A DNA stretch of 64,000 nucleotides from Truepera radiovictrix DSM 17093. GTDB lineage: Bacteria; Deinococcota; Deinococci; Deinococcales; Trueperaceae. Shown piece by piece: positions 1-64,000 of this stretch; the stretch's first letter is position 1; each line of letters opens with the position of its first letter. A program made the position numbers and the translations under genes. The notes under the pieces were generated by a model. It ran no database searches. It saw nothing but the letters and a program-made list of their open reading frames with translations, and had not been told where the DNA came from. The stretch is from positions 400,001-464,000 of the forward strand of contig NC_014221.1 in the NCBI RefSeq assembly GCF_000092425.1, given 5' to 3'.

Positions 1-83
1 CGGTAGCGGGCGCCGCCGCAACCGCTACGCACCCCAGCCGCCCTGGGAAGGGGCTGCAAGCTGACCAGACCGCTCCAAGCCAA

Positions 84-105
84 AGGAGCGGGGTTCCCCG
101 CTCCT
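84..105 (-). terminator. Terminator-like hairpin downstream of dps
   Basis: A perfect 10-bp inverted repeat (84-93 with 96-105, two-base loop) lies 43 bp past the stop of the minus-strand dps gene. In the minus direction it is followed by only a short T stretch, so it is a plausible but not textbook rho-independent terminator. The rest of positions 1-147 shows no recognisable gene. Confidence 0.5.
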
Positions 106-147
106 AGAGGTGCTCGTGATCGTTATGAAGGGCTTCTGGGCAAGCCG

Positions 148-651
148 CTACTGGCGCTGGACGTGCGCCTCGAGGAAGTAGAGCGACTCGTCGACCTCGC
201 GGGAGATCTCGGTCAAGAGGTCCTCGGTGGTCGGCTCGTCGAGCTCGCCGGAGCGGCGGATCGCCGCGCGGGTCGAGGCGGCGTAGGCGGCCCAGCGCTC
301 GACCATCAGGTCGACGACCTCGTGGCCCTGCACGGTCTCGAGGGGGTATTCGGGGAGCGTGGTCGCCTCCGCGGCCATGCGCACGGTGCCGAGCGCCGCC
401 CCACCGAGGGCCGTCACGCGTTCGGCGAGCAGGTCGGCGAAGTTGCGGGCGCGTTTGGCGAGGTCGTCGAAGAGTTCGTGAAGCTGGAAAAAGTCCATCC
501 CCTTGACGTTCCAGTGCGCCTGCTTGGTCTGCGTAAAGAGGTCCGTGGCGTCGGCGAGCTGTTGGTTAAGGATGTCGATGAGCTCCTTGCGGACGCCCTC
601 TTCGATGTCGATGCGGGTGCTAAAGGTCAGCTGCTGCGTGGTTTTGGTCAT
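148..651 (-). CDS. dps: Dps-family ferritin-like DNA-protection protein
   Basis: This 167-residue protein belongs to the Dps family of dodecameric mini-ferritins, which oxidise ferrous iron with peroxide, store the ferric core and shield DNA in stationary phase. The intersubunit ferroxidase ligands can be read directly: His46, His58, Asp62, Asp73 and Glu77 have exactly the spacing of the E. coli residues (H51, H63, D67, D78, E82). Length is normal for the family. The ATG at 651 is preceded by a GGAGG ribosome site, and a possible -10 (TAGACT, plus-strand 675-680) lies just upstream. The N-terminal tail is short and not notably basic, so DNA binding by the tail cannot be claimed. Metal storage and oxidative protection are inferred from the family. 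Confidence 0.93.
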   Translation of the reverse strand: MTKTTQQLTFSTRIDIEEGVRKELIDILNQQLADATDLFTQTKQAHWNVKGMDFFQLHELFDDLAKRARNFADLLAERVTALGGAALGTVRMAAEATTLPEYPLETVQGHEVVDLMVERWAAYAASTRAAIRRSGELDEPTTEDLLTEISREVDESLYFLEAHVQRQ

Positions 652-717
652 GGTCGTAACAACCTCCAGAGGCCAGTCTAGCGGGTCGGCGCAGCGGGCA
701 TGTCGCGTTGGGACACA

Positions 718-738
718 AAATCGGAATAGTTCCGATTT
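718..738 (-). terminator. Hairpin terminator after the small ORF at 743-1039
   Basis: A 9-bp perfect palindrome (718-726 with 730-738, three-base spacer) starts five bases past the stop of the minus-strand gene. Its distal arm ends in a T run when read on the minus strand. That fits a rho-independent terminator separating this gene from dps. An operator for dps is an alternative, since the site lies 67 bp upstream of the dps start. Confidence 0.55.
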
Positions 739-742
739 GGAC

Positions 743-1039
743 TTACGCGTCGAGTTCGACCCCGCGCCCCTTGGCTTTGCGAATCGCTAGGGCGAGCCCC
801 TGCAGCTGCAGGGTGATGTGTTGGGCGACCCACACGAGGTCGTCGGGCGCGGTCGGCGCAGCGTCGCCGAGCTCGCGCTCAAGGCGCTCAACCTCGCTTG
901 CAGCGTAGAGGTAGGGCGCTTCACCGCAGAGGTCGCGGTAGACGGGGAGCAGCGCCTGCATGTGCTGCAGCGCGCGGCGCGCCTCTTGGTGGTGGTGCTG
1001 GCGTTCCGGGTCGTCGTAGCTCAGCTGGGTGGACGTCAT
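743..1039 (-). CDS. Uncharacterised 98-residue protein
   Basis: I do not recognise this family. The product is a small, soluble, probably all-helical protein with a His-rich start (three consecutive His near residue 15) and several Glu/Arg/Leu-rich helices. It has no membrane segment or signal peptide. I chose the ATG at 1039 rather than the GTG at 1051, because a GAGGTGAG ribosome site sits 9 nt before the ATG and overlaps the GTG. The gene sits between a HAD phosphatase and dps, all on the minus strand, but hairpins on both sides suggest it is transcribed alone. Confidence 0.6.
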   Translation of the reverse strand: MTSTQLSYDDPERQHHHQEARRALQHMQALLPVYRDLCGEAPYLYAASEVERLERELGDAAPTAPDDLVWVAQHITLQLQGLALAIRKAKGRGVELDA

Positions 1040-1108
1040 AGGGGAGCTCACCTCGCAAGCGTGCGATGACGCGGGGACGGCTGGGGCCGCTCGTAGGGCA
1101 CGCTGCTA

Positions 1109-1214
1109 CCCTAGCAGGCGCCTTGGTCGCCTGCCTAGGGGTCGGTGTACCACCGAGCTCGGTATTCAAATACCTCGGCATGCAAGTAGCACGCGCTGCG
1201 ACCAAAGCGCAGCG
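1109..1214. other. Cluster of three hairpins in the 1040-1218 gap
   Basis: Three inverted repeats follow one another: 1109-1120 with 1128-1140 (one bulged C), 1161-1166 with 1169-1174 (flanked by further pairing CCGA/TCGG), and 1194-1200 with 1208-1214. The last one abuts the stop of the minus-strand HAD gene and may terminate it. The other two have no obvious U tract, so termination does not fully explain the cluster. Confidence 0.4.
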
Positions 1215-1218
1215 AAGG

Positions 1219-2001
1219 TCAGGACAGCACCCCCTGCACGTGCGCCTCGAGCCAGGTCGCCACCCCGAGCGCTTCAGGCTCTTCAATGCGCTCGTCGGCG
1301 ACCGCGAGGACGTCGGGGTGAGCGTCGCCGACCGCGACGGCGTGTCCCGCCCACTCGAGCATGGTGACGTCGTTGATGCCGTCGCCGAAGGCGACCGTGT
1401 CGCGCTGCGCGACGCCTAGCACGCGGCAGATGTGCGCGAGCGCGGCCCCTTTGTGCGCCCCCGGGCCGGTCACCTCCAAAAAGCCGTCGGGCCAGAGGTA
1501 GCGCATCAGCTCGGGGTGTTCGTCCCGAATCTCTAAGAGCATCCGCGGCCCGGCGGCGTCGGCGCTAAAGACGATCTTGTCGGCGTCGCGCACCCGGTCT
1601 TTGTGAAAGGCGAGCACGTTGCGGTTGAGCGTGTGCGCCCAGCTCCAGCGGGGGTCTTCGGGGTCGCGGACGTAGATGTCGTCGTCGAACATAAAGGCGT
1701 ACTCGAGCCCCTCGTCGACGCCGTAGCGGTGCACAAGCCGGTCGACGACGGGCGCGGCGATGAGCGAGCGCGAGAGGACCGCGTCGTCCTCACCGAAGAC
1801 GATCGCGCCGTGGTTGACGGCGTAGGGACCGGCGACGCCAAGCGTGTCCAGAAAAGGGAGCGTCGAGGCCTTTGGACGCCCGGTGAGCACCGTCACGAGA
1901 TGCCCCGCGCGGCGCGCGGCGGCAACGGCCCGCACGATGGGGTCGGGGATCTCGTTGCCGCGCGTGACGACGGTGTTGTCGAGGTCGAAAGCGAGTAGCA
2001 T
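1219..2001 (-). CDS. HAD-superfamily Cof-type sugar/nucleotide phosphatase
   Basis: This 260-residue protein is a haloacid-dehalogenase hydrolase of the Cof (type IIB) subfamily, which dephosphorylates sugar phosphates and similar small metabolites. Motif I (DLDNT, Asp6 nucleophile and Asp8 acid/base) is at the N-terminus. Motif II is in the LTGRP stretch near residue 40, and motif IV (GDGINDVTM) lies near residue 205, with the large cap domain between them as expected. Length matches the family. On the minus strand TAGGCT (plus-strand 2008-2013) lies 6 nt before the ATG, suggesting a leaderless transcript. The exact substrate cannot be read from the sequence. Confidence 0.88.
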   Translation of the reverse strand: MLLAFDLDNTVVTRGNEIPDPIVRAVAAARRAGHLVTVLTGRPKASTLPFLDTLGVAGPYAVNHGAIVFGEDDAVLSRSLIAAPVVDRLVHRYGVDEGLEYAFMFDDDIYVRDPEDPRWSWAHTLNRNVLAFHKDRVRDADKIVFSADAAGPRMLLEIRDEHPELMRYLWPDGFLEVTGPGAHKGAALAHICRVLGVAQRDTVAFGDGINDVTMLEWAGHAVAVGDAHPDVLAVADERIEEPEALGVATWLEAHVQGVLS

Positions 2002-2202
2002 CTCATGAGCCTACCGCAAACTGCGGCGCCGGTAAGGGCGGCTGGCTACGCCCTGCAAGGGCGCGGCCGTCCCTGTCAAGCCCCCCGCCGCGACGCCGTA
2101 AACCTAACGTCCCTTACCAAGCTCGGGGGCCCTTGATGGTATCTTTTAAAGGGACGCAGACGACTCTCCAGACGCGTTTAAGAGCCCAAAAGGAGGACTG
2201 TC

Positions 2203-2562
2203 ATGTATAGGGGAAGAGAAGGGCAGTGGGCGTTTATCCTGCACCGCTTGTCCGGGTTAGCCGTCTTCTTTTACCTCATGATCCACGTGGTGAATATCAG
2301 CCTGGCGAGCTTTGGGCCGCAGGTCTCCGGACCCGTGCTGTCGTTTTTCCACCAGGGGGTCTTTCGCATCGGGCTGGTGCTCGTGATGGCCGGGGTGGTC
2401 TACCACGCCTTTAACGGGTTGCGCATTATCTTGATGGACTTTACCACCTGGGGCACGAAGTACCACCGCCAGCTCTGGTACGGCGTGTTGGCGGCGACCG
2501 TGGCGATCGGCATCCCGGTGTTGTGGGTTGTCGTCCCGCAGATCGTGGCGGACCTCTCCTGA
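2203..2562 (+). CDS. sdhC: Succinate dehydrogenase cytochrome b556 subunit
   Basis: SdhC is the larger of two membrane anchors of complex II, which oxidises succinate to fumarate and passes electrons to quinone. The 119-residue product has three hydrophobic helices. It carries an N-terminal HRLSG motif, a His in the first helix (near residue 28) and a conserved YHAFNG segment (His near residue 68) that probably supplies a heme or quinone ligand. The ATG at 2203 follows an AGGAGG ribosome site. The stop overlaps the sdhD start (TGATG). It is the first gene of sdhCDAB. A weak -10-like TATCTT is at 2140-2145, without a convincing -35. Confidence 0.92.
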   Translation: MYRGREGQWAFILHRLSGLAVFFYLMIHVVNISLASFGPQVSGPVLSFFHQGVFRIGLVLVMAGVVYHAFNGLRIILMDFTTWGTKYHRQLWYGVLAATVAIGIPVLWVVVPQIVADLS

Positions 2563-3020
2563 TGGCGGTTCGCGCACCACGGACGCTGCGCGACGCGCGC
2601 GCGACCTACACTACCAACGGCGAGCTCGCTTGGTGGGTATTCATGCGCGTGTCGGGGCTCGCGCTCATCTTCCTGACCTTCGGCCACCTCTACATGAGTA
2701 ACATCGTCATCGACGCCGGTCAGATCGACTTTAGCTACGTCGCGCGGCGGCTCTCGATCACCTGGGTCAAGATCTACGACACGCTCCTCTTGGGGCTCGC
2801 CGTGCTCCACGGGGTCAACGGCGCGCGCTACAGCATCGAGGACTACGCCCGCCACCCGGGGTGGCGCTTCGGTATCAAGATGGGGCTCTACTCGGCTACC
2901 GTGCTGGTCATGATCATCGGCATTATCTCGCTCTGGGCGGTCGACTACACCCAGTACCTCAACCTGCCGCCGGACGCGATGCCGGGTGCGGCGCCTGGCG
3001 CCGTGGCGCCGGGGCACTAG
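2562..3020 (+). CDS. sdhD: Succinate dehydrogenase membrane anchor subunit
   Basis: SdhD completes the heme- and quinone-binding membrane anchor of complex II. The 152-residue protein has three predicted membrane helices. The first carries a GHLYMSN motif whose His is a likely heme ligand, and the LHGVNG segment precedes the third. I place the start at the ATG at 2562, which overlaps the sdhC stop and implies translational coupling. An upstream in-frame codon at 2523 would run into sdhC. The C-terminus is a short Pro/Ala/Gly tail. sdhA follows after 67 bp. Confidence 0.9.
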
Positions 3021-3087
3021 ACCTCGGGCTCAACCTACGTTAGGCGCCCCAGCGGGGGCGCGTGAGTACACAGGGAGACAAGACTGG

Positions 3088-4827
3088 ATGGCAAGAGCGC
3101 ATAAGTATGACGTGATCGTCGTGGGGGCAGGGGGTGCTGGGCTCATGGCGGCGCGCTACGCCGCGCAGCACCCCGGTGTGTCGGTAGCGGTGATCAGCAA
3201 GCTCTACCCCACGCGTTCGCATACGGGCGCGGCGCAGGGGGGGGTAGGGGCGGCGCTGGGCAACGTCTCGGAGGACCACCCCGAATGGCACGCCTTTGAC
3301 ACCATCAAGGGGGGCGACTACCTCACCGACCAAGACGTCGCCGAGATGTTCGCCCACGAGGTCGTCGAGGCCGTTTACGAGCTCGAGCACATGGGGTTGC
3401 CGTTTTCACGCACCCCCGACGGCAAGATCGCGCAGCGCAAGTTCGGCGGTCACACCCGCGAGTTCGGCAAGTCCGCCGTCGAGCGCGCCTGCTACGCGGC
3501 CGACCGCACCGGCCACATGATCTTGCAGACGCTCTATCAGCAGTCGATCAAGGATAACGTCGTCTTTTTCAACGAGTTTCACGTGCTAGACATCCTGATC
3601 GAGGGGGGCGAGTGCGTCGGCGTGGTCGCTTACGAGCTTGCCACGGGGCAGCTGCACACCTTCCACGCCAAAGCGACGGTGATCGCCTCGGGCGGCAATG
3701 GCCGCATGTTCAAAGTGACCTCGAACGCGCACGCCTTGACCGGCGACCTGATGAGCGTGGTGTACCGCCGCGGGATCCCGCTCGAGGACCCCGAGTTCTA
3801 CCAGTTCCACCCGACGGGGCTCTACAAGATCGGGGTGTTGCTGACCGAGGGGGCGCGCGGCGAGGGCGGCATCTTGCGCAACAAAGACGGTGAGCGCTTT
3901 ATGGAGCGTTACGCCCCGACGATCAAAGACCTCGCCCCGCGGGACATGGTCAGCCGGGCGATGTACATGGAGATCCGCGAGGGGCGTGGGGCGGGGCCGG
4001 ACAACGACTACATCCACCTCGACCTCACCCACATCGACGCGCACATCATCGAAACCAGGCTCCCCGACATCACCGAGTTCGCCCGCATCTACCTAGGCGT
4101 CGACCCGGTCAAGGAGCTCGTCCCGATCCAGCCGACCGCGCACTACGCGATGGGGGGCATTCCGACGACCATCAACACCGAGGTGATCCGCGACGGCGAC
4201 AACACCATTGTCCCGGGGCTCTACGCGGCGGGCGAGGTCGCCTGCGCGTCGCTGCACGGCGCCAACCGCTTGGGGACCAACAGCTTAGGCGACCTTATCG
4301 TCTTCGGGCGCCGCGCCGGTATCTACGCCGCCCGCTACGCCGCCGAGACCTCGTACAAAGACCTGCCCAGAGACGAACAGGACTTTTCACGCGCGCTTAT
4401 CGACCGCGCGCTCAATGGTCCCGGTTGGGAGCGCGTCTCGCGCATCCGGCAGGACCTGCAGGAGTCGATGCAGGACAACGCGTCGGTCTTCCGCACCGAG
4501 GAGACCTTGACCAAACAGGTCGAGGTGCTTAAAGAGCTTAAAGAGCGCTACCAAAAGATCGGCGTCGAAGACCAGGGCGAGCAGTACAACACCGAGCTGA
4601 TGGAGGCGCTCGAGCTCGGCTTCCTCCTCGACAACGCCGAAGCGCTCGTCCACGCCGCGCTAAACCGCAAAGAGTCGCGCGGCGCGCACTCGCGCGAGGA
4701 CTTTAAAGAGCGCGACGACGAGGCGTGGCTCAAACACACCCTGGTCTACAAAGACGGCGAGGGTGTGCGGATCGACTACAAACCCGTCACCCTCGGCAAG
4801 TACGAACCGAAGCCGAGAGTCTACTAG
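3088..4827 (+). CDS. sdhA: Succinate dehydrogenase flavoprotein subunit
   Basis: SdhA carries the covalent FAD and the succinate site of complex II. The 579-residue protein begins with a Rossmann dinucleotide motif (GAGGAGL, residues 13-19). It has the flavinylation motif SHTGAAQGG with His45 as the expected covalent FAD ligand. Further conserved segments are the GGHTREFG loop, HPTG, RGEGGIL and [13 protein letters not shown]. The ATG at 3088, preceded by a GGGAG-like site, gives the usual N-terminus. Longer in-frame starts would add a basic tail not seen in the family. The gene follows sdhD and is separated from sdhB by an 88-bp spacer holding a large palindrome. Confidence 0.95.
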
Positions 4828-4837
4828 CAATAGAGTT

Positions 4838-4888
4838 ATGAGCGATGCGTAATGAGTAAAAAGCCCCCACTCATTACTCACCGCTCAT
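4838..4888. repeat. Long inverted repeat between sdhA and sdhB
   Basis: Two 7-bp and 9-bp arms (4838-4844 and 4849-4857) are matched exactly by 4882-4888 and 4869-4877. The four-base internal mismatches are symmetric, and the apical loop A5GC5 spans 4858-4868. The arms are AT-rich compared with the flanking genes. It could be an mRNA stability or processing element that sets SdhA:SdhB ratio, or a remnant of a small repeat element. Confidence 0.6.
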
Positions 4889-4915
4889 CACGCGTTGCTT
4901 TTACCAAAGGAAGCT

Positions 4916-5641
4916 ATGGCTACAGCACCTGCTAACCTAGAACGCCAGATCAGGGTCCGCATCAAGCGCTTTAACCCCGAGCAGGACAAGCGCCCCTACT
5001 GGGCCGAGTACAACGTCACCGCGCGCACGACCGACCGCGTTTTGGACGTCCTGCACCAGATCAAATGGGAGATGGACGGGACGCTCTCGTTCCGCCGGAG
5101 CTGCGCCCACGGTATCTGCGGTTCGGACGCGATGCTTATTAACGGCGTCAACCGCCTCGCCTGCAAGGTGCTCGTCAAAGATTTGGGCGACACCATCTCC
5201 GTCGAGCCGATCCGCGGCCTTCGCGTGATCAAAGACATGATCGTCGACATGGAGCCCTTTTTCGACTCGTACAAAGCGGTGTTGCCGTACTTTATCAACG
5301 ACACCCCGGCGCCGAGCGGCGAGCGCTACCAGAGCCCCGAAGACCGCGAGATCTTCGACGCCACCACCAAGTGCATCCTCTGCGCCGCCTGCACGACCTC
5401 GTGCCCGGTCTTCTGGGCCAACGGCTCCTACATCGGGCCAGCTGCCATCGTCAACGCGCACCGCTTTATCTTCGACTCGCGCGACGAGGGCACCGCCGAC
5501 CGCTTGGAGGTGCTCGGCAAAGCCAACGGGTTGTGGCGTTGCCGCACGGCGTACAACTGCACCGAAGCCTGCCCGCGCGGGATCCCGGTCACGCAAGCCA
5601 TCGAGGACGTCAAGCGCGAACTGCTCTGGCGGCGCACCTAA
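4916..5641 (+). CDS. sdhB: Succinate dehydrogenase iron-sulfur subunit
   Basis: SdhB relays electrons from FAD to quinone through three Fe-S clusters. In this 241-residue protein the [2Fe-2S] ligands are Cys63, Cys68, Asp71 and Cys83; the Asp in third place is also known in E. coli. The C-terminal ferredoxin-like half carries CILCAACTTSCP and CRTAYNCTEACPRG, which bind the [4Fe-4S] and [3Fe-4S] centres. The start is the ATG at 4916, seven bases after an AAAGGAAG ribosome site; an upstream in-frame TTG at 4895 is not needed. It ends the operon and is followed by a strong terminator. Confidence 0.95.
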   Translation: MATAPANLERQIRVRIKRFNPEQDKRPYWAEYNVTARTTDRVLDVLHQIKWEMDGTLSFRRSCAHGICGSDAMLINGVNRLACKVLVKDLGDTISVEPIRGLRVIKDMIVDMEPFFDSYKAVLPYFINDTPAPSGERYQSPEDREIFDATTKCILCAACTTSCPVFWANGSYIGPAAIVNAHRFIFDSRDEGTADRLEVLGKANGLWRCRTAYNCTEACPRGIPVTQAIEDVKRELLWRRT

Positions 5642-5671
5642 GCGCGCTGCAACCCGTCAGGAACGCTTGTC

Positions 5672-5695
5672 AGGGCGACGATCGTCGCCCTTTTT
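5672..5695 (+). terminator. Rho-independent terminator of sdhCDAB
   Basis: A perfect self-complementary stem spans 5672-5691 and runs into five T residues (5691-5695), 30 bp past the sdhB stop. Confidence 0.9.
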
Positions 5696-5699
5696 GCGT

Positions 5700-6102
5700 G
5701 GCGCGCCGTGACCAGCCACGCTTGACCTGCCTAGGGCCATCGTTTAGCCTGAGAAGGGCCCCTGCGCCGCCTAGCGGTGCGCGTTCGCCCTCCGGCGTCG
5801 CTACAACCGTAGGTTCAGGAACACGCTTCAACGCCAATACGGATCACGCCCAGGTTGGACGGGTGTTGGGGTCGGTGCGCTGCCGAGCGGTTGGCGGCGG
5901 GCAGGTGACGCTCACGAGCGATGTGCCGCAGACGGAGCGGTCGTTACGGACAGGGGAGAAGACACCTCTTGCGAGGGGAGGCACCGTTGTTAGACGAACC
6001 CGACAGTAGAAGCCGAGTCGCTGACACCCCTTCCCTCGCGGCACGCTAACCTCCGCGTAGGGAACCGTTTGCCCAACCCCGTACCATCCCAAGGAGGTTC
6101 CG
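5700..6102 (+). promoter_or_regulatory. Long structured leader upstream of mgtE (unclassified)
   Basis: About 400 bases between the sdh terminator and mgtE hold no convincing ORF. They contain several short hairpin-forming stretches, for example CACCTC/GAGGGG near 5969-5985 and GC-rich repeats near 5870-5905. The gene starts after a good AAGGAGG site at 6090-6096. Magnesium transporters are often controlled by the M-box riboswitch. A segment near 5905-5935 is faintly M-box-like (AGGTGA-GCTC), but I cannot match the full consensus, so I call it only a candidate leader. Confidence 0.3.
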
Positions 6103-7482
6103 ATGTCCGTATCCGTCCACCCCACCCCGACGTCCGCCCTGCCCGAGGACATCCACCGGCTGATCGACGAGCACCGCTGGCAGGAGCTCGCCGCGCGCAA
6201 GGCGGCTTGGCCCGAACCCGATGCGGTCGCGCCGGAGCTCGCCGAACGCCTCCTCGAGCTCAGCAAACCCGACCGCGTCCTCCTCTTTCGCGCGCTGCCG
6301 CGTGAGGTGGCGGCTGAGGTCTTTACCTGGCTCGAGGGGGAAAGCCGCGACGCTTTGCTGCGCGACCTCACCGACGCCGAAACCCGCACCCTCCTCGCCG
6401 AGATGAGCCCGGACGACCGCACCGAGCTCTTGGGCGAGCTGCCGGGCAACGTCACGCAGCGCCTGCTCAACCTGCTCGGGCCCGACGACCTGCGCGAAGC
6501 GCGCGACCTCTTGGGTTACCCCGAGGAGAGCGTCGGGCGCCTCATGACCCCCGATTATCTCGCCGTGCGCCCCGAGTGGACGGTCGCCGAAGCGCTCGAG
6601 CACATCCGGGCGCGCGGTCACGAGAGCGAGACCGCCAACGAGATCTACGTCACCGACGAGCGTTGGCGTCTGCTCGACGCCTTGCCGCTGCAGCGCTTTG
6701 TGCTGGCGCGCCCCGAGACGCGGGTGCGCGACATCATGGACAACAAGTACGTGGCGCTGCCGGCGACCGCCGACCGCGAGGAGGCGGTGCGCGAGATGGG
6801 CCGCTACGACCTCGTCGCGCTCCCCGTGGTGGACTCCTCGGGGACGCTCGTCGGGATCGTCACGGTCGACGACGTGCTCGACGTCGCCGAGCAGGAGGTC
6901 ACCGAGGACTTTCACAAAACCTCGGCGATGGCGCCTTTGCGCCAGAGCTACTGGGAGACCGGCAAGCGGTTTTTGTTCCGCAACCGTATCGGCTGGCTGG
7001 CGATTTTGGTGCTCATCAACCTCGTCTCATCGGGGATCATCGCGGCTTTTGAGGAGACGCTCGAGGCGGTCGTGGCCTTGGCCTTTTTTATCCCGCTCAT
7101 TATCGACACAGGGGGCAACGCCGGCGCGCAGTCCGCCACCCTCATGATCCGCGCGATCAGCACGGGCGACGTCAAGCTGAGCGAGTGGTTCCGGGCGTTT
7201 CTCAAAGAGGCCGTCGTGGGGCTTTCGATCGGCGTCGCCCTGGGGCTTATGGGGATGGCGCTGGGCTTTTTCCGGGGGGGACCGGAGATCGGCATCATCG
7301 TCTTGCTGACGATGATCACCATGCTGTTTTTAACCAACCTCATCGGTCTGCTGCTGCCCTTTGTCCTCACCCGCCTCAAGCTCGACCCCGCGCTCGCGAG
7401 CGGGCCGCTCATCACCTCGATCGCCGACGCGGTGGGGCTCATTATCTACTTCTCATACGCGGTGTGGATTTTGGGGCTGTAG
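6103..7482 (+). CDS. mgtE: Magnesium transporter MgtE
   Basis: MgtE is a homodimeric Mg2+ channel gated by its own cytoplasmic Mg-sensing domains. The 459-residue protein shows the family order. First comes an N-terminal helical superhelix (about residues 20-140, with MSPDDRTELLGEL). Two CBS motifs follow, around LMTPDYLAV (about 147) and VRDIMDNKYVALP (about 210). A linking helix leads to five membrane helices from about residue 290. The pore-lining region with the DTGGNAGAQSAT segment (Mg-selectivity motif) is intact. The start at 6103 has AAGGAGG 6 bp upstream. It is monocistronic, and its long leader may be regulatory. Confidence 0.95.
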   Translation: MSVSVHPTPTSALPEDIHRLIDEHRWQELAARKAAWPEPDAVAPELAERLLELSKPDRVLLFRALPREVAAEVFTWLEGESRDALLRDLTDAETRTLLAEMSPDDRTELLGELPGNVTQRLLNLLGPDDLREARDLLGYPEESVGRLMTPDYLAVRPEWTVAEALEHIRARGHESETANEIYVTDERWRLLDALPLQRFVLARPETRVRDIMDNKYVALPATADREEAVREMGRYDLVALPVVDSSGTLVGIVTVDDVLDVAEQEVTEDFHKTSAMAPLRQSYWETGKRFLFRNRIGWLAILVLINLVSSGIIAAFEETLEAVVALAFFIPLIIDTGGNAGAQSATLMIRAISTGDVKLSEWFRAFLKEAVVGLSIGVALGLMGMALGFFRGGPEIGIIVLLTMITMLFLTNLIGLLLPFVLTRLKLDPALASGPLITSIADAVGLIIYFSYAVWILGL

Positions 7483-7615
7483 GTTGATGACGCGGGGGTA
7501 GGAGGTCTTTCGCAGCCCCTGCTCACCCTTTTCGCTACTTTGTGTCGAAGGCTCGGTGGCGCACGTCTTCTACCTGCGCAAGTCGAAAAAAGGGGTTGGA
7601 ACACCACCAAGAGCT

Positions 7616-8494
7616 TTAAGGTTTAAAGGGCAGCTGCCGCGTAGCCCCCTGTGGCGCTTGCGAGAACGCCTTGAGGCGCTCCGCTTCCGGTGTAGCCGTG
7701 AACGCCTGGCCGTCGAAGAGAAAGACGACCTGCTCGACATTGTGCGGTTGCAAGGTCGCCTTATAAAATGCCTGGGTTGCGTCGCAAGGAAATACCTCAA
7801 CGCTCAGCGTAGACACGTTTATAACGAGATCGAGGTAACCGTCCTCATTTCGATCTTCCCTTTCCCAGCCGACGATCCGAGCGAACTTGGCACCCGGCGC
7901 TGGCGGGCTACCGCACGAGGGAAAAGGGTTTACATAGTCGAGCAGCAAGGAGGTATCAAGCTCGTCCGCTTGAAAGTCAGTTACCTGAAGGTCGAAGGTG
8001 GCGGTCTCGAAGCCCTCTCCGTAGCCGATGATCAAGGTCCGACCGTCCCTAGTAGGAAAGGTAATAACGCTCTGGCGTACACCTTCCTCTATAAACTGAA
8101 CCATGTGCCAACGAGTATCCTCGCGCTTGAAAAGAGCTGCGGATGTAGCCCCGGAGTCGGTTTCATAGTGCCCTAATCCAAGAAGAGCTTCCTGCGCCCC
8201 TACATGACTAAAAGAGCCGTAGAGAATGAAGCTCATCAAATAGAAGCGATCATCGATGTTAAGCAGGTGCTTTGTGCCATCTACCTGTTGTGTACACTTC
8301 TCGAAGGCTTCAAAAATATCGCTAGCACAGATCGCTTGAGCAAACGCCCTAGCCTCAATTTGATTGAGGGGCGCGCCGTCACCAATAGGGAGAAGGGCAT
8401 GCGAACCTGTGGATTGAGCCCAAGTTGCACTGCTACAAAAAACTCCAAGAAGCCAGGTGAAAGTGAGGGGTAGCAATCCTCCAGTTGGAATCAT
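7616..8494 (-). CDS. Secreted protein with one calcium-loop-like motif, unknown function
   Basis: I do not recognise a family. Starting at the ATG at 8494, the 292-residue product opens with a clear signal peptide (hydrophobic residues 4-20, AXA-type site near ATWAQS), so it is exported. A motif DRNEDGYLDL near residue 215 has the DxNxDGxxD pattern of calcium-binding loops, seen in FG-GAP/VCBS and dockerin-like repeats, but only one copy is visible. Several Cys residues suggest disulfides. The gene lies in a lower-GC patch and its codon use differs from the neighbours, which suggests acquisition. An ORF on the opposite strand overlaps almost all of it and has no supporting feature. Confidence 0.65.
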   Translation of the reverse strand: MIPTGGLLPLTFTWLLGVFCSSATWAQSTGSHALLPIGDGAPLNQIEARAFAQAICASDIFEAFEKCTQQVDGTKHLLNIDDRFYLMSFILYGSFSHVGAQEALLGLGHYETDSGATSAALFKREDTRWHMVQFIEEGVRQSVITFPTRDGRTLIIGYGEGFETATFDLQVTDFQADELDTSLLLDYVNPFPSCGSPPAPGAKFARIVGWEREDRNEDGYLDLVINVSTLSVEVFPCDATQAFYKATLQPHNVEQVVFLFDGQAFTATPEAERLKAFSQAPQGATRQLPFKP

Positions 8495-8565
8495 GGTTTC
8501 ACCACAGATGGTGTCGTAAACTGACCTCGAGCCCAAACTCCAGCTTGAGGTCAGTTAGAGAAGGT

Positions 8566-9180
8566 TTAATCGTTACAAGCGGTAGACTGCCAAGCATATC
8601 TTCTGTTTACTCGCCAGTCGCCTGCATAGATAGGAGACTTCCGCAAGTAGCAGTCGTACCCGCGCATACCGTACGTGCCGTTGACGCCGGTATTACCAGA
8701 TACGATGCCGCCACGGTCTGGGTCAAAATGTAAATGAACGCCGGTTGAAGTTCCGGTAGTTCCTATGTCACCTAATGGAGCTTCCTCAACTACAGCTTTG
8801 CCGGAGTAAACGTTGTAGCTTCCTGGGCTACCCGTTACTAGGTGGTAGTATCGCACGTCAGCATCAACTGCCGCGTGGTACACACGTACAGTCACACCGC
8901 AGCCCCCGTCGCTACCTACTGCACGTACTGTACCACCCCTCGCTGCTCTAGCTACCTTCTTCACACCGAAAGGGCGAGGGGCGAAGTCAAGTGCATAACT
9001 GCCTCGTGTTGAACTATGCCAACTAGTCGTAAGTATGCTTACTCCAAGATAGGGAAGGCGGAATGTTGGAGTACCCTGGAGGGCTTGGAGGCTGCGTACT
9101 TCCGAATTGATCCGGTAAGGGACTGCTTTAGTCGATTCAAGCGCTCCATCCTGTGTAACCTTGGATAAAGTGCAGCAGCC
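8566..9180 (-). pseudogene. M23 (LytM-type) metallopeptidase domain, 3' part of a frameshifted gene
   Basis: The reading frame is open from 9180, just inside a TGA at 9181-9183, to the stop at 8566, and encodes an M23 zinc-peptidase domain. The first metal motif is in WHSSTRGSYALDF (His codon 9016-9018, Asp codon 8986-8988). The second is STGVHLHF, with HLH codons near 8728-8736; a YYHL segment lies between them. M23 enzymes cut peptidoglycan cross-bridges or act as scaffolds. No ATG or GTG occurs in frame before 8964, and a start there would remove the first motif. The domain therefore seems to be the tail of the lipoprotein upstream, entered by a -1 shift between 9039 and 9180. The C-terminus has unusual Cys/Arg/Tyr-rich sequence. 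Confidence 0.65.
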
Positions 9181-9809
9181 TCACCACGCCTCGTCGCTTG
9201 GCTTACTAGAGGTGTAGTCGCTTGGGTACCGAGGTTGCTAGGTACGTCGAGAATGTAAAGATCATGCTCAGTCGTGAAAGGCGAGAGCACTCCTTTACGC
9301 GATGCGGTATCAAGATTCATCAGGGAAACGGTGCGGCTGGCGCGAAAGGCGAGTTGGTGTCCGTCCGGGGAGATTGCTAGGCTCCTGCCCAGAATGCCGA
9401 TGAGCGCGCCGTCAAGCACACTGCGATCTTCCGCTATAAGTGTCACCTTACTTGAGTTTAACGAGATAGCGTAGATGGCCCAGTTGTTCTCCGTATCGAT
9501 GTTGACAAACACCGTTTTGCCATCAGGTGAGAAGATGCCACCCTCAGCGTAGAAGTGTTCACCAAACCGCTCAGGCGTTGTCAACAGCGTTACTTTCCCT
9601 GAAATCACATCTTGAAGGTAAACTCTACCATCCGTTGTAACCGTACCATCCTCTAAAGTTACAGTTTTAGAAACTGTTCTTATACCCTCAAACTCGTCAA
9701 AAGTGAAGTACGACTGAAAAGGAGCTTCCAGCTCATGCGAGATGTTAGTGCAAGAAGCTGCTAAGAGAACAAGCACCATACTCGTGAGTACGAGGTTCAT
9801 TCGCTTCAT
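9039..9809 (-). pseudogene. Lipoprotein with propeller-type repeats, 5' part of a frameshifted gene
   Basis: The 256-residue reading frame starts with a lipoprotein signal (basic MKRM, hydrophobic core, LAASC lipobox with Cys20) and a GGAGG ribosome site before the ATG at 9809. It contains two TolB/WD40-like blade signatures: FSPDGKTVFV near residue 95 and ISPDGHQLAF near residue 150. From about residue 208 the sequence turns Arg/Leu/Lys-rich and loses resemblance to a propeller. That is where the -1 frame becomes open and leads into the M23 domain at 8566-9180. I infer a lipid-anchored propeller-M23 protein broken by one frameshift. Two separate genes is less likely because the M23 frame lacks a start. 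Base composition is lower in GC than the flanks. Confidence 0.6.
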
Positions 9810-10025
9810 GGCTCAGCCTCCTTGTATTGCCTCTGCGGCTTGAAAGTTGCGTCTCCAGTGAGCCATCAGTTTGAGTGGTCGTCACAACCAGCAACGCACC
9901 TCCATCAAGCAGATGTTTGTGCTTAAGACGTAGCTCGCAGTTTTGATTGCGCTTCTAGCTAAGAATAGTCAGGCAAGAAACTGTTTAGATAGTGCCTTTC
10001 GACCCGTGCCGTTTGGCACGTGCCC
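9810..10025. other. Intergenic spacer of the low-GC patch
   Basis: This spacer holds the upstream region of the lipoprotein gene (ribosome site near 9817-9823) and, at its right end, the terminator of the LuxR-type gene. I see no further gene. Confidence 0.4.
10005..10020 (-). terminator. Hairpin downstream of the LuxR-type gene
   Basis: A 6-bp perfect stem (10005-10010 with 10015-10020, GTTT loop) lies immediately past the stop of the minus-strand regulator. It has no strong U tract. Confidence 0.4.
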
Positions 10026-10574
10026 TTAGTCACGCTTTCGGCGCGGCGGCTCCCAGCCGCTCTCCATGAGCACGTGCCACAGCCCGAAGTAGTAGAGCGT
10101 CAGGTGCGCTTGGCTCTTCAACCCCAACTTCTGATAGATGGCCGAAACCGTATTCTTGACGCGGCCCTCGCTGACCTCCCTGTGGTGAGCGACCTGCTTT
10201 GGCGAGCGCCCGTGTGCCAGCAGGCGGAGCGTGAACTGCTCCGCCGGCGTGAGGCTCGAGCGCGGCGACGGCTGAGCTAGGCAAGGGTCTTGCAAATGCT
10301 CGGCGAGCTGCTCGATGGAGACGTTGTGTAGAAGTGCCCTAGGGCGGTGCTCCAGGAGGTGCAAACGGTACTCCGGACACGGGTTATCGCTAACAACGAC
10401 CATTTGCGCCGGGCACAAGTGGCGTAGCCGGGGCGGGGCCCAACCCCACGGCGCGTCGACGAGCAGGGTGTCGCGCGCCGCTGCGTCGATGGCGACGCCG
10501 AAGGCGCGCAGCCCCTCGGCGAGCCCCACGGCGAGCGCCTCCAGCCCCGCGAGCACGCGGTAACGCGTTCTCAT
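10026..10574 (-). CDS. LuxR/GerE-type transcriptional regulator
   Basis: The C-terminal part (about residues 108-170) is a LuxR-type helix-turn-helix. It opens with LTPAEQFTLRLLAHG and continues through SPKQVAHHREVSEGRVKN to the KLGLKS recognition region. The N-terminal 100 residues look like a degenerate receiver domain, with a beta-strand ending LLVDAP and another reading MVVVSDN. The usual acidic pocket and phospho-Asp are not clearly present, so phosphorylation control is doubtful. TAGGCT (plus-strand 10581-10586) lies 6 nt before the ATG at 10574, consistent with a leaderless transcript. No partner kinase is adjacent. Regulated genes are unknown. Confidence 0.8.
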   Translation of the reverse strand: MRTRYRVLAGLEALAVGLAEGLRAFGVAIDAAARDTLLVDAPWGWAPPRLRHLCPAQMVVVSDNPCPEYRLHLLEHRPRALLHNVSIEQLAEHLQDPCLAQPSPRSSLTPAEQFTLRLLAHGRSPKQVAHHREVSEGRVKNTVSAIYQKLGLKSQAHLTLYYFGLWHVLMESGWEPPRRKRD

Positions 10575-10692
10575 GGCAGGAGCCTACCATGGCTTTAGCA
10601 CCAAGCTTCGTAAGTTTTGGTAGCCAAAAGCCGCCCGCAGCGCCTCTAACGGAGCCAAAAGCCCCCGGCGACCCGCGTTCAAAGGCTCGTGT

Positions 10693-10698
10693 TAGGGT
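10693..10698 (+). promoter_or_regulatory. Leaderless-type -10 box of uppP
   Basis: TAGGGT lies 8 nt before the ATG at 10707, and no Shine-Dalgarno sequence is present. No good -35 is visible. Confidence 0.4.
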
Positions 10699-10706
10699 AA
10701 ATCCGT

Positions 10707-11537
10707 ATGACGTTTTTCGAAGCCATCTTGCTCGGCATCATTCAGGGTGTGACGGAGTTTTTGCCCATCTCCTCGTCGGGGCACCTGGTGGTGATACGCG
10801 ACTGGTTCGGTATCACCGAGGCGGCGCTGTCGTTTGACGCGGTGATCCACCTGGGCAGCCTGCTCGCCGTGATGGTCGCCTTTCATAGCGAGCTGCGGGC
10901 GATCGTTCGGGGTCTAACGGGCGCCCGAGACGACGAAGCGAAAGAGGGGCGCAAGCTGCTGCGCTACCTCGTGCTCGCCACCCTGCCTTTGGTCGTCGCC
11001 GCGCTCTTTTTCCGCGACACCGTCGCGCTCGCCTTTGAATCGACGCTCTTTACGGCGCTCATGCTCTACTTTACGGGGGCGCTTCTCCTCTACGCCGAGA
11101 AGCGCCCGCCCCCTCGCATCGAACTCGTCCCCTCGAGGCGGCACGTGCTGGCGATGGGGTTTGCGCAGATTCTGGCGCTCTTACCCGGGTTGTCGCGCTC
11201 GGGGATGACCATCGGGGCGGGGATGCTCGCCGGGTTGTCGCGCGTGCAGGCGGCGCGCTTTTCGTTTCTGATGTCGATCCCGGCGATTCTGGGGGCGTCG
11301 CTCTTTGAGCTGACGCACGTCGCCAGGGCGAGCGCCGGACCGGGGGGGCTACCCGGCGAGGAGCTCGCCCAGACCATCTCCACGGGGGCGCTGATTACCG
11401 GAACCGTCACCTCGCTGATCGCCAGCTACTTGTCGATCGTCGTGCTGCTGCGCTTTCTTAAGAGCGGGCGGCTCGTGGGTTTTGCCATCTACACCTGGGT
11501 CTTGGCGACCCTGCTGTTGGTACTCGAGGTGTTCTAA
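10707..11537 (+). CDS. uppP: Undecaprenyl-diphosphatase UppP (BacA)
   Basis: UppP removes the terminal phosphate of undecaprenyl diphosphate at the membrane, recycling the lipid carrier for peptidoglycan synthesis. High expression gives bacitracin resistance. The 276-residue protein is strongly hydrophobic with about eight helices. It contains both signature regions: GVTEFLPISSSGHLVV (residues 13-28, catalytic Glu-rich BacA1 motif) and PGLSRSGMTIGAG (near residue 160, BacA2 motif with the essential Arg and Ser). Length is typical. It is flanked by genes on the opposite strand and so is monocistronic. Confidence 0.95.
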   Translation: MTFFEAILLGIIQGVTEFLPISSSGHLVVIRDWFGITEAALSFDAVIHLGSLLAVMVAFHSELRAIVRGLTGARDDEAKEGRKLLRYLVLATLPLVVAALFFRDTVALAFESTLFTALMLYFTGALLLYAEKRPPPRIELVPSRRHVLAMGFAQILALLPGLSRSGMTIGAGMLAGLSRVQAARFSFLMSIPAILGASLFELTHVARASAGPGGLPGEELAQTISTGALITGTVTSLIASYLSIVVLLRFLKSGRLVGFAIYTWVLATLLLVLEVF

Positions 11538-11606
11538 AGGAGCGGGGCACCCCCCGAAAAAGCCGGGAGCCACCTGTCCCGTTTCCGGCGCCCTACGTTT
11601 AAGGCC

Positions 11607-11999
11607 TTACGTCTGAGGGATGAGGGCGACCGCCTCGATCTCGACGCGCACGTCGCGCGGCAGGCGGGCGACTTCGACGGCGCTGCGGGCAGGGGGGACG
11701 GCGCCAAAAAAACGCCCGTACACCTCGTTCATCGCCGAAAAGTCGTTCATATCCTTTAGAAAACAGGTGCATTTGACCACGTGCTCGAGCCCCGAGCCAG
11801 CGGCGTGGAGCACCGCGCTGAGGTTGTGGAGCACCTGTTCGGTCTGCGCGCGGATGTCACCCTCGAGGAGGGTGCCGTCGGGTTTGAGGGGGATCTGACC
11901 GGAGGTGAAGACGAGGTTGCCGACGCGCACCGCTTGCGTGTAGGGGCCGATGGCGGCGGGGGCGGCGTCGGTCTGGATGGGGGTCTTTTGGGGCGTCAT
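11607..11999 (-). CDS. ridA: RidA-family enamine/imine deaminase
   Basis: RidA (YjgF/YER057c/UK114) hydrolyses reactive 2-aminoacrylate and related enamines released by PLP enzymes. The 130-residue length and the signatures AIGPYTQAV near the N-terminus, SGQIPL and KCTCFLKDMNDF in the middle, and PPARSAVEVARLPRDVRVEIEAVA at the end (with the substrate-binding Arg in PPARS) are typical. On the minus strand TAAAGT (plus-strand 12005-12010) lies 5 nt before the ATG, another leaderless-type start. The neighbouring minus-strand PP2C phosphatase is probably transcribed separately. Confidence 0.93.
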   Translation of the reverse strand: MTPQKTPIQTDAAPAAIGPYTQAVRVGNLVFTSGQIPLKPDGTLLEGDIRAQTEQVLHNLSAVLHAAGSGLEHVVKCTCFLKDMNDFSAMNEVYGRFFGAVPPARSAVEVARLPRDVRVEIEAVALIPQT

Positions 12000-12102
12000 G
12001 GGCTACTTTACCGCGCTCTCGGGCGGCCGTGCGCTACAGACCCTGTGGGCAACCGAGACGTCTGGCGGGGCACGTAGCCAGGCAGCCGACGGGGCCGCGC
12101 AG

Positions 12103-13065
12103 CTAGGGGCGGTAGAGCGCAAAGACGACAAAGAGCACCACGAGCACCGCGCAGCCGAGCAGCCAAAAGCGCAGCGGCCACCACGCTTGGCGTCGCAGGC
12201 GGGCGAGCGCGCCCCCTTCGCCAAAAGCGTCCTCGACGGTGTAGAGCCCCTCGGGACCGGCGCCTAGGGTGACGCTCAAGGTGCGCTCCGCGGGGAGGGT
12301 GTAGCGTTTCGGTCTGGGCTCAACCGCCCCCACGACGAGGAGCGCGGCGGTGATGTTGTCGGGGCTGCCGCGCGCTTTGGCGCGGCCGATGAGCGCCTCG
12401 ACCGCGGCCTCGGCGGGGGAGAGGGTGGCGGCCTCGAGGAGCGCGGCGTCACCGAGCACCCCGCTCAAACCGTCGCTGCAGACCAGCAGGCGGTCGCCCG
12501 GGGCGACGTGCAGGTGCGAGAGCTCCAACGTGACGGTGGGGTTGGGGCCGAGCGCGTTGGTGAGCACGTTGCGCCAGCCGTGCCGTTTGGCCTCCTCGGG
12601 GGAGAGGAGACCCTGGCGGAGCCGGTCGGCGACCCACGAGTGGTCGCGCGTCAGCTGCGTGATGGCGCCGTCTCGGATCAGGTAGGCCCGCGAATCCCCG
12701 ACGTGCCCGATGAGCGCGATGGGGTCGTCGAGGAGGACGAAGGTCAGGGTGGTGCCCATGCCGAAGCTTTCGGGGTTGGCGCTCGCGTACGCGTGGAGGT
12801 CGAGGTTGGCGCGCTGCACCGCCCTGGCGAGGGCGCTCGGGAGCCGCGGCTGGGGTCTAGCGAGCGCCTGCACGAGGGTGTCGCGCGCCCGTTGGCTGGC
12901 GATCTCCCCGCTCTGGTGCCCCCCCATCCCGTCGGCGACGAGCACGAGCGCCCCGTTGGGGGTAGCGCCCGCGTAGACGGCGTCTTGGTTGACCGCGCGC
13001 ACCTCGCCGACGTCGCTCTTGGCGGCGAAGCGGCGCTCGGTCGGTGGGGGGGCGGTGCGGGTCAT
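12103..13065 (-). CDS. Membrane-anchored PP2C-type Ser/Thr protein phosphatase
   Basis: The protein is a bacterial Stp/PrpC-like metal-dependent phosphatase that reverses Hanks-type Ser/Thr kinase phosphorylation. Metal-binding motifs are intact: DVGEVRAVNQDAVY near residue 20, ADGMGGHQSGE, GDSRAYLIRDG, CSDGLSG and SPDNITAALL. After a linker, a single membrane helix (about residues 297-317) anchors the C-terminus. I start at the ATG at 13065 (320 residues), which fits the usual N-terminus; TATACT (plus-strand 13077-13082) lies 11 nt upstream. A longer in-frame start at 13119 adds nothing recognisable. It is divergent from gatA, and no kinase is adjacent. Confidence 0.9.
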   Translation of the reverse strand: MTRTAPPPTERRFAAKSDVGEVRAVNQDAVYAGATPNGALVLVADGMGGHQSGEIASQRARDTLVQALARPQPRLPSALARAVQRANLDLHAYASANPESFGMGTTLTFVLLDDPIALIGHVGDSRAYLIRDGAITQLTRDHSWVADRLRQGLLSPEEAKRHGWRNVLTNALGPNPTVTLELSHLHVAPGDRLLVCSDGLSGVLGDAALLEAATLSPAEAAVEALIGRAKARGSPDNITAALLVVGAVEPRPKRYTLPAERTLSVTLGAGPEGLYTVEDAFGEGGALARLRRQAWWPLRFWLLGCAVLVVLFVVFALYRP

Positions 13066-13150
13066 GCCTCGTTCAAAGTATATCGGGGCGTCACCGGAGA
13101 GCGACGCGGGTGTGGCCACCCGTAACGTTCGAGGCGTGATGGGGGCGTCT

Positions 13151-13188
13151 TTGGAGAACGTGGGGTGGCGCGGTATGCTGCACGGGTG
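13151..13188 (+). promoter_or_regulatory. Leaderless promoter of gatA
   Basis: TTGGAG (13151-13156), a 17-bp spacer, TATGCT (13174-13179) and then only 6 nt to the GTG at 13186. The transcript would begin at or next to the start codon. It is the best example in this window of a pattern repeated at many genes. Confidence 0.6.
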
Positions 13189-14637
13189 ACGTTAGCATGC
13201 GACATCGCGGAAGCGGTCGGCTCGGGCCGCGAGCGCGCCGAGACGGTGGTGCGGCGGGCGCTGTCTCGAGCCGACAGGGTGCAGCGCGAGACAAACGCGT
13301 TTATCACCCTCTGCGGCGAGGCGGCGCTGGCGCGCGCCCGCGCGCTCGACGCGCGCCTCGCCGCGGGGGAGGCGCCGCCGCCGCTCGCCGGTGTGCCGGT
13401 CGCCGTGAAAGACAACCTCTGCACCCGTGGGGTGCGGACGACGGCGGGCTCGAGGTCTCTAGAGCACTTCGTCCCCCCCTTCGACGCGACGGTCGTCGCG
13501 CGGCTCGAGGCGGCGGGCGCGGTAGTCATCGGCAAGACCAACCTCGACGAGTTCGGCATGGGGAGCACGAACGAGCACTCGGCGTTCGGCCCGGTGCGCA
13601 ACCCGTGGGACCTCGAGCGGGTGCCCGGGGGCTCGTCGGGGGGCTCGGCGGTCGCCGTGGCGGCGGGGGTGGTGCCGCTGGCGCTCGGTACCGACACGGG
13701 GGGGTCGGTGCGGCAGCCCGCGAGCTTTACGGGCGTCTTGGGCTTTAAGCCCACCTACGGCGTGCTGTCGCGGAGCGGGGTCATCGCCTTTGCGAGCTCG
13801 CTCGACCAGGTCGGGGTCTTCGGGCGCAGCGCGCGCGACCTCGCGCTCGCGCTGACGGCGATGGCGGGCCCCGACCCCTTGGACGCCACCAGCCTCGAGG
13901 CGCCCCCCCTGAGTGCCGACCTCGGCACCGGCACCGAGCTCTCGGGGCTTAGAGTCGGGCTCATCAAAGAGCTCTCGGGGGCGGGCAACAGCCCCGAGGT
14001 GCGCGAGGCGCTCGGCCGCACCACCGCGGCGCTGCGCGACCTGGGCGCTGAGGTCAGCGAGGTCTCCTTGCCCCACGCCCCGTACGGCACGGCCGCCTAC
14101 TACATCGTGGCGCCCGCCGAGGCCTCCTCGAACCTGGCGCGCTTCGACGGCATGGTCTATAGCCGCCGCGTGGGTGAAAGCCGCCTCGGCCAGGGGGAGG
14201 TGATGCGGCGCTCGCGCGGCGCCCTCTTCGGGCCGGAGGTGCGCCGCCGCATCCTGGTGGGCACCTACGCGCTCTCGGCGGGTTACTACGAGGCTTTTTA
14301 CGGAAAAGCGCTCAAGGTGCGGCGGCTCATTGCCGACGAGGTGCGGCGCGCCTTCGGGCGCTTTGACCTGCTGCTCACGCCGACCGCGCCGAGCCCCGCC
14401 TACCGCTTGGGCGAGGTGGCCGACCCGCTGAGGATGTACTTGGGCGACGTCGACACGGTGCTCGCCAACTTGGTGGGGTGTGGCGCGGTGAGCGTACCGG
14501 CGCCCACGCCGGGGCTACCCTGCGGGGTGCAGTTTTTGGCCCCCCCGTTAGAGGACGCGCGGTTGTTGCGGGTCGCGGGGGCGCTCGAGGCGGCGGCTGC
14601 GGGGGCGTTTGCACCGCTGGCGCCGGCTTATCGGTAG
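13186..14637 (+). CDS. gatA: Amidase-signature glutamyl-tRNA(Gln)/Asp-tRNA(Asn) amidotransferase subunit A
   Basis: GatA releases ammonia from glutamine for the GatCAB complex, which converts Glu-tRNA(Gln) or Asp-tRNA(Asn) to the amide. The amidase-signature Ser-Ser-Lys triad is visible: Lys in VAVKDNLC (near residue 70), and the Ser pair in the GSSGGSAVAVAAG loop and TDTGGSVRQPA. The protein has 483 residues, as expected for GatA. The GTG at 13186 is chosen because of the promoter ending 6 nt before it. gatB and gatC are not adjacent, so a stand-alone amidase is possible, but the overall similarity to GatA (KTNLDEFGMGS, GFKPTYGVLSRSG) is strong. Confidence 0.9.
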   Translation: MTLACDIAEAVGSGRERAETVVRRALSRADRVQRETNAFITLCGEAALARARALDARLAAGEAPPPLAGVPVAVKDNLCTRGVRTTAGSRSLEHFVPPFDATVVARLEAAGAVVIGKTNLDEFGMGSTNEHSAFGPVRNPWDLERVPGGSSGGSAVAVAAGVVPLALGTDTGGSVRQPASFTGVLGFKPTYGVLSRSGVIAFASSLDQVGVFGRSARDLALALTAMAGPDPLDATSLEAPPLSADLGTGTELSGLRVGLIKELSGAGNSPEVREALGRTTAALRDLGAEVSEVSLPHAPYGTAAYYIVAPAEASSNLARFDGMVYSRRVGESRLGQGEVMRRSRGALFGPEVRRRILVGTYALSAGYYEAFYGKALKVRRLIADEVRRAFGRFDLLLTPTAPSPAYRLGEVADPLRMYLGDVDTVLANLVGCGAVSVPAPTPGLPCGVQFLAPPLEDARLLRVAGALEAAAAGAFAPLAPAYR

Positions 14638-14704
14638 GTCCTCGGGGGGGCTGCAGCGTTCGGGGTCGGTCGAACGCGCCTAGCAAAGCGCAGGGGCGAT
14701 GTGG

Positions 14705-14710
14705 TATGCT
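14705..14710 (+). promoter_or_regulatory. Candidate -10 for the rpmH-rnpA-yidDC-jag operon
   Basis: TATGCT at 14705-14710 lies about 100 bp before rpmH, with a poor -35 (TAGCAA, 18 bp spacing). The gap 14638-14805 holds nothing else recognisable, including no DnaA-box cluster. Confidence 0.35.
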
Positions 14711-14805
14711 CTTACGTCTTGTCGGGTGGCCGCCACCTCACTGCCAGGGCCCCATAACATCCCCGTGAAGCCTTCGTCAGCGTGGTCACCCCTTGGAGGA
14801 AGCGT

Positions 14806-14949
<144 letters not shown>

Positions 14950-14954
14950 CGCCC

Positions 14955-15347
14955 ATGCCGGTCATCCAGTCGTTAAAGGGTGACCGCGCCTTTCAACGTC
15001 TGCGCCGGGGTCGGGCGGGGCACGCCAAGCTCCTCAGCCTCCGCTGGCGCCCCCTGCGCCCGCCCAGCGGTGCTCCGGCGGGTGCGCCCGTGAGCACCGC
15101 GTTCGTAGGTATCGTGGTCAGCAAAAAGGTCGGCAAAGCGGTGTTGCGCAACCGCGTCCGCCGCCGCCTGCGCGAGGCGTTGCGGGCTGTGCTGGCCTGC
15201 GCCGAAGCGCGCGCGAACCCCGCCCAGGGGTTGCGTCACCCCGCCTTTGAGCTTGTGATCATCGCGCGCCCGGACGCCGCCGAGGCCGACTACGGGCAGC
15301 TTAGAAGCGCCCTCGAGCACGCCCTACGCAAGGGGCAGCTGCTATGA
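14955..15347 (+). CDS. rnpA: Ribonuclease P protein component
   Basis: RnpA is the protein cofactor that helps the RNase P ribozyme bind precursor tRNA. The 130-residue product starts at the ATG at 14955 ([16 protein letters not shown]). It carries the family motif around [20 protein letters not shown] with the invariant RNR-type helix. An insert rich in Ala, Pro and Arg (about residues 30-48), before the core strand, resembles the N-terminal extensions known in Thermus and Deinococcus RnpA. It sits between rpmH and yidD, and its stop overlaps the yidD start (ATGA). Confidence 0.93.
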
Positions 15348-15607
15348 GCGGGGGGGCTAAGCTCTCGCTCGCGCAGCGGCTCGTCTTGGCGCCCATTACG
15401 TTCTACCAGCGCTACGTATCCCCCTTAAAACCGTCCCCGAGCTGCCGCTTCTCCCCGACGTGCAGCCGCTACACCGCCGAAGCGGTGCGCGTGCACGGGG
15501 TGCTGCGCGGCCTTCTGCTCGGCGCCCGCCGCCTTCTCAAGTGCCACCCCTTTCACCCCGGTGGTTTCGATCCGGTGCCCCCCGCGCGCCCTTCGGAGGA
15601 ACTTTGA
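15344..15607 (+). CDS. yidD: Membrane protein insertion efficiency factor YidD
   Basis: YidD is a small membrane-associated factor encoded between rnpA and yidC that assists insertion of inner-membrane proteins. The 87-residue product has the family hallmarks: [16 protein letters not shown], then [20 protein letters not shown] with its Cys residues, and [13 protein letters not shown]. Its ATG overlaps the rnpA stop, and its TGA overlaps the TTG start of yidC, so translation of the three genes is probably coupled. Confidence 0.94.
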
Positions 15608-17292
15608 ACGTCAAGTTGGTTTTTTTGCTCGCGCTCCTGCTCCTAGGGAGCGCGTCGGCCCGCGTGACCTTCGGCGTCAGCGAGTTTAGCGCCGCCGACC
15701 TGCGCAACCCGCAGCTGCTCGACGAGCTGTGCGCGGGGGAGAGCGCCTCGTTCTGGTGCGAGGCGCGAGACGCCACCCTGCAGCTCATCACCACCAAGGG
15801 TGCGGACTACCTGTTTAACGACGTCGGCGAGATCGTCGCGCTCTACGCCAAGCAGCAGCGGGGCCAGGACTTTCGCGGCAACTACGCCCTCGACAACAAC
15901 CAGAACCTGATCCCCCACACGGCCCCGCATCCGGGTGGGGCGGTGCTCTTTGACGGGGTGTACCACCCGCGCAGCGGGGTGAGCAGCACCTGGGAGGAGA
16001 CGACGCTCGCGGGCGCCCCCGCCCTGCGCGGCACCTTTTCGTACACCGTGGGCGAGATCGCCGAGGTCACCAAGGTCGTGACCGTGAGTTCGGTGCTGAG
16101 CTCGATGGACGTCTCCGTCGAGGTGACGCGCCTCGGGGCCGGGGAGGAAGCGGCGGTGCAGTACGCTTTTCCGGGGATCGCGCGGCAGAACCAACCGGCG
16201 CTCAAGGTCGGTCAGGGCGAGTCGTTTACCCTCAACCCCCCCGCGCAGGCCTTTCCCGCAGCCAACTACATCTCGCTCCAGAGCAACAACCGCAACACGG
16301 GTTTCGCCCTCGTGCTGCGGCCCCACCCGGAGGTGCCGGGGGCCGGGGATGAGCTCGCGGCGTTTCCGCTTTCGGCCAACCAGATCGCGCTCGGGCGGAC
16401 CCTGGGGGCCGAAGCGGGGGCGACTGCGGGGCTCGAGCTGCAAGCGTACGGCGGCCCCAACGAGATGGTGCGCTTCGCCCAAGAGGGGTACCTCGACCTG
16501 CCGGGGCTCTTTCGGCCCAACCTTTTAGGGAGGCTCTCGCTCGGCATCATCGTCGTGCTCGAGGCGATCTACGGCGTTGTCGGGAGCTGGGGCCTAGCCA
16601 TTATCCTCCTGACGCTCCTGTTCCGCGCGCTCGTCTGGCCGCTGATCTCGGCGCAGACCAAATCGATGGTCGGGATGCAGAAGATCCAGCCGAAGATGCA
16701 GGAGCTGCAGAAAAAGTACAAGAACGACCGCGAAAAGCTCACCCAAGAGACGATGAAGCTCTACCAGGAGGCGGGGGTCAACCCGGCGGGCGGGTGTCTA
16801 CCGATCCTCGTGCAGATGCCTATTTTCATCATCTTGTGGCGGGTGTTTATCAACTTCGAGTTTAACGAGGGCTTTTTGTGGATCCCCGACCTGGGGCTTA
16901 GCGACCCCTTCTACCTCCTGCCCATCTTGTACGTCGCCGTGATGGTCGGGCAGTCGGTGGTGGCCTCCAAGGGCAACACGCAGATGCTCCGCCAGCAGCT
17001 GCTCATCAGCGGGGTGTTCGTCTTTTTCATCTTCGGTTTCCCCGCCGGGGTGACGCTCTACCTGATCACCTCGATGCTCATCCAGGTGCTGCAGCAGTGG
17101 CTGATTCAACGCAACATGGACGCCGCCCCCGCGACGCTCGCCACGGGCGTGACGCCCGTGCCCTCACCCCCCTCGGCGACGGCGATCGAGACGGCGGCGC
17201 AGAACCCGGCGACCCGCGAGGCCTCGGGCAAGGCGACCGGCACCGGCGCCAAGGGGGGCAAGCCGCGGACGAAAAAGGCGCGCGCGAAGTAG
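15604..17292 (+). CDS. yidC: Membrane protein insertase YidC
   Basis: YidC inserts and folds membrane proteins, alone or with SecYEG. I start at the TTG at 15604, which overlaps the yidD stop and has GGAGG just upstream, giving 562 residues. A signal-anchor helix ([15 protein letters not shown]) is followed by a large extracytoplasmic beta domain (about 30-310). The conserved five-helix core begins near residue 330 and includes the cytoplasmic hairpin with [18 protein letters not shown] and the [12 protein letters not shown] segment. The C-terminal tail is long and Lys/Arg/Ala-rich, a feature linked to ribosome binding in some YidC proteins. jag follows after 3 bp. Confidence 0.93.
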
Positions 17293-17295
17293 CCG

Positions 17296-17877
17296 ATGGC
17301 GAGCGATCTCGACAAGTACTTAAGCGACCTCGGGATCGATACCGAGGACGAGGCGCAGCCGAAGCTCCCCACCGCCCCCCAGGCCGCGGCGGCCGAGCCG
17401 GCGCCGAGCGCGGCGGCCGAGGGGAGCGCCGCCGAACGGCTCGAGGCCTTTTTGGTGGGGCTGCTGCTCCACCTCGACCCCGGTTACGCGGTCGAGGTGA
17501 CGCCCGCGGGGGAGCGCGAGCTGCGCGCCGAAGTCGTCGGGGGTGACCCCGGCAAGATCATCGGGCGCGGGGGGCGCACGCTCGCCGCCCTCGAGTACCT
17601 CGCCAACGCTGTGCTCAACCGCGACGAGGGCGCGCCGCACGTGCGCGCCTCGCTCGACGTGGGGGGCTACCGCGCGCGCCGCGACGAGCGGCTGCGCGGC
17701 GTCGCCCTCAAGGCGGCCGCGCGCGCGCGCAAAACGGGGCTGGCGGTCGAGCTCGAGCCCATGAGCGCCGCCGAGCGCCGCGTGATCCACATGACCCTGG
17801 CTGACGACCCCAGCGTCGAGAGCGCGTCTTCGGGTGAGGGGCGCGAGCGGCGGGTGGTGGTGCGGCCGGTCGGCTAA
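17296..17877 (+). CDS. jag: Jag/KhpB-type RNA-binding protein (KH-R3H)
   Basis: Jag (KhpB, EloR) proteins bind RNA and modulate cell elongation and division. The 193-residue product has an acidic, low-complexity N-terminus instead of a full Jag-N domain. A KH domain is centred on GKIIGRGGRTLAALEYL (about 90-110), and a C-terminal R3H domain contains PMSAAERRVIHMTLAD (about 155-170). Position directly after yidC is the usual one. Hairpins immediately downstream probably terminate the operon. Confidence 0.9.
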   Translation: MASDLDKYLSDLGIDTEDEAQPKLPTAPQAAAAEPAPSAAAEGSAAERLEAFLVGLLLHLDPGYAVEVTPAGERELRAEVVGGDPGKIIGRGGRTLAALEYLANAVLNRDEGAPHVRASLDVGGYRARRDERLRGVALKAAARARKTGLAVELEPMSAAERRVIHMTLADDPSVESASSGEGRERRVVVRPVG

Positions 17878-17923
17878 GGCGCCCCGCCCTACTTGTAACC
17901 CCTTACTTGTACCCTTTGGCCGC

Positions 17924-18077
17924 GCGCAGCGTCCCTCGGACGCTGCGCTACAGTGTCGGCGTGACGGCCGTGCGACCCTAAGCGGGTCTGGGGCAGCGAC
18001 GTCCGCACGGTAAACCCGCTCGCGCCGACGCGGGCGCGAGCGGGCGTGACAACGGCGTGCGGCACGTGGCACGCCGT
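17924..18077. ncRNA. Series of perfect hairpins after jag; terminator plus possible structured RNA
   Basis: The 283-bp gap 17878-18160 holds an 11-bp perfect hairpin (17924-17934/17938-17948). A nested pair follows, with 17968-17974 pairing to 18004-18010 around a small stem 17974-17978/17984-17988. Next are a 12-bp perfect stem (18015-18026/18033-18044) and a 9-bp stem (18052-18060/18069-18077). None ends in a U tract. The first may terminate jag. The rest could be a leader of the downstream baeRF gene or a separate RNA. No ORF is supported here. Confidence 0.4.
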
Positions 18078-18160
18078 CACACCCGTCGACGCACGACGGG
18101 CCTGGCGCGCCTGAGGGTGGCGCCTGCGGGTATCTACGCCGATTCACGAGAGGGGGACCG

Positions 18161-19309
18161 ATGGACATCCCGACCAAAGAGGATCTGACCGCTCTAAGCG
18201 AACAGGGGGAGGGCTACGCGGTGTCGATCTACATGCCGACGCACAAGGCGGGCAAAGACACGCGCGAAAACCCCATCCGCTTTAAAAACCGCCTGCAGGA
18301 GGCCGAGGAGCAGCTGAGGCGCCACGGCCTCAAGGGCGACGACATCGACGCGCTCCTAGCGCCCGCCCGCAAGCTCGACGACTACCGCTTCTGGCAGAAC
18401 CAGCGCGAGGGGCTCGCGGTGTTCGTACAGGGGGGGAGCGAAAGGCACTTTCTGCTCCCGTACGCGCCAGACGAGCTGACCGTCGTCGCGCGGCGCACCC
18501 ACCTCAAACCGCTCCTGCCGCTGCTAACGGGCGACGGGCGCTTTTTCATCCTGGCGATGAGCTTGGGGGGCGCGCGGCTTTTGGAGGCGACGCGCTACAG
18601 CGTGACCGAGGTGCCCGTAGAGGGCGTCCCGACGAGCCTCGAGGAGGCGCTGCAGTACGACGACCCCGAGCCCTTTCACGAGCACTACACCGTGACGGCC
18701 GCCAACCGCGGCGGCGAGGCGCTCGTTCAGGGGCAAGGGGCTGGCGAAGACGAGCGCAAGACGAACATCCTGCGCTTTTTCCGCGCCTTCGACAACGGCC
18801 TGCGCGCGCTTTTGGCGCCCCAAGGGGACCGCATCCCGGTGGTGTTTGCGGGCGACAAGGGGCTGTTTCCCATCTACCAGGAGGCGAACCACTACAACGG
18901 CCTGCTCGATAGGGCGGTCGAGGGCAACCCCGAGGGCCTGCGCGAAGAGGAGCTGCACGCGCGCGCTTGGGAGGTCGTCGAACCGCACTTCCGGGCGCAG
19001 CGCGAGCGCGACGCCGCCGCGTTCGGTGAGGCGCTCGGGACGGGGCGCGCGGGTACGGCGCTCGAGGAGGTCCTGTGGGCCGCGCTCGACGCCCGCATCG
19101 CGACGCTCTTCGTCCCCCTGGGCGAGCGCGCGTGGGGCACCTTCGACGCCGAAGCGCGCCGCTTGGAGCGCACCGACGAGGGGCCCGAGAGCTACGACCT
19201 CTACGACGCGGCCGCGACCTACACCCTCCTGTACGGCGGCACGGTGTACGCCGTGGCGCCCGACGAGGTCCCCGGCGACGGCCCGCTCGCGGCGGTCTAC
19301 CGCTTTTAG
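18161..19309 (+). CDS. baeRF family 3 protein (bacterial eRF1-like)
   Basis: The 382-residue protein resembles bacterial archaeo-eukaryotic release factor (baeRF) family 3, a group related to eRF1/pelota domains that was predicted from genome analysis to act on ribosomes. Supporting features are the N-terminal VSIYMPTHKAG segment, the middle strand FFILAMSLGGARLLEATR, the YNGLLDRAVEGNPEGLREEELHARAW block, and the C-terminal strand near residue 300, ATLFVPLGERAWG. No GGQ tripeptide is visible. The ATG at 18161 follows a GAGAGGG site. A deaminase gene follows after 28 bp, in the same orientation. The biochemical role is unproven for the family. Confidence 0.7.
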   Translation: MDIPTKEDLTALSEQGEGYAVSIYMPTHKAGKDTRENPIRFKNRLQEAEEQLRRHGLKGDDIDALLAPARKLDDYRFWQNQREGLAVFVQGGSERHFLLPYAPDELTVVARRTHLKPLLPLLTGDGRFFILAMSLGGARLLEATRYSVTEVPVEGVPTSLEEALQYDDPEPFHEHYTVTAANRGGEALVQGQGAGEDERKTNILRFFRAFDNGLRALLAPQGDRIPVVFAGDKGLFPIYQEANHYNGLLDRAVEGNPEGLREEELHARAWEVVEPHFRAQRERDAAAFGEALGTGRAGTALEEVLWAALDARIATLFVPLGERAWGTFDAEARRLERTDEGPESYDLYDAAATYTLLYGGTVYAVAPDEVPGDGPLAAVYRF

Positions 19310-19337
19310 CCGTCGCTGCACCCTGCGAGGAGGTTGC

Positions 19338-19799
19338 ATGACCCCCACGACCCCCCCTCCCGCGCGCCCGCCGGAGGCGTGGATGCGCCTCGCGGCCGAG
19401 GTCGCCGAGCGCGGCCAGACGATGTTCGGCGCGGTGCTGGTGCGCGGTGGGGCGCTGCTCGCCGAAGCCGCCAACACCGTCGCCAAAGACCGCGACCCGA
19501 GCGCGCACGCCGAGCTGAGCCTTATCCGCCGCGCCTGCCGCGAGCTCGTCACCACCGACCTAGACGGTTGCACCCTCTACACGACCGTCGAACCCTGCCC
19601 GATGTGCGCCGCGGCGTGCGTGTGGAGCGGGGTCTCGGGGGTGGTCTTCGGCGCCTCGATCGCCGAGGTCGCCGAGCTGGGGGTGCCGCAGATCGCGCTC
19701 TCCTGCGAGGAGCTCTTCGGCCGGGTGCAGCACGCGCCGACCCTGCGCGGCGGGGTCGAGCGCGAGCGCTGCCTCGAGCTCTGCCAAAGGTTCTGGTAG
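19338..19799 (+). CDS. Cytidine/deoxycytidylate-type nucleoside deaminase
   Basis: This 153-residue zinc deaminase has both catalytic motifs: HAE (in SAHAELSLIRR, near residue 56) and PCPMCAAAC (near residue 90). That is the arrangement of guanine, cytosine and tRNA-adenosine (TadA-like) deaminases. Other residues do not decide the substrate; it lacks a clear TadA C-terminal helix, and the C-terminus is Cys-rich. The ATG at 19338 follows GAGGAGG. Its stop overlaps the start of a queuosine-salvage gene (TAGTG), so the two proteins are probably made together, and a role in purine or deazapurine salvage is a reasonable guess. Confidence 0.8.
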   Translation: MTPTTPPPARPPEAWMRLAAEVAERGQTMFGAVLVRGGALLAEAANTVAKDRDPSAHAELSLIRRACRELVTTDLDGCTLYTTVEPCPMCAAACVWSGVSGVVFGASIAEVAELGVPQIALSCEELFGRVQHAPTLRGGVERERCLELCQRFW

Positions 19800-20752
19800 T
19801 GCTCGCCGAGATTCGCGCGGCGTGCGCCGAGGTGGCGCGGCGCTCGCGGTGGGTGCGCCTCGATGAGGGGGGGCTAGCGCGCTTTGCCGAGACGCTCGAG
19901 CTCGCCTCCGTGACCGCCCCCCGTTACGACGCGGCGCACCACTACGTGGGCGACCCCGAGGCCATGCTGGCCTTTAACCTCACCCTCGACGCGGTCAACT
20001 TCGGCTCCGGCTACTTCCCGCACCTGCGCAAACGCCCCGGCAAGTCGGGGTACTTCACGGTCGCGCTGGCCCTTAAGGAGCACTTTGAGGCGCACGGTCC
20101 CCTCGCGCCGCGCGAGCTCGTGGCGCTCACCCCGCCGCGCACCGCCGCGCTCTTCGGCCAAGACCTAGGCGACCCGGTGCGCGCCGAGCTGATGCGCCAC
20201 TTTACCGAGGCGCTGCACCAGCTCGGCAGCTACCTCGTAGAGCGCTTCGGCGGCTCGTTTGCAGCGCTCGTGGCGGCGGCACAGGGGCGCGCGGAGCGCC
20301 TCGCTGAGCTCTTGGCCGAGATGCCCTACTTCCGGGACGTCGCGCGCTACGGCGAGCTCCGCGTGCCCCTTTACAAGCGCGCCCAGATCGCCCCCTCGGA
20401 CCTCGCGCTAGCGTTTGACGGGCAGGGCTACGGCCACTTTAGCGACCTCGAGCAGCTCACCATCTTCGCCGACAACCTCGTCCCGCACGTTCTGCGCGTC
20501 GACGGCGTGCTGGTCTACGACCCCGCGCTTGTGGCGCGCCTCGAGGCGGGCGCGCTGATCCCGGCGGGCTCAGAGGAGGAGGTCGAGATCCGGGCGGTCG
20601 CGCTGCACGCCGCCGAGCGGCTCGTGGCGCAGCTGCGCGCCGCCGGAGAGGCGGTGAGCGCGCGGCAGCTCGACGTCTACTTGTGGAACCGCGGTCAACA
20701 GGAGCGCTACAAAGCCGCGCCGCGCCACCGGACGCGCTCGGTGTTCTACTAG
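19799..20752 (+). CDS. Queuosine salvage protein (Q-nucleotide N-glycosidase, DUF2419)
   Basis: The 317-residue protein matches the queuosine-salvage family (DUF2419, called QNG1/Qng1), which releases queuine base from queuosine 5'-phosphate for reuse by tRNA-guanine transglycosylase. Family features are FNLTLDAVNFGSGYFP near residue 58 (acidic active-site region), the GYFTVALALKEHF segment, LTIFADNLVPHVLR near residue 220, a GSEEEVEIRA stretch and a C-terminal LDVYLWNRGQ followed by RHRTRSVFY. The GTG start at 19799 overlaps the deaminase stop. The gene converges on the cobalamin operon. Confidence 0.82.
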   Translation: MLAEIRAACAEVARRSRWVRLDEGGLARFAETLELASVTAPRYDAAHHYVGDPEAMLAFNLTLDAVNFGSGYFPHLRKRPGKSGYFTVALALKEHFEAHGPLAPRELVALTPPRTAALFGQDLGDPVRAELMRHFTEALHQLGSYLVERFGGSFAALVAAAQGRAERLAELLAEMPYFRDVARYGELRVPLYKRAQIAPSDLALAFDGQGYGHFSDLEQLTIFADNLVPHVLRVDGVLVYDPALVARLEAGALIPAGSEEEVEIRAVALHAAERLVAQLRAAGEAVSARQLDVYLWNRGQQERYKAAPRHRTRSVFY

Positions 20753-20855
20753 GGCGCCGTCGGCGCGGGCTTGTAGCGCGTGGCCTGTAGCGCGTGGTCT
20801 GTGGGAGCCCGGGTCACCCGCCACGCGCTCTAGCTGCGGAGGTCGAAGCGGGCCG

Positions 20856-21904
20856 CTAAAGCCCCGCCTCCTCGAAGGTCGCCATGTCGCGCAGCACCGC
20901 CGCGGCGCCCTCCAAAAGGCCGAACGCCAGCACCGCCCCCGACCCCTCGCCGAGCCGCAGCCCGAGGTCGAAAAGCGGGGTTAGCCCGAGGTGCTGCAGC
21001 TGCACCGCGTGGCCGGGTTCTTGGGAGCGGTGCGCGGCGAAGAGGTAGTCGCGCACCGCCGGGGCCAGCGCGGCGGCGACGAGCGCCGCGGCGGTGGCGA
21101 TAAATCCGTCGAGCACCACGGGGGCGCGCAGGGCCGCGGCGCCGACGTAAAAACCGGTCAAGGCGGCGATCTCGAGGCCGCCAAAACGCCTGAGCGCCTC
21201 GAGCGGCTCCGTCGCCTGCTCCCCGTGGCGCTCGAGCACCTGTTCAACGACGGCCACCTTGCGCGCTAGCCCCGCGTCGTCCAAGCCGCTCCCGCGCCCC
21301 GTGACGGCCCGGGCGGGGGCGCCCGTGAGGTGCGCGGTGAGGGCCGCGGCGGCGGTCGTGTTGCCGATGCCCATCTCGCCACCGGCTAAGAGCACAGCCC
21401 CGCGCGCGGCGAGGTGCTCGGCCGCCTCGACCCCCGCGGCGCACGCCGCGAAGAGCTCGGCGCGGGTCATGGCGGGGCCGTGGAGCATGTTGCGGGTGCC
21501 GCGCGCGACCTTGCGCGACCACAGCGCCGGGTGATCGTCGACGTCGGCGGCGACCCCGACGTCGACGATCAGCAGCTTTGCGCCGGCGGCGGCGGCGAGC
21601 GCGTTGACGGCCGCGCCGCCGGCGAGAAAGTTGCGGACCATCCCCGCCGTGACGCTCTGCGGGTAGGCCGACACCCCCGCCGCCGCGACGCCGTGGTCGG
21701 CGGCGAAAACGGCGACCGCGCGGCCCTCTGGGCGCGGTTTAAGCGTACCCAACACCGCCGCGAGGCGCGCGCCGAGGGGCTCGAGCGCGCCCAAGCTGCC
21801 GGGGGGTTTGGTGAGCGCGGCGTGCCGCGCTAGCGCCCGCTGGTAGAGCTTTTCGTCGACCCTGTGAACGCGCGCTAGCGCCCCCCGAAAGGTCGCCTCA
21901 GCCG

Positions 21905-21908
<4 letters not shown>
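20856..21908 (-). CDS. cobT: Nicotinate-nucleotide-dimethylbenzimidazole phosphoribosyltransferase
   Basis: CobT makes alpha-ribazole phosphate from nicotinate mononucleotide and dimethylbenzimidazole, the lower-ligand branch of B12 synthesis. The 350-residue product has the family blocks KPPGSLGALEPL near residue 34, FAADHGVAAAGVSAYPQSVT near residue 70, GGEMGIGNTTAAAAL near residue 177 and the C-terminal LRLGEGSGAVLAF with the catalytic Glu. Its GTG start overlaps the stop of cobQ-cobU (GTGA). It is the last gene of the cobalamin operon. No terminator is clear in 20753-20855. Confidence 0.93.
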
Positions 21909-23953
<2,045 letters not shown>

Positions 23954-23967
23954 GAGCGCCCGCCCCC

Positions 23968-24627
23968 TCACGCCGGCCCCTGTGCGCGGGCGTCCTCGGG
24001 GGGGAGGTCCTCGAGGTGGGCGACGTCGCCGACCGTCTGGAGGATCGCCCCCCGGTCGCCCAAGACGAGTTTGCTCAGGCTCGCGGGCGGCACCGCGAAG
24101 CGCCACCGCCCCCCCTGCGGGGTCCCCGTCAGGCTGTAGAGAAGGGCCAAGATGGGGCCGCCGTGGGTAAAGGCGAGCACCCGCCCGCGCGCGCCTAGCT
24201 CGCGCCGCCACGCCGTTACGCGCGCCAGGAGCGCTTCGTAGCGCTCACCGCCGGTCGGCGCGTGCGCGTAAGGGTCGTCGTACCACGCCCCGAGCGCGGT
24301 GCCGTCGGACGCGGCGACCTCCTGCCAGCGCCGCCCCTCCCAGCGGCCGAAGGCGAGCTCGCGCAGGCGCGCGTCCGGTACGGCGCTCCGCCCCGGCAGG
24401 GCGAGCCGCGCCGTCTCCCGGGCGCGCGCGAGGTCGGAGGTGAAGACCGCGTCGAACGCCGCGCGCTGCAGGCGCGGCCGCAGGCGCCGCGCCGCCTCGC
24501 GGCCCCGGTCGCTGAGCGCCGGGTCGCCCTGCCCCTGCACCCGCCCCTCGAGGTTCCAGAGGCTCTCGCCGTGGCGCACGAGCCACAGCTCGAGCCCCCC
24601 GGCGTGCTCCGTTGCGTGCTCACGCAT
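23968..24627 (-). CDS. cobC: Histidine-phosphatase family, probable alpha-ribazole phosphatase
   Basis: A 219-residue phosphoglycerate-mutase-like phosphatase. The catalytic RHGE motif is in LWLVRHGESLWN (near residue 15). The second Arg/Glu pair is in the ELAFGRWEGRRW segment, and the second catalytic His is in FTHGGPI near residue 155. In a B12 operon the likely job is dephosphorylating alpha-ribazole phosphate or adenosylcobalamin phosphate. The start overlaps the upstream aminotransferase gene by 8 bp. Specificity is inferred from context only. Confidence 0.85.
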   Translation of the reverse strand: MREHATEHAGGLELWLVRHGESLWNLEGRVQGQGDPALSDRGREAARRLRPRLQRAAFDAVFTSDLARARETARLALPGRSAVPDARLRELAFGRWEGRRWQEVAASDGTALGAWYDDPYAHAPTGGERYEALLARVTAWRRELGARGRVLAFTHGGPILALLYSLTGTPQGGRWRFAVPPASLSKLVLGDRGAILQTVGDVAHLEDLPPEDARAQGPA

Positions 24628-25696
24628 CGCTCCCTCCGGGACCGAGAAAGCGCGGGAACGCCGCCAACAAGCGGTGGTTGTCCTCGGGGCGCCCCGCCGC
24701 GAGCCGCACGCAGCTGTCTAGCCCCAAGCTCGAGGCGTCGCGCAGCCGAAACCCCGCCGCGCGGGCGCGAGCGCTCACCGCGCTCGCGCTCCCGACCTCC
24801 ACCAAAAAGAAGCTCGTGGCGCTCTCCCAAACCTCGAGCCCGAGCGCGCACAACCCCCGTTGCAACGCGCGGCGCTCGGCCAAGAGGCGCGGCACGCTGT
24901 GGCGCACGAAGGCCGCGGCGGCCGGCGAGCGGCACCAGCGCACGGCGGCCGCCGCGGGGGTGCTCACCGACCAGGGGGGGGCGGCGCGGCGCAGCACCTC
25001 GGCGACCTCGGCGGGGGCGAGCGCGTAACCCGCGCGCAGCCCCGCGACGGCGAAGGTTTTGGTGAGCGCGTGGAGCTGCACCGCGCCCTCGGGGAGCTCG
25101 GCGGGGGCGCTCGCGCGTTCGCTCAGCTCGAGGTAGGCCGCGTCGAGCACCAGCAGCGCCCCCCGCGCCGCGCAGCGCTCGGCGAGCTCGTGCAGCGCCC
25201 CCGCCTCCCAGGCGTGCCCCGTGGGGTTGTTCGGGTGGCAGAGCCACACGAGCGCGGGGCGAACACTCTCCACGGCGCGCGCGAGGGCCGCCGCGTCGGG
25301 GGGTGCGCCCCGCCGGTAGACCGCGCAGGTGGCGACCCGCGCCCCCTGCAGCTGGCTCGCGCGGGCGTACTCGCCGAAGGTCGGGGTGGCGACCAGCACC
25401 GCGTCGTTCGGGCGCAGGTAGCAGGCTGCGAGCCGGTAGATGAGTTCGGCGGCGCTCCCCAAGGTGACCCGCTCGAGCGGGGCGCCGTGGTGCGCCGCGG
25501 CGGCCGCGCGCGCCTCCTTGTAGCTCGGGTCGGGGTAGCTGGCGAGCGCGAGCTCGCGCAGGTGCTCGAGCAGCTCGGGGGGCGGCCCGAAGGGGTTGCT
25601 GTTGACGCTGAAGTCGCGCCCCTCCCCCACGGCGGTGCCGTCGGGGCCGCCGTGGGGGAGGGGGGGGAGGTGCAGCCACGGTTTAGGCTCGGGCAC
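24620..25696 (-). CDS. cobD: CobD-like PLP aminotransferase/threonine-phosphate decarboxylase
   Basis: The 358-residue fold-type I PLP enzyme resembles CobD, which decarboxylates L-threonine phosphate to aminopropanol phosphate, the linker to the lower ligand. Characteristic parts are the FSVNSNPFGPP start, the PLP-phosphate loop region LGSAAELIY, VWLCHPNNPTG with the cofactor-binding Asn, and the Schiff-base Lys in ALTKTFAVAGLRAGY. HisC is the closest alternative; the B12 context favours CobD. The GTG at 25696 overlaps the end of cbiB by 14 bp. Confidence 0.85.
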   Translation of the reverse strand: MPEPKPWLHLPPLPHGGPDGTAVGEGRDFSVNSNPFGPPPELLEHLRELALASYPDPSYKEARAAAAAHHGAPLERVTLGSAAELIYRLAACYLRPNDAVLVATPTFGEYARASQLQGARVATCAVYRRGAPPDAAALARAVESVRPALVWLCHPNNPTGHAWEAGALHELAERCAARGALLVLDAAYLELSERASAPAELPEGAVQLHALTKTFAVAGLRAGYALAPAEVAEVLRRAAPPWSVSTPAAAAVRWCRSPAAAAFVRHSVPRLLAERRALQRGLCALGLEVWESATSFFLVEVGSASAVSARARAAGFRLRDASSLGLDSCVRLAAGRPEDNHRLLAAFPRFLGPGGSDA

Positions 25697-26630
25697 GCGC
25701 GCTCCCTAAAAGCCACCAGCCGAGCATCCCGAGCCCGAGCGCAGCCCCCACAAGCTGCTGCGCGCGCCCGATGTCGGCGGCGGTGGGTGCCCGACCGGCG
25801 GCGTTAAGGACGTAGACGCCGCGCTTTTCGAGCCGCACCCCGAGCCCGGCGGCGGCGAGCGCCATGGTGACCCCGCCGTTCGGGCTCGGGGTGCGCCGCG
25901 CGTCGCGTTTGAGGCCGCGCCACGCGGCGCGCGCGTCGCCGCCCGCGAGCGTGAGGGCGAGGAGCAGCAGCCCCCCCGAGAGGCGCGCCGGGACGAAGCT
26001 CAAGAGGTCGTCGGCGCGGGCGGCCGCTCTGCCGAAGTGCTCGAGCGCCGGCGTGCGGTAGCCGAGCACCGCGTCGGCGGTGTTGACGAAGCGGTAGACC
26101 GCCGCCCCCGGCAACCCGAAGGCGGCCGCGTAGAGAAGGGGCGCGGTGATGCTATCGGTGAGGTTCTCCGCGAGCGACGCGACCGCCGCCCCCGCGACCT
26201 CGCTCGGCGTGAGCCCAGCGGTCTCGCGGCTCACCAGGTGCCACCCGAGCAGCCGCCGCGCGGCCGTCAGGTCGCCCGCCGCCAGAGCGTCCCGCACCGC
26301 CCCGCCGGCCGTTAGAAGCGCCCGGACGCTAAAGAGCGGCGCGAGCGCGCACGCGAGCAGCGGCCTCCGCGCGGGGTCGGGGAGGCGCTGCGCGCCGCGC
26401 TGCACCCCCCAAGCGAGGCCGCCCGAGAGCGCCGCGCCCAGGGCGACGAACCCGAACCCCGCAGCGAGGCGCGCCCTGGGGCGGCGGGCGCGCGCCAAGA
26501 GCGCCCCCTTGAGGTTCAAGTAGCGCCCCATCGCCACGACCGGGTGCAGCCGCGCGGGCGGCTCGCCAAAACACAGGTCGAGCGCGAGGCTGAGGAGCGC
26601 GGCCCCAAACGGCACGCCCACCGGCGCCAT
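25683..26630 (-). CDS. cbiB: Adenosylcobinamide-phosphate synthase CbiB
   Basis: CbiB is an integral membrane enzyme that joins adenosylcobyric acid to aminopropanol (phosphate). The 315-residue protein has several hydrophobic helices and the family blocks LDLCFGEPPARLHPVVAMGR near residue 15, VASLAENLTDSITAPLLY near residue 150, and RFVNTADAVLGYR. The ATG at 26630 shares bases with the stop of cobA (TGATG), which fixes the start. CobS, also a membrane protein, is encoded in the same operon, so late assembly probably takes place at the membrane. Confidence 0.92.
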   Translation of the reverse strand: MAPVGVPFGAALLSLALDLCFGEPPARLHPVVAMGRYLNLKGALLARARRPRARLAAGFGFVALGAALSGGLAWGVQRGAQRLPDPARRPLLACALAPLFSVRALLTAGGAVRDALAAGDLTAARRLLGWHLVSRETAGLTPSEVAGAAVASLAENLTDSITAPLLYAAAFGLPGAAVYRFVNTADAVLGYRTPALEHFGRAAARADDLLSFVPARLSGGLLLLALTLAGGDARAAWRGLKRDARRTPSPNGGVTMALAAAGLGVRLEKRGVYVLNAAGRAPTAADIGRAQQLVGAALGLGMLGWWLLGSARARA

Positions 26631-27196
26631 CAGTGCTCGACACCCCGCTGCGCGGGCACCCCGGCGTCGAAGGCGTGCTTGACCTTGTGCATCTCCGTGA
26701 CGGTGTCGGCGACCGCTAGAAGCCGCTCGTGCGCGTCGCGGCCGGTCAGCACCACGTGCATCTTGGGGGGCCTTGCCCGCAAGGTCGCGATGACGTCGTC
26801 CACCTCGAGCCACCCCCACGACACGGGGTAGGTCACCTCGTCGAGCACCACGAGGTCGTACGCGCCGCTAAGGATCGCCGCTTTGGCCCGCTCCCAGCCG
26901 GCGACCGCGAGCGCGCGGCTGGCCTCTAGGTCGCGCGAACGCCACGAGAAGCCGTCGCCCAACCCCTCGTAGGGGACGCCGAGGGCGGCGAGCGCGCGGT
27001 GCTCGCCGAAGCTCGCCCCCTCGTGTTTGATAAATTGAAACAGGCGCGTTTTTAGGCCGCGCCCGTGCGCGCGCAGCAAAAGGCCCAGGGCGGCGGTCGT
27101 CTTGCCCTTGCCGTGGCCCGTATAGACGATGACGAGCCCGCGGCGCTCGCCCTGGGGTTTGGGGGTGGTGTAGGTCGTCGGCGGGGTCTTAGCCAT
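26630..27196 (-). CDS. cobA: Cob(I)alamin/corrinoid adenosyltransferase (CobA/BtuR type)
   Basis: This 188-residue enzyme transfers the adenosyl group of ATP to the reduced corrinoid cobalt. The P-loop [12 protein letters not shown] is near residue 27. The conserved [16 protein letters not shown] block, near residue 115, and [12 protein letters not shown] are both present, as in the BtuR/CobO/CobA class rather than PduO. Only the last residues differ much from the family. It overlaps cbiZ by 8 bp and cbiB by 1 bp, so it is probably translated together with them. Confidence 0.93.
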
Positions 27197-27899
27197 CGAG
27201 CCTCCTTAAAGCGCGCGCGAGCGCGGTGTAGGCGGTGTCGGCGACCAGAAAGCCGGGCGCCGTGGCGAGCCCCGCGTAGGGGCTTCGGGGCGCGGGGGCG
27301 AGGCTGACCACGCTCACCGTGTCGGTGGTGGTGCCCGTGGCGAGCTCCCCGAAGGGCGTCCGGACGTTGGCGTCGCGCAGCGCGGCGGTTTTGGCCTCGG
27401 TGGCGCTCTGCACCGCCCCGACGAGCGCGGCAGGCTCGAGCGCGCCCTCGAGCAGCACGATGAGGTTGACCGTCCCGGCGCCTGCCGCCCCCGCCCCGAG
27501 CGGGTCGCGCCCGCCGGCGGCGGCGGCGTTGCCCACCCCGGCCGTGACGAGCGCGTGGACGCGCCACCCCGCGCGCGCCGCCGAGGCGGTCTCGAGCTCC
27601 GCCATGCTCACCGCGGTGAGCAGCCCGAGCGTCTCAGCGGGGGGGAGGTCGAGCGCGCGCGCGTAGCGCCGCAGCTCCCCCGCCGGGTCGTCCGAGCACC
27701 ACCCCCGTTCGACGCTGCAGCTCAACACGAAGCGGGGGCGGCTAAAGCCGCCGCCGAGGGGCGCGCTCGAGAGCGCCGCGCAGCGCCCCGGCAGCTCGAG
27801 TAGGAGGTGGTGGCGCCAGGCGCGCGCGCTCGGCAGGGTGCGGCGCAGCGTTACCCCCGGCGCCCCGAAGGGGAGGCGCTCGCCGCGCGGCCCGCTCAC
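27189..27899 (-). CDS. cbiZ: Adenosylcobinamide amidohydrolase CbiZ
   Basis: CbiZ cleaves the aminopropanol arm from adenosylcobinamide, producing cobyric acid, so imported cobinamides or pseudo-B12 can be remodelled. The 236-residue product has the DUF105 pattern: a Ser/Gly-rich start, [14 protein letters not shown] near residue 118, [10 protein letters not shown], and the C-terminal [12 protein letters not shown] segment with its Thr-rich active-site-like loop. The start is the GTG at 27899, overlapping the cobS stop (GTGA). Its presence together with the CobU domain means that two cobinamide salvage routes coexist. Confidence 0.88.
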
Positions 27900-28621
27900 G
27901 CCGCCACCGCCGCGACGAGCATCAGGGTTTCGCTGGCCTCGATCATCGCCCCGTAGGCGTCCCCACCGAGCCCCGCGAGGCGCCGCGCGAGCCACGCCGC
28001 CAGGAGCAGCGTGCAGAGGAGGGAGACGGCGAAAAGGAGCGCGAAGAGCGAGAGCGCCCCCACCCTCCAGGCGAGCGCGCCCCCTAGCCCCAGCCCCAGG
28101 AGCAGCGGCAGGGGCACGTCGCGCGGGTTCGGGCGCGCAAGGCGTCCCAAGCGGCTGCCCGCTCCCAAGGGCGCGAGCGCCATCGGCAGCACCACGGTGG
28201 TGCGGCTTACGAGCGGGGCGAAAAGCAGCGCGGTGAGAGGGGCGGCGCCGGCGGCCGCAGCTTTGACGAGCAGCAGCACGCCGCCGGCCGCGAGCGCGAA
28301 AGCGCCCAGGTGCGGGTCGCGGGCGATCTGCTGGCGCTCCGCGGGCGGTCTGCTCGCCAAAGCCGCGTCGGCGAGGTCGCAAAAACCGTCGAAGTGCAGC
28401 GCACCCGTGAAAAGAAGCCACGCGCCGACGAGGAGCGCGCCGCTCAGCGGTTCGGGGAGGCCGCGCAAAAGCCACCCGGTCAGGTAGAGGAGCGCTCCCA
28501 GCACGAGCCCTGCGAGCGGGTAGGCGCGTACGCCGCGCCGCAGGTCGTCCTCACGCCAAGCCAGCGGCGGCAGCGGCAGGGTGGTGAGAAACGCCAGCGC
28601 CACGCGCAGGGCCCGCAGCAC
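27896..28621 (-). CDS. cobS: Adenosylcobinamide-GDP ribazoletransferase (cobalamin synthase)
   Basis: CobS joins adenosylcobinamide-GDP to alpha-ribazole (phosphate) in the membrane, the last assembly step. The 241-residue protein is hydrophobic with six or seven helices. It carries the acidic motif FDGFCDLADA near residue 77, equivalent to the family D-G-x-x-D cluster, and the YPLAGLVLGAL segment near residue 34. The start codon at 28621 is a GTG, six bases downstream of the btuF stop. Confidence 0.91.
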   Translation of the reverse strand: MLRALRVALAFLTTLPLPPLAWREDDLRRGVRAYPLAGLVLGALLYLTGWLLRGLPEPLSGALLVGAWLLFTGALHFDGFCDLADAALASRPPAERQQIARDPHLGAFALAAGGVLLLVKAAAAGAAPLTALLFAPLVSRTTVVLPMALAPLGAGSRLGRLARPNPRDVPLPLLLGLGLGGALAWRVGALSLFALLFAVSLLCTLLLAAWLARRLAGLGGDAYGAMIEASETLMLVAAVAA

Positions 28622-28627
28622 CGCGGC

Positions 28628-29533
28628 CTAACGCGAGGCCGCGCCGCGCACGGCCTCGGGTTCGCCGAAGACCTCGGGGTGCAGGGCTCGGGCGAAAAAG
28701 CGCACCGCCTCGACCATCCGCGGCCCCGGGCGGCTGATGGCGTCGCGCGTCACGGCGTCGGTGGTGACCACGCGCCCCTGCTGCACGGCGCTGATACCCG
28801 CCCACCCGGGACGCTCGGGAAGCGCCCCGGCGTCCTCTTCGCTGACGATAATCACCTCCGGGTCGGCGGCGATGACGTACTCCGGGTCGAGCTGCGGAAA
28901 GTCGCCCAAGTCCTCCGTGACGATGTTCTCCCCCCCCGCTTTGGCCAGCAGCACCCCGATAAACGACCCCGGCCCGACGCTAAAGGGGGTGGGGTCGATC
29001 TCATAGTAGACCGAGACCCCCTCTAACGCCTCGGTCTGCGCGGCAATGGCCTCGATCTCGCCCCGCACCCGCTCCACGAGGAGCGCCGCCTCGAGCTCGC
29101 GGTTGACGAGCTGCCCGAGCACCGCGAACTTCTCGAAGGCCTCGTCGAAGGTCTGGGCGGTGCCCGCGTAGACCGTGACGCCGGCGTTGCGCAGCGCGGC
29201 CGCGAGGTCGGACGACTCGTCGGCGAGCACCAGGTCGGGCTCGAGCGCCAAAATCGCCTCGATGTTCGGTGAGAACGCGCCGCCGAGGCGGGGTAGGTCG
29301 TCGGTTTCGGGGGGGTAGTTGGTAAAGTCGTCGACGCCGACGAGCTTGTCGCAGGCGTCAAGGGCGCAGAGCGTCTCGGTGTGGCTGGGCATCATCGCCA
29401 CCACCCGCTCCGGTTCCCGCTCGAGGGTCACGGTGACGCCTAAGTCGTCGGTGACGCTAAGGGGGTAGGGCGCGGCGAGCGCGGCGCTCGCCAGGGTGAG
29501 CCACCAAGCGGTGAGGGGGACGGACACCTTCAT
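28628..29533 (-). CDS. btuF: Periplasmic corrinoid-binding protein BtuF-like
   Basis: A 301-residue cluster-III solute-binding protein that starts with a cleavable signal peptide (hydrophobic 4-18, LASAALA/AP site). The core has the family sequence RVVAMMPSHTETLCAL near residue 40, the VGVDDFTNYP segment and the EPDLVLADES strand. The riboswitch upstream and the B12 genes downstream point to a corrinoid ligand, but heme or siderophore binding cannot be excluded from sequence alone. No permease or ATPase gene is adjacent; BtuCD must be elsewhere. The ATG follows a GGAGG site. Confidence 0.85.
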   Translation of the reverse strand: MKVSVPLTAWWLTLASAALAAPYPLSVTDDLGVTVTLEREPERVVAMMPSHTETLCALDACDKLVGVDDFTNYPPETDDLPRLGGAFSPNIEAILALEPDLVLADESSDLAAALRNAGVTVYAGTAQTFDEAFEKFAVLGQLVNRELEAALLVERVRGEIEAIAAQTEALEGVSVYYEIDPTPFSVGPGSFIGVLLAKAGGENIVTEDLGDFPQLDPEYVIAADPEVIIVSEEDAGALPERPGWAGISAVQQGRVVTTDAVTRDAISRPGPRMVEAVRFFARALHPEVFGEPEAVRGAASR

Positions 29534-29589
29534 AAGCAGCCTCCTCGGGCTACGCGCGCGTCGAGGAGGGCTCTTTGCAGCTGCGCCGC

Positions 29590-29740
29590 AAGCGCACCCG
29601 CCTCGTCCGCGCGAGGGGTGTGTAGGCGTCACGGCTGGCGATCGGGCTTCGAGGGGTCTCGTTACCGTTGCGGGACAGCGCCGGACTCGCACCGGACTTC
29701 CCCAGACGTGCGCGGCTCTGAGCTTACGGCCCAGGGGGGG
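29590..29740 (-). promoter_or_regulatory. Cobalamin riboswitch
   Basis: On the minus strand, complement of 29662-29703, the sequence reads as the B12 box: the GGGAAGTCCGGTGCGAGTCC part, followed by GGCGCTGTCCCGCAACGGTAA. An AGCC-GACGCC element lies downstream near 29615-29637. It sits 60-200 bases before btuF, the first gene of the cobalamin operon, and so should shut the operon down when adenosylcobalamin is plentiful. Edges are approximate. Confidence 0.9.
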
Positions 29741-29974
29741 CCGTGTCAATCGGCGGCGCGGCGCCTACGCGAACGCGGGGGCGGTATGCTGTGCTCGGCG
29801 CCTGCTGACCCGGTGGCGCGGCGCCCCCCAGAAGGTGTGTCCCGCCAACCGCCTCGAGCCCGGGGGGGCTGTGCGGGAGCCCGCTCGAGGCGACCCCGAC
29901 CACGGCCCCCGGGCTGCGACGCGTGGACACGCAGTGGACACGCACGAGACACGCGTAAACCGCCGACACCCGCC
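29741..29974. other. Spacer between the B12 riboswitch and prmC
   Basis: This 234-bp divergent region holds no supported ORF. A -10-like TATGCT occurs near 29787, pointing toward prmC but 180 bp away, without a matching -35. The promoter of the cobalamin operon must also lie here, on the minus strand. GC is high throughout. Confidence 0.3.
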
Positions 29975-30817
29975 ATGACGACCCTCGCCCAAGCCCTAGA
30001 GGACACCACCCGGCGCCTGGAGCGCGCCGGCGTCGAGAGCGCCGCGAGCGAAGCGTACGCGCTTTTAGAGGCGCTCCTCGCGCTCTCCCGCAGCGAGCTC
30101 TTGCTCGCCCGTCAGCGGCCGCTGAGCGTCCCCCAAAGGCGCCGCCTCGAGGCGTGGGTGCGCCGCCGCGAGGCGCGCGAACCGCTCCAGCACATCCTGG
30201 GAGTAGCGCCCTTTTACGGGCTCACCTTACGCGTCACGCCGCAGGTGCTCGTGCCGCGGCCCGAAACCGAGCGCCTCGTCGAGCTGGCGCTCGCGCACCT
30301 CCGGGGGCGAGCGCGCCCGCACGTGCTCGACGTCGGCACCGGCAGCGGCGCGGTCGCCTTGGCCCTCCAAGCGGAGCGCCCGGACGCGGTGGTCTTAGCG
30401 AGCGACCTCTCTGGGGCGGCTCTGGCGGTCGCTCGGGAGAACGCGCGGCGCCTGGGGCTCCCCGTGCGCTTTCGCCGCGCCGACCTCCTGGCTGATCCCG
30501 CCGTGCGCGCCTTTGCGCGCCGCGCCGAGCTCGTCGTCTCCAACCCGCCCTACTTGCCCGAGGGCGACCGCGAGGCGGTGAGCCCGGAGGTGCAAGCCGA
30601 CCCGGCGACGGCGCTCTACGCGGGGCCGGACGGTCTGGCGGTCTTTCGGCGGCTCGAGCGCGAGGCGTTTAGCGCCCTCCAACCGGGCGCCGCGCTGTTT
30701 GTCGAGCTCGACGCGCGCAACGTCGCGCGCGCGCTCGCCGAGAGCCGGGGGTGGGCGCGCGGCGCGGTGCACGACGACCTCGTGGGTCGGCCGCGGTTCT
30801 TGCAGCTCGTGCGTTAG
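29975..30817 (+). CDS. prmC: Release-factor glutamine methyltransferase PrmC
   Basis: PrmC (HemK) methylates the Gln of the GGQ motif in RF1 and RF2. The 280-residue protein has the helical N-terminal domain (about 1-80), including QHILGVAPFYGL. The methyltransferase domain follows, with LVPRPETERLVELAL, the SAM-binding DVGTGSGAVALAL near residue 118 and the catalytic NPPY in VVSNPPYLPEGD near residue 190. The ATG at 29975 gives the normal N-terminus; the frame is open further upstream only because of high GC. prfA is not next to it here. Confidence 0.92.
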   Translation: MTTLAQALEDTTRRLERAGVESAASEAYALLEALLALSRSELLLARQRPLSVPQRRRLEAWVRRREAREPLQHILGVAPFYGLTLRVTPQVLVPRPETERLVELALAHLRGRARPHVLDVGTGSGAVALALQAERPDAVVLASDLSGAALAVARENARRLGLPVRFRRADLLADPAVRAFARRAELVVSNPPYLPEGDREAVSPEVQADPATALYAGPDGLAVFRRLEREAFSALQPGAALFVELDARNVARALAESRGWARGAVHDDLVGRPRFLQLVR

Positions 30818-30920
30818 CGGGCGTAGTGAGGTCTTCTGCTACGTCTCACCTTCAAAGGCGTCGGCGAGCACGCGCCCTGACACCGCCGCCCCTCGTCGTG
30901 AAACCGCCAAAAACGCAGCG

Positions 30921-30947
30921 CCCCTAGCGAGCTTTGCCCGCTAGGGG
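30921..30947. terminator. Palindrome between prmC and lspA
   Basis: A 9-bp perfect stem (30921-30929/30939-30947) lies between two convergent genes and may stop transcription in both directions. It has no strong U tract on either side. The rest of the 204-bp gap is featureless. Confidence 0.45.
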
Positions 30948-31021
30948 GAGCGAGGTGCGGGGGCGAAACGCTCTAGGTCAGGAGTGCTACGGTCGCCCCG
31001 CGTGCTGACGCCACACGGCGC

Positions 31022-31543
31022 TTAGCGGTCGGCTTCGGGCCGGGTCCCGCCGAGCTCGTCGGGGGGAGCTGCGCGCGGCTGCCCCTCGTGAGAGCCCTCG
31101 GTGAGGCTCGCCAAGATGAGCAGCCCCGCGCCGATCACCACGCACATGTCGGCGACGTTAAAGACCGGGAAGTTGAAGTTGGGCAGGTGGAAGTGGATAA
31201 AGTCGCGCACGTAGCCCAGGTAAAAGCGGTCGATCATGTTCCCGACCGCGCCGGCGAGGATCAGGGTAAAGGCCGAGAGCTGCAGCCTGGAGAGCGTGGG
31301 CGCGCGGCGCAGCAGGTAGATGAGCAGCGCGAGCGAGACGGCCGCCGAGAGGACGCCCAGGAGCAGGGTGGTCGTGGGGCCGTGCTGCAGGATACCGAAG
31401 GCGGCGCCGATGTTGCGGGTATAGGTAAAGTGAAAACCCAAACCGATGGGGACGCCCGGCCCGCCGAGCGGAAAGGTGTTGGCCGCCCAGACCTTGGTGA
31501 GCTGGTCTAACGCGACGAGCGCCGCGGCAACGAGAAGGTACAT
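31022..31543 (-). CDS. lspA: Lipoprotein signal peptidase (signal peptidase II)
   Basis: LspA removes signal peptides from prolipoproteins in the membrane. The 173-residue protein has four hydrophobic segments and both catalytic Asp motifs, GNMIDRFYLGYVRDF near residue 100 and FNVADMCVVIGAG near residue 128. A hydrophilic tail of about 30 residues follows the last helix and is longer than usual. On the minus strand TATACT (plus-strand 31550-31555) lies exactly 6 nt before the ATG, a clear leaderless-type start. The lipoproteins in this window are likely substrates. Confidence 0.94.
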   Translation of the reverse strand: MYLLVAAALVALDQLTKVWAANTFPLGGPGVPIGLGFHFTYTRNIGAAFGILQHGPTTTLLLGVLSAAVSLALLIYLLRRAPTLSRLQLSAFTLILAGAVGNMIDRFYLGYVRDFIHFHLPNFNFPVFNVADMCVVIGAGLLILASLTEGSHEGQPRAAPPDELGGTRPEADR

Positions 31544-31670
31544 GGCCCCAGTATACGGGGCGCCCTCGAGGGTTCATGTGTGGGGGGCAAAGGGCGCATA
31601 AAAGGGTGCGTGGGGGGTAGGGGCGCGCCGTATACAGCGCGCTGCGGCGCGACGAACGAACGCGCCCATG

Positions 31671-31676
31671 TATACT
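31671..31676 (+). promoter_or_regulatory. -10 element of the glutamate dehydrogenase gene
   Basis: TATACT lies 66 bp before the ATG, with no clear -35. Unlike the leaderless genes, this one has a real leader and a GGAGAAG ribosome site. Confidence 0.4.
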
Positions 31677-31742
31677 TTGCATATTCAAGGTAGCCAGACC
31701 TGAAGCGCCGGCCGGCGGTCCGGAGCGTAAAGGAGAAGCGAG

Positions 31743-34700
31743 ATGCCCGCAACGCAAAACCACCTGCAAGAGTTCGTCGCGCAAAGCCGCGGGGCGAAGG
31801 CGCTCGAGCGCCAGCTGATCGGCCTGCTCTTCGAGGAGGCGCCCCCCGACCTTTTGGAGGCCTTTAGCGCCGAGAGCCTCACCGCCTTGGGGCGGCGCGC
31901 GCGCGACTTTATCGGCGTGCGCACGCACCCCAGCGAGGTGCGGCTACGGGTCTACAACCCAACCCTAGAAAACGACGGTTGGAGCGTCCCTTACACCGTG
32001 CTCGAGCTGAGCCTCGGCGACCGGCCCTTTATCGTCGACTCGGTGCGCGCCGAGCTGCGGCGCCACAACGTCGACGTCTTGCACCTGTTGCACCCCATCT
32101 TGGAGGTGCACCGCGACGCCGACGGGAAGCTCCTCGGGTTCGGCGAGGGGGGGGTGCCCGAAGCTTATGAGCTCTACTTTCTCGCGCTGGAGCCGCGCGA
32201 AGCGGCCCGCCGCGCGCTCGCCAAGGCCGTCGAGAACATCTTGCAGGACGTGGTGCTGGCGACCGACGACTACGGCCCGATGCGCGCGCAAGCCAAGGCG
32301 CTCAGCCGCTACCTCGCGGAGTTGGCGCAGGCGGAGCGCCGCATCGAACGCGCCGACGAGCTCGCCGAGTACGCCGAGTTCATGCGCTGGCTGACCCAGG
32401 ACAACTACGTCTTTTTGGGTTACCGCGAGTACGATCTCTTGGAGCCGGAGACCCCCGGTGGCGACCTGCGGCTTCAGGTCACCCCCGATTCGGGGCTCGG
32501 GGTGCTGCGCAAGGTCAGCAGCGCCTACAACACCCCGGTGCCGCTCTCACGGTTGCCGGAGGGGTTGCGCGAACGCGTCGTCGGCGGTCAGGTGCTCACG
32601 GTTACCAAGACGAACGCTGAGGCGACCGTGCACCGCCCCGCGCGGATGGACTACATCGGGATCAAAAAGGTCGTGCGGGGCGTTTTCCGCGGTGAGCACC
32701 GCTTCGTCGGGCTGTTTACCTCCAAAGCGCTCTCGACCCCGGTCGACGAGATCCCCATCTTGCGGCGCAAGCTGCGCCTCGTCTTGGCCCTCGACCACGC
32801 CAAGCCGGGGTCGCACGACTTTAAACGCATCATCTCGGTGTTTAACTCGATCCCCCGCGACGAGCTCTTCTGGAGCGACCCCGAGCGGCTGCACCGCGAC
32901 ATCCGCACGGTGATGGCGATGGCCGACGAGGGGGGGGTGCGGCTCACCGTGCGCCCCGACCCCTTGGCGCGCGGGTTTGCGGTGATGGTGGTGATGCCCC
33001 GCGACCGCTTTAACGCCGAGGTGCGCCGCGCCATTCAGGCCTACCTCACGAACGCCTTTCGCGCCACGCACGTCGACTACCAGCTCGCTATCGGCGAGGA
33101 CGAGGCGCAGGTGCGCTTTCACTTCTTCTTTACCACCGACCTCGACCCGCACACCCTCGAGCTCTCGGTGCTCGAGCGCCGCGTGGCGGAGCTGACCCGC
33201 ACCTGGGACGACCACCTCGGCGAACTCCTCGAGGCGACCTACGGCCCGGCGCGCGGCCGGCACCTCGCGGCGCGCTACGCGCGCTTTTTCGACGAGCGCT
33301 ACCGCGCCGACACCCGACCCGAAACGGCGGTGCACGACGTCGCGGCCTTCGAGGAGCTCGAGCACACCCCCTTCGTGGTCCGCTTTCGCAACCCCGAAGG
33401 CCCCGACCGCGCGCAAGGGGGTGCCGAACCCGCCCCCGACGGGGCGCCCAACGACACCCACCTCGAGGTCTACCACCGGGAGCGCACGTTGGTCCTAAGC
33501 GAGGTGCTGCCGATCCTCGAAAACCTGGGCTTTCGGGTGTTGGAGCAGGTCTCGTACTTCGTGTCGCTCGCCGAGGGGCCGGTGCCGGTGCGCGGCCTCG
33601 ACGTCTTTCGGGTCCAGGGCGCGCAGGGGGAGCGGCTCGAGCTAGCGGCGGTCGGCGAGAGGCTGCAAGAGGCGCTCGTCGCCCTCCTGAGGGGGCAGGC
33701 GGAGAACGACCGCTTAAACCGCCTCGTGCTCTACGGCGGGTTGCGCGTGCGTCAGGTGGCGCTTTTGCGCACCCTGCAGGCGCTCTACGCGCAGCTCTCG
33801 GCCGGGACGAGCCGCCGCTTCGTCAACGACACGCTGCTCAAACACCCCGCGCTCGCGGGGCTGATCTACCGCGCCTTCGAGGCCAAGTTCGCCCCCGACC
33901 CGCCCGGGGGCCCGGCGCGAGGCCGCGAGGCGCGCGAGGCGGCCCTGGCGGAGGTGCGCGCCGACTTTAACGAGGGGCTCGCCGAGGTCGCCTCGCTCGC
34001 CGAGGACGGGACGCTCCAGGGGCTCTTTAACCTCGTCGAGGCGGCGGTGCGCACAAACTTCTTTCTGGACAAACCCTTTATCTCGCTTAAGCTCGAGTCG
34101 GCGCGCGTCACGCACATGCCCGAACCGCGCCCGCTCTATGAGATCTTCGTCTCGGCGCCCACGGTCGAGGGGGTGCACCTGCGCGGCGGCCGGGTCGCGC
34201 GCGGCGGTCTGCGCTGGAGCGACCGGCCCGACGACGTGCGTACCGAGGTCTTGGGGCTGATGAAGACCCAGATGACCAAAAACGCGGTCATCGTCCCCGT
34301 CGGTTCGAAGGGGGGCTTTGTCCTCAAAGGGGAGCCGAGCGACCCGGAGGCGCTGCGCCCCTTTGTCCGTGAGGCCTATCAGACCTACCTCAGGGGGCTT
34401 TTGGACCTCACCGACAACCTCGTCGAGGGCCGGGTGGTGCACCCCGAAGGTGTGGTCGTGTTCGACGACCCCGACCCCTACCTGGTCGTCGCCGCCGACA
34501 AGGGCACCGCGACGTTTTCCGACCTCGCCAACCAGACGGCCGCCGAGTACGGCTTCTGGCTCGGCGACGCCTTCGCCTCCGGCGGCTCCTACGGTTACGA
34601 CCACAAAAAGGAGGGGATCACCGCGCGCGGCGCCTGGGAGTGCGTGGCCAGGCACTTCCGCGAGCTGGGTCTGGACGTCCACCGCGACACCTTTACGGCC

Positions 34701-36596
34701 TTTGGCATCGGCGACATGTCGGGCGACGTCTTCGGCAACGGGATGCTCTACACCCCCAAGCTCAAACTCCTGGCGGCTTTTAACCACCAGCACATCTTTT
34801 TAGACCCCGACCCCGACCCCGAGGCGAGCTACCGCGAGCGCCGGCGCCTTTTCGAGCTGCCGCGCTCCACCTGGGCCGACTACGACCCCGCTGTGATCAG
34901 CGCGGGGGGTGGGGTCTACTCGCGCTTCGCCAAAAGCATCCCGCTCTCGGAGCCGGTGCGGCGCGTCCTGGACCTCGAGGCCGAAGCGCTCTCGGGCCAG
35001 GACCTCATCCGGGCAATTCTAAAGATGCCCGTCGACCTCTTCTGGAATGGCGGGGTCGGCACCTACGTCAAAGCGAGCACTGAGACGCACGCCGAGGCCG
35101 GCGACAGCGCCAACAACGCGGTGCGCGTCGACGCCTGTGAGCTGCGCGCGCGGGTCGTCGGCGAGGGGGGCAACTTGGGGTTCACCCAGCGGGCGCGGAT
35201 CGAGTACGCCCTCGCGGGTGGGCGGATCAACACCGACGCGGTGGACAACTCGGCGGGCGTCGACATGTCCGACCACGAGGTCAACCTCAAGATCTTGCTG
35301 CAACCGCTCGTCACCGCCGGCCGCCTCAGCTTCGACGAGCGCAACGCGCTCCTTAAGGAGATGACCGCCGAGGTGAGCGCGCTCGTGCTGCGCGACAACT
35401 ACCGGCAGTCCTTGGCGCTCTCGCTCGCCCAACGGCGCGCGAGCCGTGACGTCTCGCCCTTTGTGTCGCTGCAAGCCTACCTCGCCGAACGGGGGACGCT
35501 CCGCCCTGACGTCGAGGCCTTGCCGGACGCCAAAACGGCCCTCGCGCGCGGGGTCACCCGCCCCGAGCTCGCGGTGCTGCTGGCGTACACCAAGATGGGG
35601 CTCTACCGGCGGCTTTTAGAGACCGACTTCCCCGACGAGCCGTTTTTCGCGCACTACCTCGTCGAGTACTTCCCCGAAGCGCTGCAGGCGCGCTTTAGAG
35701 ACGACATCCTGGCGCACCCGCTGCGCCGCGAAATCACCGCCACGCAGTTTACGAATACGGTCGTCGACCTTCTCGGGATGAGCTTTGTGCACCGCAACGT
35801 CCGCGACACCGGCGCTTCGCCGGTCGAGGTGGTGCGCGGGGCGCTCTTGGCGCTCGAGATCCTCGAGGCGCCCGCCCTCTTAGAGCGCCTCTTCGCGCTC
35901 GACGGCGCCGTGGCGGCCGACGCGCAGTACGCCATGCTCGAGCGCTTCGTGGCCGCCGTCGAGGGGGTGGTGGCGTGGCTGCTCCTCAACGACATCCCCG
36001 TCGCCTCGGTCGGCACCTTTGTCGAGACCTACAAGGCGCCGCTCTCGGCGCTGCGTGAGGGGCTCGCGGCGCTCTTGCCCGCAGCGGAGCGCGCCCGCTA
36101 CGAGGGGACGCTGCAGGAGATCGTGGCGCTCGGCTTCGAGGGGCCCCTAGCGGCGGAGCTCGCCAGCCTCGAGTACCTGCCGAGCTCGGTCGGGGTGGTC
36201 GACGTCAGCCGCAACACCGCGACCCCCTTAGAGACCGCGGCGCGCCTTTTCTACGCCCTCGGCGAGCGCTTCTCGCTCGGCGCGCTGCGCGACGCGCTCG
36301 CCGCGCTCGAGGCCCGCAGCAAGTGGGACAAAATCGCCCTCAACGGCCTTGTCATGGACCTGCGGCGGGCGCAGCTCGGCCTCACCGAGCAGCTCCTCGT
36401 CGAAGGCGGCGACGCCAGCGACCCCGCGGCGGCCGTCGAGGGCTTTTTGGCCCGTCACCCGCGGCTGCTGCGGCGCTTCGACGCGGCGCTCGCCGAGATC
36501 CGCCAGGAGGACGCCCTGGGGCTAGCGAGCGGCGGGGTGCTCTCGCGGCTCCTGTGGCAGATGCTCGAGGAGACGCGGCGGCAGGCGGCGGCCTAA
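31743..36596 (+). CDS. gdhB: NAD-specific glutamate dehydrogenase, large (180-kDa) class
   Basis: This 1617-residue enzyme oxidatively deaminates glutamate to 2-oxoglutarate with NAD and is the largest gene of the window. The N-terminal half (to about 760) holds the regulatory, ACT-like domains of the L_GDH family. The catalytic region has RGGLRWSDRPDDVRTEVLGL near residue 820 and KNAVIVPVGSKGGF with the substrate Lys near residue 845. The Rossmann part includes GIGDMSGDVFGNGM near residue 985 and the VVGEGGNLGFTQ segment near 1140. A helical C-terminal domain completes it. Length matches the class first studied in Streptomyces and Pseudomonas. Its stop overlaps that of hemW (convergent). The gene symbol is conventional. 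Confidence 0.94.
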   Translation: MPATQNHLQEFVAQSRGAKALERQLIGLLFEEAPPDLLEAFSAESLTALGRRARDFIGVRTHPSEVRLRVYNPTLENDGWSVPYTVLELSLGDRPFIVDSVRAELRRHNVDVLHLLHPILEVHRDADGKLLGFGEGGVPEAYELYFLALEPREAARRALAKAVENILQDVVLATDDYGPMRAQAKALSRYLAELAQAERRIERADELAEYAEFMRWLTQDNYVFLGYREYDLLEPETPGGDLRLQVTPDSGLGVLRKVSSAYNTPVPLSRLPEGLRERVVGGQVLTVTKTNAEATVHRPARMDYIGIKKVVRGVFRGEHRFVGLFTSKALSTPVDEIPILRRKLRLVLALDHAKPGSHDFKRIISVFNSIPRDELFWSDPERLHRDIRTVMAMADEGGVRLTVRPDPLARGFAVMVVMPRDRFNAEVRRAIQAYLTNAFRATHVDYQLAIGEDEAQVRFHFFFTTDLDPHTLELSVLERRVAELTRTWDDHLGELLEATYGPARGRHLAARYARFFDERYRADTRPETAVHDVAAFEELEHTPFVVRFRNPEGPDRAQGGAEPAPDGAPNDTHLEVYHRERTLVLSEVLPILENLGFRVLEQVSYFVSLAEGPVPVRGLDVFRVQGAQGERLELAAVGERLQEALVALLRGQAENDRLNRLVLYGGLRVRQVALLRTLQALYAQLSAGTSRRFVNDTLLKHPALAGLIYRAFEAKFAPDPPGGPARGREAREAALAEVRADFNEGLAEVASLAEDGTLQGLFNLVEAAVRTNFFLDKPFISLKLESARVTHMPEPRPLYEIFVSAPTVEGVHLRGGRVARGGLRWSDRPDDVRTEVLGLMKTQMTKNAVIVPVGSKGGFVLKGEPSDPEALRPFVREAYQTYLRGLLDLTDNLVEGRVVHPEGVVVFDDPDPYLVVAADKGTATFSDLANQTAAEYGFWLGDAFASGGSYGYDHKKEGITARGAWECVARHFRELGLDVHRDTFTAFGIGDMSGDVFGNGMLYTPKLKLLAAFNHQHIFLDPDPDPEASYRERRRLFELPRSTWADYDPAVISAGGGVYSRFAKSIPLSEPVRRVLDLEAEALSGQDLIRAILKMPVDLFWNGGVGTYVKASTETHAEAGDSANNAVRVDACELRARVVGEGGNLGFTQRARIEYALAGGRINTDAVDNSAGVDMSDHEVNLKILLQPLVTAGRLSFDERNALLKEMTAEVSALVLRDNYRQSLALSLAQRRASRDVSPFVSLQAYLAERGTLRPDVEALPDAKTALARGVTRPELAVLLAYTKMGLYRRLLETDFPDEPFFAHYLVEYFPEALQARFRDDILAHPLRREITATQFTNTVVDLLGMSFVHRNVRDTGASPVEVVRGALLALEILEAPALLERLFALDGAVAADAQYAMLERFVAAVEGVVAWLLLNDIPVASVGTFVETYKAPLSALREGLAALLPAAERARYEGTLQEIVALGFEGPLAAELASLEYLPSSVGVVDVSRNTATPLETAARLFYALGERFSLGALRDALAALEARSKWDKIALNGLVMDLRRAQLGLTEQLLVEGGDASDPAAAVEGFLARHPRLLRRFDAALAEIRQEDALGLASGGVLSRLLWQMLEETRRQAAA

Positions 36597-37735
36597 GCGT
36601 GGGGGGGGTGCGCTGGGGGCGCGACCGCGAAGAGCGCCCGCGTCACCCCGTTGAGCTGCAGCAGCCCCGCCTCGGTCGCGCGTAAGAACCCCCCGGCGCG
36701 CTCGAGCAGCCCAACGCGCTCCAGGCGCGCCAGCACCCCTTGGTAGTGCGCCGCGACGTCGAAACCTGCGCGCGCGCTCAGCGCCGCCAGGTCGAGCCCG
36801 CGCGCGGTCCTGAGGCCGGTCATCAGCACGTCCTGGACGTACGCGGCGCTCCCGACGGGGAGGACCTCGGGGGGGGCGCCCGCCAGCCAGGCCTTGATGG
36901 GCGGGTTCGTGCGGCGCTCCCCCAGAAGGCCGCCGTGCGACACGGGTACGAACGCCGCCGCCGCGGGGCCGAGCGCCAAAAAGGGGTCGCCGCGCCAGTA
37001 GACGCTGTTGTGCTTCGCCTCAAAGCCGGGGCGGGCGTGGCTCGAGACCTCGTAGCGCACGAGGCCGTAGGCGCCGAGCACCTCGCTGGCTAGCGCGTAG
37101 TCCTCGGCCTCCTTGTCCTCGTCGACGGTGACGCCGCGCCGCGCGAAGGGGGTGTAGGGTTCGATGGTGAGGGTGTAGACGCTAAGGTGCGCGACGCCGG
37201 TCTGCGCGAGCGCGTGCAGGTCCGCCGCCGCGTCCTGCCCCGGGACCGCGGTGATGAGGTCGGCGGAGACGGTAAAGCCCGCCGCGAGCGCCATCTCGAC
37301 CGCCTCGAGCCCCTCGCGCCCGGTGTGCTGACGGCCCAAAAACGCCAGCACCGCGTCCTGGGTGGACTGCACCCCGATGGAGAGGCGGTCGAAGCCGAGC
37401 GCCCGAAAGGTCTCTAGGCGCCCCCGGTCAAACGTCTTGGGGTCGGCTTCAAGGGTCGTCTCCAGCGCCGCCGGAAAGCCCCACGTCGCCTCGAGGGTGC
37501 GGGTGAGGTGGGCGAGCTCGTCGTCGGTGAGGTGCGACGGCGTGCCGCCGCCGAAGTAGAGGGTGTCCAAGGGCCCCGGAAACGCGGCGTAAAGCGCGCG
37601 CGCCTCCCCCTGCAGGCGCTCGAGGTAGGCCGCGACCAACCCCTCGTGCCGCCGCATCTTGTGAAAGTCGCAGTAGGGGCACACCTTGGGGCAAAACGGC
37701 ACGTGGAGGTAGAGGGCGCGGGGCGGGGGGAGCAT
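36593..37735 (-). CDS. hemW: Radical-SAM heme chaperone HemW
   Basis: HemW is a coproporphyrinogen-dehydrogenase-like protein that binds heme and delivers it to target enzymes; it lacks coproporphyrinogen oxidase activity in tested species. In the 380-residue product the radical-SAM cluster motif is CPKVCPYC (near residue 16, CxxxCxxC), followed by Phe. The GGGTPSHL and LSIGVQSTQD blocks follow. The extra fourth Cys of true HemN is absent. The C-terminal HemN domain is present. The start is the ATG at 37735; TAAGCT (plus-strand 37744-37749) lies 8 nt before it. Confidence 0.9.
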   Translation of the reverse strand: MLPPPRALYLHVPFCPKVCPYCDFHKMRRHEGLVAAYLERLQGEARALYAAFPGPLDTLYFGGGTPSHLTDDELAHLTRTLEATWGFPAALETTLEADPKTFDRGRLETFRALGFDRLSIGVQSTQDAVLAFLGRQHTGREGLEAVEMALAAGFTVSADLITAVPGQDAAADLHALAQTGVAHLSVYTLTIEPYTPFARRGVTVDEDKEAEDYALASEVLGAYGLVRYEVSSHARPGFEAKHNSVYWRGDPFLALGPAAAAFVPVSHGGLLGERRTNPPIKAWLAGAPPEVLPVGSAAYVQDVLMTGLRTARGLDLAALSARAGFDVAAHYQGVLARLERVGLLERAGGFLRATEAGLLQLNGVTRALFAVAPPAHPPHA

Positions 37736-37773
37736 CGCCTCATAGCTTATGCGGGGGCGCGGCGCGGGTGCGG

Positions 37774-37790
37774 TATCGTAGACCTCCGTG
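37774..37790 (+). promoter_or_regulatory. Leaderless-type promoter and GTG of the RNA methyltransferase gene
   Basis: TATCGT (37774-37779) lies 8 nt before a GTG at 37788. This GTG is not in frame with the methyltransferase unless one base is added in the C8 tract at 37803-37810. Confidence 0.45.
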
Positions 37791-38866
37791 CCCCGCCGCA
37801 AGCCCCCCCCAAAGCCCCCCGCGCCGCGCCCCCGGCCCTCACGGCCTTTGAAGCGGAGGTGCTGCCGGGGCTCGAGCCCTTCGCCGCGGCGGAGCTGCGC
37901 GCGCTGCGCGGCGTGCGGGAGCCCCGAGCGGCGGCCGGTGCGGTGCGCTTCGCGTTTGCGGGGCCTTGGGCGGCGCTGCACGCGCTGCGCACCGTGGTCG
38001 CGGTGTACGCCGTGGTGCCTTTCGCCGTGCCCCGCCCCAAGGCGCTCTTGGGGCACGAGCACCTGACGCGGCTCTTGGCCGCTATTGCCGCGGTGCGCCG
38101 CGGTGCGCCGGCGGGGGAGCGCTTTGCGAGCTTCCGCCTGGGGGCGGCGGGGGAGGGCTCGAGCGTCCTGATGCGCCTCGCCGAGACGCTCGCCCGCGAG
38201 ACGGGGCTCGCCTTTGAACCGGAGACCGGCGAGCTGCTCCTGCGGCTGCGGCGCGCGCCGCACCAAGAGGGCTGGGAGGCGCTCTTGCGCCTCACCCCGC
38301 GCCCCCTCTCGGCGCGGCGTTGGCGCGTCTGCAACCTCCCGGGTGGGCTCAACGCGGGCGTCGCCGCGGCTATGCTGGCGCTCGCCGAGGTGCGGGCCAG
38401 CGACCGGTTGCTGAACGCCATGTGCGGCTCCGGCACGCTCGCCATCGAACAGGCGCTGACGCTCCCCCCCGCGCGGCTTTTAGCGTGCGACACGAGCGCC
38501 GCAGCGCTCGCGTGCACCCGCGACAACGCGCGCGCCGCGGGCGTGACGCTAGAGCTTTTGCAGGCCGACGCGACGGCGCTGCCGCTGCCGGACGCGAGCG
38601 TAAGCGTCGTCGTCGCCGACCCGCCCTGGGGTGACGCGGTCGGCACCCACGGCCGCAACCGCGCGCTCTACCCGGCGTTTTTGCTCGAGGCGGCGCGCGT
38701 AACAGCTCCCGGGGGGCGCCTCGTCATCCTCACGCACGAGCTGCGGCTCTTTGACGAGGTGCTGGCGCAGCCTGCAGTCCGCGCCCGCTGGGACTCCGTA
38801 AGAAGCGTGCAGGTCTTTCACGGCGGCCACCGTCCGCGGCTGTGGCTGCTTAGGCGCCTTGCCTAA
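37788..38866 (+). pseudogene. THUMP-type class I RNA methyltransferase, start out of frame at a C8 tract
   Basis: The frame ending at 38866 encodes an RNA methyltransferase of the Trm14/TrmN/RlmL-like group. The N-terminal segment is FEAEVLPGLEPFAAAEL, a THUMP-like region follows, the SAM site is NAMCGSGTLAIEQAL near 38415, and the catalytic motif is DPPWGDAVGTHGRN near 38620. No ATG or GTG in this frame precedes FEAEV. A GTG with a leaderless promoter at 37788 reads eight residues and then enters a run of eight C (37803-37810). Nine C would join it perfectly to the methyltransferase. Slippage, phase variation, decay or a sequence error are all possible. An internal GTG at 37859 (in FEAEV) would lose the first strand. 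Confidence 0.7.
37803..37810 (+). repeat. C8 homopolymer at the 5' end of the methyltransferase gene
   Basis: Eight consecutive C sit 15 bases after the GTG. One more C restores a single continuous reading frame of about 360 residues. A second run of six C follows at 37815-37820. Confidence 0.85.
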
Positions 38867-38888
38867 CGGGGCTGGAGCGTGCTAAGAT
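38859..38888 (+). promoter_or_regulatory. Promoter of rpmB
   Basis: TTGCCT (38859-38864), an 18-bp spacer and TAAGAT (38883-38888) lie 27 bp before the rpmB ATG. The -35 overlaps the last codons of the upstream gene. Confidence 0.55.
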
Positions 38889-38915
38889 TGCAAGGTTTTG
38901 ACGGAAGAGGTGACT

Positions 38916-39143
38916 ATGGCGAAAGTATGTGACATCTGCGGGAAAAAGCCCGTCATCCGCAACCAACTGGTGCAGAGCGGGAAGGCGAAGCGCGAGGGCG
39001 GCGTCGGGCGCAAAACGACCGGCATCACGAAGACCTGGCGGCTCCCCAACCTGCAACGGGTGACGAGCCACGTCGGCGGCCAGTCCCGCCGCATCCGCGC
39101 CTGCACGGCGTGTATCCGCGCCGGTAAGACGCTCGGCCTCTAA
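38916..39143 (+). CDS. rpmB: Ribosomal protein bL28
   Basis: A 75-residue basic large-subunit protein. It starts MAKVCDICGKKP, with a CxxC pair matched by CTAC near residue 65; this is the zinc-binding form of bL28. The conserved SGKAKREGGVGRKTTG and RRIRACTACIRAGK stretches are present. The ATG at 38916 follows GGAAGAGGTG, and the in-frame codon at 38898 is not needed. The gene is monocistronic, between its own promoter and a strong terminator. Confidence 0.96.
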   Translation: MAKVCDICGKKPVIRNQLVQSGKAKREGGVGRKTTGITKTWRLPNLQRVTSHVGGQSRRIRACTACIRAGKTLGL

Positions 39144-39154
39144 CGGGGCGTTTA

Positions 39155-39178
39155 GGGACCTTCGGGTCCCCTTTTTTT
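39155..39178 (+). terminator. Rho-independent terminator of rpmB
   Basis: A GC-rich 6-bp stem (39155-39160/39165-39170) is capped by a TTCG tetraloop and followed by seven T (39172-39178). Confidence 0.93.
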
Positions 39179-39292
39179 GCCCCGTCGCGCGTGCGCCCCG
39201 CGTGCGGCGCTCGGGCCTTCCAGCGCCCTCTCACCTCGAGCCCGAAGCGGCGAGCGACAAGGGGGTGCTTGAGGCCGTGATAGCTTGGTGGG

Positions 39293-40735
39293 GTGCCGCA
39301 GCCTAGCAGGCTCACCTTCGACAGGGGCACGCTGATCCTCCACCTTCCCCCCGCCGGCCACAGCTGGGTTCAGTTCGCCACCTGGGACGACCGCATCGAG
39401 CGGTTTCGCCTCCCCGCCCTCGCCTACCGCCCCTTTTTGGAGGCGATGCGCGCCGAGGGGGTGGCGGTCGTGGACAAGGCGCGCGCCTTTGGCGCGCTGC
39501 AGCTCACGCCCGCTACCGAGGTAACGCCCTTTGCCCACCAGCTCGAGGCGCTTCGGGCCTGGAAGCGCTCGGGGCGCCGCGGGGTGGTGGTGCTGCCGAC
39601 CGGCTCGGGAAAGACCTACCTGGCGCAGCTCGCCATGCAGGCGACCCCGCGCAGCACCCTCGTGGTGGTGCCCACCTTGGACCTCATGCACCAGTGGTAC
39701 GCGCACCTCAGGGCCGCTTTTCCGGACGTCGAGGTCGGGCTCTTGGGCGGGGGTTCAAAGGACCGCACGCCGCTTCTTATCGCCACCTACGACAGCGCCG
39801 CGATGCACGCCGAAACCCTCGGCAACCGCTACGGCCTTCTCGTGTTCGACGAGTGCCACCACCTGCCGGGGGCGTTCTACCGCGCCGTCGCCGAGTACGC
39901 GCTCGCCCCCTACCGCTTGGGGCTCTCCGCGACGCTCGAGCGGAGTGACGGCAAGCACGCGGACTTAGAGCGGCTCATCGGGCCCGTCGTGCTGCGCCGC
40001 ACCCCCGCGGAGCTCGCCGGCGGCGCTTTGGCCGAGCACCGGGTCGTGCAGATCCGAGTCAAGCTCTCGGCCGCGGAGCGCGCGCGCTACGACGCCCTCA
40101 TAGGGACGCGCAACGCCTTTTTAGCGCAGCAGGGGATCAGCCTGGGCACGCTGTCGGGTTGGGGCCGCTTCGTCCGGGCGAGCGCGCGCTCCAAGGCGGG
40201 GCGCGCGGCCATGCTGGCGCACCGCGAAGCGCGCGCCATCGCCTTCGGTACCGAGGGGAAGCTGCGCGTCTTAGCCGACCTGCTGCGGCGGCACTTCCCC
40301 GAGCGGACGCTCGTCTTCACCGACGACAACGCGACCGTCTACCGCGTGTCGCAGGACTTTTTGATTCCGGCCATCACCCACCAGACGAAGGTCAAGGAGC
40401 GGCACGAGATCCTCGCACGCTTCCGGAGCGGCGCGTACCCGGTGCTGGTGACCTCCAGGGTGCTCAACGAAGGGGTCGACGTGCCGGCGGCGAAGGTCGC
40501 GGTGGTGCTTTCGGGAACGGGTTCGACGCGCGAGTACGTGCAGCGCTTGGGCCGCATTTTGCGGCGCGGCGAGGGGAAGCTCGCGGTGCTCTACGAGGTC
40601 GTCGCCGAGGGTACCAGCGAGGAGGGGGTGTCGCGGCGGCGGCGCGGGGAGCGGCCGGAGGCCCCCCCGCGCTTCGAGCGCATCGGCGACGAGGAGACCG
40701 TCACCCTAGACGACCTCGGCGCGCCGGGGCCCTAG
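39293..40735 (+). CDS. XPB/Ssl2-type superfamily 2 DNA helicase
   Basis: This 480-residue helicase resembles archaeal and bacterial XPB, which unwinds or translocates on DNA in nucleotide excision repair. The N-terminal damage-recognition-like part (to about 80) is followed by the Walker A site LPTGSGKTYLA near residue 100 and the DECH box in VFDECHHLPG near residue 184. Further motifs are SATLERSDGK, VTSRVLNEGVDVP near residue 385 and the arginine-finger region QRLGRILRRGEGK. TAGCTT (39281-39286) lies 6 nt before the GTG start. Its stop overlaps the start of a DUF790 (Bax1) gene, the known helicase-nuclease partner. Confidence 0.9.
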   Translation: MPQPSRLTFDRGTLILHLPPAGHSWVQFATWDDRIERFRLPALAYRPFLEAMRAEGVAVVDKARAFGALQLTPATEVTPFAHQLEALRAWKRSGRRGVVVLPTGSGKTYLAQLAMQATPRSTLVVVPTLDLMHQWYAHLRAAFPDVEVGLLGGGSKDRTPLLIATYDSAAMHAETLGNRYGLLVFDECHHLPGAFYRAVAEYALAPYRLGLSATLERSDGKHADLERLIGPVVLRRTPAELAGGALAEHRVVQIRVKLSAAERARYDALIGTRNAFLAQQGISLGTLSGWGRFVRASARSKAGRAAMLAHREARAIAFGTEGKLRVLADLLRRHFPERTLVFTDDNATVYRVSQDFLIPAITHQTKVKERHEILARFRSGAYPVLVTSRVLNEGVDVPAAKVAVVLSGTGSTREYVQRLGRILRRGEGKLAVLYEVVAEGTSEEGVSRRRRGERPEAPPRFERIGDEETVTLDDLGAPGP

Positions 40736-41951
40736 TGCTGCCGTCGCCCCTCCTGATCTCCCGCGCGCTCGGCGAGGAGGTCATCCCCAAACGCCTCGAG
40801 TTAAACCGCGCAAACCTAGCGACGGCGCGCGACCTGATCGCCCTCTTTGAGCGCTGCCGCGGAGGGCGGCGCGCTGAGCTCAACGAGCAGCTCGCGGTGT
40901 TGGAGGGGGACGGGACCGACTACCGCGTCAAACGCGGGTTGGCGCACATCCTGCTCGGTAGCTTCAGCACGTTTGAGACCGTGAGCCCGCTGGAGCCCGC
41001 CAAACTGCGCGAAGCGGTCTTTACGCGCGCGGCCTCGGGCGTGCCGGACCCGCGGGGCGCCGCGGCGACGGTGCAACGCGTCGCGGAGGCGCTCACGCAG
41101 GAGCTCGGCCGGAGCGTGCACCCAGGCGAGGTGCGCGAGGGGCTCTACGCCGACCTGCCCGACAACCAGCGCCTGGTAGCCTTCGAGCCGCCCACGCCCG
41201 AAGCGCTGTTGCACCGCTACAACCTCGCCCAGGCGCAGGGCGTCCTCTACCGCGCCAAGCACGTGGTGATCACCGCGCACCGCAACGACCCCGGTGAGTA
41301 CAAGCTGCTGTTTCGCTACCTCAAACTCTTCGGCCTGATGAGCTACATCGAGGGCGACGCCGAGTACGGCTTTACCATCACCGTCGACGGCCCCGCGAGC
41401 CTGTTTGCGCCGAGCACCCGCTACGGGCTGGCGCTCGCGAAGCTCCTCCCCGCGCTTTTACACGTCACGCGCTGGAGCCTCGTCGCCGAGCTCGCGCCGC
41501 GTACGCTCTATGACGGCTCGAGCACCCCCAGCCGCTTTGCGCTGGACTCGAGCTGCGGCCTGGTCTCGCACTACCCGCCCGGCAGGCCCTACGACAGCAT
41601 CCTCGAGAGCGCCTTTACCGAGCGCTGGCGCAGCGCGGGTAGCACGCCTGGCGGCTCGAGCGCGAGGTCGACCTCGTCGCGCTGCCCGGCAGCGTGATGG
41701 TCCCGGACTTTCGTCTCGTCCACCCCGACGGGCGCTCGTTTTTGCTCGAGATCGTCGGGTACTGGCGTCCCGAATACCTCAAAAAGAAGTTCGCCCAGGT
41801 CAGGCGTGCCCTGCGCGACGACCTCATCCTCGCCGTGTCGGAGAGGCTCAACCTAAGCCGCGCGGGGATCACCCTAGACGACCTGCCCGCCAAGGTGGTG
41901 TGGTTTAACGAGAAGCTGCTGCCGAAGTCGGTGTTGGCGCTCCTGCCGTGA
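40735..41951 (+). pseudogene. DUF790/Bax1-like nuclease, split by a frameshift
   Basis: Bax1 (DUF790) proteins are nucleases that pair with XPB helicase to open and cut damaged DNA. The first frame starts at the GTG at 40735 (TAGTG overlap with the helicase) and runs to a TGA at 41695, with the family N-terminal blocks PKRLELNRANLATARDLI and the AKHVVITAHRN region. The C-terminal nuclease domain is in another frame, from WRLEREVDLV at about 41649 through MVPDFRLVHPDGRSFLLEIV to the stop at 41951. It carries the D..E-x-V PD-(D/E)XK-like core and WRPEYLKKK. A TAG at 41640 in the second frame confines the shift to 41643-41697. The second half can begin at the ATG at 41697, overlapping the TGA, so two coupled polypeptides are possible. 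Confidence 0.8.
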
Positions 41952-41996
41952 AGGGCGGGCGCAGCCTGCTTGACGCGGGGGGGCGCGCAAAGCGGT

Positions 41997-42002
41997 TAGG
42001 CT
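41997..42002 (+). promoter_or_regulatory. Leaderless-type -10 box of msrB
   Basis: TAGGCT lies 5 nt before the ATG at 42008. A TTGACG at 41970-41975 is too far away (21 bp) for a normal -35. Confidence 0.4.
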
Positions 42003-42007
42003 AGTCT

Positions 42008-42430
42008 ATGGACTCGCAAAAGCGCGACGAGAACGCCCCCCAACAAAACCCCAACCTCACCCCCGAGCAGATCTACGTGCTCCGCCACGAGGGTACCGAA
42101 CGGCCGGGCTCGAGCCCCCTCAACTATGAGAAGCGCCCCGGCACCTACTACTGCGCGGGGTGCGGCGCGCCGCTCTTTACCTCGGCGACCAAGTACGACT
42201 CCGGTTCGGGGTGGCCGAGCTTTTACGCGCCGATAGAGGGCAGCATTGAGACCAAAGTCGACTACAAGCTCCTGGTTCCCCGCACCGAGTACCACTGCGC
42301 GCGCTGCGGCGGCCACCAGGGGCACGTCTTCGGCGACGGTCCGGAGCCGACCGGGTTGCGCTACTGCAACAACGGGGTGGCGCTGACCTTCGTCCCGGAC
42401 GACCCGGAGGACACGGCGGCCGAGAGGTAG
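42008..42430 (+). CDS. msrB: Peptide methionine-R-sulfoxide reductase MsrB
   Basis: MsrB reduces the R epimer of methionine sulfoxide in proteins. The 140-residue product has the family fold markers YEKRPGTYYCAGCGAPLF and GSGWPSFYAP, the second zinc pair in CARCGG, and the catalytic Cys in LRYCNNGVAL near residue 121. The two CxxC pairs make it the zinc-containing form. The start sits 5 nt after a leaderless-type -10 box. The S10 peptidase gene follows after 20 bp with its own box. Confidence 0.94.
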   Translation: MDSQKRDENAPQQNPNLTPEQIYVLRHEGTERPGSSPLNYEKRPGTYYCAGCGAPLFTSATKYDSGSGWPSFYAPIEGSIETKVDYKLLVPRTEYHCARCGGHQGHVFGDGPEPTGLRYCNNGVALTFVPDDPEDTAAER

Positions 42431-42450
42431 CGCGGCAAGTAGCATGGGGC

Positions 42451-43935
42451 ATGACCCAAGAACCCGCACCGCAGACCCCGGCGCAGCCTAGCGCAGCGGC
42501 GCTGCAAGACCACCTCGTCGTCACCCACCACACCCTCACCGTAGGGGGCGCGGAGCTGCGCTACACCGCCACCGCGGGCACCCTCGTGCTGCGCGAGGAG
42601 CGCCACAAAGACGGCGTCTGGGAGGGTGACAAGCCCAAAGCGACGGTTTTTGTCGTCGCCTACAGCAAAGACGGGGCGGACCCGGGGAGGCGCCCCGTCA
42701 CCTTCGCCTTTAACGGCGGCCCCGGTTCGTCGTCGGTGTGGCTGCACCTGGGCGCTTTGGGCCCCAAACGGGTCCTCATGGACGAACTCGGCCACCCCAC
42801 GCCGCCGCCCTACCGCTTGATCGACAACGCCCACACGCTCCTAGACGTCACCGACCTCGTCTTTATCGACCCCGTGTCGACCGGTTACAGCCGCGCCGCC
42901 CCCGGCGAAAAGCCCGCCGACTTTCACGCCTTCAACGAGGACATCGCTTCGGTCGGCGACGTGATCCGGCTCTACACCTCGCGCTATGGGCGCTGGTCGA
43001 GCCCGAAGTTCTTGATCGGCGAGTCCTACGGGACGACGCGCGCGGCGGGGCTCGCGGGCTACTTGCAGGAGCGGCATGGGATGTACCTAAGCGGCCTCAT
43101 GCTGGTCTCGTCCGTGCTGGACTTTCAGACCCTGCTCTTTGAGGCGGGCAACGACCTGCCCTATAGCCTCTTCCTGCCCGCCTACACGGCCACCGCTTGG
43201 TACCACTCTCGGCTGCCCGAAGCGCTGCAGCGCCGGCCGCTTCGCGAGGTGCTCCGCGAGGTCGAGGCGTTCGCGCTCGGGGAGTACGCGCTCGCCCTGT
43301 TGCAAGGCGCCAACCTGGAGGCCGAGCGGCGCGCCGAGGTCGCCCGCACCCTGGCGCGCTACACGGGGCTCAGCGAGGCGTACGTGGAGCGCTGCGACCT
43401 GCGGCTCGAGATCGGCCGCTTTACCAAAGAGCTGCTGCGGGACGCGGGGCGCACGGTCGGGCGGCTCGACAGCCGCTTTACGGGTTTCGACCGCGACGCG
43501 GCGGGGGAGCGCCCCCTGTACGACCCCTCCTACGCCACCATCCAAGGCCCCTACACGGCGACCTTGAACGACTACGTCCGCCGCGAGCTCGGCTTCGCGA
43601 GCGACCTGCCCTACGAGATCTTGACGAACCTCTACGAGACCTGGAGCTACAAGGCGTTCGAGAACCGCTTCGTGAGCGTGTCCGACACCCTGCGCAAAGC
43701 CATGTCGATCAACCCTCACCTCAAGGTACACGTCGCGAGCGGGGTGTTCGACCTGGCGACGCCCTACTTCGCCACCGCGTACACGCTCAGCCACCTGGGG
43801 CTCGCGCCTGAGCTGCGCGGCAACCTCAGCACCAGCACCTACGAGGCGGGGCACATGATGTACGTGCACGAGGCGTCGCTAGCGAAGCTGAAGGGAGAGT
43901 TGGGGAGGTTTATTCTTACTTCTCAGGCAACTTGA
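42451..43935 (+). CDS. Serine carboxypeptidase-like S10 family peptidase
   Basis: The 494-residue protein belongs to peptidase family S10. The oxyanion-hole block FAFNGGPGSSSVWLHLGALGP is near residue 88, the nucleophile Ser is in IGESYGTTRAAG near residue 190, the Asp is in SGVFDLATPY near residue 432, and the His is in AGHMMYVHE near residue 468. No signal peptide is visible, so it seems cytoplasmic, unlike most S10 enzymes. TAGCAT (42440-42445) lies 5 nt before the ATG. The last dozen codons become AT-rich, where the foreign-looking segment starts. Confidence 0.9.
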   Translation: MTQEPAPQTPAQPSAAALQDHLVVTHHTLTVGGAELRYTATAGTLVLREERHKDGVWEGDKPKATVFVVAYSKDGADPGRRPVTFAFNGGPGSSSVWLHLGALGPKRVLMDELGHPTPPPYRLIDNAHTLLDVTDLVFIDPVSTGYSRAAPGEKPADFHAFNEDIASVGDVIRLYTSRYGRWSSPKFLIGESYGTTRAAGLAGYLQERHGMYLSGLMLVSSVLDFQTLLFEAGNDLPYSLFLPAYTATAWYHSRLPEALQRRPLREVLREVEAFALGEYALALLQGANLEAERRAEVARTLARYTGLSEAYVERCDLRLEIGRFTKELLRDAGRTVGRLDSRFTGFDRDAAGERPLYDPSYATIQGPYTATLNDYVRRELGFASDLPYEILTNLYETWSYKAFENRFVSVSDTLRKAMSINPHLKVHVASGVFDLATPYFATAYTLSHLGLAPELRGNLSTSTYEAGHMMYVHEASLAKLKGELGRFILTSQAT

Positions 43936-43936
43936 T

Positions 43937-43966
43937 TTGAGTGGTTAGCGATTGAGACTCTAGACT
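43937..43966 (+). promoter_or_regulatory. Promoter of the AT-rich orphan gene
   Basis: TTGAGT (43937-43942), an 18-bp spacer and TAGACT (43961-43966) lie 17 bp before the ATG. A TATTAT overlaps it at 43966-43971. No Shine-Dalgarno is strong, though GGAG occurs at 43972. Confidence 0.45.
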
Positions 43967-43983
43967 ATTATGGAGCTAATTCA

Positions 43984-44682
43984 ATGGACTTGAGAAATCT
44001 AATTGTAAATAAGGTGGATAACGCTAACAGTCTGCTTTCCCAACACCCAATAGCAAAGGGGCTTGTTGAGGGTGGCGTCTCACTCATACCCTTTTTGGGA
44101 ACAGCCATAACAGGTACCCTCAATACCCGTGCGGCTCTCTTATTTGAGAGGAACACAACACTGCTTACTAACGAACTAAAAACCCAGGTTCACAGACTGA
44201 GTGAGAATAAGATAGATAGAGAGTTCTTAGACTCCGATGAATTTACATTTCTTATCCTGGATGTTCTTGCTAAGAATGCCTATACATATGAGGAAGTCAA
44301 AACTCAACTTTTTGCTCAAATTCTTATCAACTCGACATTGAAGGGAACCTCCTCTACCCCTTATAAAGAGGGATTTGTTCGGATAGTTAGTGATCTAAGT
44401 GCGCAGCATATTCAAATTTTTACTGCTGTATTTCGGAAAGCTCAAACGTTCACAGGTCAGCACCAAATTAACAACGAAGACTATGTAAAAGCTCAGGAAA
44501 TTGCTGGAGAAGCTGAACTGACTCAAAGCCGTACTATAGCGTATTGCGAAGAACTAATACGCTATGGATTGTTGTCCGATTGGTCAGTTGGGCGCTGGGA
44601 GTATCAGCGAGGTTTGTACTCAGTAACTGATTACGGCGCTGAATTCGCTTCGTTTCTAATGTCACATGTCAGTGAGAGCTAG
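43984..44682 (+). CDS. AT-rich orphan protein with glycine-rich helix and winged-helix-like end
   Basis: I do not recognise the family. The 232-residue product has a short N-terminal glycine-rich hydrophobic stretch, GGVSLIPFLGTAITGTL (residues 30-46), that could enter a membrane. A helical middle of about 130 residues follows. The C-terminus, with YCEELIRYGLLSD and YSVTDYGAEFASFL, reads like a winged-helix wing. This layout (small hydrophobic element, helical middle, winged end) recalls uncharacterised proteins of the DUF4393 type. Codon use and base composition are strikingly AT-rich compared with everything around it, so the gene was probably acquired. It overlaps the next gene by 17 bp. 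Confidence 0.7.
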   Translation: MDLRNLIVNKVDNANSLLSQHPIAKGLVEGGVSLIPFLGTAITGTLNTRAALLFERNTTLLTNELKTQVHRLSENKIDREFLDSDEFTFLILDVLAKNAYTYEEVKTQLFAQILINSTLKGTSSTPYKEGFVRIVSDLSAQHIQIFTAVFRKAQTFTGQHQINNEDYVKAQEIAGEAELTQSRTIAYCEELIRYGLLSDWSVGRWEYQRGLYSVTDYGAEFASFLMSHVSES

Positions 44683-45598
44683 GCAGTTTGTGCGCGGCAC
44701 CCACGCCTCCCTCCCCGACCCCCGCAACGAGAGCGTTTTCGTCTACATCAACGGCGCATTCTTCCCCCGTCACGAGGCCAAGATCTCCGTGTTCGACAGC
44801 GGCTTTTTGGTCGGCGACGGCGTGTGGGAGGGGGTGCGGCTTCATGAGGGTGCCTTCGCCTTTTTGGACCTGCACCTAGAGCGGCTGTTCGAGGGGGCGA
44901 GGGCGATCGGCCTAGACATCGGCAAGACGAAGGCCGAGCTCGAGGCGGCGCTGTACGACACCGTGCGCAAAAACGCCATGCACACGGACGTGCACGTGCG
45001 CCTGATGGTCACCCGCGGGACCAAAAAGACCCCCTCGCAGGACCCACGCCTCGTCGAGGGGGGGCCCAATATCGTCATCATCGCCGAGCACAAGCGCGCC
45101 GACCCGGAGGTGACGGCGGCGGGCGTGCGGCTGCTGACCAGCACCGTGCGCCGCCCGCCGCCCGACACCCTGGACCAGAAGCTAAACTGCCACTCCAAAC
45201 TGCACGAGGTCGTGGCGCTCGTGCAGGCGCTGCACGCGGGCGCGGACGAGGCGCTGATGCTCGACCCCGAGGGGTTCGTGGCGACCTGCAACGCGACAAA
45301 CTTCTTTATCGTCCGGCGCGGCGAGGTGTGGACCTCGACGGGGCAGTATTGCCTAAACGGCATCACGCGGCGCATCGTCCTGGCGCTCTGCCGCGAGGCG
45401 GGGATCGTGGCCCTCGAAAAGCCCTTTTCGCTCACGGAGGTCTACAGCGCCGATGAAGCGTTCGTCACGGGGACCTTCGGCGGGTTGACGCCCGTGATCG
45501 AGGTCGACGGGCGGCGGATCGGCGACGCTCAGCGCGGCCCGGTCACAGCGCGGCTCACCGCCCTCTACCAGGCGGCGGTGGCGGAGGCGGCGCGGTGA
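44666..45598 (+). CDS. Class IV PLP aminotransferase (BCAT/D-amino acid type)
   Basis: The 310-residue protein is a fold-type IV PLP enzyme related to branched-chain aminotransferase, D-amino-acid aminotransferase and aminodeoxychorismate lyase. Family blocks are VYINGAFFPRHEAKISVFDSG near residue 26, GDGVWEGVR, and a central LDQKLNCHSKLHEV with the likely Schiff-base Lys. The ANATNF-type stretch appears as VATCNATNFFIV, and GTFGGLTPV lies near the end. The first ATG is at 44666; GTG codons at 44672 and 44690 are also possible and would fit an N-terminus that begins after the AT-rich insert. Its stop overlaps the next gene (GTGA), a sulfotransferase-like protein. Confidence 0.88.
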   Translation: MSVRARQFVRGTHASLPDPRNESVFVYINGAFFPRHEAKISVFDSGFLVGDGVWEGVRLHEGAFAFLDLHLERLFEGARAIGLDIGKTKAELEAALYDTVRKNAMHTDVHVRLMVTRGTKKTPSQDPRLVEGGPNIVIIAEHKRADPEVTAAGVRLLTSTVRRPPPDTLDQKLNCHSKLHEVVALVQALHAGADEALMLDPEGFVATCNATNFFIVRRGEVWTSTGQYCLNGITRRIVLALCREAGIVALEKPFSLTEVYSADEAFVTGTFGGLTPVIEVDGRRIGDAQRGPVTARLTALYQAAVAEAAR

Positions 45599-46326
45599 CG
45601 CGGCCCCTACGGCTGTCCGTCTGGTCGGGGCCGCGCAACGTCTCGACCGCCCTGATGTACAGCTTTCGGGAGCGCGCCGACACGACGGTGGTCGACGAAC
45701 CGCTCTACGGGCACTACCTACGGGTGTCGGGTGCGCCCCACCCCGGCCGCGACGAGGTGCTCGCCAGCATGGACACGGACGGCGAGCGGGTGGTGCGGGA
45801 GGTGCTGCTCGGCGACTACGCTGCGCCCGTAGTGATGTTTAAAAACATGGCGCACCACCTGGTGGGTTTGGAGCGCGCGTTTTTGGGGGAGCTCACCAAC
45901 GTCCTACTAACCCGCGACCCGTACGATATGCTCCCGTCGCTCGCGCAGAGGCTCCCGGAGCCCACGCTGCGCGACACCGGCCTCACCGAGCAGGTCGCGC
46001 TGCTGGAGTTCGTGCTGGAGAGGGGCCAAGAGCCCGTGGTGATCGACGCCAAGGCGCTCCTCCAGGACCCCGAGGGGGTGCTGCGGGCGGTGTGCCGCCG
46101 CTTGGGACTTCCCTTCGACCCGGCGATGCTCGCGTGGCCCGCGGGCCCCAAACCCGAGGACGGGGTGTGGGCCAGGCACTGGTACGCCAACGTGCACCGC
46201 TCGAGCACCTTCGCCCCCTACACCCCCAAGGCCGACCCCCTGCCGGCGCACCTGACGCCGCTTCTCGAGGTGTGCGCGCCGCTCTACGAGCGTTTGGCCG
46301 CCTACGCGGTCTCCCCCGAAAGGTAG
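45595..46326 (+). CDS. Sulfotransferase-like P-loop protein, partner of the aminotransferase
   Basis: This 243-residue protein has the start of a sulfotransferase fold. A phosphosulfate-binding-like loop is in VWSGPRNVSTALMYSF (residues 8-23), followed by VVDEPLYGHYLRVSG. A second strand carries LLTRDPYDMLPSL near residue 103, and the tail has WARHWYANVHRSS. In plants a protein annotated as aminotransferase-like carries a very similar domain joined to a class IV aminotransferase. Here the two are separate but translation-coupled genes. Substrate and reaction are unknown; PAPS use is not demonstrated. Confidence 0.72.
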   Translation: MTRPLRLSVWSGPRNVSTALMYSFRERADTTVVDEPLYGHYLRVSGAPHPGRDEVLASMDTDGERVVREVLLGDYAAPVVMFKNMAHHLVGLERAFLGELTNVLLTRDPYDMLPSLAQRLPEPTLRDTGLTEQVALLEFVLERGQEPVVIDAKALLQDPEGVLRAVCRRLGLPFDPAMLAWPAGPKPEDGVWARHWYANVHRSSTFAPYTPKADPLPAHLTPLLEVCAPLYERLAAYAVSPER

Positions 46327-46509
46327 CGGCGCGCGCTTAGAGGCCAGCGCGAGGACGCGCCCACTCTTGGTCGGGGCTTACCGTTTACTTGCTCCGTATT
46401 GCCTACACTCGCCTTGTTAGCACCGTCCGGTGCAGCGCCCCTACACGGGCGAGGTGTCGCCGCTTAGGTCGCGACGAGCACTTACCCGAGTCAGAAAGGA
46501 GAGACCGAC

Positions 46510-47280
46510 GTGAAAAGAACCTCTTTGCTGGCGCTCACGACCGCCCTGTCGCTCACGCTCGCCGCTTGTGGTGAGCCGCAGACAGCGCCCCCCACGACCC
46601 CGACGCCACCCACCGACCCCACTCCACCGACCGATCCGACCCCACCTACCCCACCCACCTACCCCACCCCGCCGACCGATCCAACCCCGCCGACGGACCC
46701 AGCGAGGGTGGACTTTACCTTTACCGCCGTGCCTAACCTGACGCTGCGCGAGCGCCAGTGGGACACCGAATTCGACTTCGACACCACCGATTGGGAGGCC
46801 GTCTACGCCTTTTACGACGCCGACCTCCAGGCGCAGGGGTGGCAGAAGGTCAGCGAGGACATCGAGAGCGGCGACGTCGACGCCGAGTACGCTAAAGATG
46901 GCCTCGAGCTCGACCTCAGCGTCGACCTCGAGGACGGCAACTACGTCGAGGTGCAGATCGACATCGACGAGAGCGCCAGCGCCATTACCGCGGGCACTTT
47001 CGGCCTCTACACGCTCCCCGGTCTGACCATCAACCTCTACCCCGACGCGAACGTGCTGCAGCGCGAGTGGGACTACGACTTCGACTACGACACTACCGAC
47101 GTCGCGGCGGTGTTCGCCCACTACGACGGCCTCTTGCGCCAGCAGGGCTGGACCGAGGTGAGCCGCGAGGACGAGTTCGACGTGACCTACCAACTGAACG
47201 GGGTGACGTTCCGTTTGGACGTCGACTTAGAGGACGGCGACTACGTCGAGGTCGAGATCAGCGTCGATCAGAACAACTAA
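46510..47280 (+). CDS. Lipoprotein with Pro-Thr linker and two tandem copies of an unknown domain
   Basis: The 256-residue product starts with a lipoprotein signal (LTLAAC lipobox). A low-complexity linker of PPTDPT-type repeats (residues about 26-65) follows, then two related domains. The first is about 70-145 and the second about 160-256. Both contain a copy of REW/RQWD plus DFDTTD or DYDTTD, and both end in an LDVDLEDGDYVEVEI-type strand. That is an internal duplication. The protein is very acidic. The GTG start follows GGAGAG. I do not recognise the domain; surface exposure on a Pro-rich stalk is inferred. Confidence 0.7.
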   Translation: MKRTSLLALTTALSLTLAACGEPQTAPPTTPTPPTDPTPPTDPTPPTPPTYPTPPTDPTPPTDPARVDFTFTAVPNLTLRERQWDTEFDFDTTDWEAVYAFYDADLQAQGWQKVSEDIESGDVDAEYAKDGLELDLSVDLEDGNYVEVQIDIDESASAITAGTFGLYTLPGLTINLYPDANVLQREWDYDFDYDTTDVAAVFAHYDGLLRQQGWTEVSREDEFDVTYQLNGVTFRLDVDLEDGDYVEVEISVDQNN

Positions 47281-47305
47281 AGGCTGCGCGCCCAACCCAC
47301 AGCGT

Positions 47306-47333
47306 CTCAGAGGCACCTATTGGTGCCTCTGAG
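47306..47333 (+). terminator. Hairpin terminator after the duplicated-domain lipoprotein
   Basis: A 12-bp perfect stem (47306-47317/47322-47333, TATT loop) lies 26 bp past the stop. The following T tract is short. Confidence 0.6.
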
Positions 47334-47541
47334 TGCGTTTGGGGCTTGCGGTATAGGGCGCAGCACCGGCGCGTTGGAGGGCAAACCGGATGAGCCGAGG
47401 TGACGTCACGCGCGCGACAGCTTTTCGCAGCGCCCCTCTCTAGAGTAGGGGCGTCTAGCATCGCGCTCGCCCCTTTACACCCCTGCGCGTCGCGTCGTCG
47501 TAGCGCCCTTTCGCTTCCAAACCGTTTGGAGGAGATGAGCG

Positions 47542-48144
47542 ATGCAAGCCCCCAGACGTCCTTGGCGGCAGCCGCCGTTACTCCCCTTGCTGTTCCTGAC
47601 AGCGTGCGCGGGCGTTGCGGGGGAGGTGAGCGACCGGCTCAGCGTGCTCGCGACGCAGAGCTGCGTCGGCACCGCCCGCGCCACTGAACGCGTCGCGCCC
47701 GGGGTGACGCTGCACTACGACAACGCGTTTTTCTGCAGCGACGCGCCGGTGCGCGAGCGCTACACCTTTACCGTGCGGGTCACCAACCCTGCCTCGAGCA
47801 CGGTGAGCGCGACCCTCCAGGGCCTCGAGCTGCGGCTGAGCACCCCCCGCCCCCGCGGCAGGGGCCCCGAGGTGACCGGCGCGGCCAGCGGCCTCCCGCT
47901 GACGCTGGCGCCGGGGGAGAGCGGGAGCTTTGTGGTGAGCGGTCTCTACGAGCTCGTCCGCACGGACGAAGGGGGAAAAGCCAACGCGCACTTTCACGTG
48001 CGCGGGGGGGCTGGAAACCCCTTTCACCTCGGTCTCAACGCGCACTTTCGTGGGGCGAGCGGGCGCGAAGCGGCGCCGCCCGCGGGCCGGCCCGGCGGCC
48101 CCCCGCGGCGCCCAGGTCCACCTCCTAGGCCGGGGCCGGGGTAG
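47542..48144 (+). CDS. Uncharacterised lipoprotein with Pro/Gly/Arg-rich tail
   Basis: I do not recognise the family. The 200-residue product starts with a lipoprotein signal (PLLFLTAC, Cys near residue 22). A beta-rich region of about 130 residues resembles an immunoglobulin-like module (YTFTVRVTNPASSTVSATL near residue 73, LTLAPGESGSFVVSG near residue 115). The C-terminal 35 residues are low-complexity Pro, Gly and Arg. The ATG has GGAGGA 8 bp upstream. It runs into a convergent S4-domain gene with only 2 bp between the stops. Binding partners are unknown. Confidence 0.6.
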   Translation: MQAPRRPWRQPPLLPLLFLTACAGVAGEVSDRLSVLATQSCVGTARATERVAPGVTLHYDNAFFCSDAPVRERYTFTVRVTNPASSTVSATLQGLELRLSTPRPRGRGPEVTGAASGLPLTLAPGESGSFVVSGLYELVRTDEGGKANAHFHVRGGAGNPFHLGLNAHFRGASGREAAPPAGRPGGPPRRPGPPPRPGPG

Positions 48145-48146
48145 CG

Positions 48147-48869
48147 CTACGCCCGTTCGACCTCGAGCAGCACCTTGAGGTTGCCCCGTTTTGTCTCGCC
48201 CTGAACCTGCACCACCGTAAAGCGGCCCAACCCCGAGGCGTTGACCTCGTCGCCCGGTTCGGCGCTGCTCGCTTTGCTCGCCGCTCTGCCGTTGACGCTC
48301 ACCTGGCCACCGGCGACGCCCTTGCTAAAGTACGACCGCGAGACCCGAAAGGCCTTTGCGCCGAGGACGTCGACGCGCAGCGAGGGGACGATGACCTGCA
48401 CCGCCTTGCGCCCCCCGCGCTCGAGGCGCCCCAGGGGGACCTCCTGCGGCGTCACGGGGCGACCGGCGACGTCGCGCAGGGCGAGCGCGGCCTCCTTGGC
48501 GCTTTTGAGGAGCACGACGCTCAAGCCGTCTTGGTGCGGCACGGTGTCGCCGACGCTGCTGCGAGGCACCCCGGCGGCGGCGAGCGCCGCTAGGAGCTCC
48601 CCCTCGCTCGGGACGCCGGCGACGTAGAGGGCGGCGAGCGGCGCGTCGGCGCTCGGGATGTGCTCAGGAAAAGCGGTGACGACCCGGCGCCGCGCCCCCG
48701 TCACGCCCCCCGAGAGCGCCACGCCGACGCCCGCCGCGCGGAGCTCGCGGGCGAGCGCTGCCGCTTCGTCGGGTTCCAAAAAGCCGGTGTGCGCGACGCG
48801 CCCCCCCGCGGCGGCGGCCCTAAGGCGCGCGGAGGTGTCGCTGAGCGTTTCGCCCGGGTGCGGCGGCAC
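48147..48869 (-). CDS. YlmH-like S4-domain RNA-binding protein
   Basis: The 240-residue protein ends in an S4 RNA-binding domain: [19 protein letters not shown], near residue 190, followed by [16 protein letters not shown]. The N-terminal part is similar to YlmH, a protein linked to ribosome rescue and division in Firmicutes. It includes [17 protein letters not shown] near residue 82 and a [17 protein letters not shown] block. It is in the same orientation as the CBS-ACT gene, 11 bp away, and so probably co-transcribed with it. The exact RNA target is unknown here. Confidence 0.82.
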
Positions 48870-48880
48870 GGCCTCGGGCG

Positions 48881-49510
48881 CTAGCGGACGTCGGTGACCT
48901 CGAGGCCACCCGCCCTAAGCCGCTCCGGAAAGCTCTCGGCGCCCTCGCCCGTCACCCGCAGCACGAGCTCGCGTTTGTGGCCCGCCTGCACCCCGGCGGT
49001 AACGACCGCGATGATATTAGACGGCGCGGCGGCGCTCGCGGCGCGGGCCAAGACGCCCGGTTCGTCGGGCAAGGAGACCGTCACGCGCGTCCCCCCCTCT
49101 TTGAGGCCGAGCATGGCGACGATGGCGCGGAGCATGTCGGTGATGGTGAAGATCCCCTGGAGCGTACCGCCGGAGACGACCGGCAACCCGGAGATCTTGT
49201 GTTCTTCCATGAGGAGCGCGGCGTTTTCGACCGGCTCCTCCGGCGCCACGGTGATGACCGGCGTCACCATCACGTCGTGCACGGTGAGTTTGCTGAGCAG
49301 GTAGTTGAGCTCGTAGACCGACAGGGTGGTCGCCTTCGACGGCGTCGCCTCTTTGAGGTCGCGGTCGGTGACGATACCGACGAGCTTGTCGCCGTCGACG
49401 ACGGGGAGGCGGCGGTAGCCCCCTTTGCGCAGCAGCTGCATCGCCTCCATCACGGGCGTTTTGCTGCTGACGGTCTGCGGGGTGGCGGTCATCCATTCGG
49501 ACACGAACAT
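48881..49510 (-). CDS. CBS-pair and ACT-domain protein (AcuB-like)
   Basis: The 209-residue protein has two CBS motifs (starting [16 protein letters not shown] near residue 5 and [18 protein letters not shown] near residue 77). A C-terminal ACT-like domain ([19 protein letters not shown], near residue 145) follows. This is the architecture of AcuB and related energy or nucleotide sensors. The ATG follows AAGGTGACC. A perfect TATAAT on the minus strand (plus-strand 49635-49640) lies about 125 bp upstream. Ligand and target are unknown. Confidence 0.85.
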
Positions 49511-49634
49511 GCGGTCACCTTGTCGCGGATACGCCGTAAGGGGTGCTTGGGGTATCCGCCCCTTTCCGTGAGATCAGTCCCCGTGGCCGCGGCCCTAGCG
49601 CGCGCAGCTGGGCTCGAGGGGGCTATGCAAGCGG

Positions 49635-49640
49635 ATTATA
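49635..49640 (-). promoter_or_regulatory. Perfect TATAAT on the minus strand
   Basis: The plus strand reads attata, so the minus strand carries a perfect -10 hexamer, rare in this GC-rich DNA. It would give a leader of about 120 bases before the CBS-ACT gene. No clear -35 at the right distance. Confidence 0.4.
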
Positions 49641-49672
49641 CCGAGACGCCCCCTGCCGGGGCGGCGTGTACT

Positions 49673-49717
49673 GGTGCGTACCGGGTCGGTGCGTACGGGG
49701 TCGGTGCGTGCTGGGCG
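49673..49717. repeat. Three tandem 15-bp repeats
   Basis: Units at 49673-49687, 49688-49702 and 49703-49717 share GGTGCGTACCGGGTC with one to a few changes. They lie between the divergent CBS-ACT and dxr genes. Confidence 0.8.
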
Positions 49718-49747
49718 GCGCGCGCGTGGCTGCGAGCAGGGGGGCGT

Positions 49748-49786
49748 TTGGCACCGGCGCGGCGCAAAGGTCACAATGGGCGCATG
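49748..49786 (+). promoter_or_regulatory. Leaderless promoter of dxr
   Basis: TTGGCA (49748-49753), an 18-bp spacer, CACAAT (49772-49777) and then 6 nt to the ATG at 49784. Confidence 0.5.
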
Positions 49787-50941
49787 ACGCCCCCATACGA
49801 CGCTCCCACGCCGGACGCCCCCCCCAAACGCCTGTCGGTCCTCGGTTCGACCGGCTCCATCGGCACCCAAGCGCTGCAGGTGGCGCGTTGGCGGGGTTAC
49901 GAGGTGGTCGCCCTGGCGGCGGGGCGCAACGCGGCGCGGCTCATCGAGCAGGTCCGCACCTTTCGCCCGCAGCTCGTCTCGTGCGACGCGGCCGTGGCCG
50001 ACGAGGTGCGCGCGGCGCTGCCCGCCGGTACGCAGCTCGCGGTGGGGGAGCCGGCGGCGGTGGCGGCGCACCCGGCCGACGTGGTGGTCGCCGCCATCCC
50101 CGGTTACGCGGGGCTCGAGCCGACGCTAGCGGCGCTGCGCGAGGGGCGGCACGTGGCGCTCGCCAACAAGGAGGCGATGGTGGTCGCCGGGCCGCTCGTG
50201 TGGGAGACCGCGCGAGCGCACGGCGCGCGCCTGACGCCCGTGGACTCGGAGCTCTCGGCGCTCTTTCAGTGTCTGCAGGGCGAGCCCAGGGAGGCGGTGG
50301 CGGCGCTTGTCCTGACCGCCTCCGGGGGGCCCTTTCGCCTGGCGCCCGAGGACCTATCCGGGGTGAGCCCCGCCGCGGCGCTCAAGCACCCGACCTGGAA
50401 CATGGGCCACAAGGTGACCATCGACTCGGCGACGCTCTTTAACAAGGGGCTCGAGGTCTTGGAGTCGCACTTCTTCTTCGACTGGCCGCTTGAGCGCATC
50501 GAGGTCGTGATTCACCCGCAGTCGCTCGTGCACTCGCTCGTGCGCTTTAAAGACGGCAACCTCAAAGCGCAGATCGGCTCGCACGACATGCGGCTGCCCA
50601 TCCAGGTGGCGCTCGAAGCCCCCGACCGCCCCCCGACGCCGCTCGCGCCGCTCCCTCTCGTGGGCGTCTGGGAGTTTTACGAACCCGACACGGCGCGCTT
50701 CCCGAGCCTGGCGCTCGCCTACGAGGCGGGGCGGCGGGGCGGTACGGCGCCGGCTGCGCTCAACGCTGCCGATGAGGTGGCCGTGGAGGCGTTTTTGGCG
50801 GGGCGGATCGGTTTTATGGATATCCCCAGGGCGCTCGAGCACGCCCTGACGCAGGTGCCGCACGCGGCGCTCTCCTGGGAGGCGATCCCCGAAGCCGACC
50901 GCGAGGCCCGCCGCGCCGTGCGTGCGCTTTTCCGCCTGTAG
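49784..50941 (+). CDS. dxr: 1-deoxy-D-xylulose-5-phosphate reductoisomerase
   Basis: Dxr (IspC) converts DXP to MEP, the committed step of the non-mevalonate isoprenoid pathway, using NADPH and a divalent metal. The 385-residue enzyme has the NADPH site [14 protein letters not shown] near residue 18, [11 protein letters not shown], and the metal and substrate sites [12 protein letters not shown] near residue 150. TASGGPFR and the flexible-loop region [20 protein letters not shown] follow. The ATG at 49784 gives a short hydrophilic N-terminal extension. Undecaprenyl made from this pathway feeds UppP, encoded earlier in the window. Confidence 0.95.
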
Positions 50942-51025
50942 CTCCCTCCGCGCGCCCGCCGCCGCTGGGGGTGAACGTGGCGGGGGCGTCTTGTCCAGGG
51001 GGCTGCGCTCCCCCTACGATAGAGC

Positions 51026-52183
51026 ATGTTTCGCAACGCCTACACCCTCCCCTTTCGGCTGCTCGGTATCCCCGTGCGCCTCGACCTCTCGTTCCTGCTC
51101 ATCCTGCTGCTGTTTACCTGGATGATCGGCCTGCAGGTCGGGGTCTTTACGCGGCTCTTTAACGCCCTGCTCGGCCTCACCATCGACCTCCGGCCCCTCG
51201 TGCGTGGGGGGACGCCCTTTCTGCTCGGCTTTCTGTCGACCCTGGGGCTTTTCGTCGGGGTCGCGCTCCACGAGCTCGGGCACGCGGTCGTCGCGCGGCG
51301 CTTCGGTGTGCAGGTCAAAGACATCACGCTGATGTTCCTGGGCGGCGTGGTGCAGTTTGACGAGATGCCGCGTCAGCGCGGGGCGGAGGCTCTGGTGGCC
51401 ATCGCCGGCCCCATCACGAGTCTCCTCATCGCCGGGGTGTGTTGGTTCGTGCTGCAGGCGGTGCCCACGGGGTTCGACGCGACGCTGTTCGTCCTCGCGT
51501 TTTTAACCTTTCAAAACGTGGTCTTGGCGCTCTTTAACCTCCTGCCCGCCCTGCCGCTCGACGGCGGGCGGGTGCTGCGCTCGCTGTTGGCGCTCCGCCT
51601 GCCCTACTTGCAAGCGACCGAGATCTCGGCCGCGATAAGCCGCATTATCGCGCTTTTGCTCGGCTTTTACGGCGTGCTCAACCTCAACTTGCTGCTCGTC
51701 ATCCTGGCGTTTTTTATCTACACCGCGGTGCGCGGCGAGACGCAGTACGCCCAGACGAGCGAGCTGCTCGCGGGGTTGCAGGTGCGCGACCTGATGACGC
51801 GCGAGGTGATCTCGGTCGAACCCGACTGGCCGGTCTCGCAGCTTATGCAGCTGATGCTGATCCGCAAGCACCTGGGTTACCCCGTGCTCGAGGACGGCCG
51901 CCTGGTCGGCTTCGTCAAGCTCCAGCACGTGCGCGACTTAGACGAGGGGACGACCGTGCGCGACATCATGGCGCGCGAGGTGAGCACCATCGCCCCCGAG
52001 GCGAGCGCGGTCGAGGCGTTTCGGCGCATTAGCGAACGCGACCTGGGGCGCCTCGTGGTGGTCGACGCGCGCGGCGAGATGGTGGGGATCTTGAGCAAAA
52101 CCGACCTCATCCGCACACTGCAGGTGCGCCTCGTCGGGAGCGAGGTGCGGCCCTCGCCCTCTAGCTCTCCAGGAGGTGCGTGA
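51026..52183 (+). CDS. Site-2-protease-type membrane metalloprotease with CBS pair
   Basis: The 385-residue protein is an S2P-type intramembrane metalloprotease of the SpoIVFB/CBS class. The zinc motif is HELGH in VALHELGHAVVARRFGV near residue 88. The second motif NLLPALPLDGGRVLR lies near residue 170, and five or six membrane helices surround them. Two cytoplasmic CBS motifs follow (VRDLMTREVISV near residue 253 and VRDIMAREVSTIAP near residue 312) and may gate activity by nucleotide. TACGAT (51015-51020) lies 5 nt before the ATG. The last 23 bp overlap the convergent speE gene. The substrate is unknown. Confidence 0.88.
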   Translation: MFRNAYTLPFRLLGIPVRLDLSFLLILLLFTWMIGLQVGVFTRLFNALLGLTIDLRPLVRGGTPFLLGFLSTLGLFVGVALHELGHAVVARRFGVQVKDITLMFLGGVVQFDEMPRQRGAEALVAIAGPITSLLIAGVCWFVLQAVPTGFDATLFVLAFLTFQNVVLALFNLLPALPLDGGRVLRSLLALRLPYLQATEISAAISRIIALLLGFYGVLNLNLLLVILAFFIYTAVRGETQYAQTSELLAGLQVRDLMTREVISVEPDWPVSQLMQLMLIRKHLGYPVLEDGRLVGFVKLQHVRDLDEGTTVRDIMAREVSTIAPEASAVEAFRRISERDLGRLVVVDARGEMVGILSKTDLIRTLQVRLVGSEVRPSPSSSPGGA

Positions 52184-53036
52184 CAAACGCGGGGAGGGCG
52201 AAGGCCGCGCGGTGCACCGCCGGGGTGTAGTAGCGCAGCTCGTGCGCAAAGGGGGGCGCCGCCGCGGGCTCCTCGAGCGTCATGGGCGTCTTCGCCCCGA
52301 CCGTAAACGACCACAGCCCTAAGGGGTAGGTCGGGATGCACGCCAAGTAGGTGCGGGCGCAGGGCAGAAGCGCCTCGAACAGCCTTCGCACCTCGCGGAC
52401 GACGTGCGCCTGCGTGGGGTCGAAGGGCGACTCGGACTGCACCACCAGGAGCCCGCGGTGATGAAGCGCGGCGACGCAGTCGGTGTAGAAGTCGCGGGTG
52501 AAGAGCCCCTCGGCGATCCCGATGGGGTCGGTGGAGTCGACGATGATGAGGTCGTACGTCTCGGGCGGGGCGTCGCGCACGAAGGCGACGCCGTCGGCGA
52601 GGTGCAGCTTGAGGCGCGGGTCGGCGAAGCTCGAGCTAAGGTGCGGAAAAAACCGCTTGGCGGCCTCGACGACGAGCCCGTCGATCTCGACGAGGTCGAG
52701 GGTCTCGACGCTACCGTGGCGCAGCACCTCGCGCGCCGTCCCGCCGTCGCCGCCGCCGATGATCAAGACCCGTTTGGCGTCGCCGCGCGCCGCGAGCGCG
52801 GGGTGGGCGATCATCTCGTGGTAGACGAACTCGTCGTGCTCGGTGAGCATCACCACCCCGTCGAGGGTGAGGAGGCGGCCGAAGGCGTCGGTCTGCAGCA
52901 CCGCGACCTCCTGGTAGGGGCTGCGCTCCTGAAAAAGGACCCGCTCGACCCCGAAAGAGAGGCCAGTGCGGCCGATCCAGACCTCCTGGTGCGAGAGGCC
53001 GTGGCGCGCGGCGGCGCTGGCGGTTTCGGCGGCCAC
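52161..53036 (-). CDS. speE: Spermidine synthase-like aminopropyltransferase
   Basis: SpeE transfers the aminopropyl group of decarboxylated AdoMet to putrescine or another polyamine. The 291-residue product has the signatures VLIIGGGDGGTAREVLRH near residue 90, DLVEIDGLVVEAAKRFFP, and YDLIIVDSTDPIG near residue 160. Upstream of these, LTEHDEFVYHEMIAHP is conserved. The GTG start at 53036 lies 3 bp after the speD stop, so the two steps of polyamine synthesis form one operon. Thermophiles and Deinococcota may use agmatine, so the acceptor is not certain. Confidence 0.92.
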   Translation of the reverse strand: MAAETASAAARHGLSHQEVWIGRTGLSFGVERVLFQERSPYQEVAVLQTDAFGRLLTLDGVVMLTEHDEFVYHEMIAHPALAARGDAKRVLIIGGGDGGTAREVLRHGSVETLDLVEIDGLVVEAAKRFFPHLSSSFADPRLKLHLADGVAFVRDAPPETYDLIIVDSTDPIGIAEGLFTRDFYTDCVAALHHRGLLVVQSESPFDPTQAHVVREVRRLFEALLPCARTYLACIPTYPLGLWSFTVGAKTPMTLEEPAAAPPFAHELRYYTPAVHRAAFALPAFVTHLLES

Positions 53037-53039
53037 GTT

Positions 53040-53435
53040 CTAAACACCCACGGCGTCTTTGACGACGACCTTGTGCAGCTTTTTTTGTGGAAACAGGCCG
53101 CGCTTGAGCTCGGTGCTCGAGATGTTGTTAGCCCCCAGTTCGGCCTCGAGGTGGTGCATGATCGCCCACGGGTCGATCGTCTCGCCGCAGGTAAAGATGT
53201 CCACAGCCGCGTAACCGTACTCCGGCCAGGTGTGCACCGTCACGTGCGACTCGGCGATCACCACCACGCCGGAGACGCCGTGCGGGCTAAAGGTGTGAAA
53301 GGTGTCCGAAACGATCGTCGCGCCGCTTTTGCGGGTCCCCTCGAGGAGCACCTGGCGCAGATGCTCCGTATCGTTAAGGACCCTCTCCTTGCAGCCGTAG
53401 AATTCAACCAAGATCTGTCTACCCAACGCGTGCAT
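53040..53435 (-). CDS. speD: S-adenosylmethionine decarboxylase proenzyme
   Basis: SpeD makes decarboxylated AdoMet for SpeE. The 131-residue prokaryotic class 1B proenzyme cleaves itself between Glu62 and Ser63, and Ser63 becomes the pyruvoyl cofactor. His68 and Cys83 in the THTWPEYG and DIFTCG segments match the catalytic residues of the Thermotoga enzyme. The ATG at 53435 has GAGGAGG upstream. The first gene of speDE, it is divergent from rseP. The gap 53436-53704 holds no gene I can support. Confidence 0.95.
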   Translation of the reverse strand: MHALGRQILVEFYGCKERVLNDTEHLRQVLLEGTRKSGATIVSDTFHTFSPHGVSGVVVIAESHVTVHTWPEYGYAAVDIFTCGETIDPWAIMHHLEAELGANNISSTELKRGLFPQKKLHKVVVKDAVGV

Positions 53436-53693
53436 CTCACCGCCCCTCCTCGAGCTGGCTTAAGGAGCCCTCGCGGCGCCAAAGGCGCGGCCCTAAGCGC
53501 GGTTGCTAGGCTCCCGGGGGGGTTCTCGAGCGGACACGTCGACCGAGCCGCTCCAAAGCCCCCGTCAGAACCTTCATTAAAGCGTACCCCCGGGGGGGTG
53601 TCAACGCTCGCGGAGACGCGCGCCCCTCACGCCGCACGGCTCGGTCCGCGCTGGCGGGTGCAGCAGCCTACACCGCCGCCGCCGAGGGCCTGC

Positions 53694-53707
53694 CATACTG
53701 GGGTATG
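53694..53707 (+). promoter_or_regulatory. Leaderless-type -10 before the small ORF at 53705
   Basis: CATACT (53694-53699) lies 5 nt before an ATG at 53705, the same geometry as at many genes of the window. Confidence 0.4.
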
Positions 53708-53773
53708 GCTTTTTCGTGGTCGGTTGTGGGGGGGCTCGCCTGCTGGGTCGCGAGGGGGGGGCGCCGGTGCTAA
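53705..53773 (+). CDS. 22-codon upstream ORF overlapping the rseP start
   Basis: A small ORF from the ATG at 53705 to a TAA at 53771-53773 encodes 22 residues, the first half hydrophobic. Its stop overlaps the GTG start of rseP (53767-53769), so ribosomes that finish it are positioned to start rseP. It may be a leader peptide or only the device that recruits ribosomes to a GTG without its own Shine-Dalgarno. Coding function of the peptide is unproven. Confidence 0.4.
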   Translation: MAFSWSVVGGLACWVARGGRRC

Positions 53774-54861
53774 CCGCCGTCGTCTTCTTGCTGGTGTTGA
53801 CCGTTTCGGTCGTGGTGCACGAGCTCGCTCACTACCTCAACGCCCGCATGGTCGGCGTGCCGGTGCGCGCCTTTAGCGTCGGGATGGGACCCGTTTTGCT
53901 GCGCAAGCGCTGGCGCGGTACCGAGTGGCGCCTGTCGCTGCTGCCTTTGGGGGGGTACGTCGACCTCAAAGGGCTCGCCCCCGAGCAGGCCGAGGACGGC
54001 ACCCTGCGCTACCCCGACGAGGGGTTTATGCAGAAGAGTTTTCTGCAAAAGACGTGGGTGCTGGTGGGTGGGGTGATCGCCAACTTTATCCTCGCGGTGC
54101 TGCTGCTCGCGACCGTGATGACCGTTGAACCCAACACGGCGGTGCGCAGCCTCATCACGGGGGAGGTGCCGAGCGAGTCGGGGACGGTGTTTCAGGAGGT
54201 CCTCCCGGGCACCCCCGCCGAAGCGTTGGGGATCGAGCCCGGCGACCGCGTGCTGTCGTTTAACGGCGTCGCCGACCCGAGCCGCAGCGAGGTGCAGCGG
54301 CTGACGCGCACGGCGACCTCGTTGGAGATCGTCCTGGAGCGCGGCGGTGAGCGCCTGACGGTGCGCAGCGACTGGCCCCCGCCGGACGCCGGCGACCCGC
54401 CGCGGCTCGGGGTGACGCTGGCCCCCGTCGAGATCAGCCCGCTCCCCCCCCTGTCGTTCCCCGAAGCGGCCTGGCGGAGCGCGAGCTTTTTCGTCCGCAT
54501 CGTCCCGGAGTCGGTGGCTGGGTTTGCGCGCGGTTTCGGGCAGACCTTCGCGGGGCAGCGCAGCGCGGAGATCGTCGGCCCGGTCGGCATCGTCGGTATC
54601 GCGGGGGAGGCGGCGCGGGGCGGCCTAGTGGCGGTGCTCACCTTTGCCGGGTTGATCAACTTCTCCCTGGCGCTCTTTAACGCCCTACCGATCCCCGGTC
54701 TCGACGGGGGGCGTATCCTCCTGGCGGCGGTCGTGGCGCTCCGCGGCAAACCGTTTAAACCGGGGCAAGAGGAGTTCGTCAACTTTTTGGGGCTGGCGTT
54801 TTTGGTGCTCTTCGTCGTGCTCATCTCGTTTGGCGAGGTCGGTGACCTCTTTCGGCGCTAA
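53767..54861 (+). CDS. rseP: RseP/YaeL-type site-2 protease
   Basis: The 364-residue membrane protease has HELAH in VVVHELAHYLNARMVGV near residue 15. A PDZ-like domain, about residues 120-220, contains LPGTPAEALGIEPGDRVLSFNG. The second catalytic motif is LFNALPIPGLDGGRIL near residue 305, and helices flank it on both sides. RseP enzymes cut anti-sigma factors and remnant signal peptides. The best start is the GTG at 53767, which gives the usual N-terminus directly before the first helix; a GTG at 53716 would add 17 unrelated residues. It overlaps a small upstream ORF. Confidence 0.9.
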   Translation: MLTAVVFLLVLTVSVVVHELAHYLNARMVGVPVRAFSVGMGPVLLRKRWRGTEWRLSLLPLGGYVDLKGLAPEQAEDGTLRYPDEGFMQKSFLQKTWVLVGGVIANFILAVLLLATVMTVEPNTAVRSLITGEVPSESGTVFQEVLPGTPAEALGIEPGDRVLSFNGVADPSRSEVQRLTRTATSLEIVLERGGERLTVRSDWPPPDAGDPPRLGVTLAPVEISPLPPLSFPEAAWRSASFFVRIVPESVAGFARGFGQTFAGQRSAEIVGPVGIVGIAGEAARGGLVAVLTFAGLINFSLALFNALPIPGLDGGRILLAAVVALRGKPFKPGQEEFVNFLGLAFLVLFVVLISFGEVGDLFRR

Positions 54862-54907
54862 CCGCAGGGCTGAGCGTCTATCTGACGCGCTGGCGACCGA
54901 AAGCGGG

Positions 54908-54913
54908 TAAGCT
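54908..54913 (+). promoter_or_regulatory. Leaderless-type -10 of the glycosyltransferase gene
   Basis: TAAGCT lies 6 nt before the GTG at 54920; no ribosome-binding site is present. Confidence 0.4.
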
Positions 54914-54919
54914 TGGCAG

Positions 54920-55564
54920 GTGCAGAGCTGCGCGGTGCTCATCCCGGCGTTTAACGAGGCGGCGAACGTGCCGAGCGTGGTGCGGGTCGCCCTCGAGGCC
55001 GCTCTTGGTCCCGTGTTGGTCGTCGATGATGGTTCGGGGGACGCGACGGCGCTCGCCGCCGAACGCGCCGGCGCGACGGTGCTGCGCCTGCCGCGCAACG
55101 AGGGAAAGGGGGGGGCGCTCTTCGCGGGCGCGCGGGCGCTCTCGAGCGACGTCGTGGTGCTCGTCGACGCCGACCTCTTGGGGCTAAGACCCGAGCACCT
55201 GCGCGACCTCGCGCTCCCCGTGCTGCGCGGCGAGGTCGAGATGACGCGCGGCGTCTTCGCCGGCGGCCGCTGGCGCACCACCGCGGCGCAGCGCCTGACG
55301 CCGCAGCTTAACGGGCAGCGCGCGCTCAAGCGGGAGCTGCTGCTCTCGGTCCCGGGGCTTAAAAGCAGCCGCTACGGCGTCGAGATCGCCATTACCGAGC
55401 ACGCCAAGCGCAGCGGTTGGCGCGTTCGGGACGTGCCGCTCGCCGGGGTGTCGCAGGTGATGAAGGAGGAGAAGCGCGGCTTCTGGCAGGGCGTCGCCAT
55501 GCGCCTCAAGATGTACGCCGAGATCCTCTGGGAGCTCGTGCGCAGCGCCCTGCGCGCGCCGTAG
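54920..55564 (+). CDS. Family 2 glycosyltransferase (polyprenyl-phosphate type)
   Basis: The 214-residue protein is a GT-A fold glycosyltransferase of family 2. It has the nucleotide-sugar pocket CAVLIPAFNEAANV near residue 4, VVDDGSGDATAL near residue 35 and the VVLVDADLLGL (DxD-like) block near residue 75. The acceptor-side motif appears as LNGQRALKRELL. No membrane helices follow, so it is a soluble or peripheral enzyme. Similar proteins act like dolichol- or polyprenyl-phosphate sugar synthases. Donor and acceptor are not known. Confidence 0.82.
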   Translation: MQSCAVLIPAFNEAANVPSVVRVALEAALGPVLVVDDGSGDATALAAERAGATVLRLPRNEGKGGALFAGARALSSDVVVLVDADLLGLRPEHLRDLALPVLRGEVEMTRGVFAGGRWRTTAAQRLTPQLNGQRALKRELLLSVPGLKSSRYGVEIAITEHAKRSGWRVRDVPLAGVSQVMKEEKRGFWQGVAMRLKMYAEILWELVRSALRAP

Positions 55565-55575
55565 ACTGGCGTATG
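55562..55575 (+). promoter_or_regulatory. Leaderless-type -10 of the MBL hydrolase gene
   Basis: TAGACT (55562-55567) overlaps the end of the glycosyltransferase gene and lies 5 nt before the ATG at 55573. Confidence 0.4.
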
Positions 55576-56205
55576 CTCTCACTCTCCGGCTTCTGCGTCG
55601 GCCCTCTGCAGGAGAACACCTACCTGCTCGCCGACACCGAGACGCTCGAGGCGGTCCTCGTCGACCCCGGCGACGAGGCGGAGCGCCTCTTAGCGGCCCT
55701 CGCGGGTTTTAAGCTCACCGCGATCTGGCTTACCCACGCCCACTTCGACCACGTGGGCGCGCTCGCTGCGGTGCACGAAGCGCACCCCGTACCCGTCTAC
55801 CTGCATCCGGCCGACCGGCCGCTGTTGGCGCAGGCGGCCGCGAGCGCCGCGCTCTTCGGCCTCCCGCTGCGCCAACCCGAGCTGCCGACGCTCCCCTTGG
55901 CGCACGCTCAGCAGCTCCAGGTGGGCGCTTACCGCGCGCGCTGCCTCCACACCCCCGGTCACGCGCCGGGGCACGTGGCGTTTTACCTCGCCGAGGCGGG
56001 GGTGCTGCTCGCCGGCGACGCCCTGTTTCGGGGGTCGATCGGGCGCACCGACCTGCCCGGGGGGGATCTGGAGACGCTCCTTAGGAGCCTCCGCGACGAG
56101 GTCCTCACGCTCCCCGACGAGACCCGCGTGCTGCCGGGGCACGGGCCCGAGACGACCGTGGGATCAGAGCGGCGCCGCAACCCGTTTCTGCAGGGGTTGG
56201 CGTGA
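55573..56205 (+). CDS. MBL-fold hydrolase (glyoxalase II-like)
   Basis: The 210-residue protein has the metallo-beta-lactamase fold. Its main metal motif is THAHFDHVGAL near residue 55, the second His is in HTPGHAPGHVAFY, the Asp is in LLAGDALF, and the last His is in LPGHGPETTVG. The start QENTYLLAD is typical for small glyoxalase II-like hydrolases. The ATG at 55573 is chosen for the promoter box 5 nt upstream; the frame is open further upstream inside the previous gene. The substrate (thioester or otherwise) is not readable. Confidence 0.87.
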   Translation: MLSLSGFCVGPLQENTYLLADTETLEAVLVDPGDEAERLLAALAGFKLTAIWLTHAHFDHVGALAAVHEAHPVPVYLHPADRPLLAQAAASAALFGLPLRQPELPTLPLAHAQQLQVGAYRARCLHTPGHAPGHVAFYLAEAGVLLAGDALFRGSIGRTDLPGGDLETLLRSLRDEVLTLPDETRVLPGHGPETTVGSERRRNPFLQGLA

Positions 56206-56214
56206 GCGCGGGCC

Positions 56215-56694
56215 GTGACGGCGCGCGCTGAGGTCCAGAGCCACACGGTCGGCCTCATCGCCGACACGCACGGCCTGCTGCGCCCCGAAGCGCTCGAGGC
56301 GCTGCGCGGGGTTTCGCTCATCGTGCACGCGGGCGACATCGGGGACAGGGGCATCTTGGAGGTGCTCGGGAGGCTCGCACCCGTGTGCGCCGTGCGCGGC
56401 AACACCGACCGCGAGGCGTGGGCGCTGCGGCTGCCGCGCTACGAGCTCGTGAATGTAGGCGCACTGACGCTCTACGTCCACCACGGCCACGAGCCGCTCG
56501 ACCTCGAGCCGCGCGCGGCAGGGTGCGGGGTCGTGGTGAGCGGCCACACCCACGTGCCCAAGATCGAGACCCGCGACGGCGTGCTCTACGTCAACCCGGG
56601 CAGCGCCGGGCCGAAGCGCTTTGACCTGCCGGTGACGGTGGCGCGGCTGTGGGTGCGGGGGCAGGAGGCCGAGGCGAAGCTCCTCCCCCTCTAG
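56215..56694 (+). CDS. MJ0936/YfcE-type metallophosphodiesterase
   Basis: The 159-residue protein is a small calcineurin-like phosphoesterase. Metal ligands are in IADTHGLL near residue 15, VHAGDIGD near residue 38, VRGNTDRE near residue 60 and VSGHTHVP near residue 108. YVNPGSAGPKRF is the family end signature. Related enzymes hydrolyse phosphodiesters such as p-nitrophenyl substrates in vitro; the natural target is unknown. Its TAG shares the four bases CTAG with the stop of the convergent amidohydrolase gene. Confidence 0.88.
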   Translation: MTARAEVQSHTVGLIADTHGLLRPEALEALRGVSLIVHAGDIGDRGILEVLGRLAPVCAVRGNTDREAWALRLPRYELVNVGALTLYVHHGHEPLDLEPRAAGCGVVVSGHTHVPKIETRDGVLYVNPGSAGPKRFDLPVTVARLWVRGQEAEAKLLPL

Positions 56695-58304
56695 CCCCGG
56701 TGGACGACCTCGCCGCCGCACACCGTGAGCGCCGCCGTGAGCGTGCTCAAGCGTTCGGCGGGCAGGGCGAACACGTCCGCACTCAGCAGGGCGAGGTCGG
56801 CGAGCATCCCCGCCTTGAGCTGCCCCTTGTCGCGCTCCCCAAACTCGGCGAAGGCGGCGCCCTTGGTGTAGGCCTCGAGCGTCGCCTCGAGGGTCTGCGC
56901 CTGCGCGGGGAGCCCCTCGGCCCACGGTTGCCGGTTGACGGCCGCGTCAAACCCCAGAAAGGGGTTCATGCTCACCACCGGCCAGTCGCTGCCGAAACAC
57001 AGGTGCGCGCCCGCTGCGCGCAGCGTCTCCCAGGGAAAAGCGTCGGCGTAGCGCGCAGCGGGGATACAGGCGAGCCACGAGGGGAGGTAATCGCGTTCGG
57101 GGCGGGTGCAGTGAAAGGGCTGCATGCTGGCCGTGACGCCGAGCTCGGCGAAGCGGGGGACGTCGTCTGGGTGCAAAAGCTCGATGTGCTCGATGCGGTG
57201 ACGGGTGTCGCGCGGCCCGTTGGCGCGCCGCGCCGCCGCAAAGGCGTCGAGCGCGCGCCGCACCGCCGCGTCGCCGACGGCGTGAACGGCGACCTGCAAC
57301 CCCGCGCGTTCGGCGCGCACGGCGATCTCGCGGGCGTGCTCGGCGCTAAAGATGGCCTCGCCGCACCCCGCTGCGCCCGCGTACGGCTCGGTCAAAAAGG
57401 CCGTGTAGGACTCGACGACCCCGTCCATGAAGAGCTTAAGCGCCCCCGCGCGGAGCTTGGCGCTGCGGTACGCGCGCATCGCGACCGCCTCGCCCTCGAT
57501 AGCGCTTAGGGGGGTGTGCGGGTACATCCGGAAGGGCACGTATAGGCGCAGGCTCAGCTCGCCCGCCTCGTCGAGCGCCCGGTAGTGGGCGAACTCGTCG
57601 AGGTCGCCATTCATGTTGTGCACGCTGGTGATGCCGTAGGCGTTGGCGAGGCGCATCCCGCGCCGCAAAAGGTCGCGCACCTCCGCTGGGCTCGGTTCGG
57701 GCAGAAGCCGATAGACGAGCTCCATGGCCTCGAACTCGCGCAGCTCGCCCGTGGCGAGGCCGTCGTCGCCGAGGACCACCTCAGCGTTCGAGGGCACCTC
57801 GGCGCCGTGCAAGATGCCCGCCGCCCTGAGCGCCGCGGTGTTGCACCAAGCGGTGTGGAAGTCGAAGCAGGTGAGCACCATCGGGCGGTGCGGCTCGAGC
57901 GCGTCGAGGTGCTGCCTGGTGAGCCGCTCCCCCGGCAGCACGTCGTACGCGAGCCCCTGGGCGCGCAGCCACGGGCTCTCGGGGTGCGCCGCGGCGTAGC
58001 CGCGGATGGCCTCGCCGAGCGCCTCGAGGCCGCGCACGCCCCCCAACTGCAGGTCGTCGAGCCGCAGCGAGCCCCACAGCAGGTGAAAGTGGCTGTCGAT
58101 GAGGCCGGGGAGCAGCGTGCGCCCCTCGCCGTCGATTATCTCAGTCGCTGGGCCGCGTAGCGGCGCCGCCTCCCGCTCGCTGCCGACGTAGAGGATGCGC
58201 TCGCCCTTGACGGCGACCGTGTCGGCGCGGGGGTTGCTCTTGTCGAGGGTCCAGGCGCGGGCGTTCGTGATGATGAGGTCGGCAGCGGCGTCTAGGGGGG
58301 GCAT
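56691..58304 (-). CDS. YtcJ-type metal-dependent amidohydrolase
   Basis: This 537-residue protein belongs to the amidohydrolase-3 (YtcJ) group. The metal-binding start is LPGLIDSHFHLLWG near residue 48. The middle has VAVHAVGDAAVRRAL near residue 328, followed by HRIEHIELLHPDDVPR. The distal Asp motif is LCFGSDWPVVSMNPF near residue 432. Such enzymes cleave amides or carbamates, but specificity varies widely. TACAAC (plus-strand 58312-58317) sits 7 nt before the ATG. A separate operon of cytochrome genes lies upstream. Confidence 0.87.
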   Translation of the reverse strand: MPPLDAAADLIITNARAWTLDKSNPRADTVAVKGERILYVGSEREAAPLRGPATEIIDGEGRTLLPGLIDSHFHLLWGSLRLDDLQLGGVRGLEALGEAIRGYAAAHPESPWLRAQGLAYDVLPGERLTRQHLDALEPHRPMVLTCFDFHTAWCNTAALRAAGILHGAEVPSNAEVVLGDDGLATGELREFEAMELVYRLLPEPSPAEVRDLLRRGMRLANAYGITSVHNMNGDLDEFAHYRALDEAGELSLRLYVPFRMYPHTPLSAIEGEAVAMRAYRSAKLRAGALKLFMDGVVESYTAFLTEPYAGAAGCGEAIFSAEHAREIAVRAERAGLQVAVHAVGDAAVRRALDAFAAARRANGPRDTRHRIEHIELLHPDDVPRFAELGVTASMQPFHCTRPERDYLPSWLACIPAARYADAFPWETLRAAGAHLCFGSDWPVVSMNPFLGFDAAVNRQPWAEGLPAQAQTLEATLEAYTKGAAFAEFGERDKGQLKAGMLADLALLSADVFALPAERLSTLTAALTVCGGEVVHRG

Positions 58305-58382
58305 AGCGTCCGTTGTAGCACGTCCGGGCGCGCGCCGGTGCGCCTTCGGAGCCGTAGGGGGGAGGCGGCTCGGGTCTAGGGG

Positions 58383-58964
58383 TCAGGCGGGCGCCTCGAG
58401 CCCGACCGCGAAGAGCTCGTCCCCTTGGGGTGAGAGCTGCACGCGCGGCAAGGGGTCGCGCGCGGGCCCGCTCACGGCGCGCCCCGCTTGCAGCGGGGCG
58501 AAGACGCTGAGGTGGCACGGGCAGGTCAGCACGGGTTGGTCGGTGCGGTGGTTGAAGGCGACCGCGACCGCCTCGAGGTTGCGGTTGAGTGACACCGGGC
58601 ACCCGAGGTGCGTGCAGAGGCGGCTAAAGGCGGCGAGGTGCACCCCTGAGACGCTCAAACCGCCGGGGACCGGTTCGGGGAGGCGCAGCGCGAGGGCGGC
58701 GGTGCCCGCGAAGGTGAACTCGAGCGCGCTCCACACCTCGGGAAAGTCGGCGACGCTGCCGATGCGTTCGGGGGGGTGCGGGGTAAAGGTCGGTGCGTCG
58801 TCGGGCGTGACCTTGCTGAAGTGCACGCGGTACGCCTCCCACACCCCCCACCCCGTGGCGCCGACGGCGGCGAGCACCGGCAGGCGCCAGAGCCAGGTGA
58901 TGAGGCGTCGGCGCGTGGCGTCGGGGGCGTCTGGCGTGGGGGTGGTCTGTGGGGTCTCGGTCAT
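58383..58964 (-). CDS. qcrA: Rieske [2Fe-2S] protein, membrane-anchored
   Basis: The 193-residue protein has an N-terminal membrane helix (about 20-40). The Rieske cluster motifs are CTHLGC (near residue 118) and CPCHLSVF (near residue 150), which supply two Cys and two His ligands plus the disulfide Cys pair. That is the quinol-cytochrome c reductase type. It ends the ccm operon. No cytochrome b gene is adjacent, so it either serves a bc-like complex encoded elsewhere or an alternative oxidoreductase. Confidence 0.85.
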   Translation of the reverse strand: MTETPQTTPTPDAPDATRRRLITWLWRLPVLAAVGATGWGVWEAYRVHFSKVTPDDAPTFTPHPPERIGSVADFPEVWSALEFTFAGTAALALRLPEPVPGGLSVSGVHLAAFSRLCTHLGCPVSLNRNLEAVAVAFNHRTDQPVLTCPCHLSVFAPLQAGRAVSGPARDPLPRVQLSPQGDELFAVGLEAPA

Positions 58965-58973
58965 GGTGGTGCT

Positions 58974-60425
58974 TTAGGGGGTGGTGTAGGTCGTCCCGGG
59001 TGCGGCGGTCGTCTCGGCGGGGGCGACGGGCGCCGTCTCGGCGCCGCGCTCGGGGGTGCCAGCGTCCTCCGTGGGGTGGGCCAGGGTGTCGTCGGGGACG
59101 GCCGAGGAGGCGGCGGGGGCGGCTGGCGCAGCGGCTGCCCCCGCGCCCGCGGCTTCGGCGAAGAGCTCCGCGGGGAGGTCCTGGAGCTCCTCCTGCGTGG
59201 GCGGCAGGGCGTCCTCTGCGGCGCGCTCGCGGGCCGTGGCGATGAGCTCGGCGACCCGTTCGTCCCCCGCAGCGGCGCGCGCGTAAACCTCCCAGGCGTC
59301 GGCGGCCGCCGCGTAGTCACCCGCCGCGAAGCGCGCGCTCCCCAGGTAGAGGCGCGTCGCGTGGTCTTGCGGGTCGAGCGCGAGCGCGCGCTCCAAAACG
59401 GCGGCCGCGTCGTCGAAGCGCCCCCCCAACGAGAGCTGCTGCCCGACGCGCGAGAGCGCCGTGGCGTGGTGCGGATCGGCCTCGGTGAGCAGCCGGAAGT
59501 AGACGTCGACCGCGCGGTCGCGCTCGCCGCTCTCCCAGTGCGCGTCGGCCAGCGCGGCGAGGTTTTCGGCGCTCGGGTCGGCTTCGGCCGCCGCCAACAG
59601 GGCGGCGAAGGTGCGCGCGAGCTGGAGCCGCGCCGCGACCTCCGCGTCACCCGCGCCCCCGGGCGCTTCGAGGTAGGCCTCCCAAGCCTCGATAGCGGCC
59701 TCCATGTTGCGGCTCGCGTAGTGCACCTCCCCCAGGATGTAGAGCGTCTCGAGGTCTTCGGGGTCGGCGTTGCGGGCGAGCTCGAGGTACTGCACCGCCT
59801 CGGCGAGGTTGACCTGGAGCCGCAAAAAGCCGAGCCGCTGCAGCGCGACCGCGGGCGGTGGGGAGACCTCCTGGGTGATGCGGACGTAGAGCGCCTCGGC
59901 GGCGTCGCCGTTGTCGGCGCGCCAGTAGCCGTCGGCCAGGGCGAGGAGGTTGGCCGCGCTGGGGTCGCGCGCGGCGGCGCGCTCGAGCCGCTGCAGCTCG
60001 CGACCCGTGATCGCGGGCGGGCCGCCGTCGACGCTGCGGACCTCGGGGGGCAGGTTGTTCGTCACGAAGGTAGCGCCGACGAGCACCCCCGCGAGCAGCG
60101 TCAGCGCCACGGCGGCGAGGCCCCGCGGGGGCGCCGCTGGGGGCTCAGGGGGCGCCTCGCGCTGGCGTTCGTCGAGCGCGCGCAGCACCTTGGCCGCTTT
60201 GGCTTCGTAGCGCCCGCGCAGCGCCGCGCGGCGCGCCTCGGGCAGGTCGGTGCGCGCGTCGAGCTCGCGGATCGCGCGCAGGAGCGCGTCGCGCTCCTCC
60301 TCGAGGTCTTGCGTCACGGGGTCGCGCAGGTCGGGCAAAGGGTCGCTCTGGCGCGGGAAGAGGAGCGGGATAGCGAGGTAGGCGAACAGTAGCGCCGCTA
60401 GGAGAAGGACGAAAAGCAGGTTCAC
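58974..60425 (-). CDS. ccmI: CcmI-like TPR protein of cytochrome c maturation
   Basis: The 483-residue protein has an N-terminal membrane helix and a charged LRDPVTQDLEEERDALL segment, then a second helix near residue 110. A periplasmic domain of several TPR repeats follows, for example SAANLLALADGYWRADN and ATRLYLGSARFAAGDY. CcmI/CcmH-C proteins hold apocytochrome c for ligation. The C-terminal 60 residues are Ala/Pro/Thr-rich. Its start overlaps the end of ccmH. Confidence 0.85.
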   Translation of the reverse strand: MNLLFVLLLAALLFAYLAIPLLFPRQSDPLPDLRDPVTQDLEEERDALLRAIRELDARTDLPEARRAALRGRYEAKAAKVLRALDERQREAPPEPPAAPPRGLAAVALTLLAGVLVGATFVTNNLPPEVRSVDGGPPAITGRELQRLERAAARDPSAANLLALADGYWRADNGDAAEALYVRITQEVSPPPAVALQRLGFLRLQVNLAEAVQYLELARNADPEDLETLYILGEVHYASRNMEAAIEAWEAYLEAPGGAGDAEVAARLQLARTFAALLAAAEADPSAENLAALADAHWESGERDRAVDVYFRLLTEADPHHATALSRVGQQLSLGGRFDDAAAVLERALALDPQDHATRLYLGSARFAAGDYAAAADAWEVYARAAAGDERVAELIATARERAAEDALPPTQEELQDLPAELFAEAAGAGAAAAPAAPAASSAVPDDTLAHPTEDAGTPERGAETAPVAPAETTAAPGTTYTTP

Positions 60426-60895
60426 GGGGCTCCTTCGGGGGCGTGCTCGGGGCCAGCGGTGAGTTCGCGCTGCACGCGCTCAAGCCCTTCGGCGTCGACC
60501 TCGATGGGGGCGGCGGCGGCGCGCGTCCAACGCCGCACGAGGAGCGCCAACAGGGTCACGCCGGCGAGCACGGCGAGGATCGGCAACACCCAAACGACGA
60601 GGTGGATGCCGCGGCGGGGGGGCTCGAGCAGGATCCAGTCGCCGTAGCGCGCCGTAAAGTAGGCCAAGATCTCCTCGCGGCTGTGGCCTTCGGCGAGGAG
60701 CTCGCGGATGATGCCGCGGAATTCGACGCTGGTGGTGGCGTTCGAGTCGGCGGCCGACTCCGCGCGGCAGACCGGACAGCGCAGCTCGCGGGCGATGGCA
60801 AAGACTTCCTGCTCGAGCTCGACGTGCTGGGCAAAAGCCGCGCCGAGAAGGCTAAGGATTAGTAGCAGGGTGCGTCGCATGTCTCGTGTGCTCAC
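60422..60895 (-). CDS. ccmH: CcmH (CcmL) thioredox subunit
   Basis: The 157-residue protein has a signal peptide, the periplasmic motif LRCPVCRAES (LRCxxC, near residue 38) that reduces apocytochrome c, and a membrane helix near residue 105. The helix-loop motif EILAYFTARYGDWILL is conserved. It works with CcmG and CcmF in heme attachment. The start overlaps the ccmG stop by 4 bp. Confidence 0.92.
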   Translation of the reverse strand: MSTRDMRRTLLLILSLLGAAFAQHVELEQEVFAIARELRCPVCRAESAADSNATTSVEFRGIIRELLAEGHSREEILAYFTARYGDWILLEPPRRGIHLVVWVLPILAVLAGVTLLALLVRRWTRAAAAPIEVDAEGLERVQRELTAGPEHAPEGAP

Positions 60896-61467
60896 TCGAG
60901 CAGCGCCCGAATCTGCGCGTCGAGGGTTTCGCGGCTGATCTCACCGGCGTGGCGGTAGCTCAGCGTCCCGTCGGCGCGGATGAAAAAGGTCTCGGGGAGC
61001 CCGAAAAGCCCGTAGTCGATGTTGATGCGGTTGTCCGCGTCGAGCCCGTTGGGGTAGGAGATGCTGAACTCGTCGAGCAGCTCCTGAGCGCCCCGTTGGC
61101 TCCGCTCTTGGGTGTTGACGCCGACGAACAGCACCTCGTCACCGTACTCTTGCCAGCTCGCCTCCAAGATGGGCATCTCGACGCGGCAGGGGCCGCACCA
61201 CGACGCCCAGAAGTTGAGCACGATGGGGGTGCCGCGGTAGTCGGCGAGGTCGAAGGTGGGGCCGTAGGGGTCGGTGTAACGCGCAAAGAGCGGCATGGTA
61301 AACGCCGGCGCCGGCGATTCGATCAGCGCCGAGGGGATGTCGTCGCGGCGGGTCGGGTCGCGAAAGAGCCCGAAGGTCAGCAGCGCCGCGAGCGCGGCGA
61401 CGCCGAGCAGCACCCACGCTAGGCGCCTCGCCCCCCCCGCGGGGCGCTCCTTGGCGGGGGCGCTCAT
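60892..61467 (-). CDS. ccmG: CcmG/DsbE thioredoxin-like protein
   Basis: The 191-residue protein is a membrane-anchored periplasmic thioredoxin. It has an N-terminal helix (about 17-36) and the active site WASWCGPCRVEMP near residue 87. It also has the LFGLPETFFIRADG segment with the cis-Pro near residue 155. CcmG keeps apocytochrome cysteines reduced. The ATG at 61467 overlaps the ccmF stop (ATGA), which fixes this start against a longer frame. Confidence 0.92.
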   Translation of the reverse strand: MSAPAKERPAGGARRLAWVLLGVAALAALLTFGLFRDPTRRDDIPSALIESPAPAFTMPLFARYTDPYGPTFDLADYRGTPIVLNFWASWCGPCRVEMPILEASWQEYGDEVLFVGVNTQERSQRGAQELLDEFSISYPNGLDADNRINIDYGLFGLPETFFIRADGTLSYRHAGEISRETLDAQIRALLE

Positions 61468-63497
61468 ACGCGCGCCCCCGGAACCGTCTCGGGCACCCCC
61501 TCGGCCGCGGCCGCGGTGACGCGCCGCTTCTGGCGGCGGGGGGCGGGGAGCAGGGTGTAGGCGGTGCCGAACGCGAGGATGGCGGTGCCGATCCAGATCC
61601 AGGCGATCAGCGGGCTCTGCACGGCGCGCAGCACGATAAAGTCCTGGTCCGGCCGGACGGGGCCGGCGACGTTGAGGTAGACGTCGTGCCAGGCGGTGTA
61701 GAGCACGTCGGGGGTGGGGACGGGTTGGGTGTCGCCGCCGCCGAAGACGTTGACCCGCGGGCGCAAGGTGGCGACGAAGCGCCCGTCGCGCCACACCTCG
61801 ACGACCGCGCCGGCGCTGATGCGCCCCGGCGTCTGCTCCATAAAGCGGTCGATGGCGCGCAGCTCATACCCCTGGAAGGGGACGCTCTCACCGAGCGTGA
61901 CGCGCAGCTGCTGGTCGACGCGGTACCCCCCCGAGCCGGCGATGCCGAGCGCGATCACCACCACCCCGAAGTGCACGATCATCGAACCGAAGCGGCGGCG
62001 GCTCTCGGTCGCGTACTGCACAAAGACCCGCAGCGGCCCCTGGCTGCTCAGCCGCAGCCGCGGGACCAGTGCGCCGCTTAAGAGCAGCCCGAGCGACACG
62101 AGGTTGTACGCGCAGAGCGCGACCGTCATCAGCGGGTAGAACTTGCGCACGCCGAAGAGGTAGGCGAGCGCCCCCGCGACGAGCGCCCCGCCGAGCATCC
62201 AGGCGAGGTTGCGCCTTAACGACTGCTCCTCGGCTTTACGCCAGGGCAGCAGCGGCCCGATGCCCATGAGCGCCAGGATACCGAGCCACAAGGGGAACGA
62301 GACCTGGTTGAAAAAGGGCGCCCCGACGGTGACCTTTTCACCCGTCACGGCCTCGACGAGAAGCGGGAAGAGCGTTCCCAAAAGCACCGCGAAGGTCATC
62401 GCCAAAAAGAGGACGTTGCCGAGCAGAAACGACCCCTCGCGGCTGACCACCGAGTCGAGGTCGGCGCGGTCGCGCACCTGGTCCCAGCGCAGGGCGAGCA
62501 GGCCAAAGGAGACTGCCGAGACGAGGAGGAAAAAGCCGAGAAAGTAGGGCCCCACGGGACCGTCGCCGAAGGCGTGGACGGAGGAGATCACCCCCGCGCG
62601 GATAATAAAGGTTCCGAGGATGGTGAGCGCAAAGGTCAGGATGATAAGGAGCAGGTTCCACGCTTTCAACATGCGGCGGCGCTCTTGGACCTGCACGCTG
62701 TGGATAAAGGCGGTCGCGGTGAGCCAAGGCAAGATAGAGACGTTTTCGACGGGGTCCCAAGCCCAGTAGCCCCCCCAGCCGAGCACCTCGTAGCTCCACC
62801 AACCGCCCGCGACCTTACCGAGCCCCAGAAAACCCCAACCGACGAGCGTCCAGGTGCGGGTCTGGGTCATCCACTCGCTGCCGGGGCGTTTGGTGATCAG
62901 AGCGGACATGGCGTAGGCGAAGGGGACGGTGAGCCCGACGTAGCCCAGGTAGATGAGAATCGGGTGCACCGCCATCATCCAGTGGTTTTGCAAGAGCGGG
63001 TTGGGGCCGGGGCCCTCGAGCGGGGGGGTGGCGAGCGCGATAAAGGGGTTGGCGACGAGCCCGTTGACGCTGATGAAAAAGACGTTGACGGCGTTCATCA
63101 CCACGAGCGCCCAGGGGCGCAGGGCGTCGTTGGGGGCGACGAGCGCCAACAGCGCCGTGTAGCCGGCGGCGAACCACGCCCAGAGGAGGATCGAGCCCTC
63201 GAGCGCGGCCCACATGGTAGCGACCTTGACCCACGTCGGCGAGGTCGAGATGGAGTGCTCGGCGACGTACTTGACGCTAAAGTCGTCGGTCAACAGGGCC
63301 GTTTGCATCACCACGACGGCCGCGGTCATGGCGAAAAAGATGCCGACGGCGGCGTAGCGCGCCGAGGTCTGCAGCCGCGCGTCGTGCCGCGCCGCGCCGA
63401 GAGCGCCCACGAGCACCGCGTAGAGCGCGAGCCCGAGGGCGAGCAGCACGCTCCCGCTGCCTAGATACGCCAAACTAAGCTGTGTAGGGTCGAACAT
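61464..63497 (-). CDS. ccmF: Cytochrome c heme lyase subunit CcmF
   Basis: CcmF is the membrane core of heme ligation in system I. The 677-residue protein has about 14 helices. It carries the periplasmic Trp-rich WWD region GGYWAWDPVENVSILPWL near residue 228, and the conserved HPILIYLGYVGLTVPFAYA segment near residue 176. Length is typical. Next to it lie ccmE upstream and ccmG, ccmH and ccmI downstream, all in the same direction. Confidence 0.95.
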   Translation of the reverse strand: MFDPTQLSLAYLGSGSVLLALGLALYAVLVGALGAARHDARLQTSARYAAVGIFFAMTAAVVVMQTALLTDDFSVKYVAEHSISTSPTWVKVATMWAALEGSILLWAWFAAGYTALLALVAPNDALRPWALVVMNAVNVFFISVNGLVANPFIALATPPLEGPGPNPLLQNHWMMAVHPILIYLGYVGLTVPFAYAMSALITKRPGSEWMTQTRTWTLVGWGFLGLGKVAGGWWSYEVLGWGGYWAWDPVENVSILPWLTATAFIHSVQVQERRRMLKAWNLLLIILTFALTILGTFIIRAGVISSVHAFGDGPVGPYFLGFFLLVSAVSFGLLALRWDQVRDRADLDSVVSREGSFLLGNVLFLAMTFAVLLGTLFPLLVEAVTGEKVTVGAPFFNQVSFPLWLGILALMGIGPLLPWRKAEEQSLRRNLAWMLGGALVAGALAYLFGVRKFYPLMTVALCAYNLVSLGLLLSGALVPRLRLSSQGPLRVFVQYATESRRRFGSMIVHFGVVVIALGIAGSGGYRVDQQLRVTLGESVPFQGYELRAIDRFMEQTPGRISAGAVVEVWRDGRFVATLRPRVNVFGGGDTQPVPTPDVLYTAWHDVYLNVAGPVRPDQDFIVLRAVQSPLIAWIWIGTAILAFGTAYTLLPAPRRQKRRVTAAAAEGVPETVPGARV

Positions 63498-63505
63498 CTT
63501 CCCCC

Positions 63506-63898
63506 TTAACGCAACGCTTCTTTGAGCTCGTCGAGGTCGATCTCTTCGCCCTCGGCCGGTTCGTACACCTCGGTGTGTTTGACGAGCACCTCGTCGCCCA
63601 TAAAGGTGCCGTCTTCAAAGCTACCGACGACGACGACGCCGGTGTTTTCCCGCAGCAGCTCGGGGGGGGCGCCGCCGTAGCGCACGGGAAAGCTCTGCAC
63701 GCTGTCGGTGATGTCGAAAGCGAGTTGCAGCGCGTCGCTGTCAAACGTCAGGGTGCCCTTTTCGACGAGCCCGCCCAGACGGATGCGGCCGCTATAGCTC
63801 TCCGGCGCGCTCGCGTACTCGCTCGGCAGGATAAAGTACACCAAGCTGTTTGCCAGCGCCTGGTACAAAAAGGTCCCCGCAACGCCCAAAAGCGCCAC
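63506..63898 (-). CDS. ccmE: Heme chaperone CcmE, start uncertain
   Basis: CcmE binds heme covalently in the periplasm and hands it to CcmF. The product has an N-terminal membrane segment, the beta-barrel blocks RIRLGGLVEKGTL and VVVGSFEDG, and the heme-binding His in VLVKHTEVYEP near residue 110. The only common start in frame is the GTG at 63898, which gives a clipped membrane helix and 130 residues. A CTG at 63919, overlapping the ccmD stop, or an ATC after a strong GGAGGAG site at about 63931, would give a normal length. A rare start codon is therefore possible. Confidence 0.85.
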   Translation of the reverse strand: MALLGVAGTFLYQALANSLVYFILPSEYASAPESYSGRIRLGGLVEKGTLTFDSDALQLAFDITDSVQSFPVRYGGAPPELLRENTGVVVVGSFEDGTFMGDEVLVKHTEVYEPAEGEEIDLDELKEALR

Positions 63899-63915
63899 CC
63901 CGGCGACGCTGTAGA

Positions 63916-64000
63916 TCAGTCGTTTGATAGCCGCTCCTCCAATCGCTTCAGGCGCCAGCGTACGAAAAGCCCATAACCGCCGTAGGTCACGAGGACTTGA
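63916..64000 (-). CDS. ccmD: CcmD, partial at the right edge
   Basis: The last 27 residues of a small protein are visible: YGGYGLFVRWRLKRLEERL followed by a short tail and TGA (63916-63918). That is the end of a CcmD-like heme exporter accessory protein (a hydrophobic segment followed by a basic amphipathic tail). The rest lies outside the window. Its stop overlaps the ccmE reading frame. Confidence 0.6.
   Translation of the reverse strand, partial: QVLVTYGGYGLFVRWRLKRLEERLSND

Follow-up and report, generated by a model that had tools for sequence, protein, structure and literature searches.

The window analyzed here is a stretch of 64,000 nucleotides from the genome of Truepera radiovictrix DSM 17093, which is a single contig of 3,260,398 bases. 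Two genes on its forward strand are the subject of this report. The first, referred to as AT, encodes a protein of class IV aminotransferase fold that has lost the catalytic lysine. Its open reading frame spans 44666-45598 (310 amino acids from ATG 44666), and a profile search matched the product to PF01063 (Aminotran_4) with an E-value of 4.5e-40 and 138 bits against a cut-off of 28.5. The second, referred to as ST5, is located at 45595..46326, opens with GTG and encodes a Sulfotransfer_5 protein of 243 amino acids (PF19798, E 1.3e-44, 152.7 bits, cut-off 23.2). Both are confirmed as real genes. The overlap of the two by GTGA, pointed out in the first-pass annotation, was found at 45595..45598, where the stop codon of AT meets the start codon of ST5 in an arrangement consistent with translational coupling.

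The true start of AT probably lies downstream of its annotated one. Relatives of AT begin with M(A/V)RGTH, and ATG 44666 falls within the 3' end of an unrelated gene of 42% GC in a window of 69% GC; for these two reasons we favor GTG 44690 (..VRGTHASLPDPRN) as the start, giving coordinates of 44690..45598. Residue numbers used below are counted from ATG 44666. The AT-rich gene just upstream of the pair (43984-44682, forward strand) encodes a 232-amino acid protein with a weak, below cut-off match to Abi_alpha (PF14337, E 1.8e-5), and was probably acquired horizontally. Further upstream, 42451-43935 on the same strand encodes a serine carboxypeptidase S10 family protein (PF00450, E 1.3e-9), a family that is unusual among bacteria.

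The AlphaFold2 model of ST5 has a pLDDT of 96.6. Its Foldseek matches include tyrosylprotein sulfotransferases as well as the CurM and Ols sulfotransferase domains, and the top PDB matches are sulfotransferases. Alignment of 39 ST5 proteins revealed a 5'-phosphosulfate-binding-like P-loop, S11-GPRNVS-T18 (SGPRNVST, 45625..45648, forward strand), in which S11, P13, R14, N15, S17 and T18 are invariant. It is followed by a 3'-phosphate-binding-like motif, R107-x-P-x(5)-S115 (RDPYDMLPS, 45913..45939, forward strand), in which R107 and P109 are invariant and S115 is at least 90% conserved; the R-x7-S spacing equals that of the 3'-PSB in known sulfotransferases. The two motifs that had been singled out in the first reading of the sequence, WSGPRNVSTALMYSF and VVDEPLY, are present and conserved in the same alignment. 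Judged from the phosphate-binding-like motifs and from the predicted fold, ST5 is a probable PAPS-dependent sulfotransferase. An APS kinase was identified in the window genome (E 1.2e-74). Within Trueperaceae this enzyme occurs in all six ST5-bearing genomes, in 8 of the other 33 and in none of the four genomes with AT only (Fisher p 0.0009), so PAPS can be made in the ST5-bearing members of the family. No relatives of ST5 were found in viral contigs.

Scanning a single genome for each species identified 80 ST5 loci. They are spread over about a dozen phyla, including Deinococcota, Actinomycetota, Acidobacteriota, Chloroflexota, Planctomycetota, Verrucomicrobiota, Pseudomonadota, Bacteroidota, Balneolota, Rhodothermota, Ignavibacteriota and Latescibacterota (phylum names were taken from record titles and trees). 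An AT gene adjoins ST5 on the same strand in 74 of these 80 loci, and each of the remaining six genomes has a gene for a lysine-less AT at another position. Gene order was counted over the 74 adjacent loci and six Trueperaceae loci, window included: ST5 comes first (ST-AT) in 55 and AT comes first (AT-ST) in 25. The genes overlap or lie at most 30 nt apart in 49 of the 55 ST-AT loci and in all 25 AT-ST loci. Co-occurrence is also evident at the level of whole genomes. Among 274 Gammaproteobacteria, AT was detected in all ten genomes with a close ST5 versus 1 of 264 others (Fisher p 2e-17, a value that ignores the kinship of the genomes). In the phylum of the window ST5 is found in 6 of 111 genomes, each of which also has AT, and AT without ST5 is found in four more. 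These observations strongly support coupling of AT and ST5 across phyla, and their pairing is far above chance. A conserved joint function had been proposed in the first-pass annotation, which named a gene-neighborhood survey and co-occurrence in other genomes as checks; the adjacency count, the two gene orders, the overlapping or touching genes and the spread over about a dozen phyla all support the proposal.

No ST5-AT fusion was seen among the bacterial loci examined. Clustering of flanking open reading frames as candidates for a conserved third partner gene returned lineage-level synteny only, in Woeseiaceae and their kin, and beyond close relatives there was no third conserved neighbor that could name the pathway. 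In loci of Woeseiaceae and related Gammaproteobacteria (e.g. L083, 7645-9354) the ST-AT pair is followed by a glutamate-cysteine ligase gene on the opposite strand. This arrangement is found in most of the 31 loci having that gene, and reads as lineage synteny with no clear functional link. More distant ST5 proteins, at about 30% identity (from Streptomyces, from a Dolichospermum plasmid and L147-L151), have no adjacent AT. The relative on the Dolichospermum plasmid (L096, 7989-9917, 30% identity) is located beside the APS kinase gene cysC and has no aminotransferase-like partner.

In an alignment with IlvE and lysine-type paralogues, Asn174 of AT (codon 45185..45187, forward strand) occupies the column of the PLP-binding lysine, Lys160 of E. 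coli IlvE with Met1 counted (Lys159 in mature numbering). Thr207 (codon 45284..45286, forward strand) falls in the column of IlvE Glu194, the glutamate in contact with the pyridine nitrogen of PLP. AT had first been described as a class IV aminotransferase. The Aminotran_4 domain and the fold stand, while the catalytic lysine and the pyridine glutamate do not, and replacement of the lysine makes a reading as transaminase doubtful. Among 118 aligned class IV sequences, 60 combine His with Glu at these two columns, 37 Asn with Thr and 4 Asn with Ser, the remainder being lysine-type controls drawn from the same genomes; every Asn-type protein has T or S in the Glu194 column, and every His-type protein has E. 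The catalytic lysine is absent from all coupled ATs, which have Asn or His instead. The type tracks gene order, Asn with AT-ST and His with ST-AT, with a single exception (L025), and alignment of the His-type motif requires no gaps (DSKIHHNNLINNILAK vs NPRIKSLNYLNNILAK). A quick class IV tree, computed with the active-site columns removed and containing some long outgroup branches, recovers the Asn type and the His type each as monophyletic (99) and unites the two in a clade of their own (SH-aLRT 100), outside all lysine types. As read from this alignment and tree, loss of the lysine is universal among coupled ATs and has a single origin.

An apparent loss of lysine in two control BCATs (L100 and L123) turned out to be misalignment by one or two columns. 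Two lysines near the site were considered as substitutes and rejected: relatives have Arg, Met or Ala in place of the one two positions before 174, and the transporter-linked group has Arg in place of the one four positions after it. The window genome also encodes a separate lysine-bearing IlvE-like class IV enzyme, and lysine-type class IV enzymes also turned up in the majority of ST5 genomes inspected. A divergent His-type member (L157, 6059-7045, reverse strand; LDQHIHSCNQL) is not linked to the ST5 gene in the same genome, and suggests that the lysine-less clade is more diverse than sampled here.

By the measure of residue conservation, the lysine-less site is not decaying. The cup for the cofactor phosphate (R73, G232-x-T234-R235 and T270) is at least 95% conserved in both the Asn and the His types, and so are K120, H110, W54, S45, D170, N209 and D18-x-R20-N21, residues not seen in lysine types. 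Lys120 (codon 45023..45025, forward strand; TRGxK) is invariant in the 41 Asn-type and 60 His-type sequences, and its column is mostly Gly or Ala in lysine-type enzymes; this region corresponds to the IlvE active-site loop that reaches the active site of the neighboring subunit. Residues that line the substrate pocket of IlvE are replaced in AT, Tyr32 by Val, Phe37 by Trp and Tyr96 by His, and the Met108 loop is replaced too. AT also scores under every NCBIfam cut-off for named class IV enzymes (BCAT, D-AAT, ADC lyase), and its Foldseek comparison with BCATs gives a TM of about 0.8.

Some Asn-type ATs have no ST5. Those on plasmids have amino-acid ABC transporter genes or other genes for uptake as neighbors, and in three Trueperaceae genomes such an AT lies close to M24 peptidases and an oligopeptide-type transporter. 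Their location beside genes for amino-acid and peptide uptake suggests that the substrate of the AT-fold protein is amino-acid-derived, and their occurrence without ST5 implies that its role is not always in need of sulfonation. The plasmid genes (L090-L095) come from Ruegeria, Paracoccus, Pseudomonas savastanoi, Pantoea, Agrobacterium and Dinoroseobacter; most of them neighbor genes for amino-acid ABC or TRAP transporters, and their annotation is simply "aminotransferase class IV". A quick ST5 tree hinted at partner switching between the Asn and His types, which we do not claim since an AU test does not reject a single clade of the Asn-partnered ST5s (p 0.64).

With the lysine lost in every pair, AT is probably no aminotransferase, and would instead make up one half of a two-protein chemistry with ST5. 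Our preferred reading, to which we assign a probability of roughly 0.35, is that AT and ST5 form a conserved two-protein unit that links PAPS-dependent sulfonation and lysine-free B6 chemistry on one small metabolite. ST5 would sulfonate a hydroxyl of a small amino- or keto-bearing metabolite. With PMP or PLP held non-covalently, in the manner of the ColD/E1 sugar dehydratases, AT would form an aldimine with the substrate and drive an elimination with sulfate as the leaving group; alternatively, the two proteins could act in the reverse order. AT would work without an internal aldimine because the Schiff-base lysine is swapped for Asn or His. This model rests on the coupling, the lysine loss, the conserved phosphate cup, the PAPS motifs and the APS kinase in ST5 genomes, and it is from these that we infer B6 binding, the substrate and the elimination step. 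A sulfonated amino compound is a possible substrate of the pair. The CurM and Ols sulfotransferases turn sulfate into a leaving group, and their position as the nearest solved sequences to ST5 supports that part of the model. The case for lysine-free B6 chemistry is weaker for the Asn type found in the window, since Asn, in contrast to His, cannot serve as an acid/base catalyst and the glutamate that protonates the pyridine ring is lost as well. Two further observations count against the model: Asn-type ATs occur without ST5, and no third gene conserved beside the pair points to a pathway. Taken further, the pair could represent a new class of B6 chemistry, in which lysine-less fold-type IV enzymes and a partner sulfotransferase carry out sulfonation-elimination or sulfonation-deamination of a common metabolite in many phyla and in a plant fusion described below; we offer this wider generalization tentatively and regard it as rather unlikely.

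In the chief rival reading, AT may instead be a non-catalytic partner, i.e. a substrate-presenting or regulatory pseudoenzyme, with the chemistry performed by ST5 alone. Loss of the catalytic lysine in all coupled members and of the glutamate in the Asn type would be expected of such a protein, and overlapping genes fit a complex. SPT1/LCB1, which is without the PLP lysine yet required for SPT activity, provides a precedent for a lysine-less partner (PMC6148460). That the phosphate cup, together with a number of pocket residues, is conserved at 95% or more in both types does not fit this explanation, and neither do the Asn-type proteins found without ST5 in four Trueperaceae genomes and on plasmids, which cannot be merely ST5 subunits. 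We consider a purely supporting role for AT to be possible, if somewhat doubtful.

Another explanation is that AT is a working transaminase with a relocated Schiff-base lysine. The candidate would be Lys120, given its invariance in 101 of 101 lysine-less members, the Gly or Ala mostly found there in lysine types and the reach of the corresponding IlvE loop into the active site of the neighboring subunit. We find this improbable. The title of PDB entry 9j32, mutant N174K of a Variovorax relative of AT, indicates that its depositors also took position 174 for the site of the missing lysine, and their placing a lysine there suggests that the natural protein is without a working one; the other pocket residues differ too, as listed above for IlvE Tyr32, Phe37 and Tyr96. 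The proposal of the first-pass annotation, an ordinary class IV aminotransferase using O-sulfated or O-phosphorylated amino compounds, is in agreement with the Aminotran_4 match and the BCAT-like fold, but with Asn174 and Thr207 in place of the catalytic lysine and pyridine glutamate, scores below all NCBIfam cut-offs for BCAT, D-AAT and ADC lyase, and a separate lysine-bearing IlvE-like gene in the genome, it has become very unlikely. That AT and ST5 are neighbors by chance or through operon hitch-hiking, as Asn-type ATs without ST5 and distant ST5s without AT might suggest, is scarcely credible in view of both gene orders, intergenic distances close to zero, the spread over about a dozen phyla and co-occurrence even where the genes are unlinked.

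The pair brings together a known sulfotransferase family and a lysine-less aminotransferase-like family that is structurally known and, in the literature searched, functionally undescribed, and its active site is an unusual one. Annotation labels AT as branched-chain aminotransferase or "aminotransferase class IV" even though the reaction-defining residue is gone. A lysine loss that is shared by all coupled ATs, has one origin on the tree and is tied to a sulfotransferase turns the label "aminotransferase-like" into a concrete question of enzymology, namely what role a lysine-free class IV fold plays toward a sulfonated metabolite.

The closest solved structures to AT are 7z79 and 9j32, the wild type and the N174K mutant of an "aminotransferase-like protein" of Variovorax paradoxus (56-57% identity over about 290 columns, TM 0.87-0.90). 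The wild type 7z79 shares the Asn of AT at position 174, and the Variovorax active site (DLRLNSHSRLN) resembles that of transporter-linked Asn members, not of ST5-coupled ones. Our literature search found no function paper on 7z79 or 9j32 and nothing functional on PF19798. AT shares its fold (type IV) and phosphate cup (R73, GITR 232-235, T270) with BCATs and D-amino-acid aminotransferases, yet differs from both in the loss of the catalytic lysine, the loss of the pyridine glutamate (Asn type) and the replaced substrate-pocket residues.

Precedents for the proposed model exist. In ColD, E1 and SpnQ, which are relatives of aminotransferases, the lysine is changed to His and the chemistry is a PMP-dependent dehydration (PMC8987622). 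The same change is seen in the sister His clade, whereas the AT of the window has Asn. ColD, E1 and SpnQ belong to fold type I and act on nucleotide-sugar substrates while AT belongs to fold type IV, and the comparison extends only to how the enzymes may work. In GenP/GenB3, the other precedent, a transferase activates a hydroxyl, and elimination by a PLP enzyme follows (PMC7941887). On the sulfotransferase side, the nearest solved sequences to ST5 are those of the CurM and olefin-synthase (Ols) sulfotransferase domains (4gbm and 4gox; profile E 3.7e-6 and 1.4e-5). CurM and Ols sulfotransferases are PKS-embedded, act on acyl carrier substrates and have no aminotransferase partner. An "aminotransferase + sulfotransferase" combination from paulomycin was rejected as a parallel, its sulfotransferase being a MoeZ-like sulfur transferase and not an ST5.

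Plant "branched-chain aminotransferase-like" proteins carry a sulfotransferase-like and a class IV domain fused in the order ST-AT, which is the order of the His-type bacterial operons. A literature search on the Arabidopsis loci of this fusion returned nothing. For the plant fusion we predict His at the lysine column, within a motif like DSKIHHNN; if the plant class IV domain does carry His there, the fusion would belong to the His clade.
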